Positions 1-64,000 of a stretch of DNA of 64,000 bases are shown in pieces. This DNA comes from Gammaproteobacteria bacterium (lineage in GTDB: Bacteria > Pseudomonadota > Gammaproteobacteria > Pseudomonadales > Halieaceae). The stretch lies in assembly GCA_024742415.1 (NCBI GenBank), contig JANSYN010000014.1:1-64000 (forward strand). The letters are read 5' to 3'. How positions within the stretch are numbered: the first letter of the stretch is position 1; each line of letters starts with the position of its first letter. Below the pieces are notes generated by a model that was not told where the DNA came from, searched no databases, and saw nothing but the letters and a program-made list of their open reading frames with translations. The translations under genes were made by a program, and so were the position numbers.

Positions 1-40
1 CCTTCGCGTGTTTCTTTCCTTTCCGCCCAGTGTACCCGGG

Positions 41-166
41 CCACCGCGCCAGACCGCCCCAAGCCCCGGCCCCAACCTTCGGCCACCGCACCAGATCACC
101 CCAGGCCCCGGCCCCAACCTTCGGCCACCGCGCCAAACCGCCTCAATCCAGGCCCCCAGCCCCAGT
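41..166. repeat. 42-bp tandem repeat, about three copies
   Basis: Copies begin at 41, 83 and 125. The first two are nearly identical and the third decays after about 25 bases. The unit is C-rich on the plus strand, so the minus strand carries closely spaced runs of three to five G with short loops, a pattern that could form a G-quadruplex. It lies just beyond the stop codon of the FetB-like gene, in the 215 bases before that gene's end, where I see no credible gene. A plus-strand reading frame spans it but has the Pro-rich composition expected of translated repeat and continues antisense through the permease gene. Confidence 0.8.
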
Positions 167-215
167 TCCACGCCCAGACTCCAAAGCCCGACGCAAACCC
201 ACAGCCACCTAAAAA

Positions 216-947
216 CTAAGGTGCTGGAGTGCCCCGGTCACGCAGCACCTGCCCCTTGCACATCGCCAGGAAAATCGCCGTGGAGATACCGGCCGACGCA
301 AAGATCATACACATCACCAAAATCTGGTAACGGGCCGCAATGTAAGGGGCCACGCCGGAAAGAATCTGCCCGGTCATCATTCCGGGCAGTGAGACAACAC
401 CCACCGCCAGCAGCGAGTTGATCACCGGGATCATCGACGCCTGGTAAGCCACCAATCGGGCGGACGCCCAATCTGCACCGTGATTGAGTTCGGCCAGCAG
501 GCGCTCTGCCGCCAGGCTGACGGAGGTCATCGCGTTGGCAAACACCATGCCGGCAAGCGGGATCATGTAGCGCGGCATAAACCAGGGCTCAAGCTGCAAT
601 ACAAGCTGGGTAACAAGGCCCAGGGTCAGGCCGCCGCCGACAACAATAGCCACCAGTGACGACGCCAGCAGCCGCGCGCGACTGTGCTTTACCGTTCCCA
701 GTGCGATCCAGGCAGAAGCCAGCAGCATGATCAGCAGTACCAGGCTGATCAGCCAGGCGTCACCCGCACCGAATATCCAGGCCAGTACGTAACCGATCAA
801 CAACAACTGCACCAGCATTCTCGCCAGCGCATACAGTGCATTGCTCACGCCAAAGGACCACTTGAGCAGTATCAGCAAGGTGATGAGAACGGGAATCAGG
901 GCCAGCGACAACTGCGGCAGTGACAGGGTAAGTACAGGGTCTGCCAT
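216..947 (-). CDS. fetB: FetB-like ABC transporter permease (UPF0014 family)
   Basis: A 243-residue inner-membrane protein with about seven hydrophobic segments. It matches the FetB/UPF0014 permeases along its length, including the late SLPGMMTGQILSG segment and the preceding MIPLAGMVFANAMTSVSL region typical of the family. In E. coli FetAB is linked to iron export and oxidative-stress resistance. The ATG at 947 was chosen over one nine codons upstream because family members begin close to the first membrane segment. The ATPase partner FetA is not next to it within the window: upstream is an unrelated small gene, and the 215 bases downstream hold a repeat. The partner may lie beyond the window edge or elsewhere. 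Confidence 0.8.
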   Translation of the reverse strand: MADPVLTLSLPQLSLALIPVLITLLILLKWSFGVSNALYALARMLVQLLLIGYVLAWIFGAGDAWLISLVLLIMLLASAWIALGTVKHSRARLLASSLVAIVVGGGLTLGLVTQLVLQLEPWFMPRYMIPLAGMVFANAMTSVSLAAERLLAELNHGADWASARLVAYQASMIPVINSLLAVGVVSLPGMMTGQILSGVAPYIAARYQILVMCMIFASAGISTAIFLAMCKGQVLRDRGTPAP

Positions 948-1057
948 GTGTGCAGGCTCGCGATATCGATGCACTCCATGCTAGCGACCCTGTAGGAGAT
1001 GTCCAGCGAGCGAACCTCCCACTGTCACTGGGCAGCGCGCGAGCAGAACGACAAATT

Positions 1058-1092
1058 GTATTAAATAAGATCTTTAACTTATTGTAATTTAT
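1058..1092. promoter_or_regulatory. AT-rich inverted repeat upstream of the FetB-like gene
   Basis: AATAAG (1064-1069) and CTTATT (1078-1083) form a 6-bp inverted repeat around an 8-base AT-rich centre, inside a strongly AT-rich patch in an otherwise GC-rich region. It lies about 115 bases upstream of the permease start and just past the stop of the preceding minus-strand gene. It could hold the permease promoter or operator, or be the end of the upstream transcript. It does not match the 19-bp Fur consensus. Confidence 0.3.
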
Positions 1093-1104
1093 ATATTTTT
1101 TATC

Positions 1105-1512
1105 TCATGCTTCGGCTTCCGTAAAGCCCAGCCCCAATACCGTTGCTACTGCCAGCGCCGCCCATAACAATTCCTGCAGGTACGTGCCCAGCAGGAAGAT
1201 CACCGTCGTTGTGGCCACCAGCGCGATGAGGCGTTCGGCCATTCTGCGCGGCGAGAAATGCCTGGCGTCTTGCCTGGGACGGCCCATACGGTGCAGCAGC
1301 TTGCGCACGATCTGCCGTTCTACCCTGCGGTGGAGTTGTACCCGCGCGGGCGCCTTGCGCGGCGCCGGTACGGTTTGCGCGGGCGTTATCCACCGCGGCG
1401 GGCGCAAACGGGTTGTGACAGCGCCTGTGGCACGATCACTTACCGGCGGCCGGGTTGTTGCCTGTGTCTCTGCCTGCAGGGTAACTGCGCGCATTATTGC
1501 TGTGCTTGCCAT
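1105..1512 (-). CDS. Small basic protein with C-terminal membrane segments
   Basis: A 135-residue protein of unknown function. The first 90 or so residues are rich in Arg, Pro, Ala and Thr and look disordered. The last 35 form hydrophobic segments (RLIALVATTTVIFLLGTYL and a following Ala/Leu/Val stretch) suggesting a membrane hairpin with a cytoplasmic basic tail. The ATG at 1512 is preceded by AGGAG at a six-base distance, which favours it over a start 33 codons upstream. I recognise no family. It diverges from the VWA lipoprotein gene that starts at 1691. It could be a lineage-specific protein; its existence rests mainly on the ribosome site and the membrane segment. Confidence 0.5.
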   Translation of the reverse strand: MASTAIMRAVTLQAETQATTRPPVSDRATGAVTTRLRPPRWITPAQTVPAPRKAPARVQLHRRVERQIVRKLLHRMGRPRQDARHFSPRRMAERLIALVATTTVIFLLGTYLQELLWAALAVATVLGLGFTEAEA

Positions 1513-1690
1513 GGCGGGCTCCTGAGCCTTGTGGTGTGCATGCCCCATCATCTGCCGGCGTGGCTTCTGAGGCCATCTGTCTCCTTTTCGATGCGATTGA
1601 AAAGGCGACACATTTTTTTCACCTGGCGTTAACCCCGTTTCCGTCTCCGCTGCGATTAACCATCAACACCCACAGAAAGAGGCGTTTGCC

Positions 1691-3451
1691 ATGAAAACGA
1701 GAATGACCCTGATCAGCTTTACCCTGATGACCCTGTTCGCGGGCGGCTGTGCTGAACAAACCACGGAGATAGAGGATATTGTTGATGGTGTTCCGCCACC
1801 GGTCATCGCGCCGCTGCCGTTGCCTGAGCAGGAGCATGACCTTGCCAGGACACCCGGATCGCCTCCCGAGAGCGACACAGTGGCGGGTGATACGAACACC
1901 GGACTGCGCGCGAAGTCAGAGCGCGTTCAAGAGCAGCCCGCTTTTGTTTCGGCACCTGCCAAGCGCTTTGACGCGTCGCACTATCAGCTGCCGCCATCGA
2001 CTGGCCTTCAGCCCTATGCGGCCGATCGAGAAAACTACCTGCATTACGCGGTCAACGGCGTCAAACAGGTAGCACAGGAGCCCGTGTCTACCTTCAGTAT
2101 TGACGTGGATACCGCAGGCTATGCCAATGTGCGTCGCATGCTGGTGCAGGAAGGTCGGCTGCCCCCAGGAGACGCCGTGCGACTCGAGGAGATGATCAAC
2201 TACTTCAGCTACGGCTACCCGGCACCGGCGAGCACTGACGAACCCTTTCGCGTACACACGGAACTGGCTGTTGCTCCGTGGAGCACGCAGCACCACTTGC
2301 TGCAGATCGGGCTCAAGGGATTCGAACCTGACCTGGCCGAGCGGCCGGCTGCGAACCTGGTCTTTCTGATTGATGTATCAGGCAGTATGCGAGCCCCGAA
2401 CAAGCTGGGTCTGGTCAAGCATTCATTACGCCTGCTGGTGAACAATATGACTGCACAGGACCGCATTGCCATCGCCGTCTACGCAGGCGCGGCAGGTACC
2501 GTGCTGGAAAGCACACCAGGCGATCAGAAAGCCACTATTCTGCGGGCGATTGACGCCCTGGAAGCCGGCGGCAGCACCCACGGCAGCGCCGGCATCAAAC
2601 TGGCTTACAACCTGGCTGAGCAACACGCGATCAGCGGCGGCATCAACCGCGTGATTATCGCCTCTGATGGTGACATGAACGTCGGCACGGTGAATCTGGA
2701 GGCGCTCAAAGACCTCATCGAGCAGAAGCGCGCAACCGGCATCGCCCTGACCACCCTGGGCTTTGGCGCAGGCAACTACAACTATGCGCTGATGGAGCAA
2801 CTGGCCGATGTAGGCAATGGCAACGCAGCCTACATTGACAGCCTCAAGGAAGCCCAGAAAGTCCTGGTCAACGAGATGCAGTCGACCCTGTTGACGATCG
2901 CATCAGACGTAAAGATACAGGTCGAGTTCAATCCTGCCCTGGTCAGCGAATACCGGCTGATCGGTTATGAAAACCGTATGCTCAATCGCGAGGATTTCAA
3001 TAACGACAAGGTCGATGCCGGCGAAATCGGCGCCGGCCACACGGTGACAGCGCTGTATGAAATTGTGCTCAGGGGCAGCGGAGGTGAACGCATTGATGAT
3101 TTGCGCTACGCTGCCGGCAGGCCTGCCAACGCGGGCAACAAGAGTGAGGAGCTGGCGCACATCAAACTGCGCTACAAGACACCCGGCGCAAAAACCAGCA
3201 AACTGCTCACGCAGACGGTGGCGCTGTCGGACGACATCGGGGCCTTGCGAAACAGCTCAAACGACCTGCGATTTGCCGCGAGCGTTGCAGGCTTTGGCCA
3301 ATTGCTGCAAGGCGGTACTTTTACCGGCCAGTGGAGCTATGACGACGCCCTGGCACTGGCCAGGCAGTCGCGGGGTGATGATCTTCACGGCTATCGCAGT
3401 GAACTGATTCACCTGATCGAACTGGCGCAGTCTCTATCGACGAGATCATGA
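1691..3451 (+). CDS. YfbK-like von Willebrand factor A lipoprotein
   Basis: A 586-residue exported lipoprotein with lipobox FAGGC (Cys20). A low-complexity linker of about 80 residues is followed by the von_Willebrand/YfbK N-terminal region (about 110-200), a VWA domain from about 222 with the metal-ion site DVSGS at 228-232, and a C-terminal DUF3520-like region. This order is that of YfbK-type proteins, which are thought to bind protein partners through the MIDAS metal; no enzyme activity is expected. The gene sits 25 bases upstream of an ECF sigma factor and a membrane protein on the same strand, so it probably belongs to a cell-surface stress or signalling unit. That role is inference. Confidence 0.9.
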   Translation: MKTRMTLISFTLMTLFAGGCAEQTTEIEDIVDGVPPPVIAPLPLPEQEHDLARTPGSPPESDTVAGDTNTGLRAKSERVQEQPAFVSAPAKRFDASHYQLPPSTGLQPYAADRENYLHYAVNGVKQVAQEPVSTFSIDVDTAGYANVRRMLVQEGRLPPGDAVRLEEMINYFSYGYPAPASTDEPFRVHTELAVAPWSTQHHLLQIGLKGFEPDLAERPAANLVFLIDVSGSMRAPNKLGLVKHSLRLLVNNMTAQDRIAIAVYAGAAGTVLESTPGDQKATILRAIDALEAGGSTHGSAGIKLAYNLAEQHAISGGINRVIIASDGDMNVGTVNLEALKDLIEQKRATGIALTTLGFGAGNYNYALMEQLADVGNGNAAYIDSLKEAQKVLVNEMQSTLLTIASDVKIQVEFNPALVSEYRLIGYENRMLNREDFNNDKVDAGEIGAGHTVTALYEIVLRGSGGERIDDLRYAAGRPANAGNKSEELAHIKLRYKTPGAKTSKLLTQTVALSDDIGALRNSSNDLRFAASVAGFGQLLQGGTFTGQWSYDDALALARQSRGDDLHGYRSELIHLIELAQSLSTRS

Positions 3452-3476
3452 TGCATTCTCAAGCACCACCACAACG

Positions 3477-4088
3477 ATGTCGTCGCTAGCCCATCGTGTA
3501 GCACAGCAACTGCAGCCCCGGCTGCAGTACCCGCTTCGACATCGACTGCGCAGTGATGAGGCGCTGATGCTTGCCTACCGCAAGGGTGACGTCAGCGCTT
3601 TTGAGTGCCTGTACGCGCGCCACAAGGATGAACTGTTCAGTTTTATTTATCGCTCAGGTGGCCATGGCGCCGCGATAGAAGAGGTCGCGCAGGAAGCCTG
3701 GGAGGCCGTAGTACGTTCTGCGACACGCTATGTACCCAGCGCCAGCTTTCGCACCTGGCTTTACCAGATCGCACGACAACGGCTGGCAGATTACTGGCGC
3801 CGGCGCGACAACCGCCATGCCCTGCTGTCTGACCAAGACATTCCCGAGGCAGCCGATAGCAGTGCGGAACCTGCTGCAGAACATGACAACTTCAGCGCTA
3901 TTGAGGCGCGCGTCATGCGCGCGATCGGCACACTGCCACTGGAGCAGCGCGACGCGCTGCTGCTTAAGGAGCAGGGATTTTCACTGGCCGAGATCGCTGA
4001 CATCACCGGGGATGGGCAGGAGACGGTTAAGAGCCGCCTGCGCTACGCCCGCGCGCAGTTGCGCGAACAGTTGGGAGACGAGTTATGA
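3477..4088 (+). CDS. ECF-family RNA polymerase sigma factor
   Basis: A 203-residue sigma-70 family protein of ECF type. Region 2 covers about residues 27-95 (DEALMLAYRKGDVSAFECLY through FRTWLYQIARQRLADYWRR). A variable acidic linker follows, then region 4 (about 140-200) with LPLEQRDALLLKEQGFSLAE and the recognition helix TVKSRLRYAR. It should direct core polymerase to a small regulon. The downstream gene overlaps its stop by four bases (ATGA), the classic arrangement for a sigma factor and its membrane partner. The VWA lipoprotein immediately upstream is probably co-transcribed. The target promoter and trigger cannot be read from the sequence. Confidence 0.93.
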   Translation: MSSLAHRVAQQLQPRLQYPLRHRLRSDEALMLAYRKGDVSAFECLYARHKDELFSFIYRSGGHGAAIEEVAQEAWEAVVRSATRYVPSASFRTWLYQIARQRLADYWRRRDNRHALLSDQDIPEAADSSAEPAAEHDNFSAIEARVMRAIGTLPLEQRDALLLKEQGFSLAEIADITGDGQETVKSRLRYARAQLREQLGDEL

Positions 4089-5023
4089 AACGGCGCAAAC
4101 CCGCAGACACGTTGCCACTGCCGCAGCGACGCTCGCCGCAGGAACTGGACGACAACATCCTGGCGTATGCACGTAAGCACGCCCCGCATCGCCGTAGCTT
4201 CACCCCCGGCGCCTGGATGGGCACACTCGCCGCGGCAGGTATTGCGGGTGTGGCGTTACTGATCGCACTGCCGCAACAGACCCAACAGTTCGCGGATGAC
4301 GCTGTACGGGACGAACCAGTCTCTGCCGCGCTGCGAATGGAAGACGCACTGGCGCCGCCAGAGTTGCGCACGGATGCACCGCGGTCCGAAGCAGTATCCG
4401 TTCAAAGCCCGGCGGTCGTCGCGGCGCGCGCCCAGGAACAGCACCTGCATGACGCCAGCAACAGCTCCCTGCCTGCAACGCAGGCCAAGGCAACACTAGA
4501 GGGGCCACACAGGGATTCCGCAGCGCGCGCGGGCGCCAGCCAGGCGACACGGCACGCAGCACAGGACAAGGTTGATACGGAGGTTCCAGCTGGCAGCCCG
4601 CTGGGCACGCAGGCGCAACCATCTCCCAGCGCTGCTGCACCAATGCTCGCGGAGTCCTTTGAGGCCCACGCGGCCAGCCTCGGCATTAAGCCCCTGCAAA
4701 GCAACATGGACCCCAACGCGCATGCGTCGCTGGCTGCACCCGGTGACGCCGAGAGCAGCGACCCTGCACCGGCAGCAAAAAAGAGCGCGCCGTCATCCGG
4801 TGCGAGGCACAGCACACCCACAGATGCGAAAACTGACATCCAGCGGGCGCTGCAGGCGTGCAGGCCGTTTTTGCCGGCAAGGCCGGCGGCGCCGGGCGAG
4901 GCGGCGCAGCAATGCTATCAGGTGTTCAAGTCAGCGTGCGAAGACTGTGCGCTACCGCAAACACTGGAGCAGGCACTGGAGCATGAAATCGCTGATCCTG
5001 CGCCGGTCTCAACGCAGCGTTAA
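4085..5023 (+). CDS. Single-span membrane protein, putative anti-sigma regulator
   Basis: A 312-residue protein. A short cytoplasmic N-terminus (about 45 residues, with QELDDNILAYARKHAP as in many sigma-partner proteins) is followed by one membrane segment (about 45-65) and a long Ala/Pro/Ser-rich periplasmic region. The C-terminal 45 residues form a small domain with four Cys (CRPF, QQCYQVF, SACEDCAL) that may make disulphides. The start overlaps the sigma factor stop by four bases, so translation is probably coupled. No zinc-type ZAS motif (HxxxCxxC) is visible, so if it restrains the sigma factor it does so by another N-terminal fold. The function is inferred from position and topology. 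Confidence 0.7.
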   Translation: MKRRKPADTLPLPQRRSPQELDDNILAYARKHAPHRRSFTPGAWMGTLAAAGIAGVALLIALPQQTQQFADDAVRDEPVSAALRMEDALAPPELRTDAPRSEAVSVQSPAVVAARAQEQHLHDASNSSLPATQAKATLEGPHRDSAARAGASQATRHAAQDKVDTEVPAGSPLGTQAQPSPSAAAPMLAESFEAHAASLGIKPLQSNMDPNAHASLAAPGDAESSDPAPAAKKSAPSSGARHSTPTDAKTDIQRALQACRPFLPARPAAPGEAAQQCYQVFKSACEDCALPQTLEQALEHEIADPAPVSTQR

Positions 5024-5111
5024 ACAGGCGCCTCGCCCCTTCCCCGCAGTCCGCTCAAGGCAGGCCTGCGGGATGCACGCAACAATGCCTGGACGTGGGG
5101 CACAGCGACAC

Positions 5112-6014
5112 CTAGACGTTGGGCACAGCGAAAGTGTCGCAGGCAGCAAAATCGCCATTTTCGAAGCCCATTCGAAACCACTTCACGCGCTGTGCCGAGG
5201 TGCCGTGCGTAAAGCTGTCCGGAACCACCTGCCTGCCGGCCTCTTTCTGCAAGCGGTCGTCGCCTATGGCAGTGGCGGCGCGTAGTGCTTCTTCCAGGTC
5301 ACCCGGATCCAGCAGGTTACGCTGCTGATTGGCCGCGTAACCCCAAAGGCCCGCAAAGCAATCAGCCTGTAATTCCTGCCGCACCGACAGAGCATTGACT
5401 TCGGCCTGACTGCGCCCCTGGCCTGCGGCGCGCACCTGCTGGCTGATACCCAACAGTGTTTGTACGTGATGGCCCACTTCATGAGCCACCACATAGGCCT
5501 GGGCAAAATCGCCCGGTGCACCATAGCGACGGGCCAGATCATTGAAGAATGTAAGATCGATGTACAGCTTTTGATCGCCAGGACAATAAAACGGCCCCAC
5601 CGCTGACGACGCGCTACCGCAGGCAGACGACACACTATTGCTGAACAACACCAGCGTCGGCTCTCGGTACTGCCTGCCCTGCGCGGCAAAAATCGCGCGC
5701 CAGGTGTCTTCGGTGTCGGCCAGCACAACCGAGACAAACGCTTTGGCCTCGTCATTGGCCGGGCTGGATTGCACAGGGGCGGTAGCAACCGCACCGCCTG
5801 CTCCACCCAGCAAGGAGAGCACATCAACACCCATCATGCGCGCACCGATAACCAGTGCAATGCCACCGAACAGGATGACGCGGCCGCGCTTGCTGCGCAG
5901 CAGCATTGGCAAAAACCGCAGGGCGGCCGGCGCCAGGCCGGCTGCTCCCACCGGGCGCGACTGGCCCCGCCGGTCCTCAACGTTGCTGCTTTGCCTGCGT
6001 CCTTTCCACTGCAT
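5112..6014 (-). CDS. ypfJ: YpfJ-family neutral zinc metallopeptidase
   Basis: A 300-residue protein of the YpfJ/KPN_02809 family. It opens with the family-typical MQWKGRRQSSNVEDRRG, has one membrane segment at about 46-66, and carries the zinc-binding and catalytic HEVGHH motif at 178-183, followed by the QVRAAGQGRSQAE region. The catalytic domain should face the periplasm. The ATG at 6014 is supported by GGGAG upstream and by the conserved N-terminus; an earlier start eight codons upstream is unlikely. The substrate is unknown. It diverges from the HerA-like gene at 6107 across a 92-base gap. Confidence 0.9.
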   Translation of the reverse strand: MQWKGRRQSSNVEDRRGQSRPVGAAGLAPAALRFLPMLLRSKRGRVILFGGIALVIGARMMGVDVLSLLGGAGGAVATAPVQSSPANDEAKAFVSVVLADTEDTWRAIFAAQGRQYREPTLVLFSNSVSSACGSASSAVGPFYCPGDQKLYIDLTFFNDLARRYGAPGDFAQAYVVAHEVGHHVQTLLGISQQVRAAGQGRSQAEVNALSVRQELQADCFAGLWGYAANQQRNLLDPGDLEEALRAATAIGDDRLQKEAGRQVVPDSFTHGTSAQRVKWFRMGFENGDFAACDTFAVPNV

Positions 6015-6106
6015 GAGATTCTCCCTGCCCCTGTCCACTGTGGAGCCGCTTGATTATACTCACGGGACCATCGCACGACAGTGCCCACCGCAAGGATATT
6101 GACAGA

Positions 6107-7567
6107 ATGAGTGAAGGTATACTCATTGGCGGCTCGGATGCCGGCAAGATTTTTCTCAACCCGCGCTACGCCAACCGCCACGGACTGATCGCCGGCGCCA
6201 CCGGCACCGGCAAAACAGTGACCTTGCAGTGTCTTGCCGAGGGCTTCTCCGACCTGGGGATTCCGGTTTTCCTGGCAGACGTCAAGGGGGACATTTCCGG
6301 CATGAGTCAGCCTGGCAAGCCACACCCCAAAGTGGATGAACGCGTGACAAAGATCGGCATTGAGGGGTACCAGCAGCGCGGCTACCCGGTGGCCTTCTGG
6401 GACTTGTTCGGCACCAGCGGCACGCCGGTGCGCTCTACCGTGAGCGAGATGGGCCCGCAACTGCTTGCACGCCTGCTCGACCTCAATGAAACCCAGGAAA
6501 GCGTGATGACACTGGTATTCGAGTTTGCCGACAACGAGGGCATGCTGCTGGTTGACCTGGCTGACCTGCGCTCGACCCTGGAATACCTGGGCGATCATGG
6601 CAAAGAGCTAGGTGCAGCTTTTGGGGTATCGCGGGCCTCAGTCAACGCCATTTTGCGGCGCCTGTTGATGCTGGAACGCGAAGGCGGCAAACATTTTTTT
6701 GGTGAGCCGGCCCTGCAACTTGAAGATTTTATGGGCACCAGCCGTGACGGACGTGGCACGATCAACCTGTTGGCGGCGGACAAACTCATCATGAATCCGC
6801 GCGTCTATTCAACCTTTCTACTGTGGCTGCTCTCGGAGCTCTTTGAGAATCTCCCCGAGCTGGGTGATCCCGAGCAACCGATCATGGTGTTCTTCTTTGA
6901 CGAGGCGCACCTGTTGTTTAACGATGCACCCAAGGCACTACTGGAGAAGATCGAGCAGGTGGTGCGCCTGATCCGTTCCAAAGGCGTCGGCGTGTATTTC
7001 ATTACCCAGAGCCCGGGCGATATTCCCGATACCGTGCTGGCACAGCTGGGCAACCGCGTGCAGCACGCGCTGCGCGCCTACACGCCCAAGGAACGTAAAG
7101 TCGTGAAGGTAGCCGCAGAATCGTTTCGCGAAAATCCGGCACTGGATACCGCCACGGTCATTACACAGATGGGGGTCGGCGAGGCCCTGGTGTCCACCCT
7201 GCAGGACAAGGGCATACCGGCGCCGGTGCAGCGCGTATTGGTGCGGCCGCCCCACTCGCGCATGGGCAAGGCAACCAAAGCGGAGCGCGATGCCATTCTT
7301 GCCAACGACATCAACCAGAAGCGCTACAAAGAGCCGGTTGATCCACGCTCCGCGCATGAAATTCTCGCCGAACGGGCCGCTGCCCGACAGCAGGCTGAGC
7401 AGCAGGCTGAGCTGGCCAGGCGCGAGGCAAAAACCACCGGCACCAGGCGCAGCTCGCGCAGCCGCGAAAGCGCCGGTGAAGCGTTTTTCAAGAGTATGGC
7501 GCGCGCCGCTGGCAGCAGCATCGGCCGCAAGCTCTTCAGGGGCGTATTGGGTTCACTGCTCAAATAG
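6107..7567 (+). CDS. yjgR: HerA-like ATPase (DUF853, YjgR family)
   Basis: A 486-residue soluble P-loop ATPase of the HerA/FtsK superfamily. Walker A is GATGTGKT at 30-37 and Walker B is MVFFFDEAHLLF near 275. The C-terminal part ends in a Gln/Arg-rich linker and a short tail with FKSMARAAGSSIGRKLFRGVLGSLLK-type residues, as in YjgR proteins. The start at 6107 is preferred over one 19 codons upstream because MSEGILIGGS is the family start and AAGGA lies ten bases before it. The biological role of the family is not established; it lacks the NurA nuclease partner typical of archaeal HerA nearby. Confidence 0.88.
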   Translation: MSEGILIGGSDAGKIFLNPRYANRHGLIAGATGTGKTVTLQCLAEGFSDLGIPVFLADVKGDISGMSQPGKPHPKVDERVTKIGIEGYQQRGYPVAFWDLFGTSGTPVRSTVSEMGPQLLARLLDLNETQESVMTLVFEFADNEGMLLVDLADLRSTLEYLGDHGKELGAAFGVSRASVNAILRRLLMLEREGGKHFFGEPALQLEDFMGTSRDGRGTINLLAADKLIMNPRVYSTFLLWLLSELFENLPELGDPEQPIMVFFFDEAHLLFNDAPKALLEKIEQVVRLIRSKGVGVYFITQSPGDIPDTVLAQLGNRVQHALRAYTPKERKVVKVAAESFRENPALDTATVITQMGVGEALVSTLQDKGIPAPVQRVLVRPPHSRMGKATKAERDAILANDINQKRYKEPVDPRSAHEILAERAAARQQAEQQAELARREAKTTGTRRSSRSRESAGEAFFKSMARAAGSSIGRKLFRGVLGSLLK

Positions 7568-7625
7568 CCCGGACGCCGGGCTCACACCCGGGGCCCGCAC
7601 TTGCGCACCTTGTCACTATGCGCGC

Positions 7626-8564
7626 CTAGGCGCCTAGCAGGCGATTGAACACGCTCACAACGCCAAATACACTAGCACCGGCAAGCATACCCAGCACCAG
7701 CCCACCCAGCGACGGCATCAGCATGGCCAGCAGCGGCCCTACCACCGCCAGGGGCTCGGCGACGGCGGCAAGCTGCGCCAGCCAGGCATCCAGCGCATGT
7801 ACGCCATGAATCAGGATGCCGCCTCCGACCAGGAACATGGCGATGGTTCCTACCACGCCCAGGGCTTTCATCAGCCACGGCGCAAAGCGCAGCAGGCCCC
7901 GGCCAAGTGAACGCTGGAAACCACGCCAGGCGGATTCGCCTTCAAGCTCCAGCAGGTAAACACCGGCGTCGTCCATCTTCACGATGGCGGCGACCAACCC
8001 GTACACGCCGATGGTCATGACCAGGGCGATAACGCAAAGTACGAGCACCTGTGTGGTGAACGGCATCTGCGAAACAATACCCAGGGTGAGCACAATAATT
8101 TCGGCAGACAGAATGAAGTCGGTTCGAATGGCGCCGCGTATTCGCTTCTTCTCGAAATCGACCAGGCTCTCGGGCGAATCGCCCAGGCGTTGCAGCAACT
8201 GCGCGTGGTGCTGAGCTTCCTCAGTGCGATGCAGGAAGGGATGGACAAGCTTCTCAAACCCCTCAAAACATAGATACAAGCCACCGAGCATCAGCAGCGG
8301 TGTGATTAGCCAGGGAGCGATCACCGCAATGGCCAGTGCGGCAGGCACTAGGATCGCCTTGTTCAGCAGTGAGCCCTTGGCGACGGCCCATACCACAGGC
8401 AGTTCGCGCTCGGCGCGCACGCCGGTGACCTTCTCGGCATTCACCGCCAGGTCGTCACCAAGTACCCCTGCTGTTTTTTTCGCGGCGACCTTGGTCATGG
8501 TCGCCACGTCATCCAGCACGGTAGCGATGTCGTCGAGCAGTAAGAGCAAACTACCGCCGGCCAT
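7626..8564 (-). CDS. DUF808 family membrane protein (YedI-like)
   Basis: A 312-residue inner-membrane protein with the typical DUF808 start MAGGSLLLLLDDIATVLDDV and the following MTKVAAKKTAGVLGDDLAVNA segment. About six to seven hydrophobic segments follow. The family is widespread in Proteobacteria and has no assigned function. The stop codon lies inside a 12-bp perfect palindrome (GCGCCTAGGCGC). The next gene upstream on the same strand is the VOC protein, whose start is about 430 bases away, so co-transcription is possible but not shown. Confidence 0.85.
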   Translation of the reverse strand: MAGGSLLLLLDDIATVLDDVATMTKVAAKKTAGVLGDDLAVNAEKVTGVRAERELPVVWAVAKGSLLNKAILVPAALAIAVIAPWLITPLLMLGGLYLCFEGFEKLVHPFLHRTEEAQHHAQLLQRLGDSPESLVDFEKKRIRGAIRTDFILSAEIIVLTLGIVSQMPFTTQVLVLCVIALVMTIGVYGLVAAIVKMDDAGVYLLELEGESAWRGFQRSLGRGLLRFAPWLMKALGVVGTIAMFLVGGGILIHGVHALDAWLAQLAAVAEPLAVVGPLLAMLMPSLGGLVLGMLAGASVFGVVSVFNRLLGA

Positions 8565-8625
8565 TATCGAGCGCTCCCGCTAGCGTACAAACCACAGCGG
8601 GCGCCGAGGCGCCCATTGATCGTGT

Positions 8626-8994
8626 TTAACCCAGGTGGCAAAAACACATCTTGTTACCATCAGGGTCGCGGAAGTAGGCGCCGTAAAACCCGTCCATGCG
8701 CTGTCCCGGCGCGCCCTCGTCCGTGGCTCCCATAGCCAGCGCCTTGGCATGCATCTGGTCTACCAATTCCCTCGAGCCTGGTGATATAGCGACCATATTG
8801 CCGTTGCCAGGATGCGGAGCGCCCTCATCGAAGGGGACACAAATAGACAACATTGCGCCGCCGTCCGCCGAACCCAGCATCGCTATACGGCCCAGATCCA
8901 TGAGTACGCTAACGCCCATATCGCTGAGCAGGTCACCGTAGAAGGCCTTGGCTTTCTCCATGTCACTGACGCCGATGGTGGTATAGGTGATCAT
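8626..8994 (-). CDS. VOC (glyoxalase/bleomycin-resistance fold) protein
   Basis: A 122-residue protein of the vicinal oxygen chelate superfamily: MITYTTIGVSDMEKAKAFYGDLL is the first beta-alpha-beta unit and MDGFYGAYFRDPDGNKMCF the last. It is about the length of a two-motif monomer that would pair as a dimer to make the metal site. Members include glyoxalase I, dioxygenases and antibiotic-binding proteins, so the substrate cannot be assigned. AAGGAG precedes the ATG. It is the last gene before a 790-base region without protein genes. Confidence 0.85.
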   Translation of the reverse strand: MITYTTIGVSDMEKAKAFYGDLLSDMGVSVLMDLGRIAMLGSADGGAMLSICVPFDEGAPHPGNGNMVAISPGSRELVDQMHAKALAMGATDEGAPGQRMDGFYGAYFRDPDGNKMCFCHLG

Positions 8995-9237
8995 TGTTGC
9001 TTCTCCTTAAACGAATGTATGGGCCGGGGCACTCTTCATACAGCAGCGGCCCGAATCGCGGCCCGAAAGTGTACACCAGCGAAACGCCCGCGCAACGACA
9101 TCACGCACAAATCCTTGAGCAACTCGGCAGGTGTGACCGGCAGGCCGTTCTCCATGCCCGTGTTGCCAAAGGCACCGCAGCGCTATCTGCACAGGCAGGG
9201 CTGGCTGAGTCGCGCACGGGTGTCGCCCGGCGAGCAT

Positions 9238-9263
9238 AAAAAAAACCCGGCTCGAGAGCCGGG
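9238..9263 (-). terminator. Rho-independent terminator, minus strand
   Basis: Read on the minus strand, a 7-bp GC-rich stem (AGCCGGG pairing across a four-base loop with CCCGGCT, plus-strand arms 9246-9252 and 9257-9263) is followed by eight U. It is a strong canonical terminator. No protein gene ends just upstream on that strand; the nearest (universal stress protein) has its own terminator at 9622-9656. Confidence 0.85.
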
Positions 9264-9550
9264 CTAAGGTAGGGACACTGATTAACTGCTGCTTTGAGGG
9301 GGCAAGAGCAGGCAGCCAATCGTTCATCTGCAGTGCATGACGCTGCCGGCCGGCGCGCCCGGGATCAGGCGCATCGAAAGCAGGCATGATTCCATACGCG
9401 CCGCGTATGGCAGGACACCCGAATACAGGCTGACCCAAATGAGTCATGCAAGAGGGACGCATGGTAGGGAAAAGCCGCCGGCTTACCCATGGCAACAGGC
9501 GTCAGCCACATGACAGTTAGCGCCATGTGTCCGTCCGCCAGGAAGGATGA
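9264..9550 (-). ncRNA. Candidate small RNA ending at the 9238 terminator
   Basis: About 285 bases lie between an AT-rich patch (9550-9620) that could hold a promoter and the strong terminator at 9238-9263, all on the minus strand. The stretch contains several hairpin-forming palindromes, for example around CATACGCGGCGCGTATG. I find none of the hallmarks of 6S RNA, tmRNA, RNase P RNA or SRP RNA. A short frame of 53 codons starts with ATG at about 9514 but lacks a convincing ribosome site. The call rests on terminator placement only. Confidence 0.35.
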
Positions 9551-9621
9551 CTTAAGAAGTTACTTTAACTATTTGAGATAGAAAAGACTTTAAGAGATTA
9601 CCGTAAGTCTTTGATAGAAAT

Positions 9622-9656
9622 AAAAAAAGCCCGCATTTCATAAATGAAAGCGGGCT
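9622..9656 (-). terminator. Rho-independent terminator of the universal stress gene
   Basis: On the minus strand AGCCCGC at 9656-9650 pairs with GCGGGCT at 9634-9628, extended by a TTTCA/TGAAA inner stem with one bulged base. Seven U follow. It lies about 130 bases after the stop of the universal stress protein gene and should end that transcript. Confidence 0.88.
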
Positions 9657-9783
9657 AACAGCCGTATGCTTCGGGGCAGAAACATCGGCCAGGGGACGTG
9701 TTAGCACGCGCAGGGAATGCGACGTGCTGTATTCAAAATAGCCGGAAATCTGGATAGTGCAAGTAATCTTTATAAAAAAACTT

Positions 9784-10653
9784 TCAAGGCTTGATGGCCA
9801 GCACATCTGTCTTCAGATGCTGCAAAACGCGCTCGGCGGTGTTGCCGATCAGCCGTGCCTTGACGCCCTTTCTTGCTACCGTACCCATGACGACAATTTG
9901 TGCGCGCACCCTCGCCGCGTAGCTGGTGATGACTTTTTCTACCGGCCCGTGCTTGCAGTAAAAATTCTCCGGCGGGATGCCAAATTGCCGGGCGAGTTTG
10001 TCGATGCGGGGCGCCATCTCGGCCCTGGCATCCCTGACGTAGGCCAAAGGGTCGATCAGGTCCAGGTCGGATAACAACGTCGGAATCTCAATCACTGTCA
10101 CGATTTTCAGTTCTACCTCAAGGGCATCGGCAAGCTGCCTGGCCATACCCAGAACTTTCTCGTTGAGGGCGCGCTTGGAGCGCACACGGGTGCCCAGGTC
10201 CAGCGTTACCAGTACCGGTTTGGTGCGATGCCAGCGTTTCTTCGCCACCAGCAACACGGGTAAGTTGCACTTGCGCAACAGTTGCCAGTCCGTTGATGCA
10301 TGCACGACAGTCGGGGCGCCGCCCACGCCCTTGACAAGCCCCACGTACCTGCCGCTTGCACATTGGCGCAGCAGCCACTGTTCAATGTTCTTTTCCCATA
10401 TCACTTTCAGGCCTGTGCCCGCCTCAGCTGCGCCGTGGCGCGTAAGGTGCGCCCGAACCACTGACTCGCGCTCCTGCAGCAAGCGCGTCTTGATGCGGCC
10501 TTGTTCGCTGGCGCTGACGTTGAGCGTTTTCAACGGCGCATAGACAAATGCAACGACCTCTGCCCCCAGGCCCAGCTTGCGAGCAAGTTCAAGCCCTCGC
10601 GGTATCGCCACGCAAGTCTCTGCGGGGTCTGCCACTATCAGGATGTTGTTCAT
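9784..10653 (-). CDS. Tandem-domain universal stress protein (UspE-like)
   Basis: A 289-residue cytoplasmic protein made of two Usp domains, the size and layout of UspE. Domain 1 begins MNNILIVADPAE. Domain 2 begins near residue 140 (KPVLVTLDLG) and ends with the nucleotide-binding-type loop MGTVARKGVKARLIGNTAERVL. Usp proteins are induced by starvation and stress and often bind ATP. The start at 10653 fits the first beta strand of the fold; an upstream start adds 21 residues of no family value. A terminator lies at 9622-9656. Confidence 0.88.
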   Translation of the reverse strand: MNNILIVADPAETCVAIPRGLELARKLGLGAEVVAFVYAPLKTLNVSASEQGRIKTRLLQERESVVRAHLTRHGAAEAGTGLKVIWEKNIEQWLLRQCASGRYVGLVKGVGGAPTVVHASTDWQLLRKCNLPVLLVAKKRWHRTKPVLVTLDLGTRVRSKRALNEKVLGMARQLADALEVELKIVTVIEIPTLLSDLDLIDPLAYVRDARAEMAPRIDKLARQFGIPPENFYCKHGPVEKVITSYAARVRAQIVVMGTVARKGVKARLIGNTAERVLQHLKTDVLAIKP

Positions 10654-10740
10654 TTGCTGTTCCCGTTGGTCAATACGCCCGCCAGGGGCTGGTGTCTTAC
10701 GTTTACGTTCGCTCAACCGGGCACACGCCTGTTTTTTACA

Positions 10741-11760
10741 CTACCGGTGCGCGGCACAGTATTGCACCGGCGACTGGCCGGTCCAGCTTTTGAATGCGCG
10801 TGAAAACGTGCTCGGTTCAGAATAGCCCAGCAGGTAGGCCGTCTCTACCACCGACTTGCCTTGCTGGCCAAGATAGGCGCGCGCCAGTTCCAGCCGCGCC
10901 TCACTTACCAGTTCACTGAACGTCGTATTTTCATGCGCAAGACGCCGTTGCAGCGTCCTGCTGCTGAGCTTCAGGGCTTGCGCTACGCGATCCTGGGCTG
11001 GCGCACCGTCGGGTAACTCCTGGATAATAATATTGGCCACGTTTCGCGTGAGGCTATTGCTCAAGAGGTTGTCCAGATAGGCCTGCGCCCGCTCATCGGT
11101 TACCCGCGCGAGCGCCGGGTCGCCGCTGACCAGCGGTTGCTCGACATCTGCAAGGCGCCAGGTGACACGGGTATCGGCACTGTCAAAGCGCACTGTCGGC
11201 CCAAACATGCGCTGCCAGGGCTCTGGGTTGTGCGGTGCAGGGCGGGCCAGACGGGCCTCGACGGCGCGCAGCTCCTCCCCAAGCGTATGCACGCACATCT
11301 GCATGACAATGCCTATGCCATAATCGCGGCCGGCAAAAACCGGCCGTGGGGGATACAGGCTTCCATACAACCAGGCGTGCAGCAGCTCGCCCTCCTCCTC
11401 CAGGTGAATCTCGACGCCGGTACTGAGGCAACGCGCAAAACGCACCATCCGTCGCAGGCCGTCATAGACGGTATCGCTGGCCAGCCAGGACAGGCCAAGC
11501 GCGAGCAGAATCTGTGGTTGCAACTGACGCGCTGCCGCAAGACCGAAGGCCTCATCGCCCGTCAGTTCCACTGCTCTACCCATCAGGGCGCTGAACCTGG
11601 ACTGCGGAATACGCTGGGTCGGCACGCCGGTTGCGGAGCTATCTATTCCCACCTCGATGAACAATGCCTGCGCATCGACGCCGTACAAACGCAGTGCCCG
11701 CGCAACGGGATGTATCAGCGTGGGTAGCATGGAGTTCTGGATGTTAAGGGTATCAAGCAT
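10741..11760 (-). CDS. AraC-family transcriptional regulator
   Basis: A 339-residue regulator. The N-terminal region (about 25-210) matches the Arabinose_bd-type domain of the OruR/ArgR-like AraC group (RFSALMGRAVELTGDEAFGL). The C-terminal region (about 240-335) is the double helix-turn-helix domain: DRVAQALKLSSRTLQRRLAH, then KSVVETAYLLGYSEPSTFSRAFKSWTGQSP. Such proteins usually activate genes for degradation of a small carbon compound. No obvious partner operon adjoins it: the universal stress gene and an alpha/beta hydrolase flank it on the same strand. Confidence 0.92.
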   Translation of the reverse strand: MLDTLNIQNSMLPTLIHPVARALRLYGVDAQALFIEVGIDSSATGVPTQRIPQSRFSALMGRAVELTGDEAFGLAAARQLQPQILLALGLSWLASDTVYDGLRRMVRFARCLSTGVEIHLEEEGELLHAWLYGSLYPPRPVFAGRDYGIGIVMQMCVHTLGEELRAVEARLARPAPHNPEPWQRMFGPTVRFDSADTRVTWRLADVEQPLVSGDPALARVTDERAQAYLDNLLSNSLTRNVANIIIQELPDGAPAQDRVAQALKLSSRTLQRRLAHENTTFSELVSEARLELARAYLGQQGKSVVETAYLLGYSEPSTFSRAFKSWTGQSPVQYCAAHR

Positions 11761-11850
11761 TGCGGCGGCACAGTGGCATCACAGGCCGACAATATAGCAC
11801 CGCCCCACTACACCGGGGAACACGGTGCAGCGCGCTGCGCGCCTAAGGCA

Positions 11851-12621
11851 TTACACCAATGCCGCCGGATACACCCACTGGCAGTTAGCCGCACCCTCGA
11901 AGCGCCGCCACTGCCCCTCGGGCAGGGCCAGCATCTGCGCTATGAGATACCAGATTGACGGGTTAAACGTCATACCACAGTGGCTGCCGCGCACTCGCAC
12001 GCTCTGGGTTTGCGCGTGGCCATTGGCCTGATAGGTGGTTTTCCAGTTGACGATGCCATCACCAGTAGAATAAATCGCGGTCGTGGGTACGGGAGGGGCC
12101 GACGAGAGCAGCTCCTCTTCGATAGGAAGTTCCTCGGGGGGATTAAGCGCGGTAAACAGGCGTGCGGGAATGGACGCCGTCATACGCCCTTCACCGAAGG
12201 GGCTGCCCAGGGAAATCACCTGCCGCACCATGTGGGGTTCGCGTCGCGCAATCTCGCGCGCAAAGATACCGCCGAGGCTGTGCCCAACCAGCGACATCGC
12301 ACCGTGCTCTGCGTAAATGTCAGTGATGCGTTCTTCCAGGCCTTCAAGCACGCCGTCTCTTGGCCCCAGGTTCTGGCCCTGGCCCCAGCCGTACACGACG
12401 TACCCCAGTTCTGCAAGAAACCTGCGCAGCGCCGCGTTGTAGCGATCGCCCGCCAGAAAACCGGGCAATACCATCACCGCATGGCCGTCACCTTCGGGGG
12501 CACGTCGCAGTAACGCTTTACGTGACAGGCGCAGTGATAACACTTCACCCAGCACGCGGTGCATTTCGGTGAAAGCCAGGAACAGGCTGGGGGGTGGAAC
12601 GTAAACGTCCTGCTGCTGCAT
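11851..12621 (-). CDS. Alpha/beta hydrolase
   Basis: A 256-residue hydrolase with the nucleophile elbow GHSLGG near residue 108 (MSLVGHSLGGIFAREIARRE). An early strand VMVLPGFLAGDRYN supplies the oxyanion region, and His and Asp late in the sequence (near GSHCGM and DGIVNW) are possible triad partners. It resembles lipase/PGAP1-like esterases acting on hydrophobic esters, but the substrate is not determined. There is no signal peptide, so it is probably cytoplasmic. It lies upstream of the AraC gene on the same strand with a 90-base gap. Confidence 0.85.
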   Translation of the reverse strand: MQQQDVYVPPPSLFLAFTEMHRVLGEVLSLRLSRKALLRRAPEGDGHAVMVLPGFLAGDRYNAALRRFLAELGYVVYGWGQGQNLGPRDGVLEGLEERITDIYAEHGAMSLVGHSLGGIFAREIARREPHMVRQVISLGSPFGEGRMTASIPARLFTALNPPEELPIEEELLSSAPPVPTTAIYSTGDGIVNWKTTYQANGHAQTQSVRVRGSHCGMTFNPSIWYLIAQMLALPEGQWRRFEGAANCQWVYPAALV

Positions 12622-12765
12622 AAAACGGCTTCCCTGATTATCGCTGTTATGACTTGATCATAGCGAACAATGCAGGACGCTTAAAGTGGTGCTTGCGGGC
12701 TGGCCGAGTGCTACGCAAACGCAGGCCCAACGCGGCAAGCCTGCGGCCCGAACACACAGCAAGCG

Positions 12766-13359
12766 CTAGAGTTGTGAGAATTCCTTGTTCAGGGAATAGC
12801 GGCGCGAGGTTACGTAAGACTCCATATCTTCCGTGCGGCGCAGCGCCGCATCCAGACGCTCACGGGCCCGGGCAAGCCGCACGGCCGGCTGGTCACTGTA
12901 ACGGAACATTTTGCGCGGGCGATGCTGGTGGCGTATCTCGTCGTACTCGGTATCAACGGCGTAGCCCTCGTAGGCACTGTTATGGTCGCCCCCGTCACCA
13001 GCACCGTAGCTGCCACGATGCGGGCGCGGCGCCAGCGCGATCCAGGCGCCCACATAGAGCCAAAAGGCCAGCGGCGATGCGAAGATAAAAAGGCCCACCC
13101 ACAGCAACCTGACCACCCAGGCCTCAACCTCCCAGTAGTCGGCGACGCCCGCGCAGACGCCACCGATTTTTCCGTCACGGGTATTGCGGTAGAGGTTAAA
13201 GCCCCACCCTGCATTGCGTCGAGTGTAAAAACCCTGCCGCGCGCGAGCACCACGTCGGGGGCGACCGTGCGTGGTCGGGCCATTGGTGCTGGCGCCATTG
13301 TGCTGTGCGTGGTCACTCGCGGCGCGGTCGGCATCGAGATGCGAATACTTGCGTGGCAT
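12766..13359 (-). CDS. pspC: Phage shock protein C
   Basis: A 197-residue membrane protein with the PspC domain at about 55-115 (NLYRNTRDGKIGGVCAGVADYWEV, then a membrane segment GLFIFASPLAFWLYVGAWIA). It is longer than E. coli PspC, with an Arg-rich N-terminal extension of about 50 residues and a C-terminal cytoplasmic region that may be a coiled coil. PspC senses membrane damage with PspB and recruits PspA away from PspF. AGGAGG precedes the ATG. It follows pspB by two bases, so translation is probably coupled. Confidence 0.93.
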   Translation of the reverse strand: MPRKYSHLDADRAASDHAQHNGASTNGPTTHGRPRRGARARQGFYTRRNAGWGFNLYRNTRDGKIGGVCAGVADYWEVEAWVVRLLWVGLFIFASPLAFWLYVGAWIALAPRPHRGSYGAGDGGDHNSAYEGYAVDTEYDEIRHQHRPRKMFRYSDQPAVRLARARERLDAALRRTEDMESYVTSRRYSLNKEFSQL

Positions 13360-13361
13360 GG

Positions 13362-13619
13362 CTATTCCTCCTGGGCGTCAGCGCGCCGGATCTGTTCCCT
13401 CCAACCCGGATGATCATCATCCAGTATGGCTTCGAGTGTGCTGATGCGATCCGTCAGCTTGTCGACGGTTTCCAGCATCAGCTCAATAGATTCACGATCC
13501 TCGGCGTTCAGGCCGCGCGAAGAGCGGTTAACGCTACGGTAGTGCATGGTGATCCAGATCGGCGCCACGACTGTCAGAAAAAGAATCGTTGGCACGAACA
13601 TGAACTTCCAGAATTCCAT
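13362..13619 (-). CDS. pspB: Phage shock protein B
   Basis: An 85-residue inner-membrane protein of normal PspB length. One N-terminal membrane segment (FVPTILFLTVVAPIWITMHY) is followed by a charged amphipathic region with the coiled-coil-like ESIELMLETVDKLTDRISTLEAILD. PspB and PspC together relay envelope stress to PspA. GAGGAA lies six bases before the ATG. The gene lies between pspA and pspC in the standard order. Confidence 0.94.
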   Translation of the reverse strand: MEFWKFMFVPTILFLTVVAPIWITMHYRSVNRSSRGLNAEDRESIELMLETVDKLTDRISTLEAILDDDHPGWREQIRRADAQEE

Positions 13620-13712
13620 GGATTGTTTCCTCAGGTGGCAGGGGCCGCGTACGCTCCTGCCCCATTATCGTGTGAGTGTTAGCGTCCATCGCGTGCAACG
13701 GCTTGTTGCCCA

Positions 13713-14480
13713 CTAGGCTTTACCCGCTGTATTCTGGTTGCTGCCGGCCGCAGTGCGCTTTTTTGCGGCGGACCTGGTTGCGCGCGGCGCAGAAGCGGGC
13801 GTTGCTTGCGCAGCGCTACCCTCCATCTCAGATTTCAGACGCTGCAGTTCATCGCTGATTACTTCGTCATCTTCCAGCGATTGGATCTGCACTGCAAGGT
13901 CAGGCGACACTTCGCGACCCACATCCATGGCCTCGAGCTGGCTCTCCAGAGTGTCCATGCGGCGCTCGTAGTGCTCAAACCGGTGGAACGCGTTGTCCAG
14001 CGCATCGCGTTGCATCTGGCGCTTCACCTTGATGCGCGACTCAACGGTTTTTCCACGCATTAGCAGTGCCTTTTGTTTTGCGCGTGCGTCGTCGAGTTTT
14101 TGCTGCAACTGTGCGACCTCGTGATTGAGCTGCTCTATGTGCTCATCGGTCGTTTGTAACTCTGCCTCGACAATCGCGATTTCTTCCTCGATCGCCCGCT
14201 TCTCCTGCAGCGCCGCTCTGGCAAGATCTTCGCGCTGCTTGGCAATGGCCAGGCGTGCCTTGTTCTCCCAGCTTTGCGCCTCCTCGCGCACGCGCTCCAG
14301 GCGGCGCGTGGCTGCTTTGCGGTCAGCAATGACTCTGACCGACGAACTGCGCACCTCCACAAGGGTATCTTCCATCTCCTGGATAATCAGCCGCACCATC
14401 TTTTCAGGATCTTCGGCCTGGTCCAGCATTGAATTGATATTGGAATTAATGATGTCCGTCATGCGTGAAAAAATGCCCAT
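13713..14480 (-). CDS. pspA: Phage shock protein A
   Basis: A 255-residue peripheral membrane protein of the PspA/IM30 (ESCRT-III-like) family. It begins MGIFSRMTDIINSNINSMLDQAEDPEKMVR, the amphipathic membrane-binding helix, and continues as long coiled coil to about residue 220. A basic, Ala/Thr-rich tail of about 30 residues follows that most PspA lack. In the resting state it binds and inhibits PspF; under stress it coats damaged membrane. AGGAG precedes the ATG. The gene upstream in the operon is a 56-residue membrane protein (14512-14682). Confidence 0.96.
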   Translation of the reverse strand: MGIFSRMTDIINSNINSMLDQAEDPEKMVRLIIQEMEDTLVEVRSSSVRVIADRKAATRRLERVREEAQSWENKARLAIAKQREDLARAALQEKRAIEEEIAIVEAELQTTDEHIEQLNHEVAQLQQKLDDARAKQKALLMRGKTVESRIKVKRQMQRDALDNAFHRFEHYERRMDTLESQLEAMDVGREVSPDLAVQIQSLEDDEVISDELQRLKSEMEGSAAQATPASAPRATRSAAKKRTAAGSNQNTAGKA

Positions 14481-14511
14481 CTACTCTCTCCTGTTACCCT
14501 GATACCTGAAT

Positions 14512-14682
14512 CTAGCAGCCACGATTACCGCGCCGCACGCCCAACCAACCAACCAGTTCCATCATCACCGCGACCTGCAAAAATCCCCAAAGTCCCACCA
14601 GCGGCCCGGCACCCAGGGCAATCACCGCACAGGCTATCAGCAGTGCGCTGTACACCAACTTACGCTCTTCCCTCGACTGCAT
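14512..14682 (-). CDS. Unnamed 56-residue membrane protein heading the psp operon
   Basis: A 56-codon frame on the minus strand: starts MQSREERKLVYSALLIACAV and ends VRRGNRGC. A charged N-terminus is followed by a hydrophobic stretch (about 10-46) broken at GPLVGLWG, which suggests a membrane hairpin. AGGAG lies eight bases before the ATG. It ends 31 bases before the pspA start, in the same direction, within the pspF-pspA divergent region. It does not resemble PspB, PspD or PspG as I know them. The ribosome site, topology and position all support a real gene; function as a Psp accessory protein is inference. Confidence 0.75.
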   Translation of the reverse strand: MQSREERKLVYSALLIACAVIALGAGPLVGLWGFLQVAVMMELVGWLGVRRGNRGC

Positions 14683-14789
14683 ACTGATGACTCCTGTGAG
14701 CTGGCGCCCGGCGATCTGTGCGGCGCTTGTTCCGGGGCGGGCACGGGCATGTCAACGACAGGCCCGGCGCTATCGATCACCCTGTTCAA

Positions 14790-14805
14790 TACATTTTGCA
14801 TGCCA
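14790..14805 (-). promoter_or_regulatory. Possible degenerate sigma-54 promoter of the psp operon
   Basis: Read on the minus strand, TGGCATG-CAAA-ATGTA matches the sigma-54 consensus TGGCACG-N4-TTGCW at most positions, including the -24 GG. The -12 GC is GT, which is a serious mismatch. It is the best candidate in the interval, placed about 108 bases ahead of the 56-residue protein gene. The very AT-rich stretch behind it (about 14811-14939) is where PspF enhancer sites and an IHF bend would be expected. Confidence 0.35.
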
Positions 14806-14939
14806 GAAATTCTATCCCCCTGTTTTTTAATGCTTTTATTGGTTCTTACCAGAAAATTCAGGTCGACTAATACTGTATAAATGGTTTTTTTAGCCTTATA
14901 GTTAGCTTTTAATGCCATATTTTAAGGTTATTTTTACCG

Positions 14940-15974
14940 ATGAGAATTCAAGAGAGCATGATTGGTGACTCTGCGGCACTGGCAGAGGCACTGGCGCATG
15001 TGTCGGCACTCGCCCCGATCGACCGTCCTATTCTGGTCCTGGGCGAGCGCGGCACGGGCAAGGAACTGGTCGCGCAGCGACTGCACTACCTGTCGCCGCG
15101 CTGGGACGCCCCACTGATCAAGGTGAACTGTGCCGCGATGGCAGACGGCCTGCTCGAATCCGAACTGTTCGGACACGAGCCTGGCGCTTTTACCGGCGCC
15201 AGCAGGATTCATCACGGCCGCTTTGAACGCGCGGACGGCGGCACGCTGTTTCTGGACGAGGTCGGCACTATGTCGCAACGCCTCCAGGAGAAGCTGCTAA
15301 GACTGGTGGAGTACGGCGAGTTCGAACGCCTCGGTGGCCAGCAGACACTGCGGGTAGATGTTCGCGTGATAGCTGCAACACATGCAGACTTGCGTACACT
15401 GAGCAGCAGCGGCGAATTTCGCGCCGACCTCCTCGACCGATTGAGTTTCGACGTGGTGCACCTGCCGGCCCTGCGCCAGCGCAGCGGCGACATCGCACAA
15501 CTGGCCGAACATTTTGCCCTGGGTATGAGTGCGGAACTGGGCTGGGAGGTATTCCCGGGCTTCAGCGAGAAGGCAATGGCGCAACTTGAGCACTACCACT
15601 GGCCTGGCAATGTGCGCGAACTTAAAAATGCGGTTGAACGTTCTCTACACCGCTGGGGTGACAGCAGCACACCGGTGCATGAGGTCATTATCGACCCTTT
15701 CCTGTCGCCCTACGCGCAATCGACCCCACCCGGTGTCATCGATGTGCGCGAACAACCCGGCGCTAACGTGCCCGCTGACGACGTGCACCGCAAGGATGAT
15801 TTCACCACGCGCGTCGCCAGGCTTGAAAAGCAACTGTTAAGCGAGGCGTTGGCAGAGCACGCTCACAACCAGCGTCGTACCGCTGCCGCACTGGGCCTGA
15901 GCTATGACCAGCTGCGCGGCATGGTCAGAAAGTATGGCCTGTCACGTCGCAAGCGCGCTGCGACGACACGCTGA
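14940..15974 (+). CDS. pspF: PspF, sigma-54 enhancer-binding activator
   Basis: A 344-residue AAA+ activator without a receiver domain, as in PspF. Walker A is GERGTGKE near residue 36. The sigma-54 contact loop ESELFGHEPGAFTGA and Walker B GGTLFLDEVG follow. A C-terminal Fis-type helix-turn-helix (NQRRTAAALGLSYDQLRGMV) binds the enhancer. It drives sigma-54-dependent transcription of the divergent psp operon and is held inactive by PspA. The start at 14940 is preceded by AAGG at a long spacing. It is transcribed away from pspA as in other Proteobacteria. Confidence 0.95.
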   Translation: MRIQESMIGDSAALAEALAHVSALAPIDRPILVLGERGTGKELVAQRLHYLSPRWDAPLIKVNCAAMADGLLESELFGHEPGAFTGASRIHHGRFERADGGTLFLDEVGTMSQRLQEKLLRLVEYGEFERLGGQQTLRVDVRVIAATHADLRTLSSSGEFRADLLDRLSFDVVHLPALRQRSGDIAQLAEHFALGMSAELGWEVFPGFSEKAMAQLEHYHWPGNVRELKNAVERSLHRWGDSSTPVHEVIIDPFLSPYAQSTPPGVIDVREQPGANVPADDVHRKDDFTTRVARLEKQLLSEALAEHAHNQRRTAAALGLSYDQLRGMVRKYGLSRRKRAATTR

Positions 15975-16020
15975 CAGCCCCGCAGAGCCTGCGTGCCACA
16001 GACAGACGAGCAGGCGCAGC

Positions 16021-16497
16021 TTATTCGCTTGCGGCGCAGCCGCGGGTAAACGCATCCCACTGGCCGGCGATATCGTATTTATTGAAGTCGTCCAGGCTCA
16101 TGTGCAGGTAGGCGTCCTGTTGCTGCAGTACCACCGTATAGATGATGTTCTTCGAACGCAGATACGCCTGCATGCGCTGCGCGGCGCAACCCTTGGTGAC
16201 CTTGAGTGTGCTTTGCTCCACGCTGAAGCCGTCAAAACGCTTGCTCACGTCGATAAGGTCATCGTTCTGGTTGGGGTGAAGGGCCATGTACTTGCCCTCG
16301 TAGTTGCGTTTGTAGGCAATGCCCTCGTCGTTCAGGGCGCGCTCAAAGTAGGCCAACACCAGCGGATCCTCGCTGGGCTTGACCGTATCGGGTTGCGCCT
16401 CGTAGAACTTCTCGTCAAACGCGGAACACGCTACCAGCGACCCGGTGCCTAGCACCGCGAACACCACGAGCAACGCTGAACGAATCACTGCTTTCAT
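16021..16497 (-). CDS. Small lipoprotein of unknown function
   Basis: A 158-residue exported lipoprotein. The signal peptide MKAVIRSALLVVFAVLGTGS ends in the lipobox LVAC, with the modified Cys at about 24. The mature part has two further Cys (KGCAAQR and RGCAASE at the C-terminus) that may form a disulphide. GGGAG lies ten bases before the chosen ATG at 16497; a start 12 codons upstream would bury the signal peptide. I recognise no family. It stands alone between pspF and an SDR gene. Confidence 0.75.
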   Translation of the reverse strand: MKAVIRSALLVVFAVLGTGSLVACSAFDEKFYEAQPDTVKPSEDPLVLAYFERALNDEGIAYKRNYEGKYMALHPNQNDDLIDVSKRFDGFSVEQSTLKVTKGCAAQRMQAYLRSKNIIYTVVLQQQDAYLHMSLDDFNKYDIAGQWDAFTRGCAASE

Positions 16498-16789
16498 TTT
16501 CTGCAACTCCCTGCCGTGACGGCTTGCCTGCATGAACGGGCCGCGAGTAACCCTGCAATTGCAAGGTCATTACTGGTGCTGCGCGCCGGATGCCCTGGCG
16601 TCCCCGCGATCCAATGGCCGGGCTCGGGCCAATCGCTTGCGCCCCAACTCGCTCGCTAGTATAGAAAAAGCGCACTGACTTGGCACGACCCGGCGCGCGA
16701 ATTGCGCACGCAGTCACCGATTTTGTGACCGCGGCGACACTCCTGCTGCCCGCCTGAAAGCGCGTAAAGGCGTTTGGCTGGCGTGATCG

Positions 16790-17605
16790 TCAGGCTTTGA
16801 AGGATGAGAAATCCGGGCCGCGACGCAGGGAGTGCCCGCCATCCACATTAATGCACTGGCCGGTGATCCAGCGGGATTCGGGGCTGACCAGGAAACGCGC
16901 CAGCTGGCCAATATCCTGCGGATAGCCTACGTCACCCAGCGGCGTATTGACGATGTATGACTGGTAGATCTCTCCGTCGCGCGGAATACCTTCCATGATT
17001 TCGGTGGCGACAAACCCGGGGCGAATGGCATTAAAGCGCACGTTATGCACCCCGTTTTCATCCGCCGCGTTACGGATCATTGCCTCAATGCCGGCCTTGC
17101 TGACCGGGTAGGCGCCAAACCAGGGGTGAGTGATGTGGCCTGCCAGGGAAGACATGCCAATGAATGAACCGCCGCCGGCGTCAATCATGGGCTGCAATGT
17201 GTGCTTGATACACAACATGGTGCCCAGCACGTTCAGGTTCATCACCCGGATAAACTCGTCGGTGTCCATTTTTTCATAGCCCATAAGCATGCCACCGCCA
17301 CCGGCATTGGCAATGCAGCCATTGAGCCTGCCGGTTGGGCCCAGCGCTTTTTCTACCATGGCCTGCACGTCATCTTCGTTGGTGACATCGCCCGTAACGA
17401 TCTGCACGCTGCCGCCAAATTGCGCTGCCGAGGCTATGCTTTCTGCCGCGGCCTCCAGCACTTCAGCACGGCGCCCACTGATGGTCACGGCTGCGCCGTC
17501 GGCGGCCAGCGCCGCAGCGCAACCGGCACCGATACCCGTGCCTCCGCCTGTCACCAGAACAGCGTAGCCCTGCAAATTACCTGCGGTTTTGATGGTGTCA
17601 GTCAT
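16790..17605 (-). CDS. SDR-family oxidoreductase
   Basis: A 271-residue classical short-chain dehydrogenase. The dinucleotide-binding motif TGGGTGIG is at about 19-26, NAGGGG follows strand 4, and the catalytic YPVSKAG (Tyr-x3-Lys) is near residue 165. The C-terminal CINVDGGHSLRRGPDF segment is typical of the family. It should reduce or oxidise a secondary alcohol/ketone with NAD(P)H; the substrate is unknown. AGGGA precedes the ATG. A sterol-desaturase-like gene lies upstream on the same strand with a 97-base gap. Confidence 0.9.
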   Translation of the reverse strand: MTDTIKTAGNLQGYAVLVTGGGTGIGAGCAAALAADGAAVTISGRRAEVLEAAAESIASAAQFGGSVQIVTGDVTNEDDVQAMVEKALGPTGRLNGCIANAGGGGMLMGYEKMDTDEFIRVMNLNVLGTMLCIKHTLQPMIDAGGGSFIGMSSLAGHITHPWFGAYPVSKAGIEAMIRNAADENGVHNVRFNAIRPGFVATEIMEGIPRDGEIYQSYIVNTPLGDVGYPQDIGQLARFLVSPESRWITGQCINVDGGHSLRRGPDFSSFKA

Positions 17606-17702
17606 AAAAAATCCCTGCTTGATCGCGCGCTTTACAACGCAAAGAAAAACCCTGAGCAGCGCAGCTTAATCGCAGGAGGCAGCGATTGAAACCTGCCGCA
17701 GT

Positions 17703-18653
17703 TTAACTGCCCGCACTCTCGCGCTTAACCCGCGCCCAGCGAAAGGGCGCGAGAATCTGTGCCCACCAGGTCATGGGAAAGTTGGGCAGGTCGGCAATAC
17801 CGATCTCCTCGGGCGGCGAGCGATCGGGCGGCAGGTAGCGTGTGCCGAAAACCCAGTCCCACACGCTGATGGTCTGGCCGTAATTGGAGTTGGCCTCTTC
17901 AATCGTGCGCGAGTGGTGCCAGCGGTGTAACTCCGCCATGCTGAAAATCCAGTTCAGCGGACCCAGTTTCAACTGGATGTTGCTGTGCTGGAAGAGCCCG
18001 TGCACCGCCGTCACAACACCAAAGTAGGCAATGACCTCAGCACTGCACCCCAGCGCCACCAACAACAGGTAGGTGGGCACGTAAGTCGATAGTACATCCA
18101 CCGGGTGAAAGCGCCCTGCATTTAACCAGTACAGACGCGGCGCGCTGTGATGCACGCTGTGAAAACGCCACAGGCCATCCCAGGCATGTTGCCAGCGATG
18201 GATCCAGTAACCCGGCAACTCGCCAATGAGCAGCGCCAGGAACAACTGCGCCAGCAAAGGCCAACCGGTGGGCCAGAATCCCCACGCGACATAACCGGAA
18301 AGCCAGGCCGCAACAGCCACACCGGCCGCCGTTGCCAGCGGCGCCGCAAACGCGGTCAACAGGCCGATCCCAACCGTGTGCGTGAAGTCAACGCGAACAT
18401 CCTGATGCGAGTGCAGCCAGCTGATGTGATGCGGATAGAGCCGCTCCGCCAGCAGAATCACCACCACCGCACCTCCCTGCGCGATCAGCACCGCAAGGGC
18501 GACTTCCATGCCGCCCCGGATCAGCCACCCTGTGGTCAACACGGTCAGGGTCATGACAAGCGGGAAAATTCCCCACTGAAACAGCCGCGGCGCCACCGGA
18601 GGTCTGGCAGCCGTTGTAGGGGGCTCGATATGTGTTGCTCGCGCTGGGTGCAT
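17703..18653 (-). CDS. Sterol desaturase / fatty acid hydroxylase family protein
   Basis: A 316-residue multi-span membrane protein with the di-iron histidine clusters of the fatty acid hydroxylase superfamily: HRWQHAWDGLWRFHSVHHSA in the middle and LHRWHHSRTIEEANSNYG later. Such enzymes hydroxylate or desaturate sterols, carotenoids or acyl lipids with O2. AAGGAAG lies five bases before the ATG. Its location near several SDR and acyl-CoA genes fits lipid metabolism, but the substrate is not readable. Confidence 0.88.
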   Translation of the reverse strand: MHPARATHIEPPTTAARPPVAPRLFQWGIFPLVMTLTVLTTGWLIRGGMEVALAVLIAQGGAVVVILLAERLYPHHISWLHSHQDVRVDFTHTVGIGLLTAFAAPLATAAGVAVAAWLSGYVAWGFWPTGWPLLAQLFLALLIGELPGYWIHRWQHAWDGLWRFHSVHHSAPRLYWLNAGRFHPVDVLSTYVPTYLLLVALGCSAEVIAYFGVVTAVHGLFQHSNIQLKLGPLNWIFSMAELHRWHHSRTIEEANSNYGQTISVWDWVFGTRYLPPDRSPPEEIGIADLPNFPMTWWAQILAPFRWARVKRESAGS

Positions 18654-18783
18654 TGGCTCTTCCTTACCAGTGACTGTTCACACGTACCTGCAAGATGACA
18701 CGCGCCAACTTATTATTATTGCGAGTATCGCCGTTGCCAATAGCCTTCACGAGCATGCGATTTTCGTCAGCGCGCCGACTCTG

Positions 18784-18969
18784 TCAGAGCGCCTTTACCT
18801 TACACTCGTTGCAGCGGCTACAGCGAAACACGGTAACCAGTTTGCCCTGCTTGACGTCAAATCGCCTGGCGGTATCCATCACCCACTTGTGATGGCCGCT
18901 GCGGCACAGGGTATTGCCCCGATGTTTTTCTTTTAGCGAAGGCTTGCGAAATTTGAGTATGTCTGCCAT
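18784..18969 (-). CDS. Small zinc-ribbon-like protein
   Basis: A 61-residue basic protein (MADILKFRKPSLKEKHRGNT at the start). Cys22 and His26/His27 in LCRSGHHKW, with Cys50, Cys53 and Cys56 in FRCSRCNEC, would form a treble-clef or ribbon zinc site. The N-terminal half is strongly positive, which could bind nucleic acid. The ATG at 18969 was chosen because a longer frame would overlap the glycerol kinase gene. It follows glpK by 25 bases on the same strand and may be co-transcribed. Confidence 0.7.
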   Translation of the reverse strand: MADILKFRKPSLKEKHRGNTLCRSGHHKWVMDTARRFDVKQGKLVTVFRCSRCNECKVKAL

Positions 18970-18994
18970 CGGGTTACTCTTGCCGCTGTCTGCT

Positions 18995-20485
18995 CTAGAG
19001 CATAGTGCGCTGCAGCGCGGTGTTCCAGGACGCGAGTCGCTTCCTGCGCGCTGGCGCACTCATTGCGACTGCAAACTCGCGCTCGGCGCGCCATATTTTT
19101 TGTACTTCCGCGGCGCTCTCCCACAGGCCCACGCCGAGGCCGGCAAGATAGCAGGCGCCGGCAACGGTGGTCTCTATGACCTGGGGGCGGATCAATCTGC
19201 GCCCGAGTACGTCGGCCTGAATCTGCATCAGCAAATCGTTGGCGGCAGCGCCGCCGTCGACACGTAGCGGGCGCATGCGTTTACCCAGGTCAGTCTCCAT
19301 GGCGCGCAGGATATCGGCATTTTGCAGGGCCATGGCATCGAGTGTCGCGCGCGCAATGTGCCCGCGCTCGGTGCCGCGCGTCAGGCCAGTCAGTGTCCCT
19401 CGCGCCTCCGGCGCCCAGTGTGGCGCGCCCAGGCCGGTTAGCGCCGGCACAAACTCCACACCGCCATGGTCTGCGACGCTCGCTGCCAGCACCTCGATAT
19501 CCGCCGCCTTCCTGATAAACTGCAAGCCATCGCGCAACCACTGCACAGCGGCACCGCAAACAAATGCGCCACCCTCCAGCGCGTAGTGTGTGGGTGCGTT
19601 CTCGCCCAGTTGCCAGGCAACGGTGGTCAGCAAGCCTGCCTTGGAGTGCAGCAGCGTTGTGCCAGTGTTCATCAGGATGAACGAGCCCGTCCCAAAGGTG
19701 CACTTGGCATCGCCAACACCAAAGCAGGCCTGGCCAAACAGCGCGGCTTGCTGATCCCCCGCAACACCGGCAATGGGGATGCCATCGGGCAGGCCCGGCA
19801 CACCGCGCGTGTACGCCATGATGCCACTGGATGGCACAATGCGCGGCAATATGGCTTGCGGCACGTCGAAGAGCTTCAGCAGGGAGGCATCCCACTGGCC
19901 AGTCGCGAGATTCATCAGCGAGGTGCGCGAGGCATTGGAGATGTCAGTGACGTGGGCCTGACCGTCGCTCAGTCGCCAGATCAGATAGCTGTCAATGGTG
20001 CCCCCGGCGATATGCCCGGCTTTCAGCGTGGGCTTGATACCCGGCGTATTTTTCAGCAACCAGCGAAACTTGCTACCGGAAAAGTACGGATCCAGAACCA
20101 GCCCTGATTTGCGTTTGATCGCCGCCTCATGGCCGGCTTTGCGCAGGGAGTCGCAGAACGACGTCGTACGACGGCACTGCCAGACTATCGCATTATTCAG
20201 GGGGTCACCGCTGCGGCGATCCCAAAGTAGCGTCGTCTCGCGCTGGTTGGTGATTCCTATTGCGGCGATGTCTGTCGACTTGCAAATGCCCTGGCGAAAG
20301 ATGGCTCGAATGCCCTTGAGTACGGAACGCCATATTTCGTCAGGGTTGTGTTCTACCCAGCCAGGCTGGGGGTACAGCTGTGGAAACTCATTATTGACGG
20401 ACGCCCGCAACTTGCCGCGGGCGTCCATCAGGGCGACAGTACTGCCGGTTGTGCCCTGATCAATCGCCAGTACAAAACGCCCCAT
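18995..20485 (-). CDS. glpK: Glycerol kinase
   Basis: A 496-residue FGGY-family kinase of usual GlpK length. It starts MGRFVLAIDQGTTGSTVALM with the phosphate-binding DQGTTGS. GITNQRETTLLWDRRSG and the C-terminal MRPLRVDGGAAANDLLMQIQ are both diagnostic. It phosphorylates glycerol to sn-glycerol-3-phosphate in the cytoplasm. The aldehyde dehydrogenase gene ends only three bases upstream, so the two are translated together. No glpF, glpD or glpR is nearby, which is unusual for a glycerol locus. Confidence 0.95.
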   Translation of the reverse strand: MGRFVLAIDQGTTGSTVALMDARGKLRASVNNEFPQLYPQPGWVEHNPDEIWRSVLKGIRAIFRQGICKSTDIAAIGITNQRETTLLWDRRSGDPLNNAIVWQCRRTTSFCDSLRKAGHEAAIKRKSGLVLDPYFSGSKFRWLLKNTPGIKPTLKAGHIAGGTIDSYLIWRLSDGQAHVTDISNASRTSLMNLATGQWDASLLKLFDVPQAILPRIVPSSGIMAYTRGVPGLPDGIPIAGVAGDQQAALFGQACFGVGDAKCTFGTGSFILMNTGTTLLHSKAGLLTTVAWQLGENAPTHYALEGGAFVCGAAVQWLRDGLQFIRKAADIEVLAASVADHGGVEFVPALTGLGAPHWAPEARGTLTGLTRGTERGHIARATLDAMALQNADILRAMETDLGKRMRPLRVDGGAAANDLLMQIQADVLGRRLIRPQVIETTVAGACYLAGLGVGLWESAAEVQKIWRAEREFAVAMSAPARRKRLASWNTALQRTML

Positions 20486-20488
20486 GGC

Positions 20489-21916
20489 TTAACTGCCGTG
20501 ACCCGCAACCGCCTTTATTTCCAGGTAGTCGGTGAAGCCATGACTGCCCCACTCGCGACCGTTGCCGGACTGCTTGTAGCCGCCAAAGGGTACATTGAAA
20601 CCGCCCGACGCGCCGTTGATATTGACGTTCCCGGCGCGAATGCGCGATGCGACCTCGCGTGCATGCCCCAGGTCGCCACCCTGCACATAGCCGGCAAGGC
20701 CATAGGCAGTATCGTTGGCAATCTCTATCGCTTCTTCTTCCGAGGTATAGGGAATCATGGTCAGGACAGGGCCAAAAATTTCCTCGCGCGCAATGGTCAT
20801 TTCGTTATTCGCCTGGGAAAACACGGTTGGACGAATAAAGTAACCCTTGTCGATGCCGTCCGGGCGTCCGGGCCCACCGGTGACGAGTTTGGCGCCCTCT
20901 TCAATGCCTTTCTCGATCAGTGCCTGGATCTTTTTGAACTGCACGTCGGAGACCACAGGACCCATGGTGGTTGCTTCATCGGCGGGGTCACCCACCACAA
21001 CCGCTTCAGTCACTTTCGCCGCAATCGCCTCGGCCTGCTCCAGCAGTTCAGCGGGCACGAGCATCCGTGAGGGTGCATTGCAGGATTGCCCGGTGTTCTG
21101 GTACATGTGCATCACGCCGCGCGTGACGGCCGCTTCGAGGTCAGCGTCGGCCAGAACGATGTTCGGTGACTTGCCGCCCAGTTCCTGCGTGACACGCTTG
21201 ACAGTCGGTGCGGCATTTTGCGCGACCAGCGAACCAGCGCGGGTAGACCCGGTGAATGACATCATATCGACATCGGGATGCTTCGACAGCGCGGTGCCCA
21301 CCGTTGGGCCATCGCCATTGACCAGATTGAACACGCCTGCCGGAACACCGGCTTCATCCATCACCTGCGCAAACAGGTATGCAGACAGCGGCGCTACTTC
21401 GCTGGGCTTGAGTACCATGGTACAGCCCACGGCCAGGGCTGGTGCGACCTTGCAGGAGATCTGGTTCACTGGCCAGTTCCATGGCGTGATCAGGCCACAG
21501 ACACCGATCGGCTCCTTGAAAATACGATGCTCACCCAGGTCTTCCTCAAACTGGAAGGTTTTCAGCACGCGTGCTGCCTCTTCGAGGTGGCCCTGGCCGG
21601 TGTACGCCTGGGCCGTCATGGCCAGGCTGGCGGGTGCGCCCATTTCCTCGCGGATGGCATTGGCAATGTCGGCATAGTATTTTTTGTAGACTTCTACGCA
21701 GTTTTCCAGCAGTTCAACGCGCTCTGCAACACTGGTTCGGCTAAAGCTTTTGAAGGCGGCCTTGGCGGCGGCCACCGCTTTGTCGACGTCGGCCTCGGAG
21801 CCCAACGAGATGTGCGCACACACCTCCTCAGTGGCCGGATTGATCACATCGTGAGACTTTGGTGTGACCGGGTCCACCCACTGGCCATTGATGTAAAACT
21901 GCATGTACTCGCGCAT
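20489..21916 (-). CDS. NAD(P)-dependent aldehyde dehydrogenase
   Basis: A 475-residue aldehyde dehydrogenase. Catalytic Glu is in TQELGGKSPNIV (about 245) and the nucleophile Cys in QNTGQSCNAPSRM (about 280). The cofactor-binding ITPWNWPVNQISCKVAPAL and GSTRAGSLV loops are present. GGAG lies eight bases before the ATG at 21916. It should oxidise an aldehyde to the acid. It is translationally coupled to glpK, so a C3 aldehyde from glycerol or lipid breakdown is one possible substrate; this is inference. Confidence 0.93.
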   Translation of the reverse strand: MREYMQFYINGQWVDPVTPKSHDVINPATEEVCAHISLGSEADVDKAVAAAKAAFKSFSRTSVAERVELLENCVEVYKKYYADIANAIREEMGAPASLAMTAQAYTGQGHLEEAARVLKTFQFEEDLGEHRIFKEPIGVCGLITPWNWPVNQISCKVAPALAVGCTMVLKPSEVAPLSAYLFAQVMDEAGVPAGVFNLVNGDGPTVGTALSKHPDVDMMSFTGSTRAGSLVAQNAAPTVKRVTQELGGKSPNIVLADADLEAAVTRGVMHMYQNTGQSCNAPSRMLVPAELLEQAEAIAAKVTEAVVVGDPADEATTMGPVVSDVQFKKIQALIEKGIEEGAKLVTGGPGRPDGIDKGYFIRPTVFSQANNEMTIAREEIFGPVLTMIPYTSEEEAIEIANDTAYGLAGYVQGGDLGHAREVASRIRAGNVNINGASGGFNVPFGGYKQSGNGREWGSHGFTDYLEIKAVAGHGS

Positions 21917-22045
21917 TGTTGATCTCCAGAGGTTATCGGATGAGTTGTCAAAACGACGCCTACTATAGCACTGTCAGCGCGGGCTGCCAGCACCTGCGCT
22001 CACCGCGCGAGCGACGCCCGGGCAGCGTGCTTGCGCCGGCGATTT

Positions 22046-22062
22046 AACACGGCCGCCGTGTT
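22046..22062. promoter_or_regulatory. Inverted repeat in the ALDH / acyl-CoA dehydrogenase divergent region
   Basis: AACACGG and CCGTGTT form a 7-bp inverted repeat around three bases, 62 bases before the acyl-CoA dehydrogenase ATG and 130 before the divergent aldehyde dehydrogenase. The size suits a regulator operator. It is followed by only a short T run, so it is a weak terminator candidate. Confidence 0.35.
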
Positions 22063-22124
22063 GTTTACCCGCACGCTTTCAAGCAAACTTGCCGCTCTTT
22101 GCCTTACAGTTGGGAGAATGAAGC

Positions 22125-23261
22125 ATGGACAACGAAGAGCTCACGCTTTTTCGGGATATGACTCGCCGCGCTCTTGAGCAGGAGGTGGCGCCGCACTTCG
22201 AACAGTGGGAGGAGGCACACGCGGTACCGCGCGAGCTGTGGCACACCCTGGGAGCAGCCGGACTGCTCTGCGCTGACATGCCAGAGGCCTATGGCGCGGC
22301 CGGCGCCGACCCACAGGTGACCTTTGCGATTCTCGAAGAGATGTCACGCATGGGCTTTGGCGGCATTGCCACCGGTTACAGCATTCACAGCAATATCGTT
22401 GCCCCGTACATCAACCACTTTGGTACCGACGCGCAAAAGAACCAGTGGCTGCCCGGCATGGTCAGCGGCGAGATCCTGGGAGCGCTGGCCATGACAGAAC
22501 CCGGCGCTGGCTCTGACGTGCAGGGCATTCGAACCAGCGCCGTGCGCGATGGCGACGAGTGGATACTCAATGGCTCCAAGATTTTCATCACCAATGGGAT
22601 GCTGGCCGACATGGTGATCGTGGCCGCCATCACTGACCCCGGCAAGGGCGCCAAAGGCACATCGCTATTTCTGGTAGACGCCTCCCTGCCGGGTTTTGAG
22701 CGCGGCAAGAAAATCGAGAAGCTTGGCCAGCACACCTCCGATACGGCTGAACTGTTCTTTCAGGACGTGCGACTGCCCGCCGATGCACTGCTGGGTGAGT
22801 TGAACAAGGGCTTTGTCATCATGATGACAGAACTGCCCCGTGAACGCCTCGGCATTGCTGCACAAGCGGTCGCCGCGGCCGAAGGCGCGCTGGAACTGAC
22901 CGTCAATTATGTCATGGAGCGCAAGGCGTTCGGCCAGACTGTGGCCAGCTTCCAGAACACACGCTTTGTGCTGGCCCAGGTGAAAACCGAGATTGCGCTT
23001 AACCGCGCCTTCCTGGAAAAGTGCGCCGAACAGTACACGCGCGGTGCACTGGGCGCCGATGATGCGGCCATGCTGAAATACGCATCAACAGAGATGCAGT
23101 GCAAGACTGTGGATGACTGCCTGCAACTGTTTGGCGGCTATGGCTATACTATTGAGTATCCTATCTCGCGCTTCTATGCCGATGCGCGCATCCAGCGTAT
23201 CTATGGCGGCTCATCGGAGATCATGCGCGAGCTGGTCGCACGTTCCATGCTGGGTCGCTAG
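22125..23261 (+). CDS. Acyl-CoA dehydrogenase, long-chain-like subgroup
   Basis: A 378-residue FAD enzyme of the acyl-CoA dehydrogenase family. MTEPGAGSDVQGIRT (FAD/substrate signature) is near residue 125 and the C-terminal signature is QRIYGGSSEIMREL. The Glu of the YEG motif used as base in short- and medium-chain enzymes is Gly here, as in long-chain (LCAD-like) members. In those the base sits on an internal helix, probably the Glu in ALELTVNYV. It introduces a 2,3-double bond in acyl-CoA. GGGAG precedes the ATG. It converges on the SDR gene downstream. Confidence 0.92.
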   Translation: MDNEELTLFRDMTRRALEQEVAPHFEQWEEAHAVPRELWHTLGAAGLLCADMPEAYGAAGADPQVTFAILEEMSRMGFGGIATGYSIHSNIVAPYINHFGTDAQKNQWLPGMVSGEILGALAMTEPGAGSDVQGIRTSAVRDGDEWILNGSKIFITNGMLADMVIVAAITDPGKGAKGTSLFLVDASLPGFERGKKIEKLGQHTSDTAELFFQDVRLPADALLGELNKGFVIMMTELPRERLGIAAQAVAAAEGALELTVNYVMERKAFGQTVASFQNTRFVLAQVKTEIALNRAFLEKCAEQYTRGALGADDAAMLKYASTEMQCKTVDDCLQLFGGYGYTIEYPISRFYADARIQRIYGGSSEIMRELVARSMLGR

Positions 23262-23283
23262 CCGGCATGCGGCCTGGCGCAGA

Positions 23284-24066
23284 CTACACCAGGCCCATCA
23301 TCTCAACGATGCCGTGGCTATGCCCTGCGGTGTAGCCGCCATCCACCACCAGGGTCTGGCCGGTCACGAAAGATGCATCGTCCGACGCCAGGAAAAAAGC
23401 TGCGCCGGCGATTTCCTCGGCCCTGCCCAGACGACCGAGCTTGGTCTCACGTGTGACGTCTGCTTCGAAGTCGGGCATTGGGTCCATCAGTGCGCGCAGC
23501 ATGGGAGTTTCGATAAAGCCAGGGCAGATCGCGTTGCTGCGCACGCCCAGCCGACCATAATCGATGGCCACGTTCTTGGTCAGCAGGATAACCCCGCCTT
23601 TGGAGGCGTTATACACACTACCGCCTTCAGTGCCATTGAGCCCCTCAACACTGGCGACCGTAATAATGCTGCCACTGCGCTGCGCCGCCATGGTATCGAT
23701 CACCGCCTTGATCGACAGGTAGGTGCCCTTGAGGTTGATGTCGATGACCCTGTCCCAGGCGGCTTCATCGAGCATACCTACCGGGCCGCCGTCGCCAACG
23801 CCCGCGGCAGTCACCAGAATATCGATTCGACCAAATTCGGCAACGACTGCCTCCGCGAAAGCGGCCTGCGCCGCGCCGTCGGTCACATCGAGTATCGACA
23901 AGCGTGACGATGCGGACGCGGCCACCACCGAAGGCCAGTGCGCGGACTCCTGTACATCGCACCCCACCACGACCGCCCCCTCGCGCGCGAAGCGCTGGGC
24001 GCAGGCTAGCCCAATACCGGATGCGGCGCCGGTTACGATGGCAATTTTTCCTTGCAGTGCACTCAT
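23284..24066 (-). CDS. SDR-family oxidoreductase
   Basis: A 260-residue classical SDR: cofactor motif TGAASGIG at 12-19, catalytic YNASKGG near residue 155, and C-terminal GQTLVVDGGYTAG. It is the last gene of the minus-strand run that begins at the HsaA-like flavoprotein; the 139-base gap to the BVMO gene leaves its co-transcription uncertain. In such clusters SDRs interconvert an alcohol with the ketone that a Baeyer-Villiger enzyme then cleaves. GGAGA lies four bases before the ATG. Confidence 0.92.
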   Translation of the reverse strand: MSALQGKIAIVTGAASGIGLACAQRFAREGAVVVGCDVQESAHWPSVVAASASSRLSILDVTDGAAQAAFAEAVVAEFGRIDILVTAAGVGDGGPVGMLDEAAWDRVIDINLKGTYLSIKAVIDTMAAQRSGSIITVASVEGLNGTEGGSVYNASKGGVILLTKNVAIDYGRLGVRSNAICPGFIETPMLRALMDPMPDFEADVTRETKLGRLGRAEEIAGAAFFLASDDASFVTGQTLVVDGGYTAGHSHGIVEMMGLV

Positions 24067-24205
24067 GTTGTCTCCAGACCGTTACTGAGGGTTCGATGCC
24101 GGCTGAACCCGATGCTTGTTAGTTGCCAGCGTGCCAGCGCTGGCTGTCGTTGTGGCTCGCCCACTTGTCGCCGATCACTGCGGCGACTGCACGCTGCCCG
24201 CTGCG

Positions 24206-26155
24206 TTAGTTAAATTGATAGTCCTGTGTGTTAACCGATTTGGTCCAGCGCCACATATCGAGAATCTTCCACGGCCACAGCAGGGTCACTTTGCCTTCTG
24301 CGTTCTGGTAGAAGCTGTGCTTGATAGACTTGTGCTCCCAGATCAACTGCGCGTGCAGTTCCCGAAAGCGCCGGTAGTAATCGTCAAAGACTTCCCCGCG
24401 ACATTCGATAGTGCGCGCACCGTGCTGAAACTGTGCTTTGAGGCATTCCATGATATAGCGAATCTGGCACTCCCCGTTAAAGATCAGGCTGCCACCAAAG
24501 GCCAGGTTGGTGCCGGGCCCATACATGCAGTAAAAATTGGGGAAGTTGGGCACGGTAATACCCAGATACGCCGCCGGCTCAATGCCCCACTGCCCGGCCA
24601 GCGTGGTACCCGCCCGGCCCTTGATCTCCATGGGCCAGAGGAAACGATCGGTCTCAAAACCGGTGGCGTAAATGATCACGTCGACCGGATAGCGCGTGCC
24701 ATCATCACCAATCACCGCATCTGCCTCCACACGGGCAACCCCCTGTGTCACCAGTTCCACGTTCGGCTGCTTCAACGCAGACAGCCAGCTGCCGTTGTCC
24801 TGCAGGGTACGTTTGCCCATCGGTGCGTAGTCTGGAATCACTTTCTCCAGCAGTGCTTCATCGTCACCGACCTGCGACTTGATGTAGTCTGAAAACATGG
24901 TGTAGACGAAATCGTTCATCTCGCCGATGGAGCGCTCCTGGTGCGGCCATTGCGGGTCGACAAAAACCGTCTCGTAGGCGCCATCACAGGCCGGCCAGAA
25001 GAGCAGGAAGCGGAACCAGCGGGTGTAGAAAGGAATATTCTGCAGGCACCATTTTTTACCACTGGCCACGGTGTCGTGATAAATCGGGTTCTCAAACATC
25101 CACGGCGCCGAGCGCTGGAAAACTGTGAGTTCAGACACCTGTGAGGCGATGCTGGGAACGATCTGAAAGGCACTGGCACCGGAGCCGACGACTGCCACCC
25201 GCTTGCCCGCGCAATCGATACCGGGATCCCAGGCGGCAGAATGGCACCACTGCCCCTGAAAACTGTCAATGCCAGGGATGTCCGGCAGCGTGGGACGATT
25301 GAGCTGGCCGACCGCGCTGATCACACTATTGGCCGTATAGCGATGCGTTTTGCCCTGCGCGTCTCTGGCAGTGACATGCCAAAGGCCGTCATCCTCGTCA
25401 AACACCGCACTTTGCACTTCGGTATTAAAATGGAAATGACCGCGCAGGTCATGATTGTCTACGACATCTTCAAAATACTGCTGCAGTTCCGGTTGTTGGG
25501 AAAAGTACTGCGTCCAGTGATGCGCCGGCTCAAACGAGTAACTGTAGAGATGGTTACCCACATCCACCCGCGCCCCGGGATACCGGTTTTCGTACCAGGT
25601 GCCACCCACAGAGGGGTTTTTCTCGATCACCAGGAACGGTATGCCAGCCTCCTGCAAGCGATAGGCCGCCAGCACACCGGACATGCCACCACCGATAACC
25701 AACACCTGGTGTTCTGCCCTTGCCCCGGGGTCGACGTCCGCGCCCCAGGCGTCCGAGCGTTGGTCGCGACCGTCCAGTTCCATCTCTTCCATCATCATGG
25801 GAACGTAATCAACGGGCACTTCCTGTGCCACAATAAAATTCATCATGCGGTGCACCGTTGCGGCGTCGGGCGCAGACGGTAACTGGCAGCCGCCATCACG
25901 ATAGTCCTTGAGCACAGACAGAGCCTGCGCGCGCACAGTGGCTTTGTCCTCTTCCGACATATAACCCTGGTACTCGTTGATGTAAACGCCCGCTGGACGG
26001 ACAGGGCCGTCCAGTAAACTGGTATCACCGGTCAGGTGCACCATGCACATCATCAGGGTGGGCACGCTGGCGTGCTCCAGCGCAGCGGCGATGGTGGCAT
26101 CATCAGCGTCAATCATCGTTTGGGGGCCAGCGCCGGTTGTAGGGGTTTGTGTCAT
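24206..26155 (-). CDS. Baeyer-Villiger-type flavin monooxygenase
   Basis: A 649-residue class B flavoprotein monooxygenase. GGGMSG at 155-160 binds FAD, followed by VGGTWYENRYPGARVDV, and the BVMO fingerprint FQGQWCHSAAWD is at 299-310. The second GxGxxG (VAVVGSGASAFQI) near 325 binds NADPH. A 145-residue helical extension precedes the FAD domain, as in long BVMOs acting on bulky cyclic or steroid ketones. It inserts oxygen next to a carbonyl, forming an ester or lactone. The 46-base gap from the upstream SDR indicates one operon. No strong ribosome site is seen. Confidence 0.92.
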   Translation of the reverse strand: MTQTPTTGAGPQTMIDADDATIAAALEHASVPTLMMCMVHLTGDTSLLDGPVRPAGVYINEYQGYMSEEDKATVRAQALSVLKDYRDGGCQLPSAPDAATVHRMMNFIVAQEVPVDYVPMMMEEMELDGRDQRSDAWGADVDPGARAEHQVLVIGGGMSGVLAAYRLQEAGIPFLVIEKNPSVGGTWYENRYPGARVDVGNHLYSYSFEPAHHWTQYFSQQPELQQYFEDVVDNHDLRGHFHFNTEVQSAVFDEDDGLWHVTARDAQGKTHRYTANSVISAVGQLNRPTLPDIPGIDSFQGQWCHSAAWDPGIDCAGKRVAVVGSGASAFQIVPSIASQVSELTVFQRSAPWMFENPIYHDTVASGKKWCLQNIPFYTRWFRFLLFWPACDGAYETVFVDPQWPHQERSIGEMNDFVYTMFSDYIKSQVGDDEALLEKVIPDYAPMGKRTLQDNGSWLSALKQPNVELVTQGVARVEADAVIGDDGTRYPVDVIIYATGFETDRFLWPMEIKGRAGTTLAGQWGIEPAAYLGITVPNFPNFYCMYGPGTNLAFGGSLIFNGECQIRYIMECLKAQFQHGARTIECRGEVFDDYYRRFRELHAQLIWEHKSIKHSFYQNAEGKVTLLWPWKILDMWRWTKSVNTQDYQFN

Positions 26156-26201
26156 AGTCTGAACACCTGTCGTGTTTGTTCCAGTCGTTTTTCGTTAATG
26201 A

Positions 26202-27044
26202 TCACTGTATCGGTGGCGCAAAAGTCGGGTTGCGGCCCTGCCGGACATCATCCAATCGAACATTGGCGCTGGCGCGCCATGCCTCGTCTGACAGGATGTA
26301 AAAACGCTGTTCCACAATGGCCTCGTAAACCCGCTGCGCCATCACCTCGGGACCAATGCCACCGGCTACGCTATCGGCGAGCGCCTGATGTACCATCGCG
26401 CTTTCATCGGTTGCCTGGGTGTCGCCTGCGTACTTCGTCGGACGATTGCGTTCTGACTGTGCGATACCGGTGTTGATAGCCTCCGGGCACAGGACGGAGA
26501 CGTTCACATTGGGCGCATGAAATGCAAGTTCATGGTAGAGGGATTCGCTCAGCGCCAGCACAGCGTGCTTGGTCATATGGTAGATGCCTGAGTAGGGCAT
26601 CGCCGTGACCGCCGCCATAGATGCGGTATTGACCACGTGGCACGGCTCATCCTGCGCTTTCATGATCGGAATGAATGTACGGATTCCGTGTATCACTCCC
26701 CAGACATTGACGTCCATCTGCCACTGGTAATCGGCAATGCTTTCTTCCCACAACAGCCCACCGGCAAATACTCCGGCGTTATTGCAGGCGATATGAATAG
26801 CGCCATACGCTTGCAGTGCTGCGCCTGCCAGTGCCTGCACATCTTCCGCACTGGACACGTCAGTGACCACGCCTGTACAGGGGCCCATCGACTGCAGCTC
26901 CGCGACGGTCTTGTCCAGGGCGGTCTGCTCGATATCGCCGATAACCACATTCATACCCCTGGCCAGGAACAACTCGGCCATGGCGCGGCCGATACCGCCC
27001 GCTCCGCCGGTGATCACAGCGGTCTTACCTGCAAAATCTTTCAT
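26202..27044 (-). CDS. SDR-family oxidoreductase
   Basis: A 280-residue SDR with TGGAGGIG at 12-19, NNAGVF near 90 and catalytic YHMTKHA near 160. The tail is longer than in the other two SDRs of the window and includes the RVYEAIVEQRFYILSDEAW segment common in SDRs found in cyclic terpene or steroid catabolic clusters. It lies between the HsaA-like flavoprotein (45-base gap) and the BVMO (46-base gap), in the same direction. It probably makes or uses the ketone handled by the BVMO; the substrate is unknown. Confidence 0.92.
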   Translation of the reverse strand: MKDFAGKTAVITGGAGGIGRAMAELFLARGMNVVIGDIEQTALDKTVAELQSMGPCTGVVTDVSSAEDVQALAGAALQAYGAIHIACNNAGVFAGGLLWEESIADYQWQMDVNVWGVIHGIRTFIPIMKAQDEPCHVVNTASMAAVTAMPYSGIYHMTKHAVLALSESLYHELAFHAPNVNVSVLCPEAINTGIAQSERNRPTKYAGDTQATDESAMVHQALADSVAGGIGPEVMAQRVYEAIVEQRFYILSDEAWRASANVRLDDVRQGRNPTFAPPIQ

Positions 27045-27089
27045 GTTGTTGTCATCCAGTGCCTGAGTAACGGGTGCAGTTTACGACGC

Positions 27090-28292
27090 TCACAACGCCG
27101 GGCTGTCTTCGATGAGGCCCAGCATTAACTTGCCGGCCTCGGTGTAGGTTTTTTCGCTGATAAAAGCATGTTGCGTGCCGGTATACATATCACGGAAGGC
27201 ACGCTCCAGGCGGTTACCCTCGCGGATGGCAGTGGTACCGGCTGCCAGGTGCGTGAATTGCACGATCTCGCGACTGGCTTCTGTGGCGTAAGTCGCGGCG
27301 ATACGCATATCGGCGCGCATTGTTGGTGAGAGCGCTTCGCCAGCTTCAAGGCGTGACTCCATCTGCGTGTAAGTATCAACCACCAGCCTGTGCGCCGCGC
27401 GCCACATCCCCTCGTGATGCGCCAGGTCACGCTGGAAGGTCAGTTTGTGCGCGATAGAGCTCTCTTCGCCCATACGGGTCTTCTCGATGGCAAGTTCAAC
27501 CACGTCATCGAGCGCACCGCGCGATACACCCAGCGCCCAGGCTGCGTGCCCGCAACCGGTCAGCGGCATCACGCCAAACCGGTACAGCGTACCGCCACGT
27601 TGTGGCGCACGGCTCAAAAGACTGTAGGTATGGCTTTCAGGCACAAAAACGTCGGTGAGTTCATAATCGTAACTACCCGTGCCCTTGAGGCCCTGAACGT
27701 GCCAGCCATCTTTGAAGACCACGTCATCACGCGGCACGACGGCTACCGTCATCAGGGGCATAACGCCATCGTCGGCCATGAGCATCTGGCCGTTGTCCAT
27801 TGGCAGGAAGCCCGCGCAGATATACTGCGAGTGGCCGCTGCCGCTGCCAAACTGCCACGCCCCGGTTACGCGGTAGCCTCCATCGACTTTTTCACCGGTG
27901 CCATTGGGAAAAAATTGTCCTGCCATAGTCACGCGATTGCCATTTTGCGTAAACACCTCCGCAAAGCCCTGGTCGCTCATGTAGGCGGCGGCAAAACAGG
28001 CCGAGGGCAGGTTCGCGATACCAATCCAGCCCAGGGACCCATCCTGGCGCGCCATCTCGATCCAGGTTTCAATGAGCTCGGCAAAACCCGGCTCACTGCC
28101 ACCGGCCTGCACGGGATTCATCCACTGCATGAGGCCGCTGTCCCACAAGGCATCGACCAGTGGCTGGGTCAAGGTGCGCTGCACTTCGGACGGACCGGCC
28201 TCGGCCAGCGCGATACTCTCGATAGACTTTGCCATCGCGACACCGCTGTTGCGGGAATCGGGTGCAGTGGTGGTTTGGGCAGCGGCAGGCAT
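27090..28292 (-). CDS. Acyl-CoA dehydrogenase-fold flavoprotein (HsaA/group D monooxygenase-like)
   Basis: A 400-residue protein with the acyl-CoA dehydrogenase fold but closest in feel to HsaA/HpaB-type oxygenases. Family hallmarks are DGSLGWIGIANLPSACFAAA early, AWQFGSGSGHSQYICAGF in the middle domain, and a C-terminal RLERAFRDMYTGTQHAFIS in place of the dehydrogenase YEG catalytic segment. Such proteins use reduced flavin and O2 to hydroxylate an aromatic or cyclic substrate and need a separate flavin reductase, none of which is seen nearby. AGGAG precedes the ATG. It is the first gene of the operon facing the TetR gene. Confidence 0.85.
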   Translation of the reverse strand: MPAAAQTTTAPDSRNSGVAMAKSIESIALAEAGPSEVQRTLTQPLVDALWDSGLMQWMNPVQAGGSEPGFAELIETWIEMARQDGSLGWIGIANLPSACFAAAYMSDQGFAEVFTQNGNRVTMAGQFFPNGTGEKVDGGYRVTGAWQFGSGSGHSQYICAGFLPMDNGQMLMADDGVMPLMTVAVVPRDDVVFKDGWHVQGLKGTGSYDYELTDVFVPESHTYSLLSRAPQRGGTLYRFGVMPLTGCGHAAWALGVSRGALDDVVELAIEKTRMGEESSIAHKLTFQRDLAHHEGMWRAAHRLVVDTYTQMESRLEAGEALSPTMRADMRIAATYATEASREIVQFTHLAAGTTAIREGNRLERAFRDMYTGTQHAFISEKTYTEAGKLMLGLIEDSPAL

Positions 28293-28311
28293 GGCAGCAC
28301 TCCTGGATTGA

Positions 28312-28334
28312 GTTAATAGTTATTAACCGTTAAC
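28312..28334. promoter_or_regulatory. Palindromic operator between TetR gene and catabolic operon
   Basis: GTTAATA-GT-TATTAAC (28312-28327) is a perfect 7-bp inverted repeat with a two-base spacer. A second palindrome, TTAAC-C-GTTAA, overlaps it at 28323-28333. Both lie in the 67-base divergent gap between the HsaA-like gene (start 28292) and the TetR gene (start 28360). Size, symmetry and position fit a TetR-family operator controlling both directions. Confidence 0.75.
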
Positions 28335-28359
28335 CTACTGCGACACAGGAGCACAGTCA

Positions 28360-28953
28360 ATGGGCAAGGCAGAGAGCGTTGGTAGTACCCGCGAGGCAAT
28401 ACTCGGCGCCGCCGAGGACCTGTTCGCACGCCAGGGTTATACCGCCACCACCATTGCCGAAGTTGCCAGCACAGTAGGCATTCAGGGGCCCGCCATCTAC
28501 AAGCACTTTGCCAGCAAGCGCGCCCTGTTTGACGAGGTGCTGGAACGCGTCTTTGCACCCTTTCTTGCGCTTGTCCAGATTGAGGAGACACGCGCTGGCA
28601 ACCTTGAGGCCATCGTGCAGCGGCACCTGGACAACCCCAATGCCGCGCGCATCGTCCAGCACGCAACGCTATCGGGCGGCGAGGATTTCACCCTGCTGGT
28701 CGAGCGCTGGTACCGTCCCTTCTTTGCCGACCTGCAGGAGCAACAGGCCGCCCCCGCCAACGGTACAGCGGCCAACGGCAAGCAATGGCGACGCAGCGCC
28801 GTGCGTATCAGTGCCTTCCACAGCCTGCTGCTCGGTTACCTGAGCCTGGCACCGCTGCATGCAGCCGTGCTCGGCTACGAGCCGCTGGAGGCAAAATCCA
28901 TTGCCGAACTACTGGCATTGCAAAGCCAACTGGCGCAGCAGGTCGATTGGTAA
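28360..28953 (+). CDS. TetR-family transcriptional regulator
   Basis: A 197-residue repressor. The N-terminal helix-turn-helix is STREAILGAAEDLFARQGYT, then TTIAEVASTVGIQGPAIYKHFASKRALFDEV, residues 8-55. The C-terminal domain is a variable ligand-binding helix bundle. AGGAG lies eight bases before the ATG. It is divergent from the HsaA-SDR-BVMO-SDR operon and flanks a palindromic operator, so it most likely represses that operon and itself. The inducer is probably a pathway intermediate, possibly a CoA ester; this is inference. Confidence 0.93.
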   Translation: MGKAESVGSTREAILGAAEDLFARQGYTATTIAEVASTVGIQGPAIYKHFASKRALFDEVLERVFAPFLALVQIEETRAGNLEAIVQRHLDNPNAARIVQHATLSGGEDFTLLVERWYRPFFADLQEQQAAPANGTAANGKQWRRSAVRISAFHSLLLGYLSLAPLHAAVLGYEPLEAKSIAELLALQSQLAQQVDW

Positions 28954-29068
28954 CACCGCCCGCAGGCCGCGTCGCCGGCGCCGGCCGGTGTCGCTTCGCA
29001 CGGCTGGCGCCATGCCACTTTGCCAGTGCAGCCCCTATTGCCCATCAGACAACGACGGTAACAAGGTA

Positions 29069-30109
29069 CTAACCGGCAAGCGGTACGACCTGACCGACCA
29101 GTGACAGCATCGACAGGCAGAAAAACCCCAGCGTTACCGTCACAATCGACAACAGCGTCGTCAACACGGTGATGTTGGCCGCCAACACGCCGTCACCACG
29201 CGCCGCCACCACCATCACATAGCCCGATACCGCGACTGGTGTTGCCAGCAGCAGAAACAGCACGCCCAGCGCCTCATCGCGCACTCCCATCGCCAGTGCA
29301 AGGCACACGCCGATCGCCGGAGATACCAGCAAACGCCACAGGCTGGCCTCCCAGGTCAGGGCGTCTGCCCGGTAGAGCCTGGACAGGCTCATTGACCCAC
29401 CGATACAGACCAGCATCAGCGGCAGGAAGAATGCCGACAGCCCGCGACTCATGGGGCTGAGCCAGGACGGCTCCGGCACGGGCAGGAGGGAAAAGCCAAT
29501 ACCTGCGCTGATGCCGATCACCAGCGGGTTGCGCAACACGCCAGCAACCACACTGCGCACGCCAGTGCTGGTGCCCAGGGTTGTGTTGAGCACCCACACC
29601 GCGAGCACGTTGTACAAGATAGTCATCAAAGCGACCGGCAAGGCGGCCAGAACCGTGCCCTGCTCGCCGTAGGCAGCCACCGCCAGTGCGAGCCCAATAA
29701 TGGCAAGATTGGAACGGTAGGCCGCCTGCACAAATATGCCACGGTGGTGCAGCGCGTGGCCGCGCCAGATCGAGTAGCGCCAACTCAAGGCGAGCACAAC
29801 AAACGTCGACAGCACGCCCGCCATCACGTAGCGGGTACTGCCCCAGGAGGCCAGGTCCACCTGCGCCGCGCCGCTGAACAGCATTACGGGCAGACCATAG
29901 CGAAACGACAGCTCCGAGATACGACTGTTAAGCGCCTGCGGCAGCCAGCCCACACGAGCCAGGACCATGCCCAGCACCACCCAGCCGAAGGTCGGCAGTG
30001 AGATAGAGACGGCAGTCAGGAATAGCGCGAGGGCCTGGTCGGGATTCAAGGCGGTGACCGTTTCAGCAAAACGCCATTGATACACCAGATCCCGGCGGCA
30101 GCGCCACAA
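29069..30109 (-). CDS. AEC-family (auxin efflux carrier-like) transporter
   Basis: An integral membrane protein of up to 346 residues with about ten hydrophobic segments in two five-helix halves. FGWVVLGMVLARVGWLP opens the first half and the second half ends LATPVAVSGYVMVVAARG. AEC carriers move organic anions such as malate or malonate. The start is uncertain: the longest frame opens with TTG at 30109, just after the upstream stop at 30125, and GTG or TTG codons further in are possible; none has a good ribosome site. It follows the KstD-like gene closely and may import or export its substrate. Confidence 0.82.
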   Translation of the reverse strand: MWRCRRDLVYQWRFAETVTALNPDQALALFLTAVSISLPTFGWVVLGMVLARVGWLPQALNSRISELSFRYGLPVMLFSGAAQVDLASWGSTRYVMAGVLSTFVVLALSWRYSIWRGHALHHRGIFVQAAYRSNLAIIGLALAVAAYGEQGTVLAALPVALMTILYNVLAVWVLNTTLGTSTGVRSVVAGVLRNPLVIGISAGIGFSLLPVPEPSWLSPMSRGLSAFFLPLMLVCIGGSMSLSRLYRADALTWEASLWRLLVSPAIGVCLALAMGVRDEALGVLFLLLATPVAVSGYVMVVAARGDGVLAANITVLTTLLSIVTVTLGFFCLSMLSLVGQVVPLAG

Positions 30110-30124
30110 GCCGTGCCGGCTGGG

Positions 30125-31837
30125 TTAGTCCTGGTAGCCGGTAATGGACTTGGCCGCCTGGTAGGCGAAAGTCATTGATGGACCCAGTGTTGAACCGGGG
30201 CCCGGGTAGCATGGCAAAGTCGGCGCCGCGCAGTTGCCCGTCGCATAGAGGCCGGGGATAGGCTCGCCGCTTTCATGCATCACCTGCGCATCGGCGTTAA
30301 TCACCATGCCGCCCTGTGTGCCGAAATCACCCGGGTCTACCCGAATGGCATAGAACGGCGGCTTTTCAACGGGCCCGAGGCAGGGATTGGGTGTCACACG
30401 CGGATCGCCGTAATACCGATCATAGGCCGACTCACCGCGCTGCAGGTCTGTGTCTTCACCACTGCGTGCGAAAGTGTTCATTTTGCGCACGGTTTCTTCG
30501 AGACCTGCGGCGTCCACATCTATTTTTGCAGCCAGCTCCGCGATGGTCTCGGCCTTGGCGAAAAAGCCCTCTTCTTCATAGCGTTTGGGCAAAGCCCAAT
30601 CCGGCATAAACTTGCTGTTGAACAGGGGGCCCACAAAATAGGTCGCGCGGAAATTCGCATCGAAGACCTGCCACGTCGGGTAACAGGGGTTTTCAGGCGT
30701 ATGCTTGTCGAAGGTTTCCTGCTGGAACGCCATGTAGTTTTGCGATTCGTTACTGAAGCGCTCGCCTGCCGGATTGACCACAATGGAGCCGGGGTAGGAC
30801 TTTTCCATGATGCTTAATCGGGGGATCGCTTCGCCGGGCACCGAGATCGTGTTACACCACCAGGCTTCCTCCAGGCGGTGCATTTTGGCGCCCAGGCGAA
30901 TACCTTCGCGGATGGCATCGCCAGTGTTGTCTCGCGTTCCCGCACTCCAGGCATGGTTTGTCGGTTTGGGTAAATACTGTTCACGCATCTCCTGGTTGTG
31001 CTCGAACCCCCCGGCGGCGAGTATCACGGCCTTGCGCGCCTCTATGCGCAGCGGTTTGCCATTGCGCACCACTTCAACGCCCACCACCTTGCCGTCACTG
31101 TCCACGACTTTGGTCATGGCCGTGTTCAGCCACAATGGTATGTCGCGATCCTGCATGGACGCACGCAGGCGGGCAACACCCGCGCAACCGGTTGCCAGGC
31201 GCCGCGCATACTTGTCTTTCAGGCGCCAGGGAATATCGATCACGTAATCCCACACCAGACGCACCGCGGTCTTCCACCACCCGGGCTGCTGGCCGATAAG
31301 CAGCGCGGCCTCAACCTGTGTGAAGCCGATCACGTTGGCCAGGTGCATCATGGGGTGGGTGCGACGCAGGCGGCGCCACTCCTCACCCAGCTCGTCGGCC
31401 ATGAAGGTTTCCGGTTCCATCGAGCGGTGCCCTTGCATCGCGCCATCCAGGTTGGTGTAGTAATCGGGATAGTGCTCGAGGGACTCATAGCGCATGCGTG
31501 TGCGCTCATGCATGAAGTCGACCATTTTGGGGCCGTTCTCCAGGTAGGCGTCGAGCTGGTATTCAGGCACCTCTTCCTCGGTAATCAGCTGGCGCAGGTA
31601 GGTTTTGGCCGCGTCCAGTGTATCGTTGGCACCTGCGGCGTTAGCATAACGATTACAGGGTATCCACACGCCGCCTCCTGAAATGGAACTGGTGCCACCG
31701 AACAGGTCGGACTTCTCGATGACCAGCACATCTTTACTGCCCATCTCATAACTGCACAATGCGGCGGTCATGCCGCCATTTCCCGACCCCACGACGACCA
31801 CGTCGAAACTGTAATCCCACTGCTGCTCTGCTGCCAT
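30125..31837 (-). CDS. FAD-dependent 3-ketosteroid Delta1-dehydrogenase-like oxidoreductase
   Basis: A 570-residue flavoprotein of the FAD_binding_2/KstD group. GSGNGGMTAALCSYEMG near residue 17 binds the FAD ADP part. SSISGGGVWIPCN is the KstD/fumarate-reductase-type active-site loop, and the C-terminal GLYATGNCAAPTLPCYPGPG closes the FAD site. KstD enzymes dehydrogenate the A ring of 3-keto steroids; related proteins act on other cyclic ketones. The ATG at 31837 has AGAGGA eight bases before it and is preferred over one 30 codons upstream. It is likely co-transcribed with the AEC transporter. Confidence 0.88.
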   Translation of the reverse strand: MAAEQQWDYSFDVVVVGSGNGGMTAALCSYEMGSKDVLVIEKSDLFGGTSSISGGGVWIPCNRYANAAGANDTLDAAKTYLRQLITEEEVPEYQLDAYLENGPKMVDFMHERTRMRYESLEHYPDYYTNLDGAMQGHRSMEPETFMADELGEEWRRLRRTHPMMHLANVIGFTQVEAALLIGQQPGWWKTAVRLVWDYVIDIPWRLKDKYARRLATGCAGVARLRASMQDRDIPLWLNTAMTKVVDSDGKVVGVEVVRNGKPLRIEARKAVILAAGGFEHNQEMREQYLPKPTNHAWSAGTRDNTGDAIREGIRLGAKMHRLEEAWWCNTISVPGEAIPRLSIMEKSYPGSIVVNPAGERFSNESQNYMAFQQETFDKHTPENPCYPTWQVFDANFRATYFVGPLFNSKFMPDWALPKRYEEEGFFAKAETIAELAAKIDVDAAGLEETVRKMNTFARSGEDTDLQRGESAYDRYYGDPRVTPNPCLGPVEKPPFYAIRVDPGDFGTQGGMVINADAQVMHESGEPIPGLYATGNCAAPTLPCYPGPGSTLGPSMTFAYQAAKSITGYQD

Positions 31838-32263
31838 GCCACTGTTCCTCTTGGAGCACCGGGTAGCGGTGCCTGCCTCAGTGCGCAATGGTAGCGCAAT
31901 CGGCCTGTTCGCATCGGTGCGCGTCACGCTTTATGACGCGCAGGTTTAAGAAATTGGCCGTCATCACCAACAGCAGGAACAGCGGAGCCATCTGCGGACT
32001 TGCCGAGATGGCCCGCCGATGCCTACACTGTCAACAACGGCACGTACGGCAATGCGCGCGGGCATCACAGGCCAGTCAGCGGCAGCCACTGCTTGCTCCC
32101 GGCATTACCGATGAAGACTTGAATCACTGCTGGCGATAGTGCACCTTGGACACAGACGGGGCACACGACACAGCGCTGCTGCAATCAACTGCCCGCACTT
32201 CAGGCGAGCACCGAACACTGGAATGACAACCCTGGCTCACACAGCCCCACCGAGGACACCATC
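31838..32263. other. Gap of 426 bases without a recognised gene
   Basis: The gap separates the KstD-like gene from the cytochrome c-prime gene on the opposite strand. It should hold both promoters. I see no reading frame with a ribosome site and sensible composition, no strong terminator and no clear repeat. Confidence 0.6.
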
Positions 32264-32743
32264 ATGCCAAAGCTAACCCAAACTCTTTTCATCAGCGGCG
32301 CACTGGTCGCAGGGCTCGCCCTGTCACCGTTGGCTGTTTCACACTTCAACGACAAGGAAGTGATGCAGTCGTACCGTCAATCATGGTTCGCCATGGTCGC
32401 CACCAATTTTGGCCCGATGGTCTCCATGCTCAAAGGTGAAATGCCCTGGGATGATGCACGCATGCAGGCAGCGGCCGACCAATTGGCGCAACTGACGGCG
32501 ATGGATATTTCGCGCGGTTTCTCACCGGGCACCGAGAAAGGCACAACGCGCGCCAAGCCAGAAATCTGGGAGAACATGGAAGACTTCAGTGCAAAAATGG
32601 ACGACCTGCGCAGCACGTCTGCCGCCCTGCAGACAGCGGCGGCCAGCGGTGACCGCAAGGCTATCGGCAAGGCCGTTGGGGACGTTGGCCAGAGCTGCAA
32701 GGCCTGCCATGATGAATACAAGTCGGAAGACTACCTCTACTAG
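32264..32743 (+). CDS. Cytochrome c-prime
   Basis: A 159-residue exported c-type cytochrome. A signal peptide (LFISGALVAGLALSPLAVS) is followed by a four-helix-bundle domain with the haem-binding CKACH near the C-terminus (about 145-149), as in cytochromes c-prime. These bind NO and CO at a five-coordinate haem in the periplasm and help in NO tolerance. AGGA lies before the ATG. A cytochrome b561-type gene is 500 bases downstream on the opposite strand; in many genomes the two are neighbours. Confidence 0.92.
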   Translation: MPKLTQTLFISGALVAGLALSPLAVSHFNDKEVMQSYRQSWFAMVATNFGPMVSMLKGEMPWDDARMQAAADQLAQLTAMDISRGFSPGTEKGTTRAKPEIWENMEDFSAKMDDLRSTSAALQTAAASGDRKAIGKAVGDVGQSCKACHDEYKSEDYLY

Positions 32744-32788
32744 TCCTGCCTGATCCTGGGATGGCGCTGCCCATGCAAGCTCCTGCGA

Positions 32789-33181
32789 CTAAAACCCCTC
32801 CGGCAGTTGCCGGGTTAGCGCATCCAGCCTTTCCCAGTGGGCTTTTGAGTCGACGTGGATGTGCTGGCGCAGTTCCAGGCTTTCGGCATTTTCCAACAGA
32901 CCGGCAGGTACCCAGAAGGCATCGAAATCAGGCAGGTGCTGCGGCACGATAGAACCACAGTGTGCACAGAAGCGGCGCAGGAAGCCGCTGCTGCGTTGAT
33001 ACTGTCTGACGGTGGATTCACCTTTCACCCAGGAAAAACGGTCAGCGCGGCACAGGGCAGCTGCACTGGAGGCACCGCCAAACGCTTTGCGACACAGCGA
33101 GCAATGACACTTGAACACACCGAAATAGAATTCCTCGACAGAAAAACGAACCGCGTCGCAAAGACACCCACCCTCAATCAT
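32789..33181 (-). CDS. GFA-family (glutathione-dependent formaldehyde-activating-like) protein
   Basis: A 130-residue zinc protein of the GFA/CENP-V family. The conserved Cys sets are GGCLCDAVRF, KCHCSLCRK and FCAHCGS. They bind one structural zinc and one lost or catalytic site. Family members bind glutathione adducts, but most have no proven reaction. AGAGG precedes the ATG. It converges on the cytochrome c-prime gene with a 45-base gap. Confidence 0.9.
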   Translation of the reverse strand: MIEGGCLCDAVRFSVEEFYFGVFKCHCSLCRKAFGGASSAAALCRADRFSWVKGESTVRQYQRSSGFLRRFCAHCGSIVPQHLPDFDAFWVPAGLLENAESLELRQHIHVDSKAHWERLDALTRQLPEGF

Positions 33182-33247
33182 ATGACCTCTCTAAGTCTTT
33201 ATATTTCAATACGTTAAAAGTTTTATCGAAGGTAGATTATTGAGCCG

Positions 33248-33904
33248 CTAGAACCACCTGCCCGGGTCCGGCTGCGGCGCCTGCCCTATGCCCCACCAGA
33301 GCAAACCGGCAACGATAGCGGCCACCAGCAACGCCCACCACCAGCCACGACCCGGCGCCAGACCCTGCCGGCCCACAGCCGAGCCGCGCACCATCGCCTG
33401 TAGCAATGGCTCCTTGCGCACAAACTGGTGGAACAGCACTGCGGCAATATGTAGCGCCACAAACCCCAGCAACAGGTCGAAGGCCCATTCGTGCACAACG
33501 CCCATGGCATCACGCAGGGCGTCCGGCGCGGCGTAATAGAACGGCCCGGAGTACAGGATATCATCGGAATTGAACAGCCCGCTGATGCCCTGTGCCAGCA
33601 ACAATAACAGCAACACCACGACGGACCACCCACCCAGCGGATTATGACCGGCGCTATCACTGCGCCCCTGGCGCAGGTAGGCCACGATGCCCGCCGGCCC
33701 CACAAGAAAATCACTGAAACGCGAGTGCCGACTGCCAATCAGGCCCCACACCACGCGGGTGGCGACCAGCACAATAACGCTGTAACCCACCCAACGGTGC
33801 ATGTCGAAATCCTGTTCCTCGGCGCTCCACCAGGCCAGCGGCAGCAGGATCACGATAGACCAGTGAAACACTCGTGTGGGGATATCCCAAAGCGCATGCG
33901 ACAT
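33248..33904 (-). CDS. Cytochrome b561-type di-haem membrane protein
   Basis: A 218-residue inner-membrane protein of the cytochrome b/b6-NapC-like b561 family. MSHALWDIPTRVFHWSIVI supplies the first haem-ligand His (RVFHW), with others in MHRWVGYSVIVLVATRVVWG, VVHEWAFDLLLGFVALHIAAVLFHQF. Four main membrane segments are visible, plus a C-terminal one. It should pass electrons from quinol to a periplasmic cytochrome; the cytochrome c-prime encoded nearby is a natural partner. It ends at 33248 and begins five bases after the NUDIX gene on the same strand. Confidence 0.9.
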   Translation of the reverse strand: MSHALWDIPTRVFHWSIVILLPLAWWSAEEQDFDMHRWVGYSVIVLVATRVVWGLIGSRHSRFSDFLVGPAGIVAYLRQGRSDSAGHNPLGGWSVVVLLLLLLAQGISGLFNSDDILYSGPFYYAAPDALRDAMGVVHEWAFDLLLGFVALHIAAVLFHQFVRKEPLLQAMVRGSAVGRQGLAPGRGWWWALLVAAIVAGLLWWGIGQAPQPDPGRWF

Positions 33905-33909
33905 CGGCG

Positions 33910-34629
33910 CTATCCGTCCATCGGGATGAGCGGCGGATAGGCAGGGTCGACGCCCTCGTAGACGTACTGCCAGATATTGTCGCGCAGCACGGTGCGGTGG
34001 CGCGCGCCAGGCACTGCACCATCGGCGCTGTCATAGCCGGCATCACCGCGAAACATGGCCGTCATGGCGTCACCGTCTGCGCCAAATACCGGGAAGACAC
34101 GGGGCACCGGCGATGCGCGCTCCACCCTGACCATGGTATCGACACAGTCATAATGCAGCAGCGTGCACAAGGTCAGATAGGTGGGCGGCAACATGCCCAG
34201 TTCGCCCTGCTCATGCGCCGCGACTGCATCGGCGACCAACAGCCAGCGAGAATCGTGGATTTCGCCGCCATCGATAACCACCTCGTCGTCATTATCAAGC
34301 GGCGCCGCATAGATCCAGGTGGAAAAGCGCCGAGGCTCAACGACCGGTGTGGTCCAGTGGCTGAGCAGTACCATGTCCTGGGCACTAGGCGCTACGCCCG
34401 CTTCCTCCAGCGCTTCACGCGCTGCGGCAATACGGGCGGCCGCCTCTTCGGTATCGTCCGCGGCCTCGGCATAATCTTGCGGGTCCAGCGAGCCACCGGG
34501 AAACACCCACAGCCCACCGGCGAACATCAGCGCCTTGTTGCGCCGCAGCATGAGCGTTTCCATGCCGCGCTTGCTATCGCGCACCAGTACCACAGTACTG
34601 GCAGGTCGCGCCGGGGGAATATCAGTCAT
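33910..34629 (-). CDS. NUDIX hydrolase
   Basis: A 239-residue protein with a Nudix box that carries an insertion: GGSLDPQDY is separated from REALEEAGVAP by an acidic stretch. The catalytic RExxEExG is intact. This long form resembles NUDT19/RnhA-type CoA or nucleotide pyrophosphatases acting on nucleoside-diphosphate derivatives. The ATG at 34629 has AAGGAG six bases before it; an ATG two codons upstream overlaps that site and is less likely. A 15-bp triplicate repeat lies just upstream. Confidence 0.88.
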   Translation of the reverse strand: MTDIPPARPASTVVLVRDSKRGMETLMLRRNKALMFAGGLWVFPGGSLDPQDYAEAADDTEEAAARIAAAREALEEAGVAPSAQDMVLLSHWTTPVVEPRRFSTWIYAAPLDNDDEVVIDGGEIHDSRWLLVADAVAAHEQGELGMLPPTYLTLCTLLHYDCVDTMVRVERASPVPRVFPVFGADGDAMTAMFRGDAGYDSADGAVPGARHRTVLRDNIWQYVYEGVDPAYPPLIPMDG

Positions 34630-34640
34630 GGGCATCTCCT

Positions 34641-34685
34641 TGTGATACCACTGTCTGCGATACCACTGCCTGTGATACCACAGCG
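34641..34685. repeat. 15-bp tandem repeat, three copies, upstream of the NUDIX gene
   Basis: Copies start at 34641, 34656 and 34671; the core TGYGATACCACTG is conserved in all three with decay at the 3' end of the last. It begins 12 bases before the NUDIX start codon on its 5' side, within the likely leader or promoter. The function is unknown. Confidence 0.8.
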
Positions 34686-34714
34686 ACGGCTAGTCTGTTG
34701 CAGCGATGCTGCGT

Positions 34715-35125
34715 TCATGACTGCAAGTGTCGCGCTGCGAGGCCAAGGTCAAACCCCAGGGCCTGCGCCTGCCCGGCCGCCTCGGTCACCGCGCTGCCCG
34801 TGCGCGAGGACACCCACAGATTGGCGCAGCGTGTACCGGAGCGGCAATAGGCAAACACCGGTTTGTCGGGGTTATCCAGCAGGCGCGTAAAAGCCTGGAA
34901 GTCAGCGCCGGGAAAGTCCATCGGGGTCACCGGCATGTGGTAGTACTCCAGGCCCTCTGCCTCGGCCAGTGCCGCGATCTCGGCACTGGTAGGCTGGCCG
35001 GGGTCTTCGCCATCAGGGCGATTGTTGACAATCACCTTGTACCCGGCAGCGGCAATGGTGGTGACGTCCTCCGGCGCTATTTGCGCCGACACTGCCAGAG
35101 ACTCACTCAGTACGATCTTGTTCAT
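34715..35125 (-). CDS. DUF442 / TIGR01244-type phosphatase-fold protein
   Basis: A 136-residue protein of the BLH/DUF442 group, which has the dual-specificity phosphatase fold. VIVNNRPDGEDPGQPTSAEI and the P-loop-like FAYCRSGTRCANLW (Cys-x5-Arg) are the family signatures. Members are found fused to or beside sulfide-handling enzymes and are called sulfur transferases, but the reaction is not firmly known. GGGAGG lies seven bases before the ATG at 35125; a longer frame adds 18 unlikely residues. Confidence 0.88.
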   Translation of the reverse strand: MNKIVLSESLAVSAQIAPEDVTTIAAAGYKVIVNNRPDGEDPGQPTSAEIAALAEAEGLEYYHMPVTPMDFPGADFQAFTRLLDNPDKPVFAYCRSGTRCANLWVSSRTGSAVTEAAGQAQALGFDLGLAARHLQS

Positions 35126-35306
35126 GTTGAAACCTCCCACTCCGGTTATAGCAAAGCGCAGCGCAGAGCTCCACTGCACGCGGCAACCTACCCTGCCACG
35201 CGCGTGCTACGGCGCTCGTTGTCGCGCGCTGCTGGATCAAACGACAGTCGTCCACGGCGTCGTTCACGGTGTCATGCTGCGTCTTGCACCGCCACTTGCC
35301 CGTTGC

Positions 35307-36113
35307 CTATTGGCCTGTGAACTGCGGTACACGCTTTTCCTTGAAGGCGCGCGGACCCTCACGGGCGTCCTTGCTCATCATTACCGCCGCGGCCTGTTCC
35401 ATCTCCAGCGCGAAGGCATCCGCCCAGGGTAACGTGTGGGACTCCAGCGCAGTACGTTTGATGGCCTGCAGGGCCAACGGCGCCTGGCGGCAAACGTTGT
35501 CCGCGTAGTGTTGCGCGCGTTCCTGTAACTGCGCCAGCGGCATGACTTCTGACACCAGCCCCATTGCCAGCGCCTCCTGCGCGCTGACCGGCTCACCGCC
35601 CAACAGCACTTTCATGGCATGCGCCCATGGCAACTGTCGCGCCAGGCGCACCATGGAGCCCGCACCGGGCACGACGCCCACTTTCGGCTCGGGCAGCGCA
35701 AACTCTGCATGCTCTGCCGCCAGGCGAATGTCCGTCGCCTGCAGTAGTTCTGTACCACCGCCCAGCGCACGGCCATTGATCGCGGCAATAACGGGCTTAT
35801 ACAGGGGCTCGGCCTTGAGCATGATCTTGTCGGCGATCAATGGGTCGTCGACCAGCCGCTGCTCGAGGGCATTCTGCGGCGCCCTGGCGCCAGTCCAGAG
35901 CGGAATGACCTGCGCCAGGTCGCCACCGCGACAGAAATCGACGTCGCCCGCCGCGCTTAGCACCGCCACGCGAATTCCGTGATCCTCACGCACTTCCTGC
36001 CAGGCGTCGGCCAGCTCTACAAACATCTCGCCATTGAGCGTATTACCGGCCTCGGGCCGGTTCAGGGTTATCCAGGCCTGGTGGCCGCGTTTTTCAAACA
36101 GGATCGTATTCAT
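35307..36113 (-). CDS. Enoyl-CoA hydratase/isomerase family protein
   Basis: A 268-residue crotonase-superfamily enzyme. NRPEAGNTLNGEMF is the first signature, AAGDVDFCRGGDL holds the oxyanion-hole residues, and AAINGRALGGGTELLQATDIRLAAEHA is the second, with the LPEPKVGVVPGAGSMVRLAR segment. It hydrates or isomerises enoyl-CoA esters. The ATG at 36113 is preceded by GGAG and matches the family start; a 48-codon upstream extension would overlap the TauE gene. A decayed copy of a related gene lies at 54864-55230. Confidence 0.93.
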   Translation of the reverse strand: MNTILFEKRGHQAWITLNRPEAGNTLNGEMFVELADAWQEVREDHGIRVAVLSAAGDVDFCRGGDLAQVIPLWTGARAPQNALEQRLVDDPLIADKIMLKAEPLYKPVIAAINGRALGGGTELLQATDIRLAAEHAEFALPEPKVGVVPGAGSMVRLARQLPWAHAMKVLLGGEPVSAQEALAMGLVSEVMPLAQLQERAQHYADNVCRQAPLALQAIKRTALESHTLPWADAFALEMEQAAAVMMSKDAREGPRAFKEKRVPQFTGQ

Positions 36114-36232
36114 TCCCACACTCCATCCATCATCGTGCCTGCATTCGTTGCGGTGGCTGCGTCCGTCAACCAGCCGCCTCTGGGCCGGCAGGTATTCACC
36201 GACAACTTGCCGGGTAACGGGCAGGCCACATC

Positions 36233-36982
36233 CTACAACGCTGACACACCGTCCCACAGCAATTTTGCACCGAGTATCACCAGGGCGGCGCTGATCACCC
36301 GATAATACAGGCCGGGACTGGAAAGACGCACCAGCCGGTGTCCAATCATTACACCGACCGGGGCCAACGGCACCAGCGCCAGGGCGTAGACGAGATTATC
36401 GGTTGTGAATTGGCCGAGCAGGTAGTAGGGAACCAGCTTGGCCAGATTGACCACGGCAAAAAACAGCCCTGCCGTACCGGCATAGAGCATTGGCGCCAAT
36501 CGCTTGGGCATGAGATACATCGAAAAAGGCGGCCCACCGGCATGGATACTGAAACTGGTAAAACCCGCCAGTGCGCCAAAACCCAGGCCGCTTGCACGGT
36601 GATGCTCGCGCCCACCGCCACTGCCCACAGACAGCAGGGTCTGCAGGCCAAACAGCAACGAGACAGCGCCAATCATAATGCGCATCACATGTTCATTCAT
36701 GCTGTTGGCCAGCAAGTAGCCAATGGCCACACCCAGCAGGGCGCCGGGAATCATCAACTGCAATGCCCGCCGGTCGTAAACGCCCCAGTAGGCCTTGACC
36801 ACAAGCGCGTCCATCACCACAAGGATGGGCAGGAGGATAGCAGCTGCCTGAGTCGGCGGCATGACCAGCGCCATCAGCGGTACAGAAAGCACCGCAATGG
36901 GACCACCGAAACCTCCCTTGGCGATCCCGTACACCAGCACTGCCGGAATGGAAACCGCGTAAAACCATGGGTCAGCGAACAA
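36233..36982 (-). CDS. TauE/SafE-family sulfite/anion exporter
   Basis: A 249-residue inner-membrane protein with about eight hydrophobic segments in two repeats (GGFGGPIAVLSVPLMAL in the first, SFSIHAGGPPFSMYLMPKR at the start of the second). The family exports sulfite, sulfoacetate or related anions. The only upstream start in frame is TTG at 36982, five bases after the purC stop, so it may be translated by coupling. I see no separate ribosome site. It lies between purC and the enoyl-CoA hydratase, all on the minus strand. Confidence 0.88.
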   Translation of the reverse strand: MFADPWFYAVSIPAVLVYGIAKGGFGGPIAVLSVPLMALVMPPTQAAAILLPILVVMDALVVKAYWGVYDRRALQLMIPGALLGVAIGYLLANSMNEHVMRIMIGAVSLLFGLQTLLSVGSGGGREHHRASGLGFGALAGFTSFSIHAGGPPFSMYLMPKRLAPMLYAGTAGLFFAVVNLAKLVPYYLLGQFTTDNLVYALALVPLAPVGVMIGHRLVRLSSPGLYYRVISAALVILGAKLLWDGVSAL

Positions 36983-36988
36983 CGGCAG

Positions 36989-38092
36989 TCAATCAACGAG
37001 GGCGAAATCAGCGCCCAGCACATCGACGATCTCTGCCCTGGGGTCGTCGCTGATGTGCAGCGCGCGCCCTGTGATTGTCTCCGCCAGACCCACGTAGGTG
37101 GCGGACACGGCCATCAACACGTCGGTTGGCAGGGCGTTGTCTCGCGCCAGGGCCTGCCGCTCGGGCATGCGCTGCTTGTTGAGCAGGATGTCCGGGTCGT
37201 CAAAATGGTTGAGCAGGACCTGGCGAAAGCCCTCCTTGGAGTGCTCTACCACCCTGCCCTGCCGCAAGGCGGGACCGTGCCAGATACGTGAGGAGTCCGG
37301 CGTACCTACCTCGTCCATGTAAATCAGCTGCTGCGCACCTGCACTGTCGGCTACGTAACCGAACTCAAACTTGGTATCGACAAACACCTGGTCGAGCTGG
37401 GCCAGTTCCTGACTGATCAGCGCAAAGCCCTCGCGGAGTAAACGTTCATACAGGGCAACATCCTGCGGAGACTGAAATCCGAAGGCGGCATAGTTATCGA
37501 GCAGATTGGCACGGCTAACGTTGACGTCGTCGGCTTCGGGCACACCGGGAATGCCGCGCAATATGCCTTTGGATGATGGGGTAATCAGCAGGTCATCCAG
37601 ACGCTGGTCGCGTTGCAAGCCATCGGGCAGGCGTATGCCGCAAAACTCGCGTTCCCCACTGGCGTAGCTGCGCCACATCGAGCCAGTAATGTACTGGCGC
37701 GCAATCGCCTCGATCATCACTGGCTGCGCTTTTTGTACGATCCACACCAGTGGATGCGGAATTTCCAGAATATGGCTGTCGGCCAGCCCGTGGTCGCGAA
37801 ATCGTCCAAACCAGTGGTTGGAAATCGCGTTGAGTGCAGCGCCTTTCCCGGGCACACCACGCAGGCCGTTTTCACCGTGCCAGATACAATCGAACGCAGA
37901 GATGCGGTCGGAAATCACCATGATCGCCAGCGGCGCGTCGGGCTGTACATTGTAGCCGCGCTGTTCAATCAGGCGGGCACTGTCGGCGGCACTGAGCCAG
38001 TACACAGAACGCACCTTGCCACTGTGCACCGGCGCTGCCGTTCGAATGGGTAGATTGTCGTTAACGGCCAGTACCGTCTCGGCAAGACTCAT
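36989..38092 (-). CDS. purC: SAICAR synthetase (phosphoribosylaminoimidazole-succinocarboxamide synthase)
   Basis: A 367-residue enzyme joining aspartate to CAIR in purine synthesis. It is the long form known from Vibrio and relatives rather than the 237-residue E. coli form. [11 protein letters not shown] is the P-loop-like nucleotide-binding start, [13 protein letters not shown] and the [23 protein letters not shown] region are the family signatures, and DTKFEFGYV is near 240. The ATG at 38092 was chosen with AAGGGAA before it and matches the family N-terminus. It is a solitary pur gene here. Confidence 0.94.
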
Positions 38093-38172
38093 AGTCAGGG
38101 TTCCCTTGCAAGGAGGCACCCAGAATACCGATGAGTACCGCGAAGGCGCCGAATTCTAGCAGAGGTTGGCTT

Positions 38173-38772
38173 TCACTCTCCAGCGAAACGCCGGTGCTCG
38201 CGCAGATGCAGGGCCACATCAAGGGCAATTTTCAAGGCGATCAACGCAACGAGCATGATCACTGCCTGACCCAACGCATAGGCAGCCATCCCGCCCAGCA
38301 GGATTGCCACATGCAGCAACACGATACGGCCATAGGGTGCAAACATCGCCTGCCGTGCGGTCATCCTGTGGCGCTCACCGGCAAGCAGGAAGTTCACAAA
38401 AAAGGAACCGCCGTGGCTCACAAACAAAGCCGCCAGCATGATCTGAAACTGCCACTGCGCAGCCAGCGCCATCGGGTCGGCGTCCTGGAACAGCAAGGTC
38501 ATGATAAACACCAGGTGTCCCGCACAAAAGCCGCCGTAATGCACCACAAAGAACGGCGCCAAAGGCAGGTCTGCACGGGTACTGGTCAGCAGGATCTTCA
38601 GCAGCGTATAAAAGCCGAGAACGATGTTCTCACACCAGTACAGCAGCATGAGGTAGCCCGCATCCCAGTCGAGCAAGAACACGCCCACCAGCGGCAGCAG
38701 GTTCGCCAGCACCAGCAGACCAAGGCTGAACTGGCGACGCTTACCAGTATACGTGTTGACTACCGTTGACAC
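38173..38772 (-). CDS. DUF6498 membrane protein
   Basis: A 199-residue integral membrane protein with five or six hydrophobic segments. It contains LLYWCENIVLGFYTLLKILL, a His-rich FFVVHYGGFCAGHLVFIMTLL and the SHGGSFFVNFLLAGERH segment characteristic of DUF6498 proteins, which have no known role. The start is GTG at 38772 with GGGGG upstream. It diverges from the truncated haemoglobin gene across a 100-base gap. Confidence 0.82.
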   Translation of the reverse strand: MSTVVNTYTGKRRQFSLGLLVLANLLPLVGVFLLDWDAGYLMLLYWCENIVLGFYTLLKILLTSTRADLPLAPFFVVHYGGFCAGHLVFIMTLLFQDADPMALAAQWQFQIMLAALFVSHGGSFFVNFLLAGERHRMTARQAMFAPYGRIVLLHVAILLGGMAAYALGQAVIMLVALIALKIALDVALHLREHRRFAGE

Positions 38773-38872
38773 AGCAGCATGACCCCCATTGGCCGTTCAG
38801 ACAAACCCGTAAAGGCAGGGTAGAATGCAGGTTAGAATATTTCACCCACATTAGGAACCGGGCACCGTCATC

Positions 38873-39370
38873 ATGGGCAAATCAGCCGACCGCACAAACG
38901 CGGGCAATAACGCAGAAAAAAACGCAGACCAGAACACTGGCAACACGACTCACACCACGCCCTTCCAGATTCTTGGTGAACAGGGCATACGTGAACTGAC
39001 CGAGCAATTCTATGATGTCATGGACACCCTGCCAGAAGTCGCCCGGTTGCGTGCAATGCATGCGCAGGACCTGACTCCGATGAAAAGCAAGCTCGCCGAA
39101 TACCTCATCGGCTGGATGGGTGGACCGCCACTGTACGCACAGAAATACGGCGACGTGTGCATGACCGAGCCGCATGCGCCCTACCACATCGGGCCCGACG
39201 AACGCGATCAGTGGCTGCTGTGCATGCACAAGGCACTGGAACGCATCAACGCGAGTGCAGAGCTCATGGACATGCTGCGCGTGCCATTGTTTCGCATCGC
39301 GGATGCCGTGCGTAACAAGGAAGGCCCCAGTGCTGCTAGCACCGATCCCAACGTTATCGCTGCAAGCTAA
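38873..39370 (+). CDS. Group II truncated haemoglobin
   Basis: A 165-residue globin of the truncated (2/2) group II type. After a 28-residue Asn/Thr/Lys-rich lead, the domain begins FQILGEQGIRELTEQFYDVM. LIGWMGGPPLYAQKYG is the E/F region, EPHAPYHIG carries the proximal His, and DQWLLCMHKAL has the group II Trp at G8. These globins bind O2 or NO and are thought to support redox detoxification. The low-complexity N-terminus is unusual; a later start would give a normal length but no better ribosome site is seen. Confidence 0.92.
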   Translation: MGKSADRTNAGNNAEKNADQNTGNTTHTTPFQILGEQGIRELTEQFYDVMDTLPEVARLRAMHAQDLTPMKSKLAEYLIGWMGGPPLYAQKYGDVCMTEPHAPYHIGPDERDQWLLCMHKALERINASAELMDMLRVPLFRIADAVRNKEGPSAASTDPNVIAAS

Positions 39371-39452
39371 CGGCAGCCCGTCGTTGCAACCTGCGGTAAC
39401 GCCCGTACCTGTCCATTATCCCCCAACAACAGCTCCAGCTGGAGAGACCCCT

Positions 39453-41540
39453 ATGCCGCAACGCCCCACAGCGCTCAACCTACTGCGTACCGTTGCCTGC
39501 CTGCTTACCTGCCTGCCGCTGGTCAGTTTCGCGAGCAGCGCTGACGAGGCGCGCATCACCGAGGATGTCCTGGTCACAGCCAGCCAGGTTGAGGAAGATG
39601 GCCTGCGACTGCCGCTGTCATGGGCGGGCGTTGACGATACCGCGTTGCGCACGGTCGCCGCGGTGCATATCAACGAGATCATGCAGCAGGTACCCGGGGC
39701 CTGGATCAGTCGCGGCAACGGACAGGAAAGCTTGATCTCGCTGCGCTCACCCGTGCTGACCGGGCCGGGCAGCTGCGGCGCGTTCTTCACCGCCGCAGAC
39801 GGCATCAGCCTGCGCGCGCCGGGCTTTTGCAATGTGAACCAGCTGTTTGATGCGAACTACGAGCAGGCCGGTTCAATAGAGACGATCAAGGGGCCGGCCA
39901 CTGCCCTGTACGGCTCCAACGCGATGCATGGCGTGATCAACGTACTCAGTGCCGCGCCCGCCGCGAGTCTGGACCACACGCTGGCGGTAGAGGCCGGCCC
40001 CTTTGATTACTATCGCGCCAAGTATCGTTACAGCAATACCCGCGGCCGCCACGGGGTTAGCATCAACCTCAACGGCGTCACCAATGGTGGCTACCAGGAT
40101 GATTCCGGCTATGACCAGCAGAAAGCGACGCTGCGGCATGACTACGCTGGCGAGCGCTGGACGCTGCGCACGGTCTTCGATGCGGCCAACCTGAACCAGG
40201 AGACAGCGGGTTTCATTCAGGGCTTTGAGGCCTACAAGGATAGCGCGCTCAAAGACAGCAACCCCAATCCGGAGGCTTATCGGGACGCCTGGTCATGGCG
40301 ACTCTACACGCAGGCGACCCTGGCCCTGAACGAGAACACCGAGCTCGTCATTACGCCCTACCTTCGCGACAACGACATGGAATTTCTGCAGCACTTCCTG
40401 CCCTGGCAGCCGGTCGAAGAAAATGCCCATACCAGCCTCGGCACACGCGTCGCACTGCATACCCGTGCCAACGCACTGACCTGGGTGAGCGGAGTGGAAG
40501 CAGAATATACCGACGGATCTTTACTGGAGACACAAGCAGAACCCTTCAGCCCCAATCAGCCCGCCGGCATACATTACGACTACCAGGTCGATGCAACCGT
40601 TGCGGCGGCTTTCCTGCAAGTGCGCACGCAATGGGATTCGCCCTGGGAACTGAGCGGCGGCGCGCGTCTGGAAAGCACCCGCTATGATTACAACAACCGC
40701 AGCGCGGATGGCCCGGCCTGCGGGCCGCAGGCGAGCAACTGCCGTTTCTTTAGACCGGCAGATCGCGATGACGACTTCACCAACTGGTCGCTCAACGGCG
40801 GTGTTGCCTACAGCCTGGGCGCAGAGCAGGTCGTCTACCTGCGCCTGGCCAGCGGATTTCGCGCACCGCAAACGACAGAGCTCTACCGCCTCCAGGCAGG
40901 CCAGGCGACAGCTGACCTGGACTCCGAAGAAATCGCCAACGTCGAACTGGGACTGCGCGGCAACTGGCAAAAAGCCAGCTACGTGTTGTCTATCTACTAC
41001 ATGGAAAAGGACAATGTGATTTTCCAGGATGCCGACCGACAAAACGTCAGCGGTGCAAAAACCGAACACCTGGGCAGTGAGTTCAGCCTCGACTACGCTC
41101 TGGCAGACAACTGGACACTGGGACTGGACGCCAATGTTGCCCGTCACACCTATGCCAGCAACACCAATCTGCTGGGCAGTGGCGGCAATATCAAGGGCAA
41201 TGATATCGACACCTCGCCTAGGGTATTTGGCAGCGCACGACTGAACTGGGATTTTTCAGCGCTTGCAGGGCGCCAAAGCAGCGCGCAACTGGAATGGGTC
41301 TACCTGGATGAGTATTACCTGGAACCCGACAACGAGCACCAGTATGACGGCCACTCATTGCTGAACCTGCGCATCAGCAGCGCATTGACGCCACGCTGGT
41401 CAAGCGCGCTGCGCATCACCAACTTGCTGGACACGGACTACGCCGAACGCGCGGATTTCGGCTTCGGCAACTACCGCTACTTTGTTGGCCAACCGCTGGG
41501 CGTGTACGTGGAAGTCGGCTATCGCCTGGGTGACGGGTAG
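39453..41540 (+). CDS. TonB-dependent outer-membrane receptor
   Basis: A 695-residue receptor. The signal peptide (LLRTVACLLTCLPLVSFASS) precedes a TonB-box-like EDVLVTASQ. The plug domain covers about 40-170 and includes the ETIKGPATALYGSNAMHGVINVL signature and a Cys pair (GSCGAFF, PGFCNV). The 22-strand barrel fills the rest and ends YFVGQPLGVYVEVGYRLGDG. It is TonB-driven and imports a scarce ligand such as a siderophore, cobalamin or glycan. GGAGA lies seven bases before the ATG at 39453. The gene starts 80 bases after the haemoglobin gene. Confidence 0.93.
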   Translation: MPQRPTALNLLRTVACLLTCLPLVSFASSADEARITEDVLVTASQVEEDGLRLPLSWAGVDDTALRTVAAVHINEIMQQVPGAWISRGNGQESLISLRSPVLTGPGSCGAFFTAADGISLRAPGFCNVNQLFDANYEQAGSIETIKGPATALYGSNAMHGVINVLSAAPAASLDHTLAVEAGPFDYYRAKYRYSNTRGRHGVSINLNGVTNGGYQDDSGYDQQKATLRHDYAGERWTLRTVFDAANLNQETAGFIQGFEAYKDSALKDSNPNPEAYRDAWSWRLYTQATLALNENTELVITPYLRDNDMEFLQHFLPWQPVEENAHTSLGTRVALHTRANALTWVSGVEAEYTDGSLLETQAEPFSPNQPAGIHYDYQVDATVAAAFLQVRTQWDSPWELSGGARLESTRYDYNNRSADGPACGPQASNCRFFRPADRDDDFTNWSLNGGVAYSLGAEQVVYLRLASGFRAPQTTELYRLQAGQATADLDSEEIANVELGLRGNWQKASYVLSIYYMEKDNVIFQDADRQNVSGAKTEHLGSEFSLDYALADNWTLGLDANVARHTYASNTNLLGSGGNIKGNDIDTSPRVFGSARLNWDFSALAGRQSSAQLEWVYLDEYYLEPDNEHQYDGHSLLNLRISSALTPRWSSALRITNLLDTDYAERADFGFGNYRYFVGQPLGVYVEVGYRLGDG

Positions 41541-41594
41541 CGCCTGCACCCACCTCGCCACAGTCATGCGCGCCCGGCGAGCAGGCTTGCCGCT

Positions 41595-42566
41595 TCATTG
41601 CAAAAACGCATAGCCGCGTCGCCCCTGTAGTCCGCCGGTGTGCACCACAACGGTTTTTTTCGCGCTATCAAGCTCGCCGCCGCGCAGTAACTGCCCCGTG
41701 GCATAAAGCGCCTTTGCGGTATACACAGGATCAAGCGGTATACCATGGCGCGCTTCAAACGCCAGCATGAACTCCCGCAGGGACGGGTTAAGGCGCGCAA
41801 AGCCACCGCCGTGAAACTCATGGTGTAATGTCCAGCGGACGGGCCGGTTGACACCGCATGCAAGCAGCAGGCGTTCGACTGTGGCGTCGAGATCATCAGC
41901 ACCCTTGAGCGCCGCAATACCGTGTACATGCACTGCGTTGTCGTGCCCCTGCGCCGCTGGGTGCGAACGCTGGTGCTGTGGTGCGCACAGGATATCGCCC
42001 GCCGCGGCCTGCCCACTGCAAAGCTCCCGCGCAGGGTGCCCGGCTGCGCCTGGCTGCGACAGACCCTGCACAATCCCGGCCAGGGTGGTACCGGTACCGA
42101 CAGCCACCACCACCTGCCGTACATCGGGAACATGCTGCACAATCGCCGCGCCAATCGCGGCGCAGGCAGCAGCCGCCGCCGCGGTGGCACCCCCTTCGGG
42201 AATAACGATGCAGGGCGCAAAACGCTGTTCGATCTCATGCAGATACGCCGGCGCATGCCGTTGCGCATACTGCTCGCGCCCCACTTTGAGCAACTGCATG
42301 CCCGCAGCCCGGGCATCGGCCAGGGTGGGCGTATCGGGCTCGTGCGGTTGTGCGCGAACGATCCCCACCGTTTGTAACCCGTGCTGCGCGCCTACGGCGG
42401 CCAACGCGTGCAGGTGGTTGGACCAGGCGCCTCCGAACGACACAAGGCGCCGCACTCCCCGTGCGCTCGCCAACGTCAGGAATGGCCGCAACTTGAAATC
42501 CTTGTTGCCCGGCGCAGGGCTTGCCAGCGCATCGAGGCGCAGCAGCGTTACGTTGGGAAAAGACAA
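41595..42566 (-). CDS. PLP-dependent ACC deaminase / D-cysteine desulfhydrase-like enzyme
   Basis: About 323 residues of the fold-type II PLP family. LLRLDALASPAPGNKDFKLRPF contains the PLP-linked Lys (GNKDFK). LVSFGGAWSNHLHALAAVG and VPEGGATAAAAA follow. It likely deaminates or desulfurates a small amino acid. The start is uncertain: similarity seems to begin near the codons after the lipA stop (42623), where no ATG, GTG or TTG is in frame before TTG at 42566; a CTG at 42608 is also in frame. Much longer starts would lie inside lipA. The stop of lipA and this gene's reading are on the same strand. Confidence 0.72.
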   Translation of the reverse strand: MSFPNVTLLRLDALASPAPGNKDFKLRPFLTLASARGVRRLVSFGGAWSNHLHALAAVGAQHGLQTVGIVRAQPHEPDTPTLADARAAGMQLLKVGREQYAQRHAPAYLHEIEQRFAPCIVIPEGGATAAAAAACAAIGAAIVQHVPDVRQVVVAVGTGTTLAGIVQGLSQPGAAGHPARELCSGQAAAGDILCAPQHQRSHPAAQGHDNAVHVHGIAALKGADDLDATVERLLLACGVNRPVRWTLHHEFHGGGFARLNPSLREFMLAFEARHGIPLDPVYTAKALYATGQLLRGGELDSAKKTVVVHTGGLQGRRGYAFLQ

Positions 42567-42622
42567 CTCACTGCCCTGGTCCGGTACAGCGGCAATGGAC
42601 TGGAACAGAGCCGCAGTAAGGA

Positions 42623-43627
42623 TTACGTCAGGCCTACATTGTTCTTCTGCAGGGCTTGTTCGGCGCGATAACTGGAACGCACAAACACACCTGACACCAC
42701 TTCCAGAAAGCCCCTGGCAAGGCCAGCCTGCCGATAAGCATCGAACTCGGCGGGCGTGACATAACGTGCGATTGGCAGGTGATGCGCGGTGGGCTGCAGA
42801 TACTGGCCGAGGGTCAGGATGTCCACGCGCGCGGCGCGCAGGTCGTCCATGCATTGCAGAATTTCGTCGTCAGTTTCACCCAGCCCCAGCATGAGGCTGG
42901 TCTTGGTGAGCACCTCCGGTCGATAAGCCTTGGCATGGGCCAGTACATCGAGGGTTTGCTGGTAGCTGGCGCGCGGATCGCGCACCGGATGGGTAAGGCG
43001 TCTGACGGTTTCGACGTTCTGGGCAAAGACTTCTATGCCAGAATCAACCACGGTTTCAACATCGGCAAGCACCCCGAGAAAATCCGGTGTCAATGCCTCG
43101 ACGGCCGTGCCGGTATTGAGCGCCTTCACCTGGCGGACACAGTCTGCGTAGTGTGCGGCGCCGCCGTCGGGCAAGTCGTCCCGGTTCACGGAGGTCAGGA
43201 CCACATACTTCAGGCCCATCAGTTGTACAGAGCGCGCCGTATTGGCAGGTTCTTGCGGATCCAGCCATCCCCGCGGATTACCGGTGTTAACGGCGCAGAA
43301 ACGACACGCGCGGGTGCAGACATCACCCATCAACATGATCGTGGCGGTGCCAGAGGTCCAGCACTCGCCAATATTTGGGCACTTGGCCTCCTCACAGACC
43401 GTTGCGAGGCGGTGTTCATGAACGATGTCGCGCACCCTGTCAAAGGTAGCGCCGCCCTGTACGCGAATCTTCAGCCAGTCCGGTTTGCGCTCGCGCGGGG
43501 CGTCCGGGCCGCGCACGGCCGGGCCGCGGGTTTTCACGCCGTCCTTGATCGCGGTAATGCCGCGTTCATTGACGAATTTCTCGCCGCTGGCTACCTGCAC
43601 CGCCGGGATGAGATCGCTGTCTGCCAT
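42623..43627 (-). CDS. lipA: Lipoyl synthase
   Basis: A 334-residue radical-SAM enzyme that inserts two sulfurs into octanoyl-protein. The auxiliary cluster motif [12 protein letters not shown] (Cys-x4-Cys-x5-Cys) and the radical-SAM CTRACRFC (Cys-x3-Cys-x2-Cys) are both present. RSSYRAEQ near the C-terminus supplies the conserved Arg-Ser-Ser-Tyr that ligates the auxiliary cluster. The ATG at 43627 fits the family; the longer frame starts within a 10-bp repeat. lipB, its usual neighbour, is absent from the window. Confidence 0.96.
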
Positions 43628-43710
43628 GCCTGACCGTTTACCGAAGAATGAAGGCGTATTATAGCGGTTTGCCCGGCGCGGTGTTAGCGCGCGCCGCATG
43701 CACGATTGCC

Positions 43711-43757
43711 GCCATGCCATGCGATGCCATGTAATTCCATGTAATGCCATGTAATGC
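43711..43757. repeat. 10-bp tandem repeat upstream of lipA
   Basis: Near-perfect copies with consensus GTAATGCCAT are at 43721-43730 (GCGATGCCAT), 43731-43740, 43741-43750 and 43751-43757 (partial), with a more diverged copy at 43711. The array is about 85-130 bases before the lipA start, in the likely promoter. Several out-of-frame ATG codons result from it. Confidence 0.75.
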
Positions 43758-43877
43758 GGCCATGGTAGCGGGCGGCGCGTGCGCTGGCTGCATCGCGCTG
43801 CGCGGGAACTGCGTGGCCTGGCCGGTATGCGCGCCAGTTGCCCTGTGCCGTTGCGCGCGCCCTGTGCGGCTTGAACG

Positions 43878-45248
43878 CTAGGTTTCCAGTAGCTTGGTCA
43901 CTGCCCTGGATACGGCGATTTTACCGCTGTCGAAATAGGCGTCGTGGTTTTCTTCGATGCGCGCCATGTCATACAGGTAGTTCACCATAATGCCGGCCGA
44001 TTGCTCCCGTCCCTTGGCAGAGAGGTCTGCTGAACTGTTGAGCTGGTGCAGTATCGCACCATTGCCCAGGTGAAAGCGCGCCACCGCATCTTTTGGCAGG
44101 CGGCCGGACTTGACGTTGAGCAGATAGTGCGCGCACAGCTTTTTAAGGGCGTCATACACTTCCGCAACAATGACCGGCCCAACAGGTTCACGCACCCGGT
44201 CGACCAACTCCGCTGGCACCAGCGCATCAATGTCTGCACTGAGCAGCCAGCGCCTGAATCCCGGTACGGGCGACAGCGTTACGAAGGTATCCAGTGAATG
44301 AATTTCCTTGCGCAGTTCTTCCACGACACTCTTGATCAAAAAATTACCGAATGAAATTTGCGACAAACCCGGGTGGCAATTACTGATGGAATAGAACACG
44401 ACTGTGGTGGCGTTGCCTTGCGGCGCCTCGCGCTCCTGCTGCAGCAGGGGTGCAAGCGTCGCGGGCACTTCATTGGTCAGGGCAATCTCTACAAACACCA
44501 GGGGGTCATCGCGCAGTGCGGGATGAAAGAAAGCGAAGCAGCGCCGATCATCACCCAGGCGACTGCGCAGGTCATCCCAGCCATTGATCTGGTGCACCGC
44601 TTCATACGCAATAATTTTTTCCAGCACCGCTGCCGGCGACGACCAATCTATGCGTCGCAACTCGAGGAACCCCTTGTTGAACCAGGAGATGAACAGTTCC
44701 TTGAGGTCGGCATCAACGCCCTTCAGCTCCGGGTGTGTTTTCAGCAACGGAAGCAGGTGCCCACGCATCTCTACCAGTGTTGCCGTGCCATCGGGAGCAG
44801 TATTGACCCTGCGAAACAGCTTCTGGCGCGGAGCTTCTACCGCGCGGCCGATGCTCCAGAGGTTGTCCAGATTCGGTACTGCGCGGTAAGCATCGGCGGC
44901 CGCCAGCACGCGCTCGCGATCAACGTCAAATTCAAAAGCCAGTGCGTTGAAGAACGCCAGGCGACGCTCCGGGGCCAGCGCCCTGTAACCTGTCACCACC
45001 TCGCTGGCCAGTGCCAGGCCAGACGCCTCGCCGCGATGATCAAGTAGCGCACGACAATTGCCCACCAGGTTGGAGGCCGCGTCAGTTGATGAACCGGCCT
45101 GCTGGTTCTGGCGCCGCCGCGCGAGCAGGTCGCGACCGACTTCAACGACTGAGCTCAGGGTGCGGCCCAGCGCGGTTATCGCACCGGGAGCCGCTGCAGC
45201 GGGCGAACGATCGGCCGCACCGGTCTGTTCGGCGGTATCTTCTGGCAT
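43878..45248 (-). CDS. Malonyl-CoA decarboxylase
   Basis: A 456-residue enzyme converting malonyl-CoA to acetyl-CoA. The helical N-terminal domain includes [22 protein letters not shown]. The catalytic GNAT-like domain carries [38 protein letters not shown] (catalytic Ser/His) and [12 protein letters not shown] low-complexity Ala-rich lead of about 40 residues precedes it. AGGAGG lies eight bases before the ATG at 45248. No mdc or matB partner is adjacent. Confidence 0.94.
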
Positions 45249-45471
45249 GTGTTGATCCTCCTGGCAGTCTTTAACATACCGTGTGCAACGCACCCGGCCA
45301 AGTGATGGGCCGCCAAATACCCCGTTCCCGTCCCCCGGGTTGCTTTTTTGCGAACCAATGCACTGTTTTGGCGCATCACTGTGCAGCGCGCGACTTTGTT
45401 GTAACACCCCTTGGCCCGATGAGCGCAAATGGCTATGCTCTACCCTCCTTCAGTATGCTCAGGTCTGACTT

Positions 45472-45840
45472 ATGTTCCGCTCCCCTTTACTCATCCTCCT
45501 CGCGCTGTCGGCTGTTTTTATGGGTGGCTGCGCCCAGTATGAAAACAAGCGCGGCGTCGATGTGAGCTGGCAAGATGCCGTTACCCGCGAGCTGGTCAAT
45601 GGCCAGAGTACGCGCAAGGAAGTGCTCGAGCTGCTCGGGCCACCCTCGCAGGTAATCGCCCTGGGTGACGAAACCGTTTTGTACTACCTGTTCGAACGCT
45701 CAACCGGCAATGGCCTGGTTCTGGTTGTCTACAATCGCATGGAAGTGAACACGCGCTATGACCGCGCCATCTTCTTTTTTGACGAGCAGGACGTTATGAC
45801 GGATTTTTCGACCCGCATCTATGCAGACGAAGATTCCTAG
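45472..45840 (+). CDS. Small BamE/OmlA-like lipoprotein
   Basis: A 122-residue lipoprotein. Signal peptide LLILLALSAVFMGG ends in the lipobox, with Cys at 20 (GGCAQ). The mature part contains NGQSTRKEVLELLGPPSQVIAL, the helix-turn pattern of the SmpA/OmlA (BamE-like) fold. It is not BamE itself, which is shorter and differs in its C-terminus. The last 20 bases overlap the next gene, a second lipoprotein with a similar VTDVMNILGPPQRLS motif, so the two are probably a pair. Confidence 0.8.
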   Translation: MFRSPLLILLALSAVFMGGCAQYENKRGVDVSWQDAVTRELVNGQSTRKEVLELLGPPSQVIALGDETVLYYLFERSTGNGLVLVVYNRMEVNTRYDRAIFFFDEQDVMTDFSTRIYADEDS

Positions 45841-46468
45841 CATCCTGTCGCTTCCAGCACGCCGGCGCGATCGGGTGGGTGCCACGCGCCGCGCGCTGCT
45901 ACTGTTGGGCAGCCTGCTGTTGTGCGCCTGCAGCCACTCGCAGTACCACCTTGGCACACCGCTGAGCACTCTTGCGCTGCCGCAGTCCGGTCCCGGCACC
46001 ATGGTCACTGACGTGATGAACATTCTCGGGCCACCGCAGCGCCTCAGTGCTGACACTGCCGGATACGTCTTCGCCTGGGAATACTGGCGCGTGGTGGAGA
46101 ATGGGGTCGGCTTCAACCTCGGCCCGCTGGGCGCAGATTTTATCTCCCTGGACTGGGCCCGCGTGGACAGCCATGGCGAATTCGTCGTCGCCACATTCAG
46201 CAGCGATCACCAACTGACATCCATCACCCACTCACGGTGGAGCAGCCAGGTCGGAGATGGCCGGGCCATGCAACCGTTTGGTATTTATGATGTGGCAACC
46301 ACCGGTGATTTGCTCCAACCCCTGCCCCAGCATCGGTGGGGTGGCGCCATGCTGCGCCGACTGCCCGAGGCGCTCAATCGCGATACTGATATCGATTCCG
46401 GCGAGAACGGCCTGGAGCAGCGGGCAACGCCACAGGATATCGGCCAACGGGCCCTGGAAATGCGCTAG
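45821..46468 (+). CDS. Lipoprotein with BamE-like motif, paired with the preceding gene
   Basis: Up to 215 residues: a basic lead, a hydrophobic core (RRALLLLGSLLL) and a lipobox ending CAC, then a mature domain with MVTDVMNILGPPQRLSADT, again an OmlA/SmpA-type motif. The gene overlaps the previous one by 20 bases in another frame. A GTG start near 45873 would give a signal peptide of more usual length, so the true start is not settled. The C-terminal third lacks recognisable features. Function unknown; the envelope is the likely site. Confidence 0.72.
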   Translation: MQTKIPSILSLPARRRDRVGATRRALLLLGSLLLCACSHSQYHLGTPLSTLALPQSGPGTMVTDVMNILGPPQRLSADTAGYVFAWEYWRVVENGVGFNLGPLGADFISLDWARVDSHGEFVVATFSSDHQLTSITHSRWSSQVGDGRAMQPFGIYDVATTGDLLQPLPQHRWGGAMLRRLPEALNRDTDIDSGENGLEQRATPQDIGQRALEMR

Positions 46469-46592
46469 CGCCGCTGCCCGCCTCTAACTACACAGCCTAT
46501 CTCTTAAGCACAGCAGCACCTGCGCAAAGCACGTTTTGTGTACGGCTGCGTCTACCGGACAACAGCTCGCGCCACGACAAATGGCATGTCAT

Positions 46593-46646
46593 GATATTCT
46601 ATTAAAGAATATGTAACTATTATAATGATTCTTAATTTGAATATCT
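46593..46646. promoter_or_regulatory. AT-rich island with TATAAT and inverted repeats
   Basis: ATATTC (46594-46599) and GAATAT (46607-46612) form a perfect inverted repeat. A consensus TATAAT lies at 46621-46626 and a further GAATATC follows near 46640. The island stands out from the surrounding GC-rich DNA and lies upstream of the small exported protein gene at 46741. It is a likely plus-strand promoter with an operator. The -35 element is not clear. Confidence 0.45.
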
Positions 46647-46740
46647 TAGCCGGGCGACCTAAGCTGGACTCTCAAGGGGCAAGCAACAACGGTCAATGCC
46701 GACATAAACAGACAAGTCAGGGCATTGGGAGTCTACGCAA

Positions 46741-47094
46741 ATGGCCAGGGGATCGTATAACACAGCGCAGGGAATACGTCGGGCTGCAATTGCAGCGCTG
46801 CTGGTGGCGGGGGCACCGCTGGCCAGCAGTGCTGAAGGCGGCCTACGCTGCGGGTTGATTGTTGGTGGGTTGCCCGTCGCGCAAGAACAGAAAAAATCGT
46901 CTTTTGGCACCACGCCTGACACGGCAATGGCACGCAGTACCGCCTACCTGCCGGGGCCGCAAGTCGCCAAGTTGAACGCGGCCAGGCCAATGCTGGCGCA
47001 GGCAGCACAACTGCACAACGAGCGCGTCTGGTATAAGCGTACACGTCTGCCCAGCGCCATTACCATTGCCAACTTTGGCTGCACCTGGATCTAG
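46741..47094 (+). CDS. Small exported protein of unknown function
   Basis: A 117-residue protein with a convincing signal peptide: basic GIRRA, hydrophobic AAIAALLVAGAPL, and a cleavage site after ASSA. GGGAG lies nine bases before the ATG. The mature part of about 85 residues has two Cys (LRCGL and FGCTWI at the C-terminus) that could bond. The codon use is GC-rich like its neighbours. I recognise no family. It follows an AT-rich promoter-like island. Confidence 0.55.
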   Translation: MARGSYNTAQGIRRAAIAALLVAGAPLASSAEGGLRCGLIVGGLPVAQEQKKSSFGTTPDTAMARSTAYLPGPQVAKLNAARPMLAQAAQLHNERVWYKRTRLPSAITIANFGCTWI

Positions 47095-47236
47095 GTTCAA
47101 GGCCTGAGCTACAGCACGCGTACGCTTTCACTGCCAGCGCCGGCATCGCACCGCGTCTGTGGCTACAGGCAGTGCGCCTGTAACCTCCAGACCATACAAC
47201 GCGTTACCGTTGACGCTGACCTACCACGCCCGTTCG

Positions 47237-48301
47237 TCAAACTGTCGGGGCGTCGTCAATGTCAGAGGTCGGGTCGCTCGCGTTATGGGTATTCTCCTCG
47301 CGAAACTGCTCGACCTGCCTGACCACCGAAGCGGTAGCACGACCATACTGGGCAATATGAAAGATGGCGTCGCCCTCGTACACCAGAGGTAGGTTGGTGC
47401 GACCGATCACCATGCCCTCACAGGATGCGTACACTTCGGTTTCCACCTCACCCAGCGGATCCCCAATCCGCCCCAGCAGTTGATCCTCGGCGACATTCGC
47501 GCCCAATGGCACCAGCGTACTGAGAATGCCACTGGCCGGCGCGCGCAACCAGGACGTCTGGCCACTGATCGTTGGCTTGGGCGGCTGTTTGCCGCGCGCA
47601 TTAGGGGGCAACATGCCAATGGCGCGCATGACATTGAGCACCCCCTTCACGCCGGCGCGAATGTGCATTTCATCAAAGCGCAAGGCTTCACCTGCCTCGT
47701 AAAGAATAACGGGAATGCCCATATCGCCGGCGCATTCGCGCAAGGACCCATCGCGGGTTCGCGCGTGAATCGCCAGTGGTACCCCGAACGCCTCGGTCAT
47801 CGCCAGCGCGCCGGCATCGTCGAGGTCTGCGCGTATCTGCGGAAAGTTGCTGCGGTGCCGTGCGCCTGTATGCAGGTCAATGCCATGGGTGCATTTGCTG
47901 ACAATCTCATGAATAAAGGTATGAGCCACGCGGCCCGTCAACGACCCCTTGGTGGAGCCGGGAAAAGACCGATTGATATCGCGACCGTCTGGCAGGTAGC
48001 GATCATGATGCAGAAACCCGTAGACGTTGACGATGGGTATCGCCAGCAGCGTCCCGCGTAAACGCTTGAGTGCGCGGTGCTTGAGCACGCGCCTGATGAT
48101 CTCCACGCCGTTGATCTCATCACCGTGCAGTGCCGCAGACAAAAACAATACCGGCCCTGGACGCTTGCTTCTGCTCACCTGCACCGTCATTGATAAGTCA
48201 TCGTGCGTGTACATGGGCGCGACAGAGAGCTCTACAACACGCGTCTGGCCAGCCTCGATCACCGTGTCGCCGATAGTAATAGGAGGTATCTTCTGCGCCA
48301 T
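47237..48301 (-). CDS. Succinylglutamate desuccinylase / aspartoacylase-family protein
   Basis: A 354-residue zinc-peptidase-fold protein. HGDEINGVEI (His and Glu of the zinc site) is near residue 60 and DLHTGARHRSNFPQ supplies the second His. A C-terminal barrel-sandwich region (about 255-340, RAPASGILSTLVPLG) is found in the AstE/AspA subgroup. It hydrolyses an N-acyl amino acid or a similar amide. It starts three bases after the rimK stop, with GAGGA before the ATG, so it is coupled to rimK. In RimK operons these enzymes may trim or recycle glutamate tails; that is inference. Confidence 0.9.
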   Translation of the reverse strand: MAQKIPPITIGDTVIEAGQTRVVELSVAPMYTHDDLSMTVQVSRSKRPGPVLFLSAALHGDEINGVEIIRRVLKHRALKRLRGTLLAIPIVNVYGFLHHDRYLPDGRDINRSFPGSTKGSLTGRVAHTFIHEIVSKCTHGIDLHTGARHRSNFPQIRADLDDAGALAMTEAFGVPLAIHARTRDGSLRECAGDMGIPVILYEAGEALRFDEMHIRAGVKGVLNVMRAIGMLPPNARGKQPPKPTISGQTSWLRAPASGILSTLVPLGANVAEDQLLGRIGDPLGEVETEVYASCEGMVIGRTNLPLVYEGDAIFHIAQYGRATASVVRQVEQFREENTHNASDPTSDIDDAPTV

Positions 48302-48304
48302 GTC

Positions 48305-49210
48305 TTATCCTCGGGTACGACGACTGCCGCGTGTCGAAAAAGCGTTGTCTTCAATGTAGCGAATGATCCTGGCGGCAACGTCTTTACCGGTCACCTCTTC
48401 GATACCGCGAAGCCCCGGCGAGGAATTCACCTCCATGATCAGCGGCCCCCTTGCAGAACGCAGTATATCGACGCCGGCAACATTAAGACCCATTGTTTTC
48501 GCCGCCTTTATCGCGGTCGAACGCTCGACGGGTGTGAGCTTTGTAATACTGGCCGTTCCCCCGCGATGCAGGTTGGAACGGAAATCGCCGTCCGCGGCGC
48601 TGCGCTCCATCGCCGCAACAACTTTGTCACCGATGACAAGCGCGCGAACATCGCTGCCCCCGGCCTCCTTGATAAATTCCTGCACCAGGAAATCGGCGCC
48701 CAGTTCGGTAAAAGCGTCAATAACGGATTCCGCCGCCTTGGTAGTTTCGGCGAGTACAACGCCCCTGCCCTGCGTACCTTCCAACAGCTTTAGCACAACC
48801 GGGGCGCCGCCAACCATCTTGATCAGCTCCCTGCCGTTTTGTACATCATGCGCAAAACCCGTGACCGGCATGCCAATATTCTTGCGCGAGAGCAATTGCA
48901 GTGCCCGCAGCTTGTCACGCGAGCGGCCCAGCGGGATGGATTCGGTCAAACAGTATACGCCCATCATTTCAAACTGGCGCACGACCGCCGTGCCATATTC
49001 GGTAATGGATGCCCCGATGCGCGGAATCATCGCATCAAACCCCTCGAGGCTCTCGCCCAAATAAAATATGCTGCGGCTGGAAGAGTTGATATTCATGTAA
49101 CACTTGAGTGTGTCTATCACGTGCACATCGTGACCGCGCTGCCCACAGGCTTCGACGAGGCGCCGTGTGCTATACAAATTTTTGTTGCGAGAAAGAATAC
49201 CTATCTTCAC
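48305..49210 (-). CDS. rimK: Ribosomal protein S6 modification enzyme RimK
   Basis: A 301-residue ATP-grasp ligase that adds glutamate residues to the C-terminus of ribosomal protein S6. [21 protein letters not shown] is the family start. [18 protein letters not shown] and [20 protein letters not shown] bind ATP, and [25 protein letters not shown] holds the metal residues. The start is GTG at 49210 with GGAGA close before it. It sits between a retropepsin-like protease gene and the desuccinylase gene, the usual RimK set. Confidence 0.95.
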
Positions 49211-49237
49211 ACAGATCTCCGGCGCGGCCTGTGACAG

Positions 49238-49666
49238 CTACCTGGTTAGAAATGAACGCGCTGGGTCAACCAGAAAACGCTTGGACATGGCCGTGCGGCC
49301 AATGAGCATTCGAAACAGCATGTTATCGCGTGCGGTCAGTGTCGCTTCTATCGGGAACACAGTATTGGCAATCTGCAATGACGTTTCTATGACGTAGCGC
49401 ATCTCTTCGTGGCCGCCGGAATCACGCACCAGGCGCTCACCGAGCACCAGGGCCTCGCATTCTACGACTGTGGCATCATCGCGCTGCAAGGGGTGCATCA
49501 GGAAGCGCACCCAGGCTGCACCTTCACGCTCAAAAGGGTCAATGCTAAAGGCATGCAGGGCACTCGTACGCGCGCCTGTGTCGATCTTGGCCTTGATGCG
49601 CTTAATACCGAAGTCAGGCAGCGCAACCCATTCTCGCCACCCGAGCGTCGGCCTGGAACTACTCAT
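49238..49666 (-). CDS. RimK-associated retropepsin-like protease
   Basis: A 142-residue protein of the ATP-dependent zinc protease/RimB group. [32 protein letters not shown] has the Asp-Thr-Gly of the aspartic fold. [20 protein letters not shown] ends the domain. Relatives sit with rimK in many Proteobacteria and are thought to work on the modified ribosome. Its start overlaps the mscS stop by four bases and it ends 27 bases before rimK. In place of two rim genes as in Pseudomonas, an mscS gene heads this unit. Confidence 0.9.
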
Positions 49667-50541
49667 TGTTCCACCGGGCGCACAGCCCCGTGCTGGTGTA
49701 CCGTGATACTACCGTCTACATGCACATCCCGCTGTGGGAACGCAATGACTACGTTGTGTTGTGCAAATAGCGCATCAATACTAAAGCGCAGATCACTGCG
49801 AATAACACGCAGGCCGCGCTCAGCGCCAGTAACCACCCAGATATCCAGCGCAAAAATCAGGGCGCTATCGCCGAAGTCTTCAAAAAGCACACTGTGCGGC
49901 GGCTCGCTAAGCACATCGGGCATCTCGCGAGCGGCCTGGTCGAGCAGATTGCGCACTAGATTGACATCACTGCCATAGGCAACGCCAACCACCACCGACG
50001 TGCGCACCAGGCGATCGATCAGCGTCCAGTTAGTCACCGTGTTTTCCAGCAGGAAACTGTTCGGCACCAGCAGATGCACGCCGTCAGTTCGGCGCACGCG
50101 CGTGGAGCGCGTATCGATGGACTCTACCGTACCACGCACTTCACCCAGCTCGAGGAAATCGCCGATTTTTATCGGTCTCTCCCACATGAGTATCCAGCCA
50201 CTGATGAAATTGTTGATAATATTTTGCGCACCAAAGCCAAAGCCAATGGCCACCGCACCGGAAACAAAGGCAAAAGCCGCAAGGGGGACGTTCAGGTACT
50301 CCAGCGTCATGAACGCCAGGATAACGAAGGCTATAATAAGATAGGCGCGCGATACCAGATGAACGACATCGGCATTGACGCCCGATTTTTGCATCCGTAC
50401 TCGCAACCGTCTGCTGCTCCAGATGATAAACATCGCACCCGAGGCGACAACCGTAATGACCAGCAACAGTTGCTGTACAGTCAGGCTGGTTTCACCATAC
50501 ACCAGTAAGGGTATGGCCAGAATTTCGTTGATTTGATCCAT
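49663..50541 (-). CDS. MscS-family mechanosensitive channel
   Basis: A 292-residue inner-membrane channel. Two to three membrane segments end in the pore helix ([31 protein letters not shown]), with the Gly/Ala packing of MscS. The cytoplasmic beta domain follows ([31 protein letters not shown]). It should open when membrane tension rises and release solutes. Its stop overlaps the protease start by four bases, placing it at the head of the RimK operon. Confidence 0.93.
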
Positions 50542-50656
50542 AAAGCTCGGCCGATATACACAAGAATACGGGGGGCTGACATGTGTCTTAGCAAGGCAGG
50601 CAGTGCTATTGTGCCCCTATGGGTGGAGAGACTCTAATTTCAGGGGTGTATGTATC

Positions 50657-51622
50657 ATGATCAGGGCGCTATTACTATCACCACAGCGCGGCAGCCTGCA
50701 AGGTGGCGCCGAGTTGATCGACCAGTGGCGGGCCGATGGCGGTAAGCTCTGGCTGGACCTTGAGGGGCTGCCGGATGCGGAACTGCGTCCATTGCTGCTG
50801 GCGATGGGGTGCGATGAGCTCTCGATTCGGGATTGCCTGCGCCAACGCCATCCGCCCAAGGTAGAACATTTTCCCGAGTACAGCTTTATCCTTTTTCGCG
50901 GCATTGCGGCAATGGACAAGTCGCTGGCGCTCTCTGCGCAGCAGCTGGGTGTCTGGGTCGGCAAGGATGTTCTCATCACCGCGCACAGGGGGCACTCTTT
51001 GAGCGTGGAGCACGCCTGGCTCAGCGCAGAGGCAAGTACCTTGCTGGAACAGCCCAATCGCCTGGCTCTGGCCATCCTTGAATACGCCAGCGGGCGTTAT
51101 CTTGAGCATCTGCTGGAGTTTGAAGCCTGCCTCGAGGATCTCGAAGACAGCATACTCACGGCACGCTCTGAATCCGGAATGCGTGAGCTGGTGATTTATC
51201 GCGGCCGCCTGCGCAAGTTGCGCCGTGTGTTCAACTATCACCAACGGCTGGCCGAGGAAATCTGGAGCCAGGGCAGTGATGTGCTCGGCACGGGCGACGA
51301 CGACACCCTGCCCTACCGCCGCAACCTTTATGATCGATGCGAGCGGCTCTACAGCCTGTGCACTATGTATTACGAGATCTCCGGCGATTTGGTGGAAGGT
51401 TACATCTCGCTCAGTTCACACCGTTTGAACAACACCATGAAGGTACTGACCATCATTACCGCCGTGTTCGTTCCGCTGAGTTTTCTCGCCGGCATCTACG
51501 GTATGAATTTCGAAAACATGCCGGAACTGGGCTGGAAGTACGCTTATTTTGTCCTGCTCGGCACGATGGCAACGATCGCCACCACGATGCTGGTTCTGTT
51601 CAAGAAAATACGCTGGCTGTAA
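50657..51622 (+). CDS. CorA-family divalent cation transporter
   Basis: A 321-residue CorA-like channel. A long cytoplasmic domain is followed by two membrane helices, with the pore signature YGMNFENMPELGW (GMN motif) between them and a basic KKIRWL tail. It is likely the Zn/Mg transporter ZntB-like or CorA-like subgroup; the missing acidic selectivity details do not allow a choice. The ATG at 50657 has AGGGGTG before it; a longer frame adds 18 residues of no family value. It diverges from mscS. Confidence 0.9.
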   Translation: MIRALLLSPQRGSLQGGAELIDQWRADGGKLWLDLEGLPDAELRPLLLAMGCDELSIRDCLRQRHPPKVEHFPEYSFILFRGIAAMDKSLALSAQQLGVWVGKDVLITAHRGHSLSVEHAWLSAEASTLLEQPNRLALAILEYASGRYLEHLLEFEACLEDLEDSILTARSESGMRELVIYRGRLRKLRRVFNYHQRLAEEIWSQGSDVLGTGDDDTLPYRRNLYDRCERLYSLCTMYYEISGDLVEGYISLSSHRLNNTMKVLTIITAVFVPLSFLAGIYGMNFENMPELGWKYAYFVLLGTMATIATTMLVLFKKIRWL

Positions 51623-52017
51623 GCCCGCCGCGAGCCAGCCGAGATACCCGCCAAACCATGGGCGGCAGTGTATCGTCCGTGGCAGCCAGCTTTACAGCAG
51701 CAGTTCTGAGGCCGTGGCCAGCACAGACGCTGCCGTCACTCGCCTGGGGGGGAGCAGGGTCAAAGGTATCTTTCCCTACCTACATATCCTGAGTGATATA
51801 GTCGCTGGCAAGCTGCCAAAGCTGCTCACGAAAAAGCGCAGCACTGGCCAGAAAAAACACCAGCACAGCGCCGGTGACAAGAAAAAAACGCTTCATTGGT
51901 CATTCCTTCAACAGGGTAAAAGAACAGGGTGGGGACGCAATCGCGTCGCTGGCAGCTGGCTGTCACGCGCCAATCTATAGCACAGCACGGTAATGCTCGG
52001 CGAATCACCGCGTCGCG
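51623..52017. other. Gap of 395 bases holding only a 38-residue peptide gene
   Basis: The gap separates corA from the nitronate monooxygenase gene. Apart from the short minus-strand peptide gene at 51780-51896 I see no reading frame, terminator or repeat that I can support. Confidence 0.6.
51780..51896 (-). CDS. 38-residue membrane peptide
   Basis: A 38-codon minus-strand frame: MKRFFLVTGAVLVFFLASAA, then LFREQLWQLASDYITQDM. It has two positive residues, a 16-residue hydrophobic helix and a polar amphipathic tail, the layout of a single-span small protein. AAGGA lies seven bases before the ATG. It stands alone between corA and the nitronate monooxygenase gene. I recognise no family, though small membrane proteins near ion transporters often act as their regulators. 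Confidence 0.65.
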   Translation of the reverse strand: MKRFFLVTGAVLVFFLASAALFREQLWQLASDYITQDM

Positions 52018-53094
52018 CTAGTCCACCTGGCGCTGCCACAAACTGCGCGTGAGTTGCGCTGCCGGGCCCGCACGCAGCCCACTGCGGTTGCTGCCCGACC
52101 ACAATGGCGTGAAATCTGCACGACCTTGCGCCTCGGCGCGTGCCCGTAGAGGGGCAAGCGCCAGGCTGGCATAAGGAAACGGCGGCACATCAGAACAATC
52201 CTCACCGAGTTCGCGCATGATCCGGTTGCGCAGGCCACGCGCTGGCCGCCCGGAGAACACGGTGGTTATCGCCGTAGCCAACTGTACGTCGCACAGCGCG
52301 GCCCGGTGAACCTCACTGGTTTTAGCTTCATCACACAGCAAATAGGCGGTTCCCACCTGCACGCCGGCCGCACCAAGACGCATGAAGCGCTGTACATCGC
52401 CTGCGGTTGCAATACCGCCAGCGGCGATTAACGCCGTGCCTACCACAGGCCGTACGGCTTCGAGCAACACCTGAGTCGAGCACTGTGAATCGAGATCACG
52501 CGCAAGGAACATGCCGCGATGTCCTCCCGCTTCAATACCCTGCAGGATAATGCCATCGACACCGCGCTGCTCAAGCCATACGGCCTCTGCCACGGTGGTA
52601 GCGGTGGCCAGCACCTTCGTACCCAGGGACTGCAACGGTTCCAGAAGCGCAATCGGTGGCAAGCCAAAGTGAAAACTGATCACCGCTGGTGGCGCAGCGC
52701 GGAGCGCCTCCAGCATGGGAGCATCAAAGGGACGCCGCAGCGGCGCAGGAGTGCTGTCACGGGACAGGTCGAACTCCTCATAATAGTGCGCCAGGCGCGA
52801 CTGCCACTGCGCAAGTATCCGGGGATCGGCCGGCTCCAGGTTATGGCAAAAAAAATTCAGGTTGACCGGGCCTGCACAGCGCTCGCGAAAGGCCGCCATC
52901 TGTTGGCATACCTGCTGCGCATCGAGCATGCCACAGGCAATAGAACCAAGACCACCGGCCTGGGTCACTGCCACGGCCAGTTCCCAATCCTGCACGCCGG
53001 CCATGGGAGCCTGGATAACAGGGATTTCAATACCCAGTAACTCGCTCAGTGTCACCGGCATACCATTGCAGACAGGGCGGCAGCGCAGCTCCAT
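52018..53094 (-). CDS. Nitronate monooxygenase-like FMN enzyme
   Basis: About 358 residues of the 2-nitropropane dioxygenase/NMO TIM barrel. IPVIQAPMAGVQDWELAVAV opens the barrel. QGIEAGGHRGMFL (FMN phosphate and catalytic region) and ALIAAGGIATAGDVQRFM follow. It oxidises alkyl nitronates or related compounds with FMN. The ATG at 53094 has CAGGT seven bases before it; an ATG at 53061 gives the more usual family start (MPVTLSELLG) but no ribosome site, and a TTG at 53118 abuts the upstream stop. It follows the broken sulfotransferase gene. Confidence 0.88.
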   Translation of the reverse strand: MELRCRPVCNGMPVTLSELLGIEIPVIQAPMAGVQDWELAVAVTQAGGLGSIACGMLDAQQVCQQMAAFRERCAGPVNLNFFCHNLEPADPRILAQWQSRLAHYYEEFDLSRDSTPAPLRRPFDAPMLEALRAAPPAVISFHFGLPPIALLEPLQSLGTKVLATATTVAEAVWLEQRGVDGIILQGIEAGGHRGMFLARDLDSQCSTQVLLEAVRPVVGTALIAAGGIATAGDVQRFMRLGAAGVQVGTAYLLCDEAKTSEVHRAALCDVQLATAITTVFSGRPARGLRNRIMRELGEDCSDVPPFPYASLALAPLRARAEAQGRADFTPLWSGSNRSGLRAGPAAQLTRSLWQRQVD

Positions 53095-53118
53095 TTGCGC
53101 GACCTGAGTGGCAGGCAA

Positions 53119-54018
53119 TCAACCCTGGGATTGAACAACACGGGCCTTGCTGCGGGCAATCAATTGCGCTGCCTTTTCACCCAACACGGACCGCGCCAGC
53201 CCCGCATAGCGCGGCTGCTCGATCAGGAACTGAAAACTGGTTTTTTCACCCCGGTGACAGTGCCAGTAATCAACGAAACTGCTGTTTTCTTCATTGAAGC
53301 GTGTCACCAGCGCAGCACTGGCCGCATTGGACAGCTTTTGCAGAGATTTTGCCGCTACCCCAGGCGACGATGGGGACACCTCGCGCGCGTCGACCCCGAT
53401 ATGCCGTGAGAAGAACTGCAGCGTTTGCGCCTGCGGCCACTGCGTCACTTCCTCGTACCACAATGACAGCTCGGTAACGCCTCGCTGCGCGAAAAACTGA
53501 CGCATATAGCGCTCTCCCGACACAATGTTCAGGGCAATACGCGCGATTTCGCTGGCATCATAGGGTGCATCGGGAACACCTTCGGTAGATTGGAAGGAAT
53601 GATAAATACCGGTGTGCTTGGCGCGGTACAGGGATACCGCCTGCGCAACAAAGTCTTTTCGACGCAGGGAGAACCAGGTTTGCACATCATCAAACAAATT
53701 ACCATACCCCTGGACAGACAGCGCCTCCAACTGCTTAGGGGCAACCTCAAACCCGAACACACCCTGGGTCTGGTGGTAGATCTTCAGGTACTCGTAATAG
53801 GCATAAACAGTGTCGCTGCGGCTCTGTCGTATGGCTTAGTCGGCGGCTTGCTGGTTGAAGAATTCCTTTGGATCACCTAGAAACCCGGATGAATGCAGAA
53901 GTTCTCCAAGCCAGGTACTACCAGAGCGCGGCGTAAACACGATGCCGTAGCGCTGTGAGGCCGCATCGATACGCAGGGAGGCAAACAATTCAGACCAGGG
54001 TTTGGGTTTGGACATAGA
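53119..54018 (-). pseudogene. Stf0-type sulfotransferase with an in-frame stop
   Basis: Two same-frame halves of one sulfotransferase. The N-terminal part has the PAPS-binding IVFTPRSGSTWLGELLHSSG and ends at FFNQQAAD followed by TAA (53836-53838). The frame then continues intact through AIRQSRSDTVYAYYEYLK to the C-terminal half (VFGFEVAPKQLE, RKDFVAQAVSLYRAKHT). The 24 codons between the stop and the next possible start are clean and family-like, so only the TAA separates the halves. A single C-to-T change from CAA would explain it. The start near 54018 is uncertain and lacks a ribosome site. Confidence 0.8.
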
Positions 54019-54161
54019 TCGAACCAGCAATTCATCGAACAGCCCGTACAGGCCGGTTGTGTCACGCCAGGCTGGGGCGCGAGCCAGCGCTGCCGCGTTG
54101 AGACTGCTCAGCACTGCTCGGCAATACGTCCAGCACAGCCTCCCGGCGGTTCTCCTTGTAC

Positions 54162-54178
54162 TGTGACGTGTTGTCACA
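54162..54178. promoter_or_regulatory. TGTGAC/GTCACA inverted repeat upstream of the sulfotransferase
   Basis: TGTGAC (54162-54167) and GTCACA (54173-54178) form a 6-bp inverted repeat around five bases. The arms resemble a CRP half-site, but the TGTGA-TCACA spacing is seven rather than six. It lies about 145 bases before the sulfotransferase start, so it may be an operator. Confidence 0.3.
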
Positions 54179-54293
54179 ACGTGTCTCAGTGATCGGGGAA
54201 GAACGGCCGTGTACTTTTTAAGGCAACTCACTCCACAGGCTTTAGTTTAGGGCGTTGCGGGTTGCTGTCGCAAGCGCGCAGGCACCTTAATAC

Positions 54294-54674
54294 TTACTGC
54301 AGCGCGCGCTTGGCCAAAGCCCTGTTTTTTTGTGCCGGCTCATAGGCAACGCTGGCACCATCGACCCGGTCATAGCACTGAATCGCCTCGGCCAGCTTGC
54401 CCTGGTCTAACAAACTGTTACCGAGATTGAAATTGACCTGCGACTCTGCATCGGGAGCCGATAACTCCAGCGACTTGCGAAAACACACTTCCGCCTGCAG
54501 CGGTTTTTTCATTCCGTCGTAGCAGTTACCCAACGCAAACCAGCATTGGGCGTGTTCCGGCGCGAGCTCCAGCGCGCGCCTGAACAGCTGTGTGGCCTGT
54601 TCCAGCTCGCCTTGCCTGTAGCACACACAGCCGTCCTGATAGGCCTGATGACTTTGCTCTGACGCGTCCGACAT
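54294..54674 (-). CDS. Tetratricopeptide repeat protein
   Basis: A 126-residue protein with about three TPR units: AYQDGCVCYRQGELEQATQLFRRALELAPEH, then AQCWFALGNCYDGMKKPLQAEVCFRKSLEL, then NFNLGNSLLDQGKLAEAIQCYDRV. TPRs mediate protein binding. GGGAGGA lies just before the ATG at 54674; a longer frame adds 26 unlikely residues. It has no signal peptide. It precedes the sulfotransferase pseudogene on the same strand. Confidence 0.85.
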   Translation of the reverse strand: MSDASEQSHQAYQDGCVCYRQGELEQATQLFRRALELAPEHAQCWFALGNCYDGMKKPLQAEVCFRKSLELSAPDAESQVNFNLGNSLLDQGKLAEAIQCYDRVDGASVAYEPAQKNRALAKRALQ

Positions 54675-54863
54675 GTGTTCCTCCCGTTCAAAATTCGATT
54701 GAGAAGTGATGAACACGCGGCAACATAACGCATAAACCAACGCACAAACCAACGCACACCCTCACGCTGTCACATTGTTGGTGTGCGCCGGGCCGACGTC
54801 CAGTGCATTGTTAACAAAAGGCGTAAAAAGTGCTCGCCTCTGCGTGCTGCGGCGTAAAAGCCG

Positions 54864-55230
54864 TTAAAACTGGCTGAAATCCGCCGGGCGCTTTGGCATA
54901 AACGCTGTGATGGCCTCGTCAAACTGCAGCGCGTGCATACAGCATGCAAATTCGCAATTTTCGATCTCCATGGGCTGATCTACGTCGCGCGGCGAGGGGC
55001 ACGCTGGTGAAGGTGCTCACGTCATTGCCGCTGCTGAGACCATCCTGCGTCCCGCCCAGCACCATCACGCGCCCTTCAGATGAGGCATCGGCCATCTCCA
55101 GCAGCTGCGCCATGCACGTGCACACCCGGTCATACAGCGCTTTTTTTTTTGCTGGCCGATGTATAGTGACAGGAAGGGTATGCGCGTCCAAACGGGCGAC
55201 GACTTCATCGACATCGCGACCGAGATCCAT
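54864..55230 (-). pseudogene. Eroded enoyl-CoA hydratase gene
   Basis: The start (ribosome site GGGGGT, ATG at 55230) encodes about 70 residues resembling the N-terminus of crotonase-family enzymes: LPVTIHRPAKKKALYDR, then VMVLGGTQDGLSSGNDVSTF (oxyanion region). After that the frame degenerates. A second frame at the 3' end encodes EIENCEFACCMHALQFDEAI, then FMPKRPADFSQF with a TAA at 54864, which is the family's typical C-terminus. The middle of about 150 residues is missing, so an internal deletion and frame change have occurred. A run of ten A within codons KKK (55141-55150) would also invite slippage. Confidence 0.8.
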
Positions 55231-55299
55231 GGTATTACCCCCTGATAATCCAGACAGTGTGGGTTTAGCTGCAGGGCGTCAACGGCCCTGGGCGTTCGG

Positions 55300-56352
55300 T
55301 CATTTTACTACGGTATTCTCTAGCATACCCAGGTGAGTGCCAAACCCCTTAACAACATCGCCCGCCCCCAGGTACGCCCAGGGTGCCCACAGTGTTACAG
55401 GTTTGAACATTACGCCACCAGGCGTGCCGGTCATGATGACCGAACCGGCGTTTATCCTGTCGCAATCAGCCAGGGTCAGTACAGCACCCGCGCTATCATA
55501 CTGATTCGCGCATTGTTGCAGGCTTTTCTTAAGGATGGTTTCAGGTGCCCAGATCATCTGGTTGGCCAGCGTACGCTGACGCAGCCGATCGTTGACGTAG
55601 AGACTCAGCTCGACTCTCTGGTGGAAATCAGTGCCACGCGGGATGACCAGCAGTGGGCCAACCGGCATGCGAGTGTCGCCGCCCTTGCCCAGTGCGAAAC
55701 CACTGCGGCCCATGGGCCCATCCAGGTCGATGTCGCGCACCAGCAGCCAGCGGTCGGTAAAATCATTGCAGAGAATGTAACCCAGTTCGATGCGCGCGCC
55801 GTCCACGTAATCGGTCAGCGGTACCACACAGAGCTCAATTTCGTAATCCAGGCGCGTACCGGCATATACACCTGCATTCCAGGCCGATGGCGCGGAAAGT
55901 TTCGGAAAGAGAAACGGCTCACCCGCGTGGCCCACCTCGCGAGCGTGTTCAGCATAGTTGGTGCCTGCGGCAATCGCGCGCTCACCGGATGGCAACGGCG
56001 CTATCAATGCCTCCCACGGCACGACCTGCATCATCGGTGCCTGCGCAAACACGCGCACAAGGTGTTCCATACCCAGTGCGCTGTAGGCCTGTACCGCGTC
56101 GTCAAAACCGCGGGAGAAATAGGCATTGAGATTCACAGCGCTGATGCCCTCTGCGTTTGCCGAGGTTACCAGCAGCACGGCGCCATCCTGCGTCTGGGCC
56201 AGGGTCACCGCACGGCTTATTGGTGCAATCGCCAGCGCAGTCGATGGTACAGCGGTGAGTCTCTCATCAAAGATAGGCCTGGACAAATACACGCTGGCAG
56301 CAACAATCAACGCCAGCACTAGCGCAAGGCTCGCGATCACGAATCTGGACAT
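55300..56352 (-). CDS. Membrane-anchored fumarylacetoacetate hydrolase-family protein
   Basis: A 350-residue protein. Residues 5-23 form a hydrophobic anchor or uncleaved signal (SLALVLALIVAASVYL). The FAH fold covers about 100-345: YAEHAREVGHAGEPFLFPKL, DYEIELCVV (metal-binding Glu-x-Glu) and CNDFTDRWLL (metal Asp), and VIMTGTPGGVMF near the C-terminus. FAH enzymes cleave C-C bonds or isomerise beta-diketo acids. Most are cytoplasmic, so the N-terminal anchor is unusual and implies a periplasmic or membrane-bound role. GGGAGA precedes the ATG. Confidence 0.87.
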   Translation of the reverse strand: MSRFVIASLALVLALIVAASVYLSRPIFDERLTAVPSTALAIAPISRAVTLAQTQDGAVLLVTSANAEGISAVNLNAYFSRGFDDAVQAYSALGMEHLVRVFAQAPMMQVVPWEALIAPLPSGERAIAAGTNYAEHAREVGHAGEPFLFPKLSAPSAWNAGVYAGTRLDYEIELCVVPLTDYVDGARIELGYILCNDFTDRWLLVRDIDLDGPMGRSGFALGKGGDTRMPVGPLLVIPRGTDFHQRVELSLYVNDRLRQRTLANQMIWAPETILKKSLQQCANQYDSAGAVLTLADCDRINAGSVIMTGTPGGVMFKPVTLWAPWAYLGAGDVVKGFGTHLGMLENTVVK

Positions 56353-56583
56353 ACCGATCTCCCTAGTACCATCAATGTTTCACCATGCCGCATACGCAGC
56401 AGAAATGCCATCGCGTCCGCCCTGCGCATGCGTGTGCAACCCCTTAGCCAGGCGTGGCATGCGAAGTTTGGCAGCGCTGCGGCGCTGCTTTACACTGGCG
56501 CTTCGCGAAGCGACGACACCCGCGAGCGTGCCGCGTTTCCCCGGGGCTGCCGCCCGCTGACCACAGGCAAGGCCTGCATACCT

Positions 56584-57249
56584 ATGCTAAATGAACAGCA
56601 GATACGATATTTCCACAGTTTTGGCTACCTCCTGCTGGAGGGCTTGCTGGCAGAAGATGTCAGCGATATCAGCGCCGCCTTTGACGCGGTCATGCAAGAC
56701 CCGGACAACGGCGCAACGCAGCTGGATTACGCCAACGGTGACCGCCTCATGGTGCCGGCGATCGCCGAACACCACCCCGTGTTACGTGCGCTGAAGAGTG
56801 ACCCACGGATCACGAGCATCCCCGACAGCTTGATCGGCAGTCAATGGGAATACGCCGAGAGTTCGGGCGACGTTATGGACTGCGAAACCACGTGGCATCG
56901 CGACGTCTACCACTCGCCGCTGACACAATTTCACATCAAGCTGCTGATGTACCTCGACCCACTTACCGCCTCCACCGGCGCGCTGCGCGTCCTGCCAGGC
57001 ACTCACTACTATCAGGATCGCTACGTGAAAGACGTGCTCTCAGGCCAGGGTTTTCCAGATCGCATGGAAGAGGTCTTCGGTGTCGCCGCGCATCAACTGC
57101 CCGGCGTTCCCATAGCCACTACGCCAGGTGATGTTATTGTCTTGAATTTCCGCACAGTGCACGCCAGCTTTTGCGGCGCAGGCACCCGGCGCCTGCTGAA
57201 CATGAATTATCGGGAACCGGCCAGCAGCGGCGCTGAACAGGCAAACTGA
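56584..57249 (+). CDS. Phytanoyl-CoA dioxygenase (PhyH) family protein
   Basis: A 221-residue Fe(II)/2-oxoglutarate oxygenase. TWHRDVYHS contains the His-x-Asp of the iron triad, and VLNFRTVHASFCGAGTRRLLNMNY supplies the distal His and the 2-oxoglutarate Arg. RYFHSFGYLLLEGLLAED is the usual start. It hydroxylates a lipid-like or small substrate with O2. The ATG at 56584 matches the family start; a 52-residue longer frame is not credible. It diverges from the FAH-like gene. Confidence 0.92.
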   Translation: MLNEQQIRYFHSFGYLLLEGLLAEDVSDISAAFDAVMQDPDNGATQLDYANGDRLMVPAIAEHHPVLRALKSDPRITSIPDSLIGSQWEYAESSGDVMDCETTWHRDVYHSPLTQFHIKLLMYLDPLTASTGALRVLPGTHYYQDRYVKDVLSGQGFPDRMEEVFGVAAHQLPGVPIATTPGDVIVLNFRTVHASFCGAGTRRLLNMNYREPASSGAEQAN

Positions 57250-57309
57250 CTGCCCACTCCGCGGCCTCGTGCTGCGTACGCGCTGTAGCGCAATGACGAC
57301 TGCCCCGCG

Positions 57310-57828
57310 CTACCTGGCCGTTTGCCGAGCGACTTTCTTAAGCTTGGCCCTGGACGGTTTGTCGCCGTTATCCGCCGCACGCTGCAACCAGTAAGCATAG
57401 GCTTGCGCGTCGCGCTCAACACCGTGCCCTGCGTAGTACATTTTGGATAACAGTATCTGTGCCTTGAGATGATCCTCGCGCGCGGCCGGCTCAAGCAGAC
57501 GGAATGCGCGCTCGTAATCGCCGCGCATAAACGCCCGCACACCCAACTGTGCATCGGTTGCCGTCGGCACCCGGTGGGCCTCTGGCTCTGTTGTGCGCAA
57601 CTGTGCGGTAGACTCTGCCGCTGCCTCGACATCGCCCCGAGTCGTTGCGACGCCCTTGTTTTTGGCCCTCGCCAGTTGTTGGCTGGTACAGGCGCCTGTT
57701 GCTGCCTCGGCGGTATCGTCAGCGCGCGCCTGCGTGGTGCGGTCGTCGCGATGGCGCAGGAAATACACACCCACCAGCAGCAGCGCCAATCCCGACACTA
57801 AAATTGCTACCAGCATCGCCGCCGGCAT
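57310..57828 (-). CDS. Sel1-like repeat membrane protein
   Basis: A 172-residue protein with one N-terminal membrane segment (AMLVAILVSGLALLLVGVYFL), a charged linker of about 60 residues, and a C-terminal Sel1/TPR region (GVRAFMRGDYERAFRLLEPA, HLKAQILLSKMYYAGHGVERDAQAYAYWLQRAADNGD). Sel1 repeats bind proteins. The ATG overlaps the radical-SAM stop by one base (TGATG), so the two genes are coupled. It is probably a membrane-anchored partner or scaffold; function unknown. Confidence 0.85.
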   Translation of the reverse strand: MPAAMLVAILVSGLALLLVGVYFLRHRDDRTTQARADDTAEAATGACTSQQLARAKNKGVATTRGDVEAAAESTAQLRTTEPEAHRVPTATDAQLGVRAFMRGDYERAFRLLEPAAREDHLKAQILLSKMYYAGHGVERDAQAYAYWLQRAADNGDKPSRAKLKKVARQTAR

Positions 57829-58823
57829 CACGGTGCATCACTGGCCAGGATAAACGGCGGGAACTTCTGCTGGCGTTCTTGCAGCTCTGCGATCTTCTTT
57901 GGCAGACTGTCTGCGGACGCTTCGCCCGCTTCGATTTCAAACAGCACTTCGCGCACCACGTTGGTGGTATCGAGGTCGCAATCCTTGCACGCCGGCGGCG
58001 CCACCTCCTGAAAAAAGGCGGCCTTTTTGATCACATCCATCTCTTCGATGCTGTAGTCAAACACCGAGCCCAGGGGACTGAGTTTGCGATAATCGTTGCA
58101 GCACAAATAGTACTGGCCATTCCAGCCAACAAAAAGCATGACAAAGGGCACCAGGCAGACATGGCTCAGGGCGTTGTCCTGCAGTATCTGCTGTGCCTGC
58201 GCCGCGTGACGGTCATTGCCGACAAAGTACAGGCCTATATCGCAGGCACCGCCCCGATTGGTTTGCTCGAAATGGCAGAACTCATCGATACCCGCCTCAG
58301 ACCAGAACGCCTGGTAGTGCTCCAGTTTCTCGCGATTGAGATCGTGCGCAACGAGACTGACCTGCGTGCGCACCGGTTTGCCCGCGGCATCATTCATATC
58401 CAGAAAGCGCAGAATATTGGCGCGGGTTTCGTCAAAGCTCAGCGCATAGACTTCTTCGTAGTCATCGCCGAGGTCGCTGATGCTGAAACAGATATGATCA
58501 ACGGTTGAGTCCAGCACCGCCCTTGCCAGGTCTTCGCTGAGCAGGGAACCATTGGTGGTGAAGCCGTAGTCGAGTTTGAACTCGGCAACTATCTGCAAGA
58601 TCTCGCGGAACTGCGGGTGCAGCGTTGGCTCACCCTGCCCCGCAGAATGGATCTTGGGGGTGACCTCCAGCGCCGACGCGCGCTCCAGCGCCTTGCGAAA
58701 CGCCTCCAGCGTGATAAACCCCTGATCTGGTGTCTGGTCGCGCGGGCAAAACGTGCACTGGGCGTTACACCGGTTGGTGAGCTCAATGTCGAGATTGCGC
58801 ATACCTTGCTTGAATCTTGCCAT
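57828..58823 (-). CDS. Radical SAM/SPASM-domain protein
   Basis: A 331-residue protein. The radical-SAM cluster site is Cys19-x3-Cys23-x2-Cys26 in ELTNRCNAQCTFCPRD. HSAGQGEPTLHP and GFTTNGSLL follow as in the fold. The C-terminal SPASM region (about 225-300) has LCCNDYRKLSPLGSVF and PACKDCDLDTT, with Cys enough for an auxiliary Fe-S cluster. SPASM enzymes modify peptides or proteins, including anaerobic sulfatase maturases. The lipoprotein sulfatase gene lies 166 bases upstream on the same strand, so maturation of that sulfatase is a possible role, but the protein is shorter than known maturases. Confidence 0.9.
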   Translation of the reverse strand: MARFKQGMRNLDIELTNRCNAQCTFCPRDQTPDQGFITLEAFRKALERASALEVTPKIHSAGQGEPTLHPQFREILQIVAEFKLDYGFTTNGSLLSEDLARAVLDSTVDHICFSISDLGDDYEEVYALSFDETRANILRFLDMNDAAGKPVRTQVSLVAHDLNREKLEHYQAFWSEAGIDEFCHFEQTNRGGACDIGLYFVGNDRHAAQAQQILQDNALSHVCLVPFVMLFVGWNGQYYLCCNDYRKLSPLGSVFDYSIEEMDVIKKAAFFQEVAPPACKDCDLDTTNVVREVLFEIEAGEASADSLPKKIAELQERQQKFPPFILASDAP

Positions 58824-58989
58824 AGGATGGTTCTGGATTGCCCCGTAACTGTCAGAGGGCGCCCCAGCTGGCGCGCCGCAGATTTACAGGCCCTAGTTAA
58901 CGGGCAGCGTGTGTTTATGTCAATGCGGATCGCGCGCGACGCCCACCGTCAGGCTAACAACAGGTATCGGGCAAGGCGTTGCTCGGCCG

Positions 58990-60927
58990 CTACAGAACGT
59001 TGCCGGCGCCCGCCGTTTGCCGCGCTTGCACTGCTGGGCCGCACAGGCTTGGCAGGTCGGCCACCGCATTGCGCAGAAGCCCACCGGGCGGATCGTCAGT
59101 CAACCGCTCGCTCAATACCAGGGGGCGGCTGAGCGTGCCCGTAAACACACCTGCTGCTGTAGCGTCCTGGCCCAGGAACGTTGGGTGCTCGTAGCCCTGC
59201 AGCATGATGGCAGGGGCATTGGAGTGTCGCGACTGTTGCAGTTGTCCGTTCACGTAGATTTCAACACTGGACCAGTTGGTCGCAGGCTGGATCGGTGAGA
59301 GCGCATGGTGGGTAGTAATGACCAGCTCGGAGCAGCGACCGGAGGGCAGCGGCGGCAGGATCATCAGCTCACCCAGTACGCCAACCACCAGGTTATCGGC
59401 ACTGGAGTAAACACCCCAGCGATCCTGTTGATAGACCAGCGTCTGCATCTGCGCTGTTTGCCGTTCGGGTGTGACTCCCAATGCCAGGGTGAACCCGCGG
59501 TAGCCGGGGCTGCGCAGGTAGTCACTGCCGGTCAGTCGTGCTGCCCCCGACTCGCCCAGCACCTGGTAGTCCAGCGGAACCTTGCGCTGCGCCAGGCGCC
59601 ACTGGCGCAGCTGTTCCAGTAACGACGTGGCAACCTCGGGGTGATCAGCGATGACATTGGTCGCCCCGGTCGGATCCGCTTCCAGATCGTTGAGGGTGGG
59701 CGTCAGCCAAAGGCCCTGTGTGTAGCGCCAGCGTCCATCAACAGAAAGGACAGAAATCTTGAAGGTCCTTGAATCGGAATACTCCCACAGCAACTGTGGG
59801 CTCGGTGGCAATGGTTCGCTTCGCAGGTCGCGGCCGATGGCAGACTCAGGTATCGCTGCACCTGCCGCGCGCGCTATCGTCGGCAATACATCATACAGGC
59901 TCACGATGTCGTTGATCGTCGCTCCCGCGTGCGCCCGGTCCGGCCAGCGGATCAGCAATGGTGTGCGTACGCCACCTTCAAAAAACTCCGTCTTGCGGCC
60001 GTGGTATGGCGCATTACTGTCGGCGAACCGTGCTGTCCCGCCATTGTCGCTGAGAATGATCACCAGCGTATTGGCGGCCTGGCCAGTGTCCTGCAGCGCC
60101 CGCAACACCCTGCCCACGCTGTCGTCCAACTGCTCGATCAACGCCTGGTACTTGCCTTTACCATTATTTTCATACTTGCGCGCGAAACGCGGTGCGGGCT
60201 GAATCGGGCTGTGCGGCGCAAAGTACCAAAGGTTAAGGAACCACGGGGAGCCCGTCGCGCGCTGGTCATTGAGATAGGTTACCGCACTGTCGGTGATGAT
60301 ATCTGTCAGGTGACCCTTGTACTTTGTCGGTGGTAAATCGTTCAATCGCAGGTGCGGGTCGCGATAGGTAGGTGCGCCAAAATTGATGCCATCCGTTGTG
60401 GCGCCATCGAGTTCATGCTGCAGCAAAAAGCCAAACCACTGGTCAAAGCCTGCATGCAGTGGCGACTGTTCTGGCGTCGCATTGCCCACATGCCACTTAC
60501 CGATGTGCTGCGTGCTGTAACCGGCATCGCGCAGAACCGTTGCAATCGTGGTGGTACCAGGGCTCAAACCCAGGTGTGTCGGGCGAAAGCCAAACCGCGC
60601 CGGGTACTGGCCGGTCAGCAGCGCTGCTCGCGCAACAGAGCATGAGGCGTCAGCGTAATGCCGCGTATAGTGCACGCCCTGGGCAGCAAAGCGCGCCAGG
60701 TTAGGCGTGGGTGAATCGACAGCACCTGCTGCGCCCAGGTCATTGACCCCGAAATCATCCAGCACAATCAGCAGCACGTTAGGCTTTGTCTTGCCGTTTG
60801 TGACAGGCTCGTCAGTCTTTTGACTGCAGGCTGCAAGCATTGTCAGTAATGCGCAAACAAGTGCAATACCGCGCAGCCCGGCGCGAAAGCGGCTACTGCT
60901 ATCGACTGTGCCGGGGCTGAAGCCCAT
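58990..60927 (-). CDS. Lipoprotein sulfatase with C-terminal LamG-like domain
   Basis: A 645-residue type I sulfatase family protein anchored by a lipobox (LAAC, Cys34). VLLIVLDDFG holds metal Asp residues. The active-site signature is C96-S97-V98-A99-R100 followed by AALLTGQYPARFG; the usual third residue is Pro or Ala. The formylglycine Cys and Arg are kept. About residues 480-640 form a concanavalin-type LamG domain (VEIYVNGQLQQ, LGQDATAAGVFTGTLSRP). It should remove sulfate from a glycan or sterol ester in the periplasm or at the surface. AGGAG lies in the end of the ligase gene, five bases before the ATG. Confidence 0.92.
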   Translation of the reverse strand: MGFSPGTVDSSSRFRAGLRGIALVCALLTMLAACSQKTDEPVTNGKTKPNVLLIVLDDFGVNDLGAAGAVDSPTPNLARFAAQGVHYTRHYADASCSVARAALLTGQYPARFGFRPTHLGLSPGTTTIATVLRDAGYSTQHIGKWHVGNATPEQSPLHAGFDQWFGFLLQHELDGATTDGINFGAPTYRDPHLRLNDLPPTKYKGHLTDIITDSAVTYLNDQRATGSPWFLNLWYFAPHSPIQPAPRFARKYENNGKGKYQALIEQLDDSVGRVLRALQDTGQAANTLVIILSDNGGTARFADSNAPYHGRKTEFFEGGVRTPLLIRWPDRAHAGATINDIVSLYDVLPTIARAAGAAIPESAIGRDLRSEPLPPSPQLLWEYSDSRTFKISVLSVDGRWRYTQGLWLTPTLNDLEADPTGATNVIADHPEVATSLLEQLRQWRLAQRKVPLDYQVLGESGAARLTGSDYLRSPGYRGFTLALGVTPERQTAQMQTLVYQQDRWGVYSSADNLVVGVLGELMILPPLPSGRCSELVITTHHALSPIQPATNWSSVEIYVNGQLQQSRHSNAPAIMLQGYEHPTFLGQDATAAGVFTGTLSRPLVLSERLTDDPPGGLLRNAVADLPSLCGPAVQARQTAGAGNVL

Positions 60928-60929
60928 TG

Positions 60930-62477
60930 TCACTCCTGATCCACCCCGCTGTCGGCATCCAACACAAAACCCTCACGGACAACGCGACGCAGTAACTTGC
61001 CGGTTTCGTTATACGGCAGCGATTGCTCAAATCGGATATGTTGCGGCACTTTTGAGGAGCGCAATGTTGCCTTGACCAGATCCTTCAGCTCTTGCTTCAG
61101 CGACTGCTGCAGGTGCGCATCGATCGCATCGGCATCGTGCAGAACCACCACCGCCGCCACGGCCTCGCCCCAGTGCTCGTCGGGAACACCGATGACGGCC
61201 ACATCGGCAACGGCCGCATGTGTCAACAGCGCGTCTTCGATCTCTCCGGGAGACATGTTCTCTGCGCCGCGCACAATAACGTCATCTGCCCGCCCTGCAA
61301 GAAAAAGGTAGCCTTCTTCGTCAAGTTCGCCCGCATCGCGCGTGGCAAACCAGCCGTTGGCATCGAGCATACTGCCCTTGCCAACGTACTCGCCTGAGAC
61401 TTGCTCACCGCGCACGTATATCTCGCCGCGCTGCCCGGGCGCAAGTACCTTGCCGCTGTCGTCGCGAATCTGGATTTCCACACCCGGCAGGGGCAGGCCA
61501 ACGGAGGTCATACGCCGTCGCTGCGCGGGCTCCGTGCTTTCCATCGCAGCGCGGTGATGCCTGGGCAGCAGCACGCACAGTGTTGAACTGGTCTCGGTCA
61601 AGCCATAGGCCTGGGTAAACTCTACCTCGGGTAGCAATGCCATTGCCGCCTCGATTACCGGCCCCGGCATCTTGCCACCGCCGTAGGCCAGTGCACGCAG
61701 GTGCGGCAATTCAGGCCGCCCGAGCAGTTCCAGTTCAGCCACAATGGCGCGCAGCATCGTAGGCACCAGGAACGCCGTGGTGACCCGTTCCTGCTGCGCA
61801 AGTTCTATCCAGCGCCGTGCGTTGAAATTCGGCAGCTGCACAACCTTGCGCCCTGCATACACCGCGCTGATCACTGAGACGATCCCGGCAATATGGTAAG
61901 GCGGCACGGCCACCAGCAGTACTTCTTCCTCTGCCGCTGACCCAAACTCCACGGCAGAATGCATGTACGACACCAGGTGTCGCTGGCGCAGCACCGCCGC
62001 CTTGGGCGCGCCTGTCGTTCCGCTGGTAAACAGCAGTACCGCTGTGGCCTCTGGGTCCATGTCCCAGTCTGCTTCGTGAGCGTGTGACTGCGCGCGTGCC
62101 TGGGCAATAAAGCTGTCACGGTTTATGCATTCCACTGCAGGATGCGTTGCCAGCTGTCGCGCCCACTCATTGTCGGTAATCAGGCGGGCGGGCGCTATGC
62201 GCTCCAACAGTGCGTTGATCTCGCCGTCGGAGAGCCGATAGTTTATTGGCACGAACGGCCTGCCGGCCCAGGCGCTGGCAAACAGACCGATGGGTAGCGC
62301 GAAGCTGCTGACATCCAGCATCGCCAGGTGCGCGCTGTCACTCTTTTGCAACTGCGCGGCGGCGGTGCCTGCGGCCTGCAGTAACTCGGTATAGGTGATG
62401 CTGTCCTGACCATTGCAGAACGCCGTGCGCTGCCCAAATGCACCGGCTGCGCTTGCAAGCAAGCTCATCAGATTCAT
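60930..62477 (-). CDS. AMP-dependent acyl-CoA synthetase/ligase
   Basis: A 515-residue adenylate-forming enzyme. VLLFTSGTTGAPKAAVLRQ is the P-loop core motif. AYGLTETSSTLC, GEIYVRGEQVSGEY, and FLAGRADDVIVRGAENMSPGEIE, with the distal Lys in NETGKLLRRVV, complete the family. It activates a carboxylic acid, most likely a fatty or side-chain acid, to the CoA ester. AAGGA lies eight bases before the ATG. The sulfatase gene begins two bases after its stop with the ribosome site inside this gene, so the two proteins are made together. Confidence 0.94.
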   Translation of the reverse strand: MNLMSLLASAAGAFGQRTAFCNGQDSITYTELLQAAGTAAAQLQKSDSAHLAMLDVSSFALPIGLFASAWAGRPFVPINYRLSDGEINALLERIAPARLITDNEWARQLATHPAVECINRDSFIAQARAQSHAHEADWDMDPEATAVLLFTSGTTGAPKAAVLRQRHLVSYMHSAVEFGSAAEEEVLLVAVPPYHIAGIVSVISAVYAGRKVVQLPNFNARRWIELAQQERVTTAFLVPTMLRAIVAELELLGRPELPHLRALAYGGGKMPGPVIEAAMALLPEVEFTQAYGLTETSSTLCVLLPRHHRAAMESTEPAQRRRMTSVGLPLPGVEIQIRDDSGKVLAPGQRGEIYVRGEQVSGEYVGKGSMLDANGWFATRDAGELDEEGYLFLAGRADDVIVRGAENMSPGEIEDALLTHAAVADVAVIGVPDEHWGEAVAAVVVLHDADAIDAHLQQSLKQELKDLVKATLRSSKVPQHIRFEQSLPYNETGKLLRRVVREGFVLDADSGVDQE

Positions 62478-62504
62478 TGGAGTAATCCTTGTACTGGGTG
62501 CCGG

Positions 62505-62972
62505 TCAGGGCTTGGGAACGTAGGCCAGGTTTTCGTGCCAGAAGTCCACCACATAGTTTACACGGGCGCGCAACAACTCACGATACTCAGGCAGATCGCT
62601 AACGTGAACCCAACGGCATTCGATAATACCCTCTTCTATTTGCGGCGCGGTATCGTCGTCGTTGCCGTCGTAGTGCATCAGGTACCAGTGCGTCTTTTTC
62701 AGGTAGCGGATGTTCTGGTGGCGCGTCGTATGCCAGGTCGAAGGCAGGTTGGAGGTAATCGAAAGTTTGTCGATGTTCAGGCCGGTTTCCTCCTGAACCT
62801 CACGCAGTGCGGAATCCTCCTTGCCGGCACCAGCTTCGATGCGCCCCTTGGGCATATCCCATTTGCCCCGCTTGAACATCAGCAAAAGATGGTGGCTGCG
62901 GTTGCAGACCAGACCGCCTGCAGATTCAATTACGGGAAGATCCAGGCCTTCCGAGAGTGTAGGTACAGACAA
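62505..62972 (-). CDS. NUDIX hydrolase
   Basis: A 155-residue protein with a complete Nudix box: GRIEAGAGKEDSALREVQEETGL, near residues 43-65. SAGGLVCNRSHHLLLMFKRGKWDMPKG leads into it. It hydrolyses a nucleoside diphosphate linked to some other group, such as dinucleoside polyphosphates. The start appears to be TTG at 62972, since no ATG lies upstream in frame before the PPK2 stop. The PPK2 gene ends six bases upstream on the same strand, so nucleotide or polyphosphate metabolism may link the two. Confidence 0.9.
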   Translation of the reverse strand: MSVPTLSEGLDLPVIESAGGLVCNRSHHLLLMFKRGKWDMPKGRIEAGAGKEDSALREVQEETGLNIDKLSITSNLPSTWHTTRHQNIRYLKKTHWYLMHYDGNDDDTAPQIEEGIIECRWVHVSDLPEYRELLRARVNYVVDFWHENLAYVPKP

Positions 62973-62978
62973 TAGAGT

Positions 62979-63908
62979 TTACTCGCTGGTGTTAGTGTTA
63001 GTGTTAGTGTTAGTGGTATTGGGGTTTGTGCTGGTGCCATTGTTGACCGAATCATCAAGGTCAATGAAATAGCTCTCCTGCTCTTTCAACTCCTCCAGGA
63101 CCGTCAACTGGCGCAGCGTCAGGCCGCGAAATTTGACACCGCCGATCTTGATGCTGTAAGTCTTTGTGACGTCCTCCCCGGTCAGCGGCTCAAAACGCTT
63201 GCGGCCGAGCAACCTGACCAGGTGCAACATCGTGGTCAACCTTGCCTCGCGCTTTTTGTTGGCGTTGACAACAATCCACGGCGCGCGCTCCGATGAGGTA
63301 TGCGCAAACATCTGCTCCTTGAAGTGCGTAAACACCTCCCATTTGCTGCGAGCCTTGAGGTCATTTTCAGAGAACTTCCAGTAGGCCAGCGGGTTGTCCA
63401 GGCGATCCTCAAAGCGTATCAGCTGGGTGTCCTGGTCAATCGACAGGTAAAACTTGACCAGCAGCAGGCCGTTGTCAATCTGCTTGTGCTCCCAGTCGAG
63501 CACCTTGCGCATGAAATACTTGTATTGCGCCTCCGTGCAGTAGCCCATCGTTGGCTCTATCAGGGCACGTGTATACCATGAGCGATCAAAGAAGACGATT
63601 TCACCCGCGCGCGGGAAGTGTGCATGATAGCGTCGAAACCAGTTCTTCGACTCTTTGGGCGTCGGAATACCCAGCGCCACAATGCGGTAGTTGGCGGGGA
63701 TCATGTTTTCTGTGAAGCGCTTGATTGTTGACCCTTTGCCAGCGGCATCGCGCCCCTCGAACGCGATCGCCAGACGCCTGCCCTCGTGCATCAGACGCTT
63801 CTGGATACGCAGGATCTCCACCTGCAGTCGGCGTTTTTCTACCTGGTAATCTTCTTCACTGATGCCCTGGTAGGGCGTCTCAATGGCATTAAGCTTTTTT
63901 AAGCGCAT
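62979..63908 (-). CDS. ppk2: Polyphosphate kinase 2
   Basis: A 309-residue PPK2 that moves phosphate between polyphosphate and nucleotides. Walker A is GRDAAGKGST near 52 and FFDRSWYTRALIEPTMGYCT carries the Walker B and lid residues. KRFEPLTGEDVTKTYSIK and further C-terminal charged helix follow, the layout of single-domain PPK2. The last dozen residues are a run of Thr-Asn pairs made by a repeated hexanucleotide (62991-63014). The ATG at 63908 fits the family start; TTG codons upstream are possible. Confidence 0.94.
   Translation of the reverse strand: MRLKKLNAIETPYQGISEEDYQVEKRRLQVEILRIQKRLMHEGRRLAIAFEGRDAAGKGSTIKRFTENMIPANYRIVALGIPTPKESKNWFRRYHAHFPRAGEIVFFDRSWYTRALIEPTMGYCTEAQYKYFMRKVLDWEHKQIDNGLLLVKFYLSIDQDTQLIRFEDRLDNPLAYWKFSENDLKARSKWEVFTHFKEQMFAHTSSERAPWIVVNANKKREARLTTMLHLVRLLGRKRFEPLTGEDVTKTYSIKIGGVKFRGLTLRQLTVLEELKEQESYFIDLDDSVNNGTSTNPNTTNTNTNTNTSE
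62991..63014. repeat. Hexanucleotide repeat (GTTAGT)4 in the ppk2 3' end
   Basis: Four perfect copies of GTTAGT on the plus strand, extended by imperfect copies to about 63026. On the coding strand they encode Asn-Thr pairs at the PPK2 C-terminus. Changes in copy number would alter tail length without changing frame. Confidence 0.9.
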
Positions 63909-64000
63909 AGTAACTACTGCAGACCCCGGTGAGCTTTCCAAAACAACGGCCAGGCCACATCGTAACCCGTAACGCGCACACCAATATTACACTTCTGTGA

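Follow-up and report, generated by a model that had tools for sequence, protein, structure and literature searches.

We lean towards reading the four adjacent minus-strand genes for an acyl-CoA ligase, a sulfatase, a radical SAM (rSAM) protein and a Sel1 protein as a composite neighbourhood of parts with different histories, which includes an rSAM–PhyH–Sel1 tailoring module, and not as one pathway. They lie in a window of 64,000 nucleotides, the whole stretch of DNA analysed here, and the preliminary description had taken them for a unit that desulfates a sulfated sterol or lipid, activates the freed acid and supplies its own sulfatase maturase. A dedicated maturase role for the rSAM protein is unlikely.

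Gene organization and junctions

All four genes were confirmed at the positions claimed for them, all on the minus strand, and their Pfam families, all four scoring above cut-off, agree with the names they had been given. The layout is that of two pairs, ligase–sulfatase and rSAM–Sel1. The acyl-CoA ligase (60930..62477, minus strand, 515 aa) is of the AMP-binding kind (PF00501, 219 bits; PF13193, 71 bits), and between its stop TGA and the ATG of the sulfatase stand the two bases CA, the spacing noted earlier. The sulfatase gene (58990..60933, minus strand; PF00884, 189 bits) starts with this ATG at 60927 or with a GTG at 60933, which, if used, overlaps the ligase stop. The rSAM gene (57828..58823, minus strand) encodes 331 aa with PF04055 (Radical_SAM) and PF13186 (SPASM) over cut-off and a twitch-type C-terminal domain, and the described one-base overlap between its stop and the ATG of the Sel1 gene was read directly. 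The single-Sel1 protein (57310..57828, minus strand, 172 aa from this ATG; PF08238 over cut-off, 34.6 bits) has one hydrophobic stretch, located at the N-terminus, in agreement with its description as membrane-anchored. Next to it lies a convergent gene for a PhyH-type Fe/2-oxoglutarate dioxygenase (56584..57249, plus strand; PF05721, 49 bits; HRD motif), the open reading frame of which opens at 56428 with the likely Met at 56584, followed by a gene for a FAH-family hydrolase (55300..56352, minus strand; PF01557, 78 bits). A 60% identical FAH-family gene occupies the same place, beside a PhyH gene, in genome G015.

One operon is not established because 166 bases (58824..58989, minus strand) separate sulfatase and rSAM. 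This gap is poorly conserved in two relatives and no promoter consensus was found in it, the scan scoring no better than shuffles; a comparison of the DNA upstream of rSAM in three genomes revealed no clear common promoter. The four-gene set is not kept among the 12 type-1 loci defined below, and the tight ligase–sulfatase junction is local to the window genome.

Linkage of the rSAM, sulfatase and ligase genes

The main linkage counts cover the rSAM clade of 12 type-1 loci and a paralogous cluster of 12 type-2 loci. Five rSAM loci outside both types (L054, L055, L114-L116) were left out of these counts, and one of them (L055) has a sulfatase of a different kind within 1.5 kb. The rSAM copy of genome G328 (L109), which was counted, matches from model position 29 on, past CX3CX2C, and may be incomplete; the sulfotransferase-like stretch of this locus was left out of a family scan.

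Within 1.5 kb of the rSAM gene, the type-1 loci contain PhyH in 8 cases out of 12, Sel1 in 7 and a sulfatase of the same family in 3, and the sulfatase count is still 3/12 at 3 kb. At half of the type-1 loci (6/12), rSAM lies with PhyH and no such sulfatase is found up to 7 kb away; altogether no such sulfatase lies within 7 kb at 8 of the 12, three of these being on short contigs. In G052, G152 and G125, rSAM and PhyH run in the same direction, 57-114 bases apart by alignment. In all 12 type-2 loci the rSAM gene has FkbM, SnoaL and sulfotransferase-like neighbours no more than 3 kb away, and in nine a related sulfatase is found within 1.5 kb. The conserved neighbourhood with sulfatases that had been set as a test is therefore seen at loci of both types, and a one-base overlap joins the rSAM and sulfatase frames of Seongchinamella unica.

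The two genes recur together, yet each also occurs alone. Among 30 sulfatases with the same C-terminal domain, 18 have no rSAM of this kind on the DNA stretch that was retrieved, and no rSAM match was found in G005, G007 and G013, which are 96-99% complete and have 11, 14 and 7 PF00884 matches, respectively. In G015 the related sulfatase is flanked by enoyl-CoA hydratase, thiolase and SDR genes and another AMP ligase (27% identical); related sulfatases of two other genomes adjoin either genes for AstE/AspA and pantothenate kinase or one for an aldehyde dehydrogenase. In a class-wide search, the window's own genome alone of 369 matches at E<=1e-50. A search of the literature in one library gave no paper that joins radical SAM, phytanoyl-CoA dioxygenase, sulfatase and sulfotransferase.

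Close homologues of the ligase occur in 12 other genomes of 57 (E<=1e-90). The suggested conserved linkage of ligase and sulfatase was not borne out, as no sulfatase lies within 1.5 kb of these homologues at any of the 11 loci examined. The only one of the 12 type-1 loci with the ligase within 3 kb of rSAM is the window itself, and in G015 the closest ligase homologue is about 20 kb away from the sulfatase.

The rSAM protein, the sulfatase and its activation

The rSAM protein contains the CX3CX2C motif (C19, C23, C26) and, beyond residue 200, only five cysteines (C223, C241, C242, C279, C282), four of which (C223, C241, C279, C282; spacing C-x17-C-x37-C-x2-C) are invariant across 15 aligned rows. 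PMC5682303 describes the SPASM domain of anSME with eight cysteines for two auxiliary clusters. As judged from its sequence, the window protein has enough for one predicted auxiliary cluster, not two; a single such cluster is what characterizes twitch-domain enzymes, with four Cys ligands in BtrN (PMC9012708). The anSME model TIGR03942 has no match in the window's own genome at E<=0.001 and is absent from the 25 best of the rSAM protein's 47 NCBIfam rows. In a profile search against PDB, BtrN came first, with a match to the core and a weak one (14-15 bits) to the twitch domain; AbmM was almost equal in score, and NifB, BlsE and MoaA also ranked ahead of PqqE, EpeE, SkfB and SuiB. The recommended comparison with SPASM subfamilies does not support the maturase proposal: the protein has the radical SAM motif and a SPASM family match but lacks the anSME cysteines. 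Fold comparison was rejected as a discriminator of rSAM class, as SPASM and twitch enzymes tie.

The sulfatase is a type I enzyme by its PF00884 domain with catalytic Cys and Arg (C98 and R102, invariant in 10 aligned rows), and the lipobox LAAC agrees with its description as a lipoprotein. Its motif reads CSVAR, in which Val takes the position of the signature's Pro or Ala; the canonical FGE/anSME recognition motif is given as (C/S)-X-(P/A)-X-R in PMC6189696. CSVAR is also present in L151-L155, and CTVTR in L156, L158 and L164. The LamG-like part, also claimed earlier, scores under the Pfam cut-off (17.7 vs 27.6 bits). A low-confidence model of the C-terminal domain (pLDDT 54) gave concanavalin-A-like matches, with CBM40 on top and LamG lower. 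This ConA-like domain probably binds glycans, and no evidence was found for a sulfated sterol substrate.

A single rSAM-linked sulfatase clade, obtained in a first tree (28 rows, support 100/98), was discarded as an artefact of missing controls. In the enlarged tree of 42 rows (19 further sulfatases added, five long-branch own-genome rows omitted), the rSAM-linkage label requires four changes, three of them forced by starred branches. Here L168 and L169 (G011, G006) were scored unlinked though inside the type-2 sulfatase clade, and L167 was scored linked on the strength of an rSAM fragment of 21 residues at the end of a contig. The window and Seongchinamella differ in the subclade to which their rSAM-adjacent sulfatases belong, so these are probably independent rSAM–sulfatase pairings. 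Rows L118 and L120 were left out of sulfatase alignments.

The window's own genome, which is nearly complete, has 16 Cys-type sulfatases and no recognised FGE or anSME. A separate FGE gene had been named as grounds for abandoning the maturase idea; this genome yielded no FGE that carries the catalytic Cys. The FGE Cys-pair pattern search over 31 loci is weak outside the own genome, having no positive control, and recognised no frame in three of them (L042, L068, L073). For E. coli, PMC6189696 cites a "third system" that activates sulfatases by neither FGE nor anSME.

Alternative readings and known systems

The composite reading has to be weighed against several others. A role of the rSAM as a dedicated maturase of a non-anSME kind, which makes formylglycine from the Cys of this sulfatase clade, would fit the recurrent adjacency, the one-base overlap in Seongchinamella unica, the uncommon CSVAR motif and the genome without a recognised FGE or anSME. 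We give it little chance, since five C-terminal cysteines, four invariant, face eight in anSME, no rSAM of the window family accompanies the CSVAR sulfatases L151-L155 on 13-20 kb stretches (L155 has an unrelated one about 4 kb away), three genomes hold PF00884 sulfatases but no rSAM match, and most type-1 loci have no such sulfatase nearby. As the main reading it was set aside on account of its cysteines, the lack of an anSME match and the relatives that occur unlinked. Least probable of all is the extension by which the family represents a third class of sulfatase-maturing enzyme, with a single auxiliary cluster, that makes formylglycine only in the linked clade, in a host with 16 Cys-type sulfatases and neither a recognised FGE nor an anSME.

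Modification of a peptide or protein by the rSAM, either RiPP-like or acting on the Sel1 protein, is rather unlikely: the SPASM/twitch fold common to SuiB, SkfB, EpeE and PqqE (SuiB with the highest Z) and the adjoining Sel1 genes favour it, but the profile ranking places these peptide enzymes lower, and the partners are PhyH, FkbM, SnoaL and sulfotransferase-like genes. Less probable again is a catabolic unit of all four genes for a sulfated lipid or sterol, which the TGA-CA-ATG junction and the gene setting in G015 would suit, but to which the sulfatase-free surroundings of the close ligase homologues, the other settings of related sulfatases and the glycan-binding-like C-terminal fold (low confidence) are opposed.

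In the composite neighbourhood, the rSAM gene would belong with PhyH and Sel1. A twitch-type rSAM, predicted to have a single auxiliary cluster like BtrN, may act together with the dioxygenase in the oxidation of a small molecule or sugar; the Sel1 protein would be an inner-membrane adaptor and the ligase a neighbour of different history. The sulfatase, presumably an exported lipoprotein with its ConA-like, probably glycan-binding domain, would be an often-recruited partner, from a clade that sits in several settings and appears to have come to adjoin such rSAM genes more than once; its repeated presence beside them points to a modified product open to sulfation. These results weaken the appealing idea of a new sulfatase-maturing enzyme and show that an uncharacterised twitch rSAM travels with a PhyH oxygenase. 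The same genus has a well-kept paralogous cluster of PhyH, FkbM, sulfatase, rSAM, SnoaL, sulfotransferase-like and aldolase/SDR genes, and the question of how sulfatases are activated where neither FGE nor anSME is recognised is made concrete by the 16 Cys-type sulfatases of this genome.

Among known systems, the window rSAM resembles BtrN, a twitch-domain radical SAM dehydrogenase that takes part in butirosin synthesis, in its CX3CX2C motif and in the four similarly spaced Cys of one predicted auxiliary cluster; identity in structural alignments is 14-19%, and, unlike for BtrN, no aminocyclitol genes were noticed near it. With anSME it has in common a radical SAM core, a SPASM-type C-terminal domain and a location near sulfatases, but it differs by the lack of the eight-Cys two-cluster domain and of any TIGR03942 match in the genome. 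The PDB sequence nearest to the PhyH protein is SnoK, the PhyH-type oxygenase of nogalamycin synthesis, but the match is weak (E=1e-5). The sulfatase is closest in PDB to an exo-4S-kappa-carrageenan sulfatase (6prm, E=1.3e-50), with which it shares PF00884 and the catalytic Cys and Arg, and it differs from such type I sulfatases by the signature Val, the ConA-like C-terminal domain and the lipobox.

Organization of the gene set

The four minus-strand genes of the preliminary description, coding for an AMP-binding ligase (60930..62477), a PF00884 sulfatase (58990..60933), a radical SAM (rSAM) protein with a SPASM match (57828..58823) and a Sel1 protein (57310..57828), are borne out in position and in Pfam family, as are the ligase/sulfatase junction (TGA-CA-ATG) and the single base that the rSAM and Sel1 genes have in common. 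The window sequence places 166 bases between the sulfatase and rSAM genes, so what had been described as one operon appears as two tight pairs. The sulfatase carries the lipobox expected of a lipoprotein, and the membrane anchor of the Sel1 protein is seen as one hydrophobic stretch. The LamG-like domain of the sulfatase stands only in part: it falls under the Pfam cut-off, and LamG folds are among the matches of a low-confidence model of the C-terminal domain (pLDDT 54), ranking below CBM40 folds. Elsewhere in the window, a Stf0 sulfotransferase match is divided between two reading frames (53119-53760 and 53836-54231, profile positions 115-243 and 2-36, respectively), so the gene at 53119-54231 looks broken.

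Genomic linkage of the rSAM, sulfatase and ligase genes

Matches to the rSAM protein occur in 13 of 57 genomes compared, own genome included (E ≤ 1e-20), in 10 of 390 genomes of the order (E ≤ 1e-50), and in one of 369 genomes of the class, which is the own genome. The rSAM, sulfatase and Sel1 proteins of genome G291 are identical to those of Seongchinamella unica, a species labeled Halieaceae, which identifies Halieaceae as the family (f1) of the window. A tree of 35 rSAM proteins, six ungrouped ones being left uncounted, separates the clade of the window kind (type 1, 12 loci) from a paralogous cluster (type 2, 12 loci, 17 proteins) with branch support of 100/98. The linkage of the rSAM with sulfatases in other genomes, by which the proposed unit was to be judged, is a real and recurrent association: a same-family sulfatase lies within 1.5 kb at 3 of 12 type 1 loci (the window and two Seongchinamella loci; 4 of 12 within 7 kb), and a sulfatase within 3 kb at 9 of 12 type 2 loci.

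The more frequent type 1 neighbors within 1.5 kb are PhyH, a convergent Fe/2-oxoglutarate dioxygenase gene (56584..57249, plus strand, in the window), at 8 of 12 loci and Sel1 at 7 of 12, with a ligase of the window kind within 3 kb at one; contig ends close to the rSAM (L111, L112, L113) make these type 1 counts lower bounds. PhyH directly follows the rSAM in G052, G152 and G125, on stretches where no same-family sulfatase was found; G152 has a sulfatase of another kind 2.4 kb from the rSAM. At type 2 loci, FkbM, SnoaL and a sulfotransferase-like gene are within 3 kb in all 12 cases, an aldolase/SDR in 9 and PhyH within 7 kb in 11, and 5 of the 12 have a second rSAM. One such cluster from the same genus (L049:4537-14749) contains PhyH, FkbM methyltransferase(s), sulfatase, rSAM, SnoaL, sulfotransferase-like and aldolase/SDR genes; its kin are L047, L050-L053, L057, L058 and L117-L120. 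The type 2 gene we take to be sulfotransferase-like from its motifs and a weak match (heparan sulfate 6-O-sulfotransferase, E = 0.015), and it gave no sulfotransferase match in Pfam or NCBIfam. Another sulfotransferase-like gene, with no significant match in a PDB search, adjoins the Seongchinamella sulfatase, and in G052 a sulfotransferase gene above the Pfam cut-off directly adjoins a related sulfatase lacking an rSAM of this family.

With the C-terminal domain of the window sulfatase as query, 30 matches were obtained in 19 of the 57 genomes. Twelve of them are at rSAM loci, one on the evidence of an rSAM fragment of 21 residues at the end of its contig and one (G015) 5.8 kb away. The stretches examined around the other 18 show no rSAM of this family; five of these sulfatases (L156, L158, L160, L161, L164) lie at most 0.6 kb from a contig end, and one (L155) has an unrelated rSAM/SPASM gene ~4 kb away. 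A tree of 42 sulfatases joins the window's to that of G015 and then to L151-L155 (support 100/100), which have no rSAM of the window family nearby, and places the Seongchinamella pair in a different subclade. By these positions the linkage is clustered, yet with several gains or losses. The window sulfatase shares the signature CSVAR with L151-L155, and CTVTR is found in L156, L158 and L164, all at contig ends; with Val at the Pro position, both fall outside the consensus (C/S)-X-(P/A)-X-R given in PMC6189696. No rSAM of the window family is visible near any of these Val-signature relatives, and the unusual signature therefore does not follow the distribution of the rSAM.

The proposed coupling of the ligase to the sulfatase finds no support. 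Close ligase homologs (47-71% identical) are present in 12 other genomes of the 57, and no sulfatase came up within 1.5 kb at any of the 11 loci inspected, as judged against the window family and eight other sulfatases of the own genome. In G015, about 20 kb with acyl-CoA dehydrogenase genes separates the sulfatase from the closest ligase homolog, which has a thiolase and further AMP ligases in its vicinity; the sulfatase itself adjoins another ligase (27% identical). Another AMP ligase lies 3-4 kb from the homolog in G010, G008, G018 and G052; in G052 P450 and luciferase-like genes separate the two, and a simple fatty-acid island can therefore not be claimed for every locus. We read the ligase as a bystander.

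Sulfatase activation in the genome

The own genome (G000, completeness 99.65%) has 17 PF00884 matches, one partial and the window sulfatase among them, and 16 have a catalytic Cys motif; 87 sulfatases are reported for six Halieaceae isolates (PMC10100682). Neither known maturase was recognized in it, since there is no TIGR03942 match and neither of its two PF03781 proteins qualifies as the separate FGE raised against a dedicated maturase: one is EgtB-like, and the other, nearest PorK/GldK, has no Cys at the position of human FGE's Cys. The latter protein, encoded at L048:7216-9288 (G000:C7), has 690 residues, and its FGE-like domain lacks the catalytic Cys. A similar PF03781 match is present in 33 of 36 Halieaceae genomes, as judged by frame length (643-908 residues) with only some sequences read, and a pattern search run without a positive control found the Cys pair at 0 of 28 relatives' loci with the frame read. 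Among the 57 genomes, the TIGR03942 cut-off is passed in one, of another family, and some match is seen in 19. Sulfatase activation in general cannot depend on the rSAM, because 44 of the 57 genomes have no match (one, G003, with a piece at a contig end), including G005, G007 and G013 (96-99% complete), which have 11, 14 and 7 PF00884 matches. For E. coli, a third, unidentified sulfatase-activating system has been inferred, as cited in PMC6189696.

Family and probable role of the rSAM protein

The preliminary observation is thus confirmed and its interpretation partly supported; like the ligase coupling, a sterol substrate and a maturase role for the rSAM are left without support. The rSAM, PhyH and Sel1 proteins probably form a tailoring module for a small molecule or sugar, the product of which may be sulfated. 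The NCBIfam model that fits the rSAM best, one for a tungsten-enzyme maturase with a cut-off of 380 bits, scores 81 bits, which leaves the protein in an unnamed subfamily. A single-sequence PDB search ranked AbmM (7.5e-5), BlsE, PqqE and BtrN (0.0036) best. Comparison of folds with an rSAM model (pLDDT 71.7) cannot decide between subfamilies (SuiB 17.4, BtrN 16.2, anSME 15.9); Foldseek with this model ranked BtrN first and anSME twelfth.

With a profile of 15 relatives, BtrN came first in the PDB (E = 4.9e-13; core 35-36 bits, twitch domain 14-15 bits), nearly equaled by AbmM (E = 6.8e-13, core only) and followed by NifB, BlsE and others, and anSME chains were absent from the 28 rows at E ≤ 1. 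Besides the CX3CX2C motif, C223, C241, C279 and C282 are invariant in the 15 aligned rows, and C242 nearly so. The anSME enzymes use eight Cys for two clusters (PMC5682303), a defining feature that the rSAM fails, having no such set beyond CX3CX2C, whereas its four invariant Cys compare with the four Cys ligands of BtrN, whose twitch domain, like others, binds one auxiliary cluster (PMC9012708).
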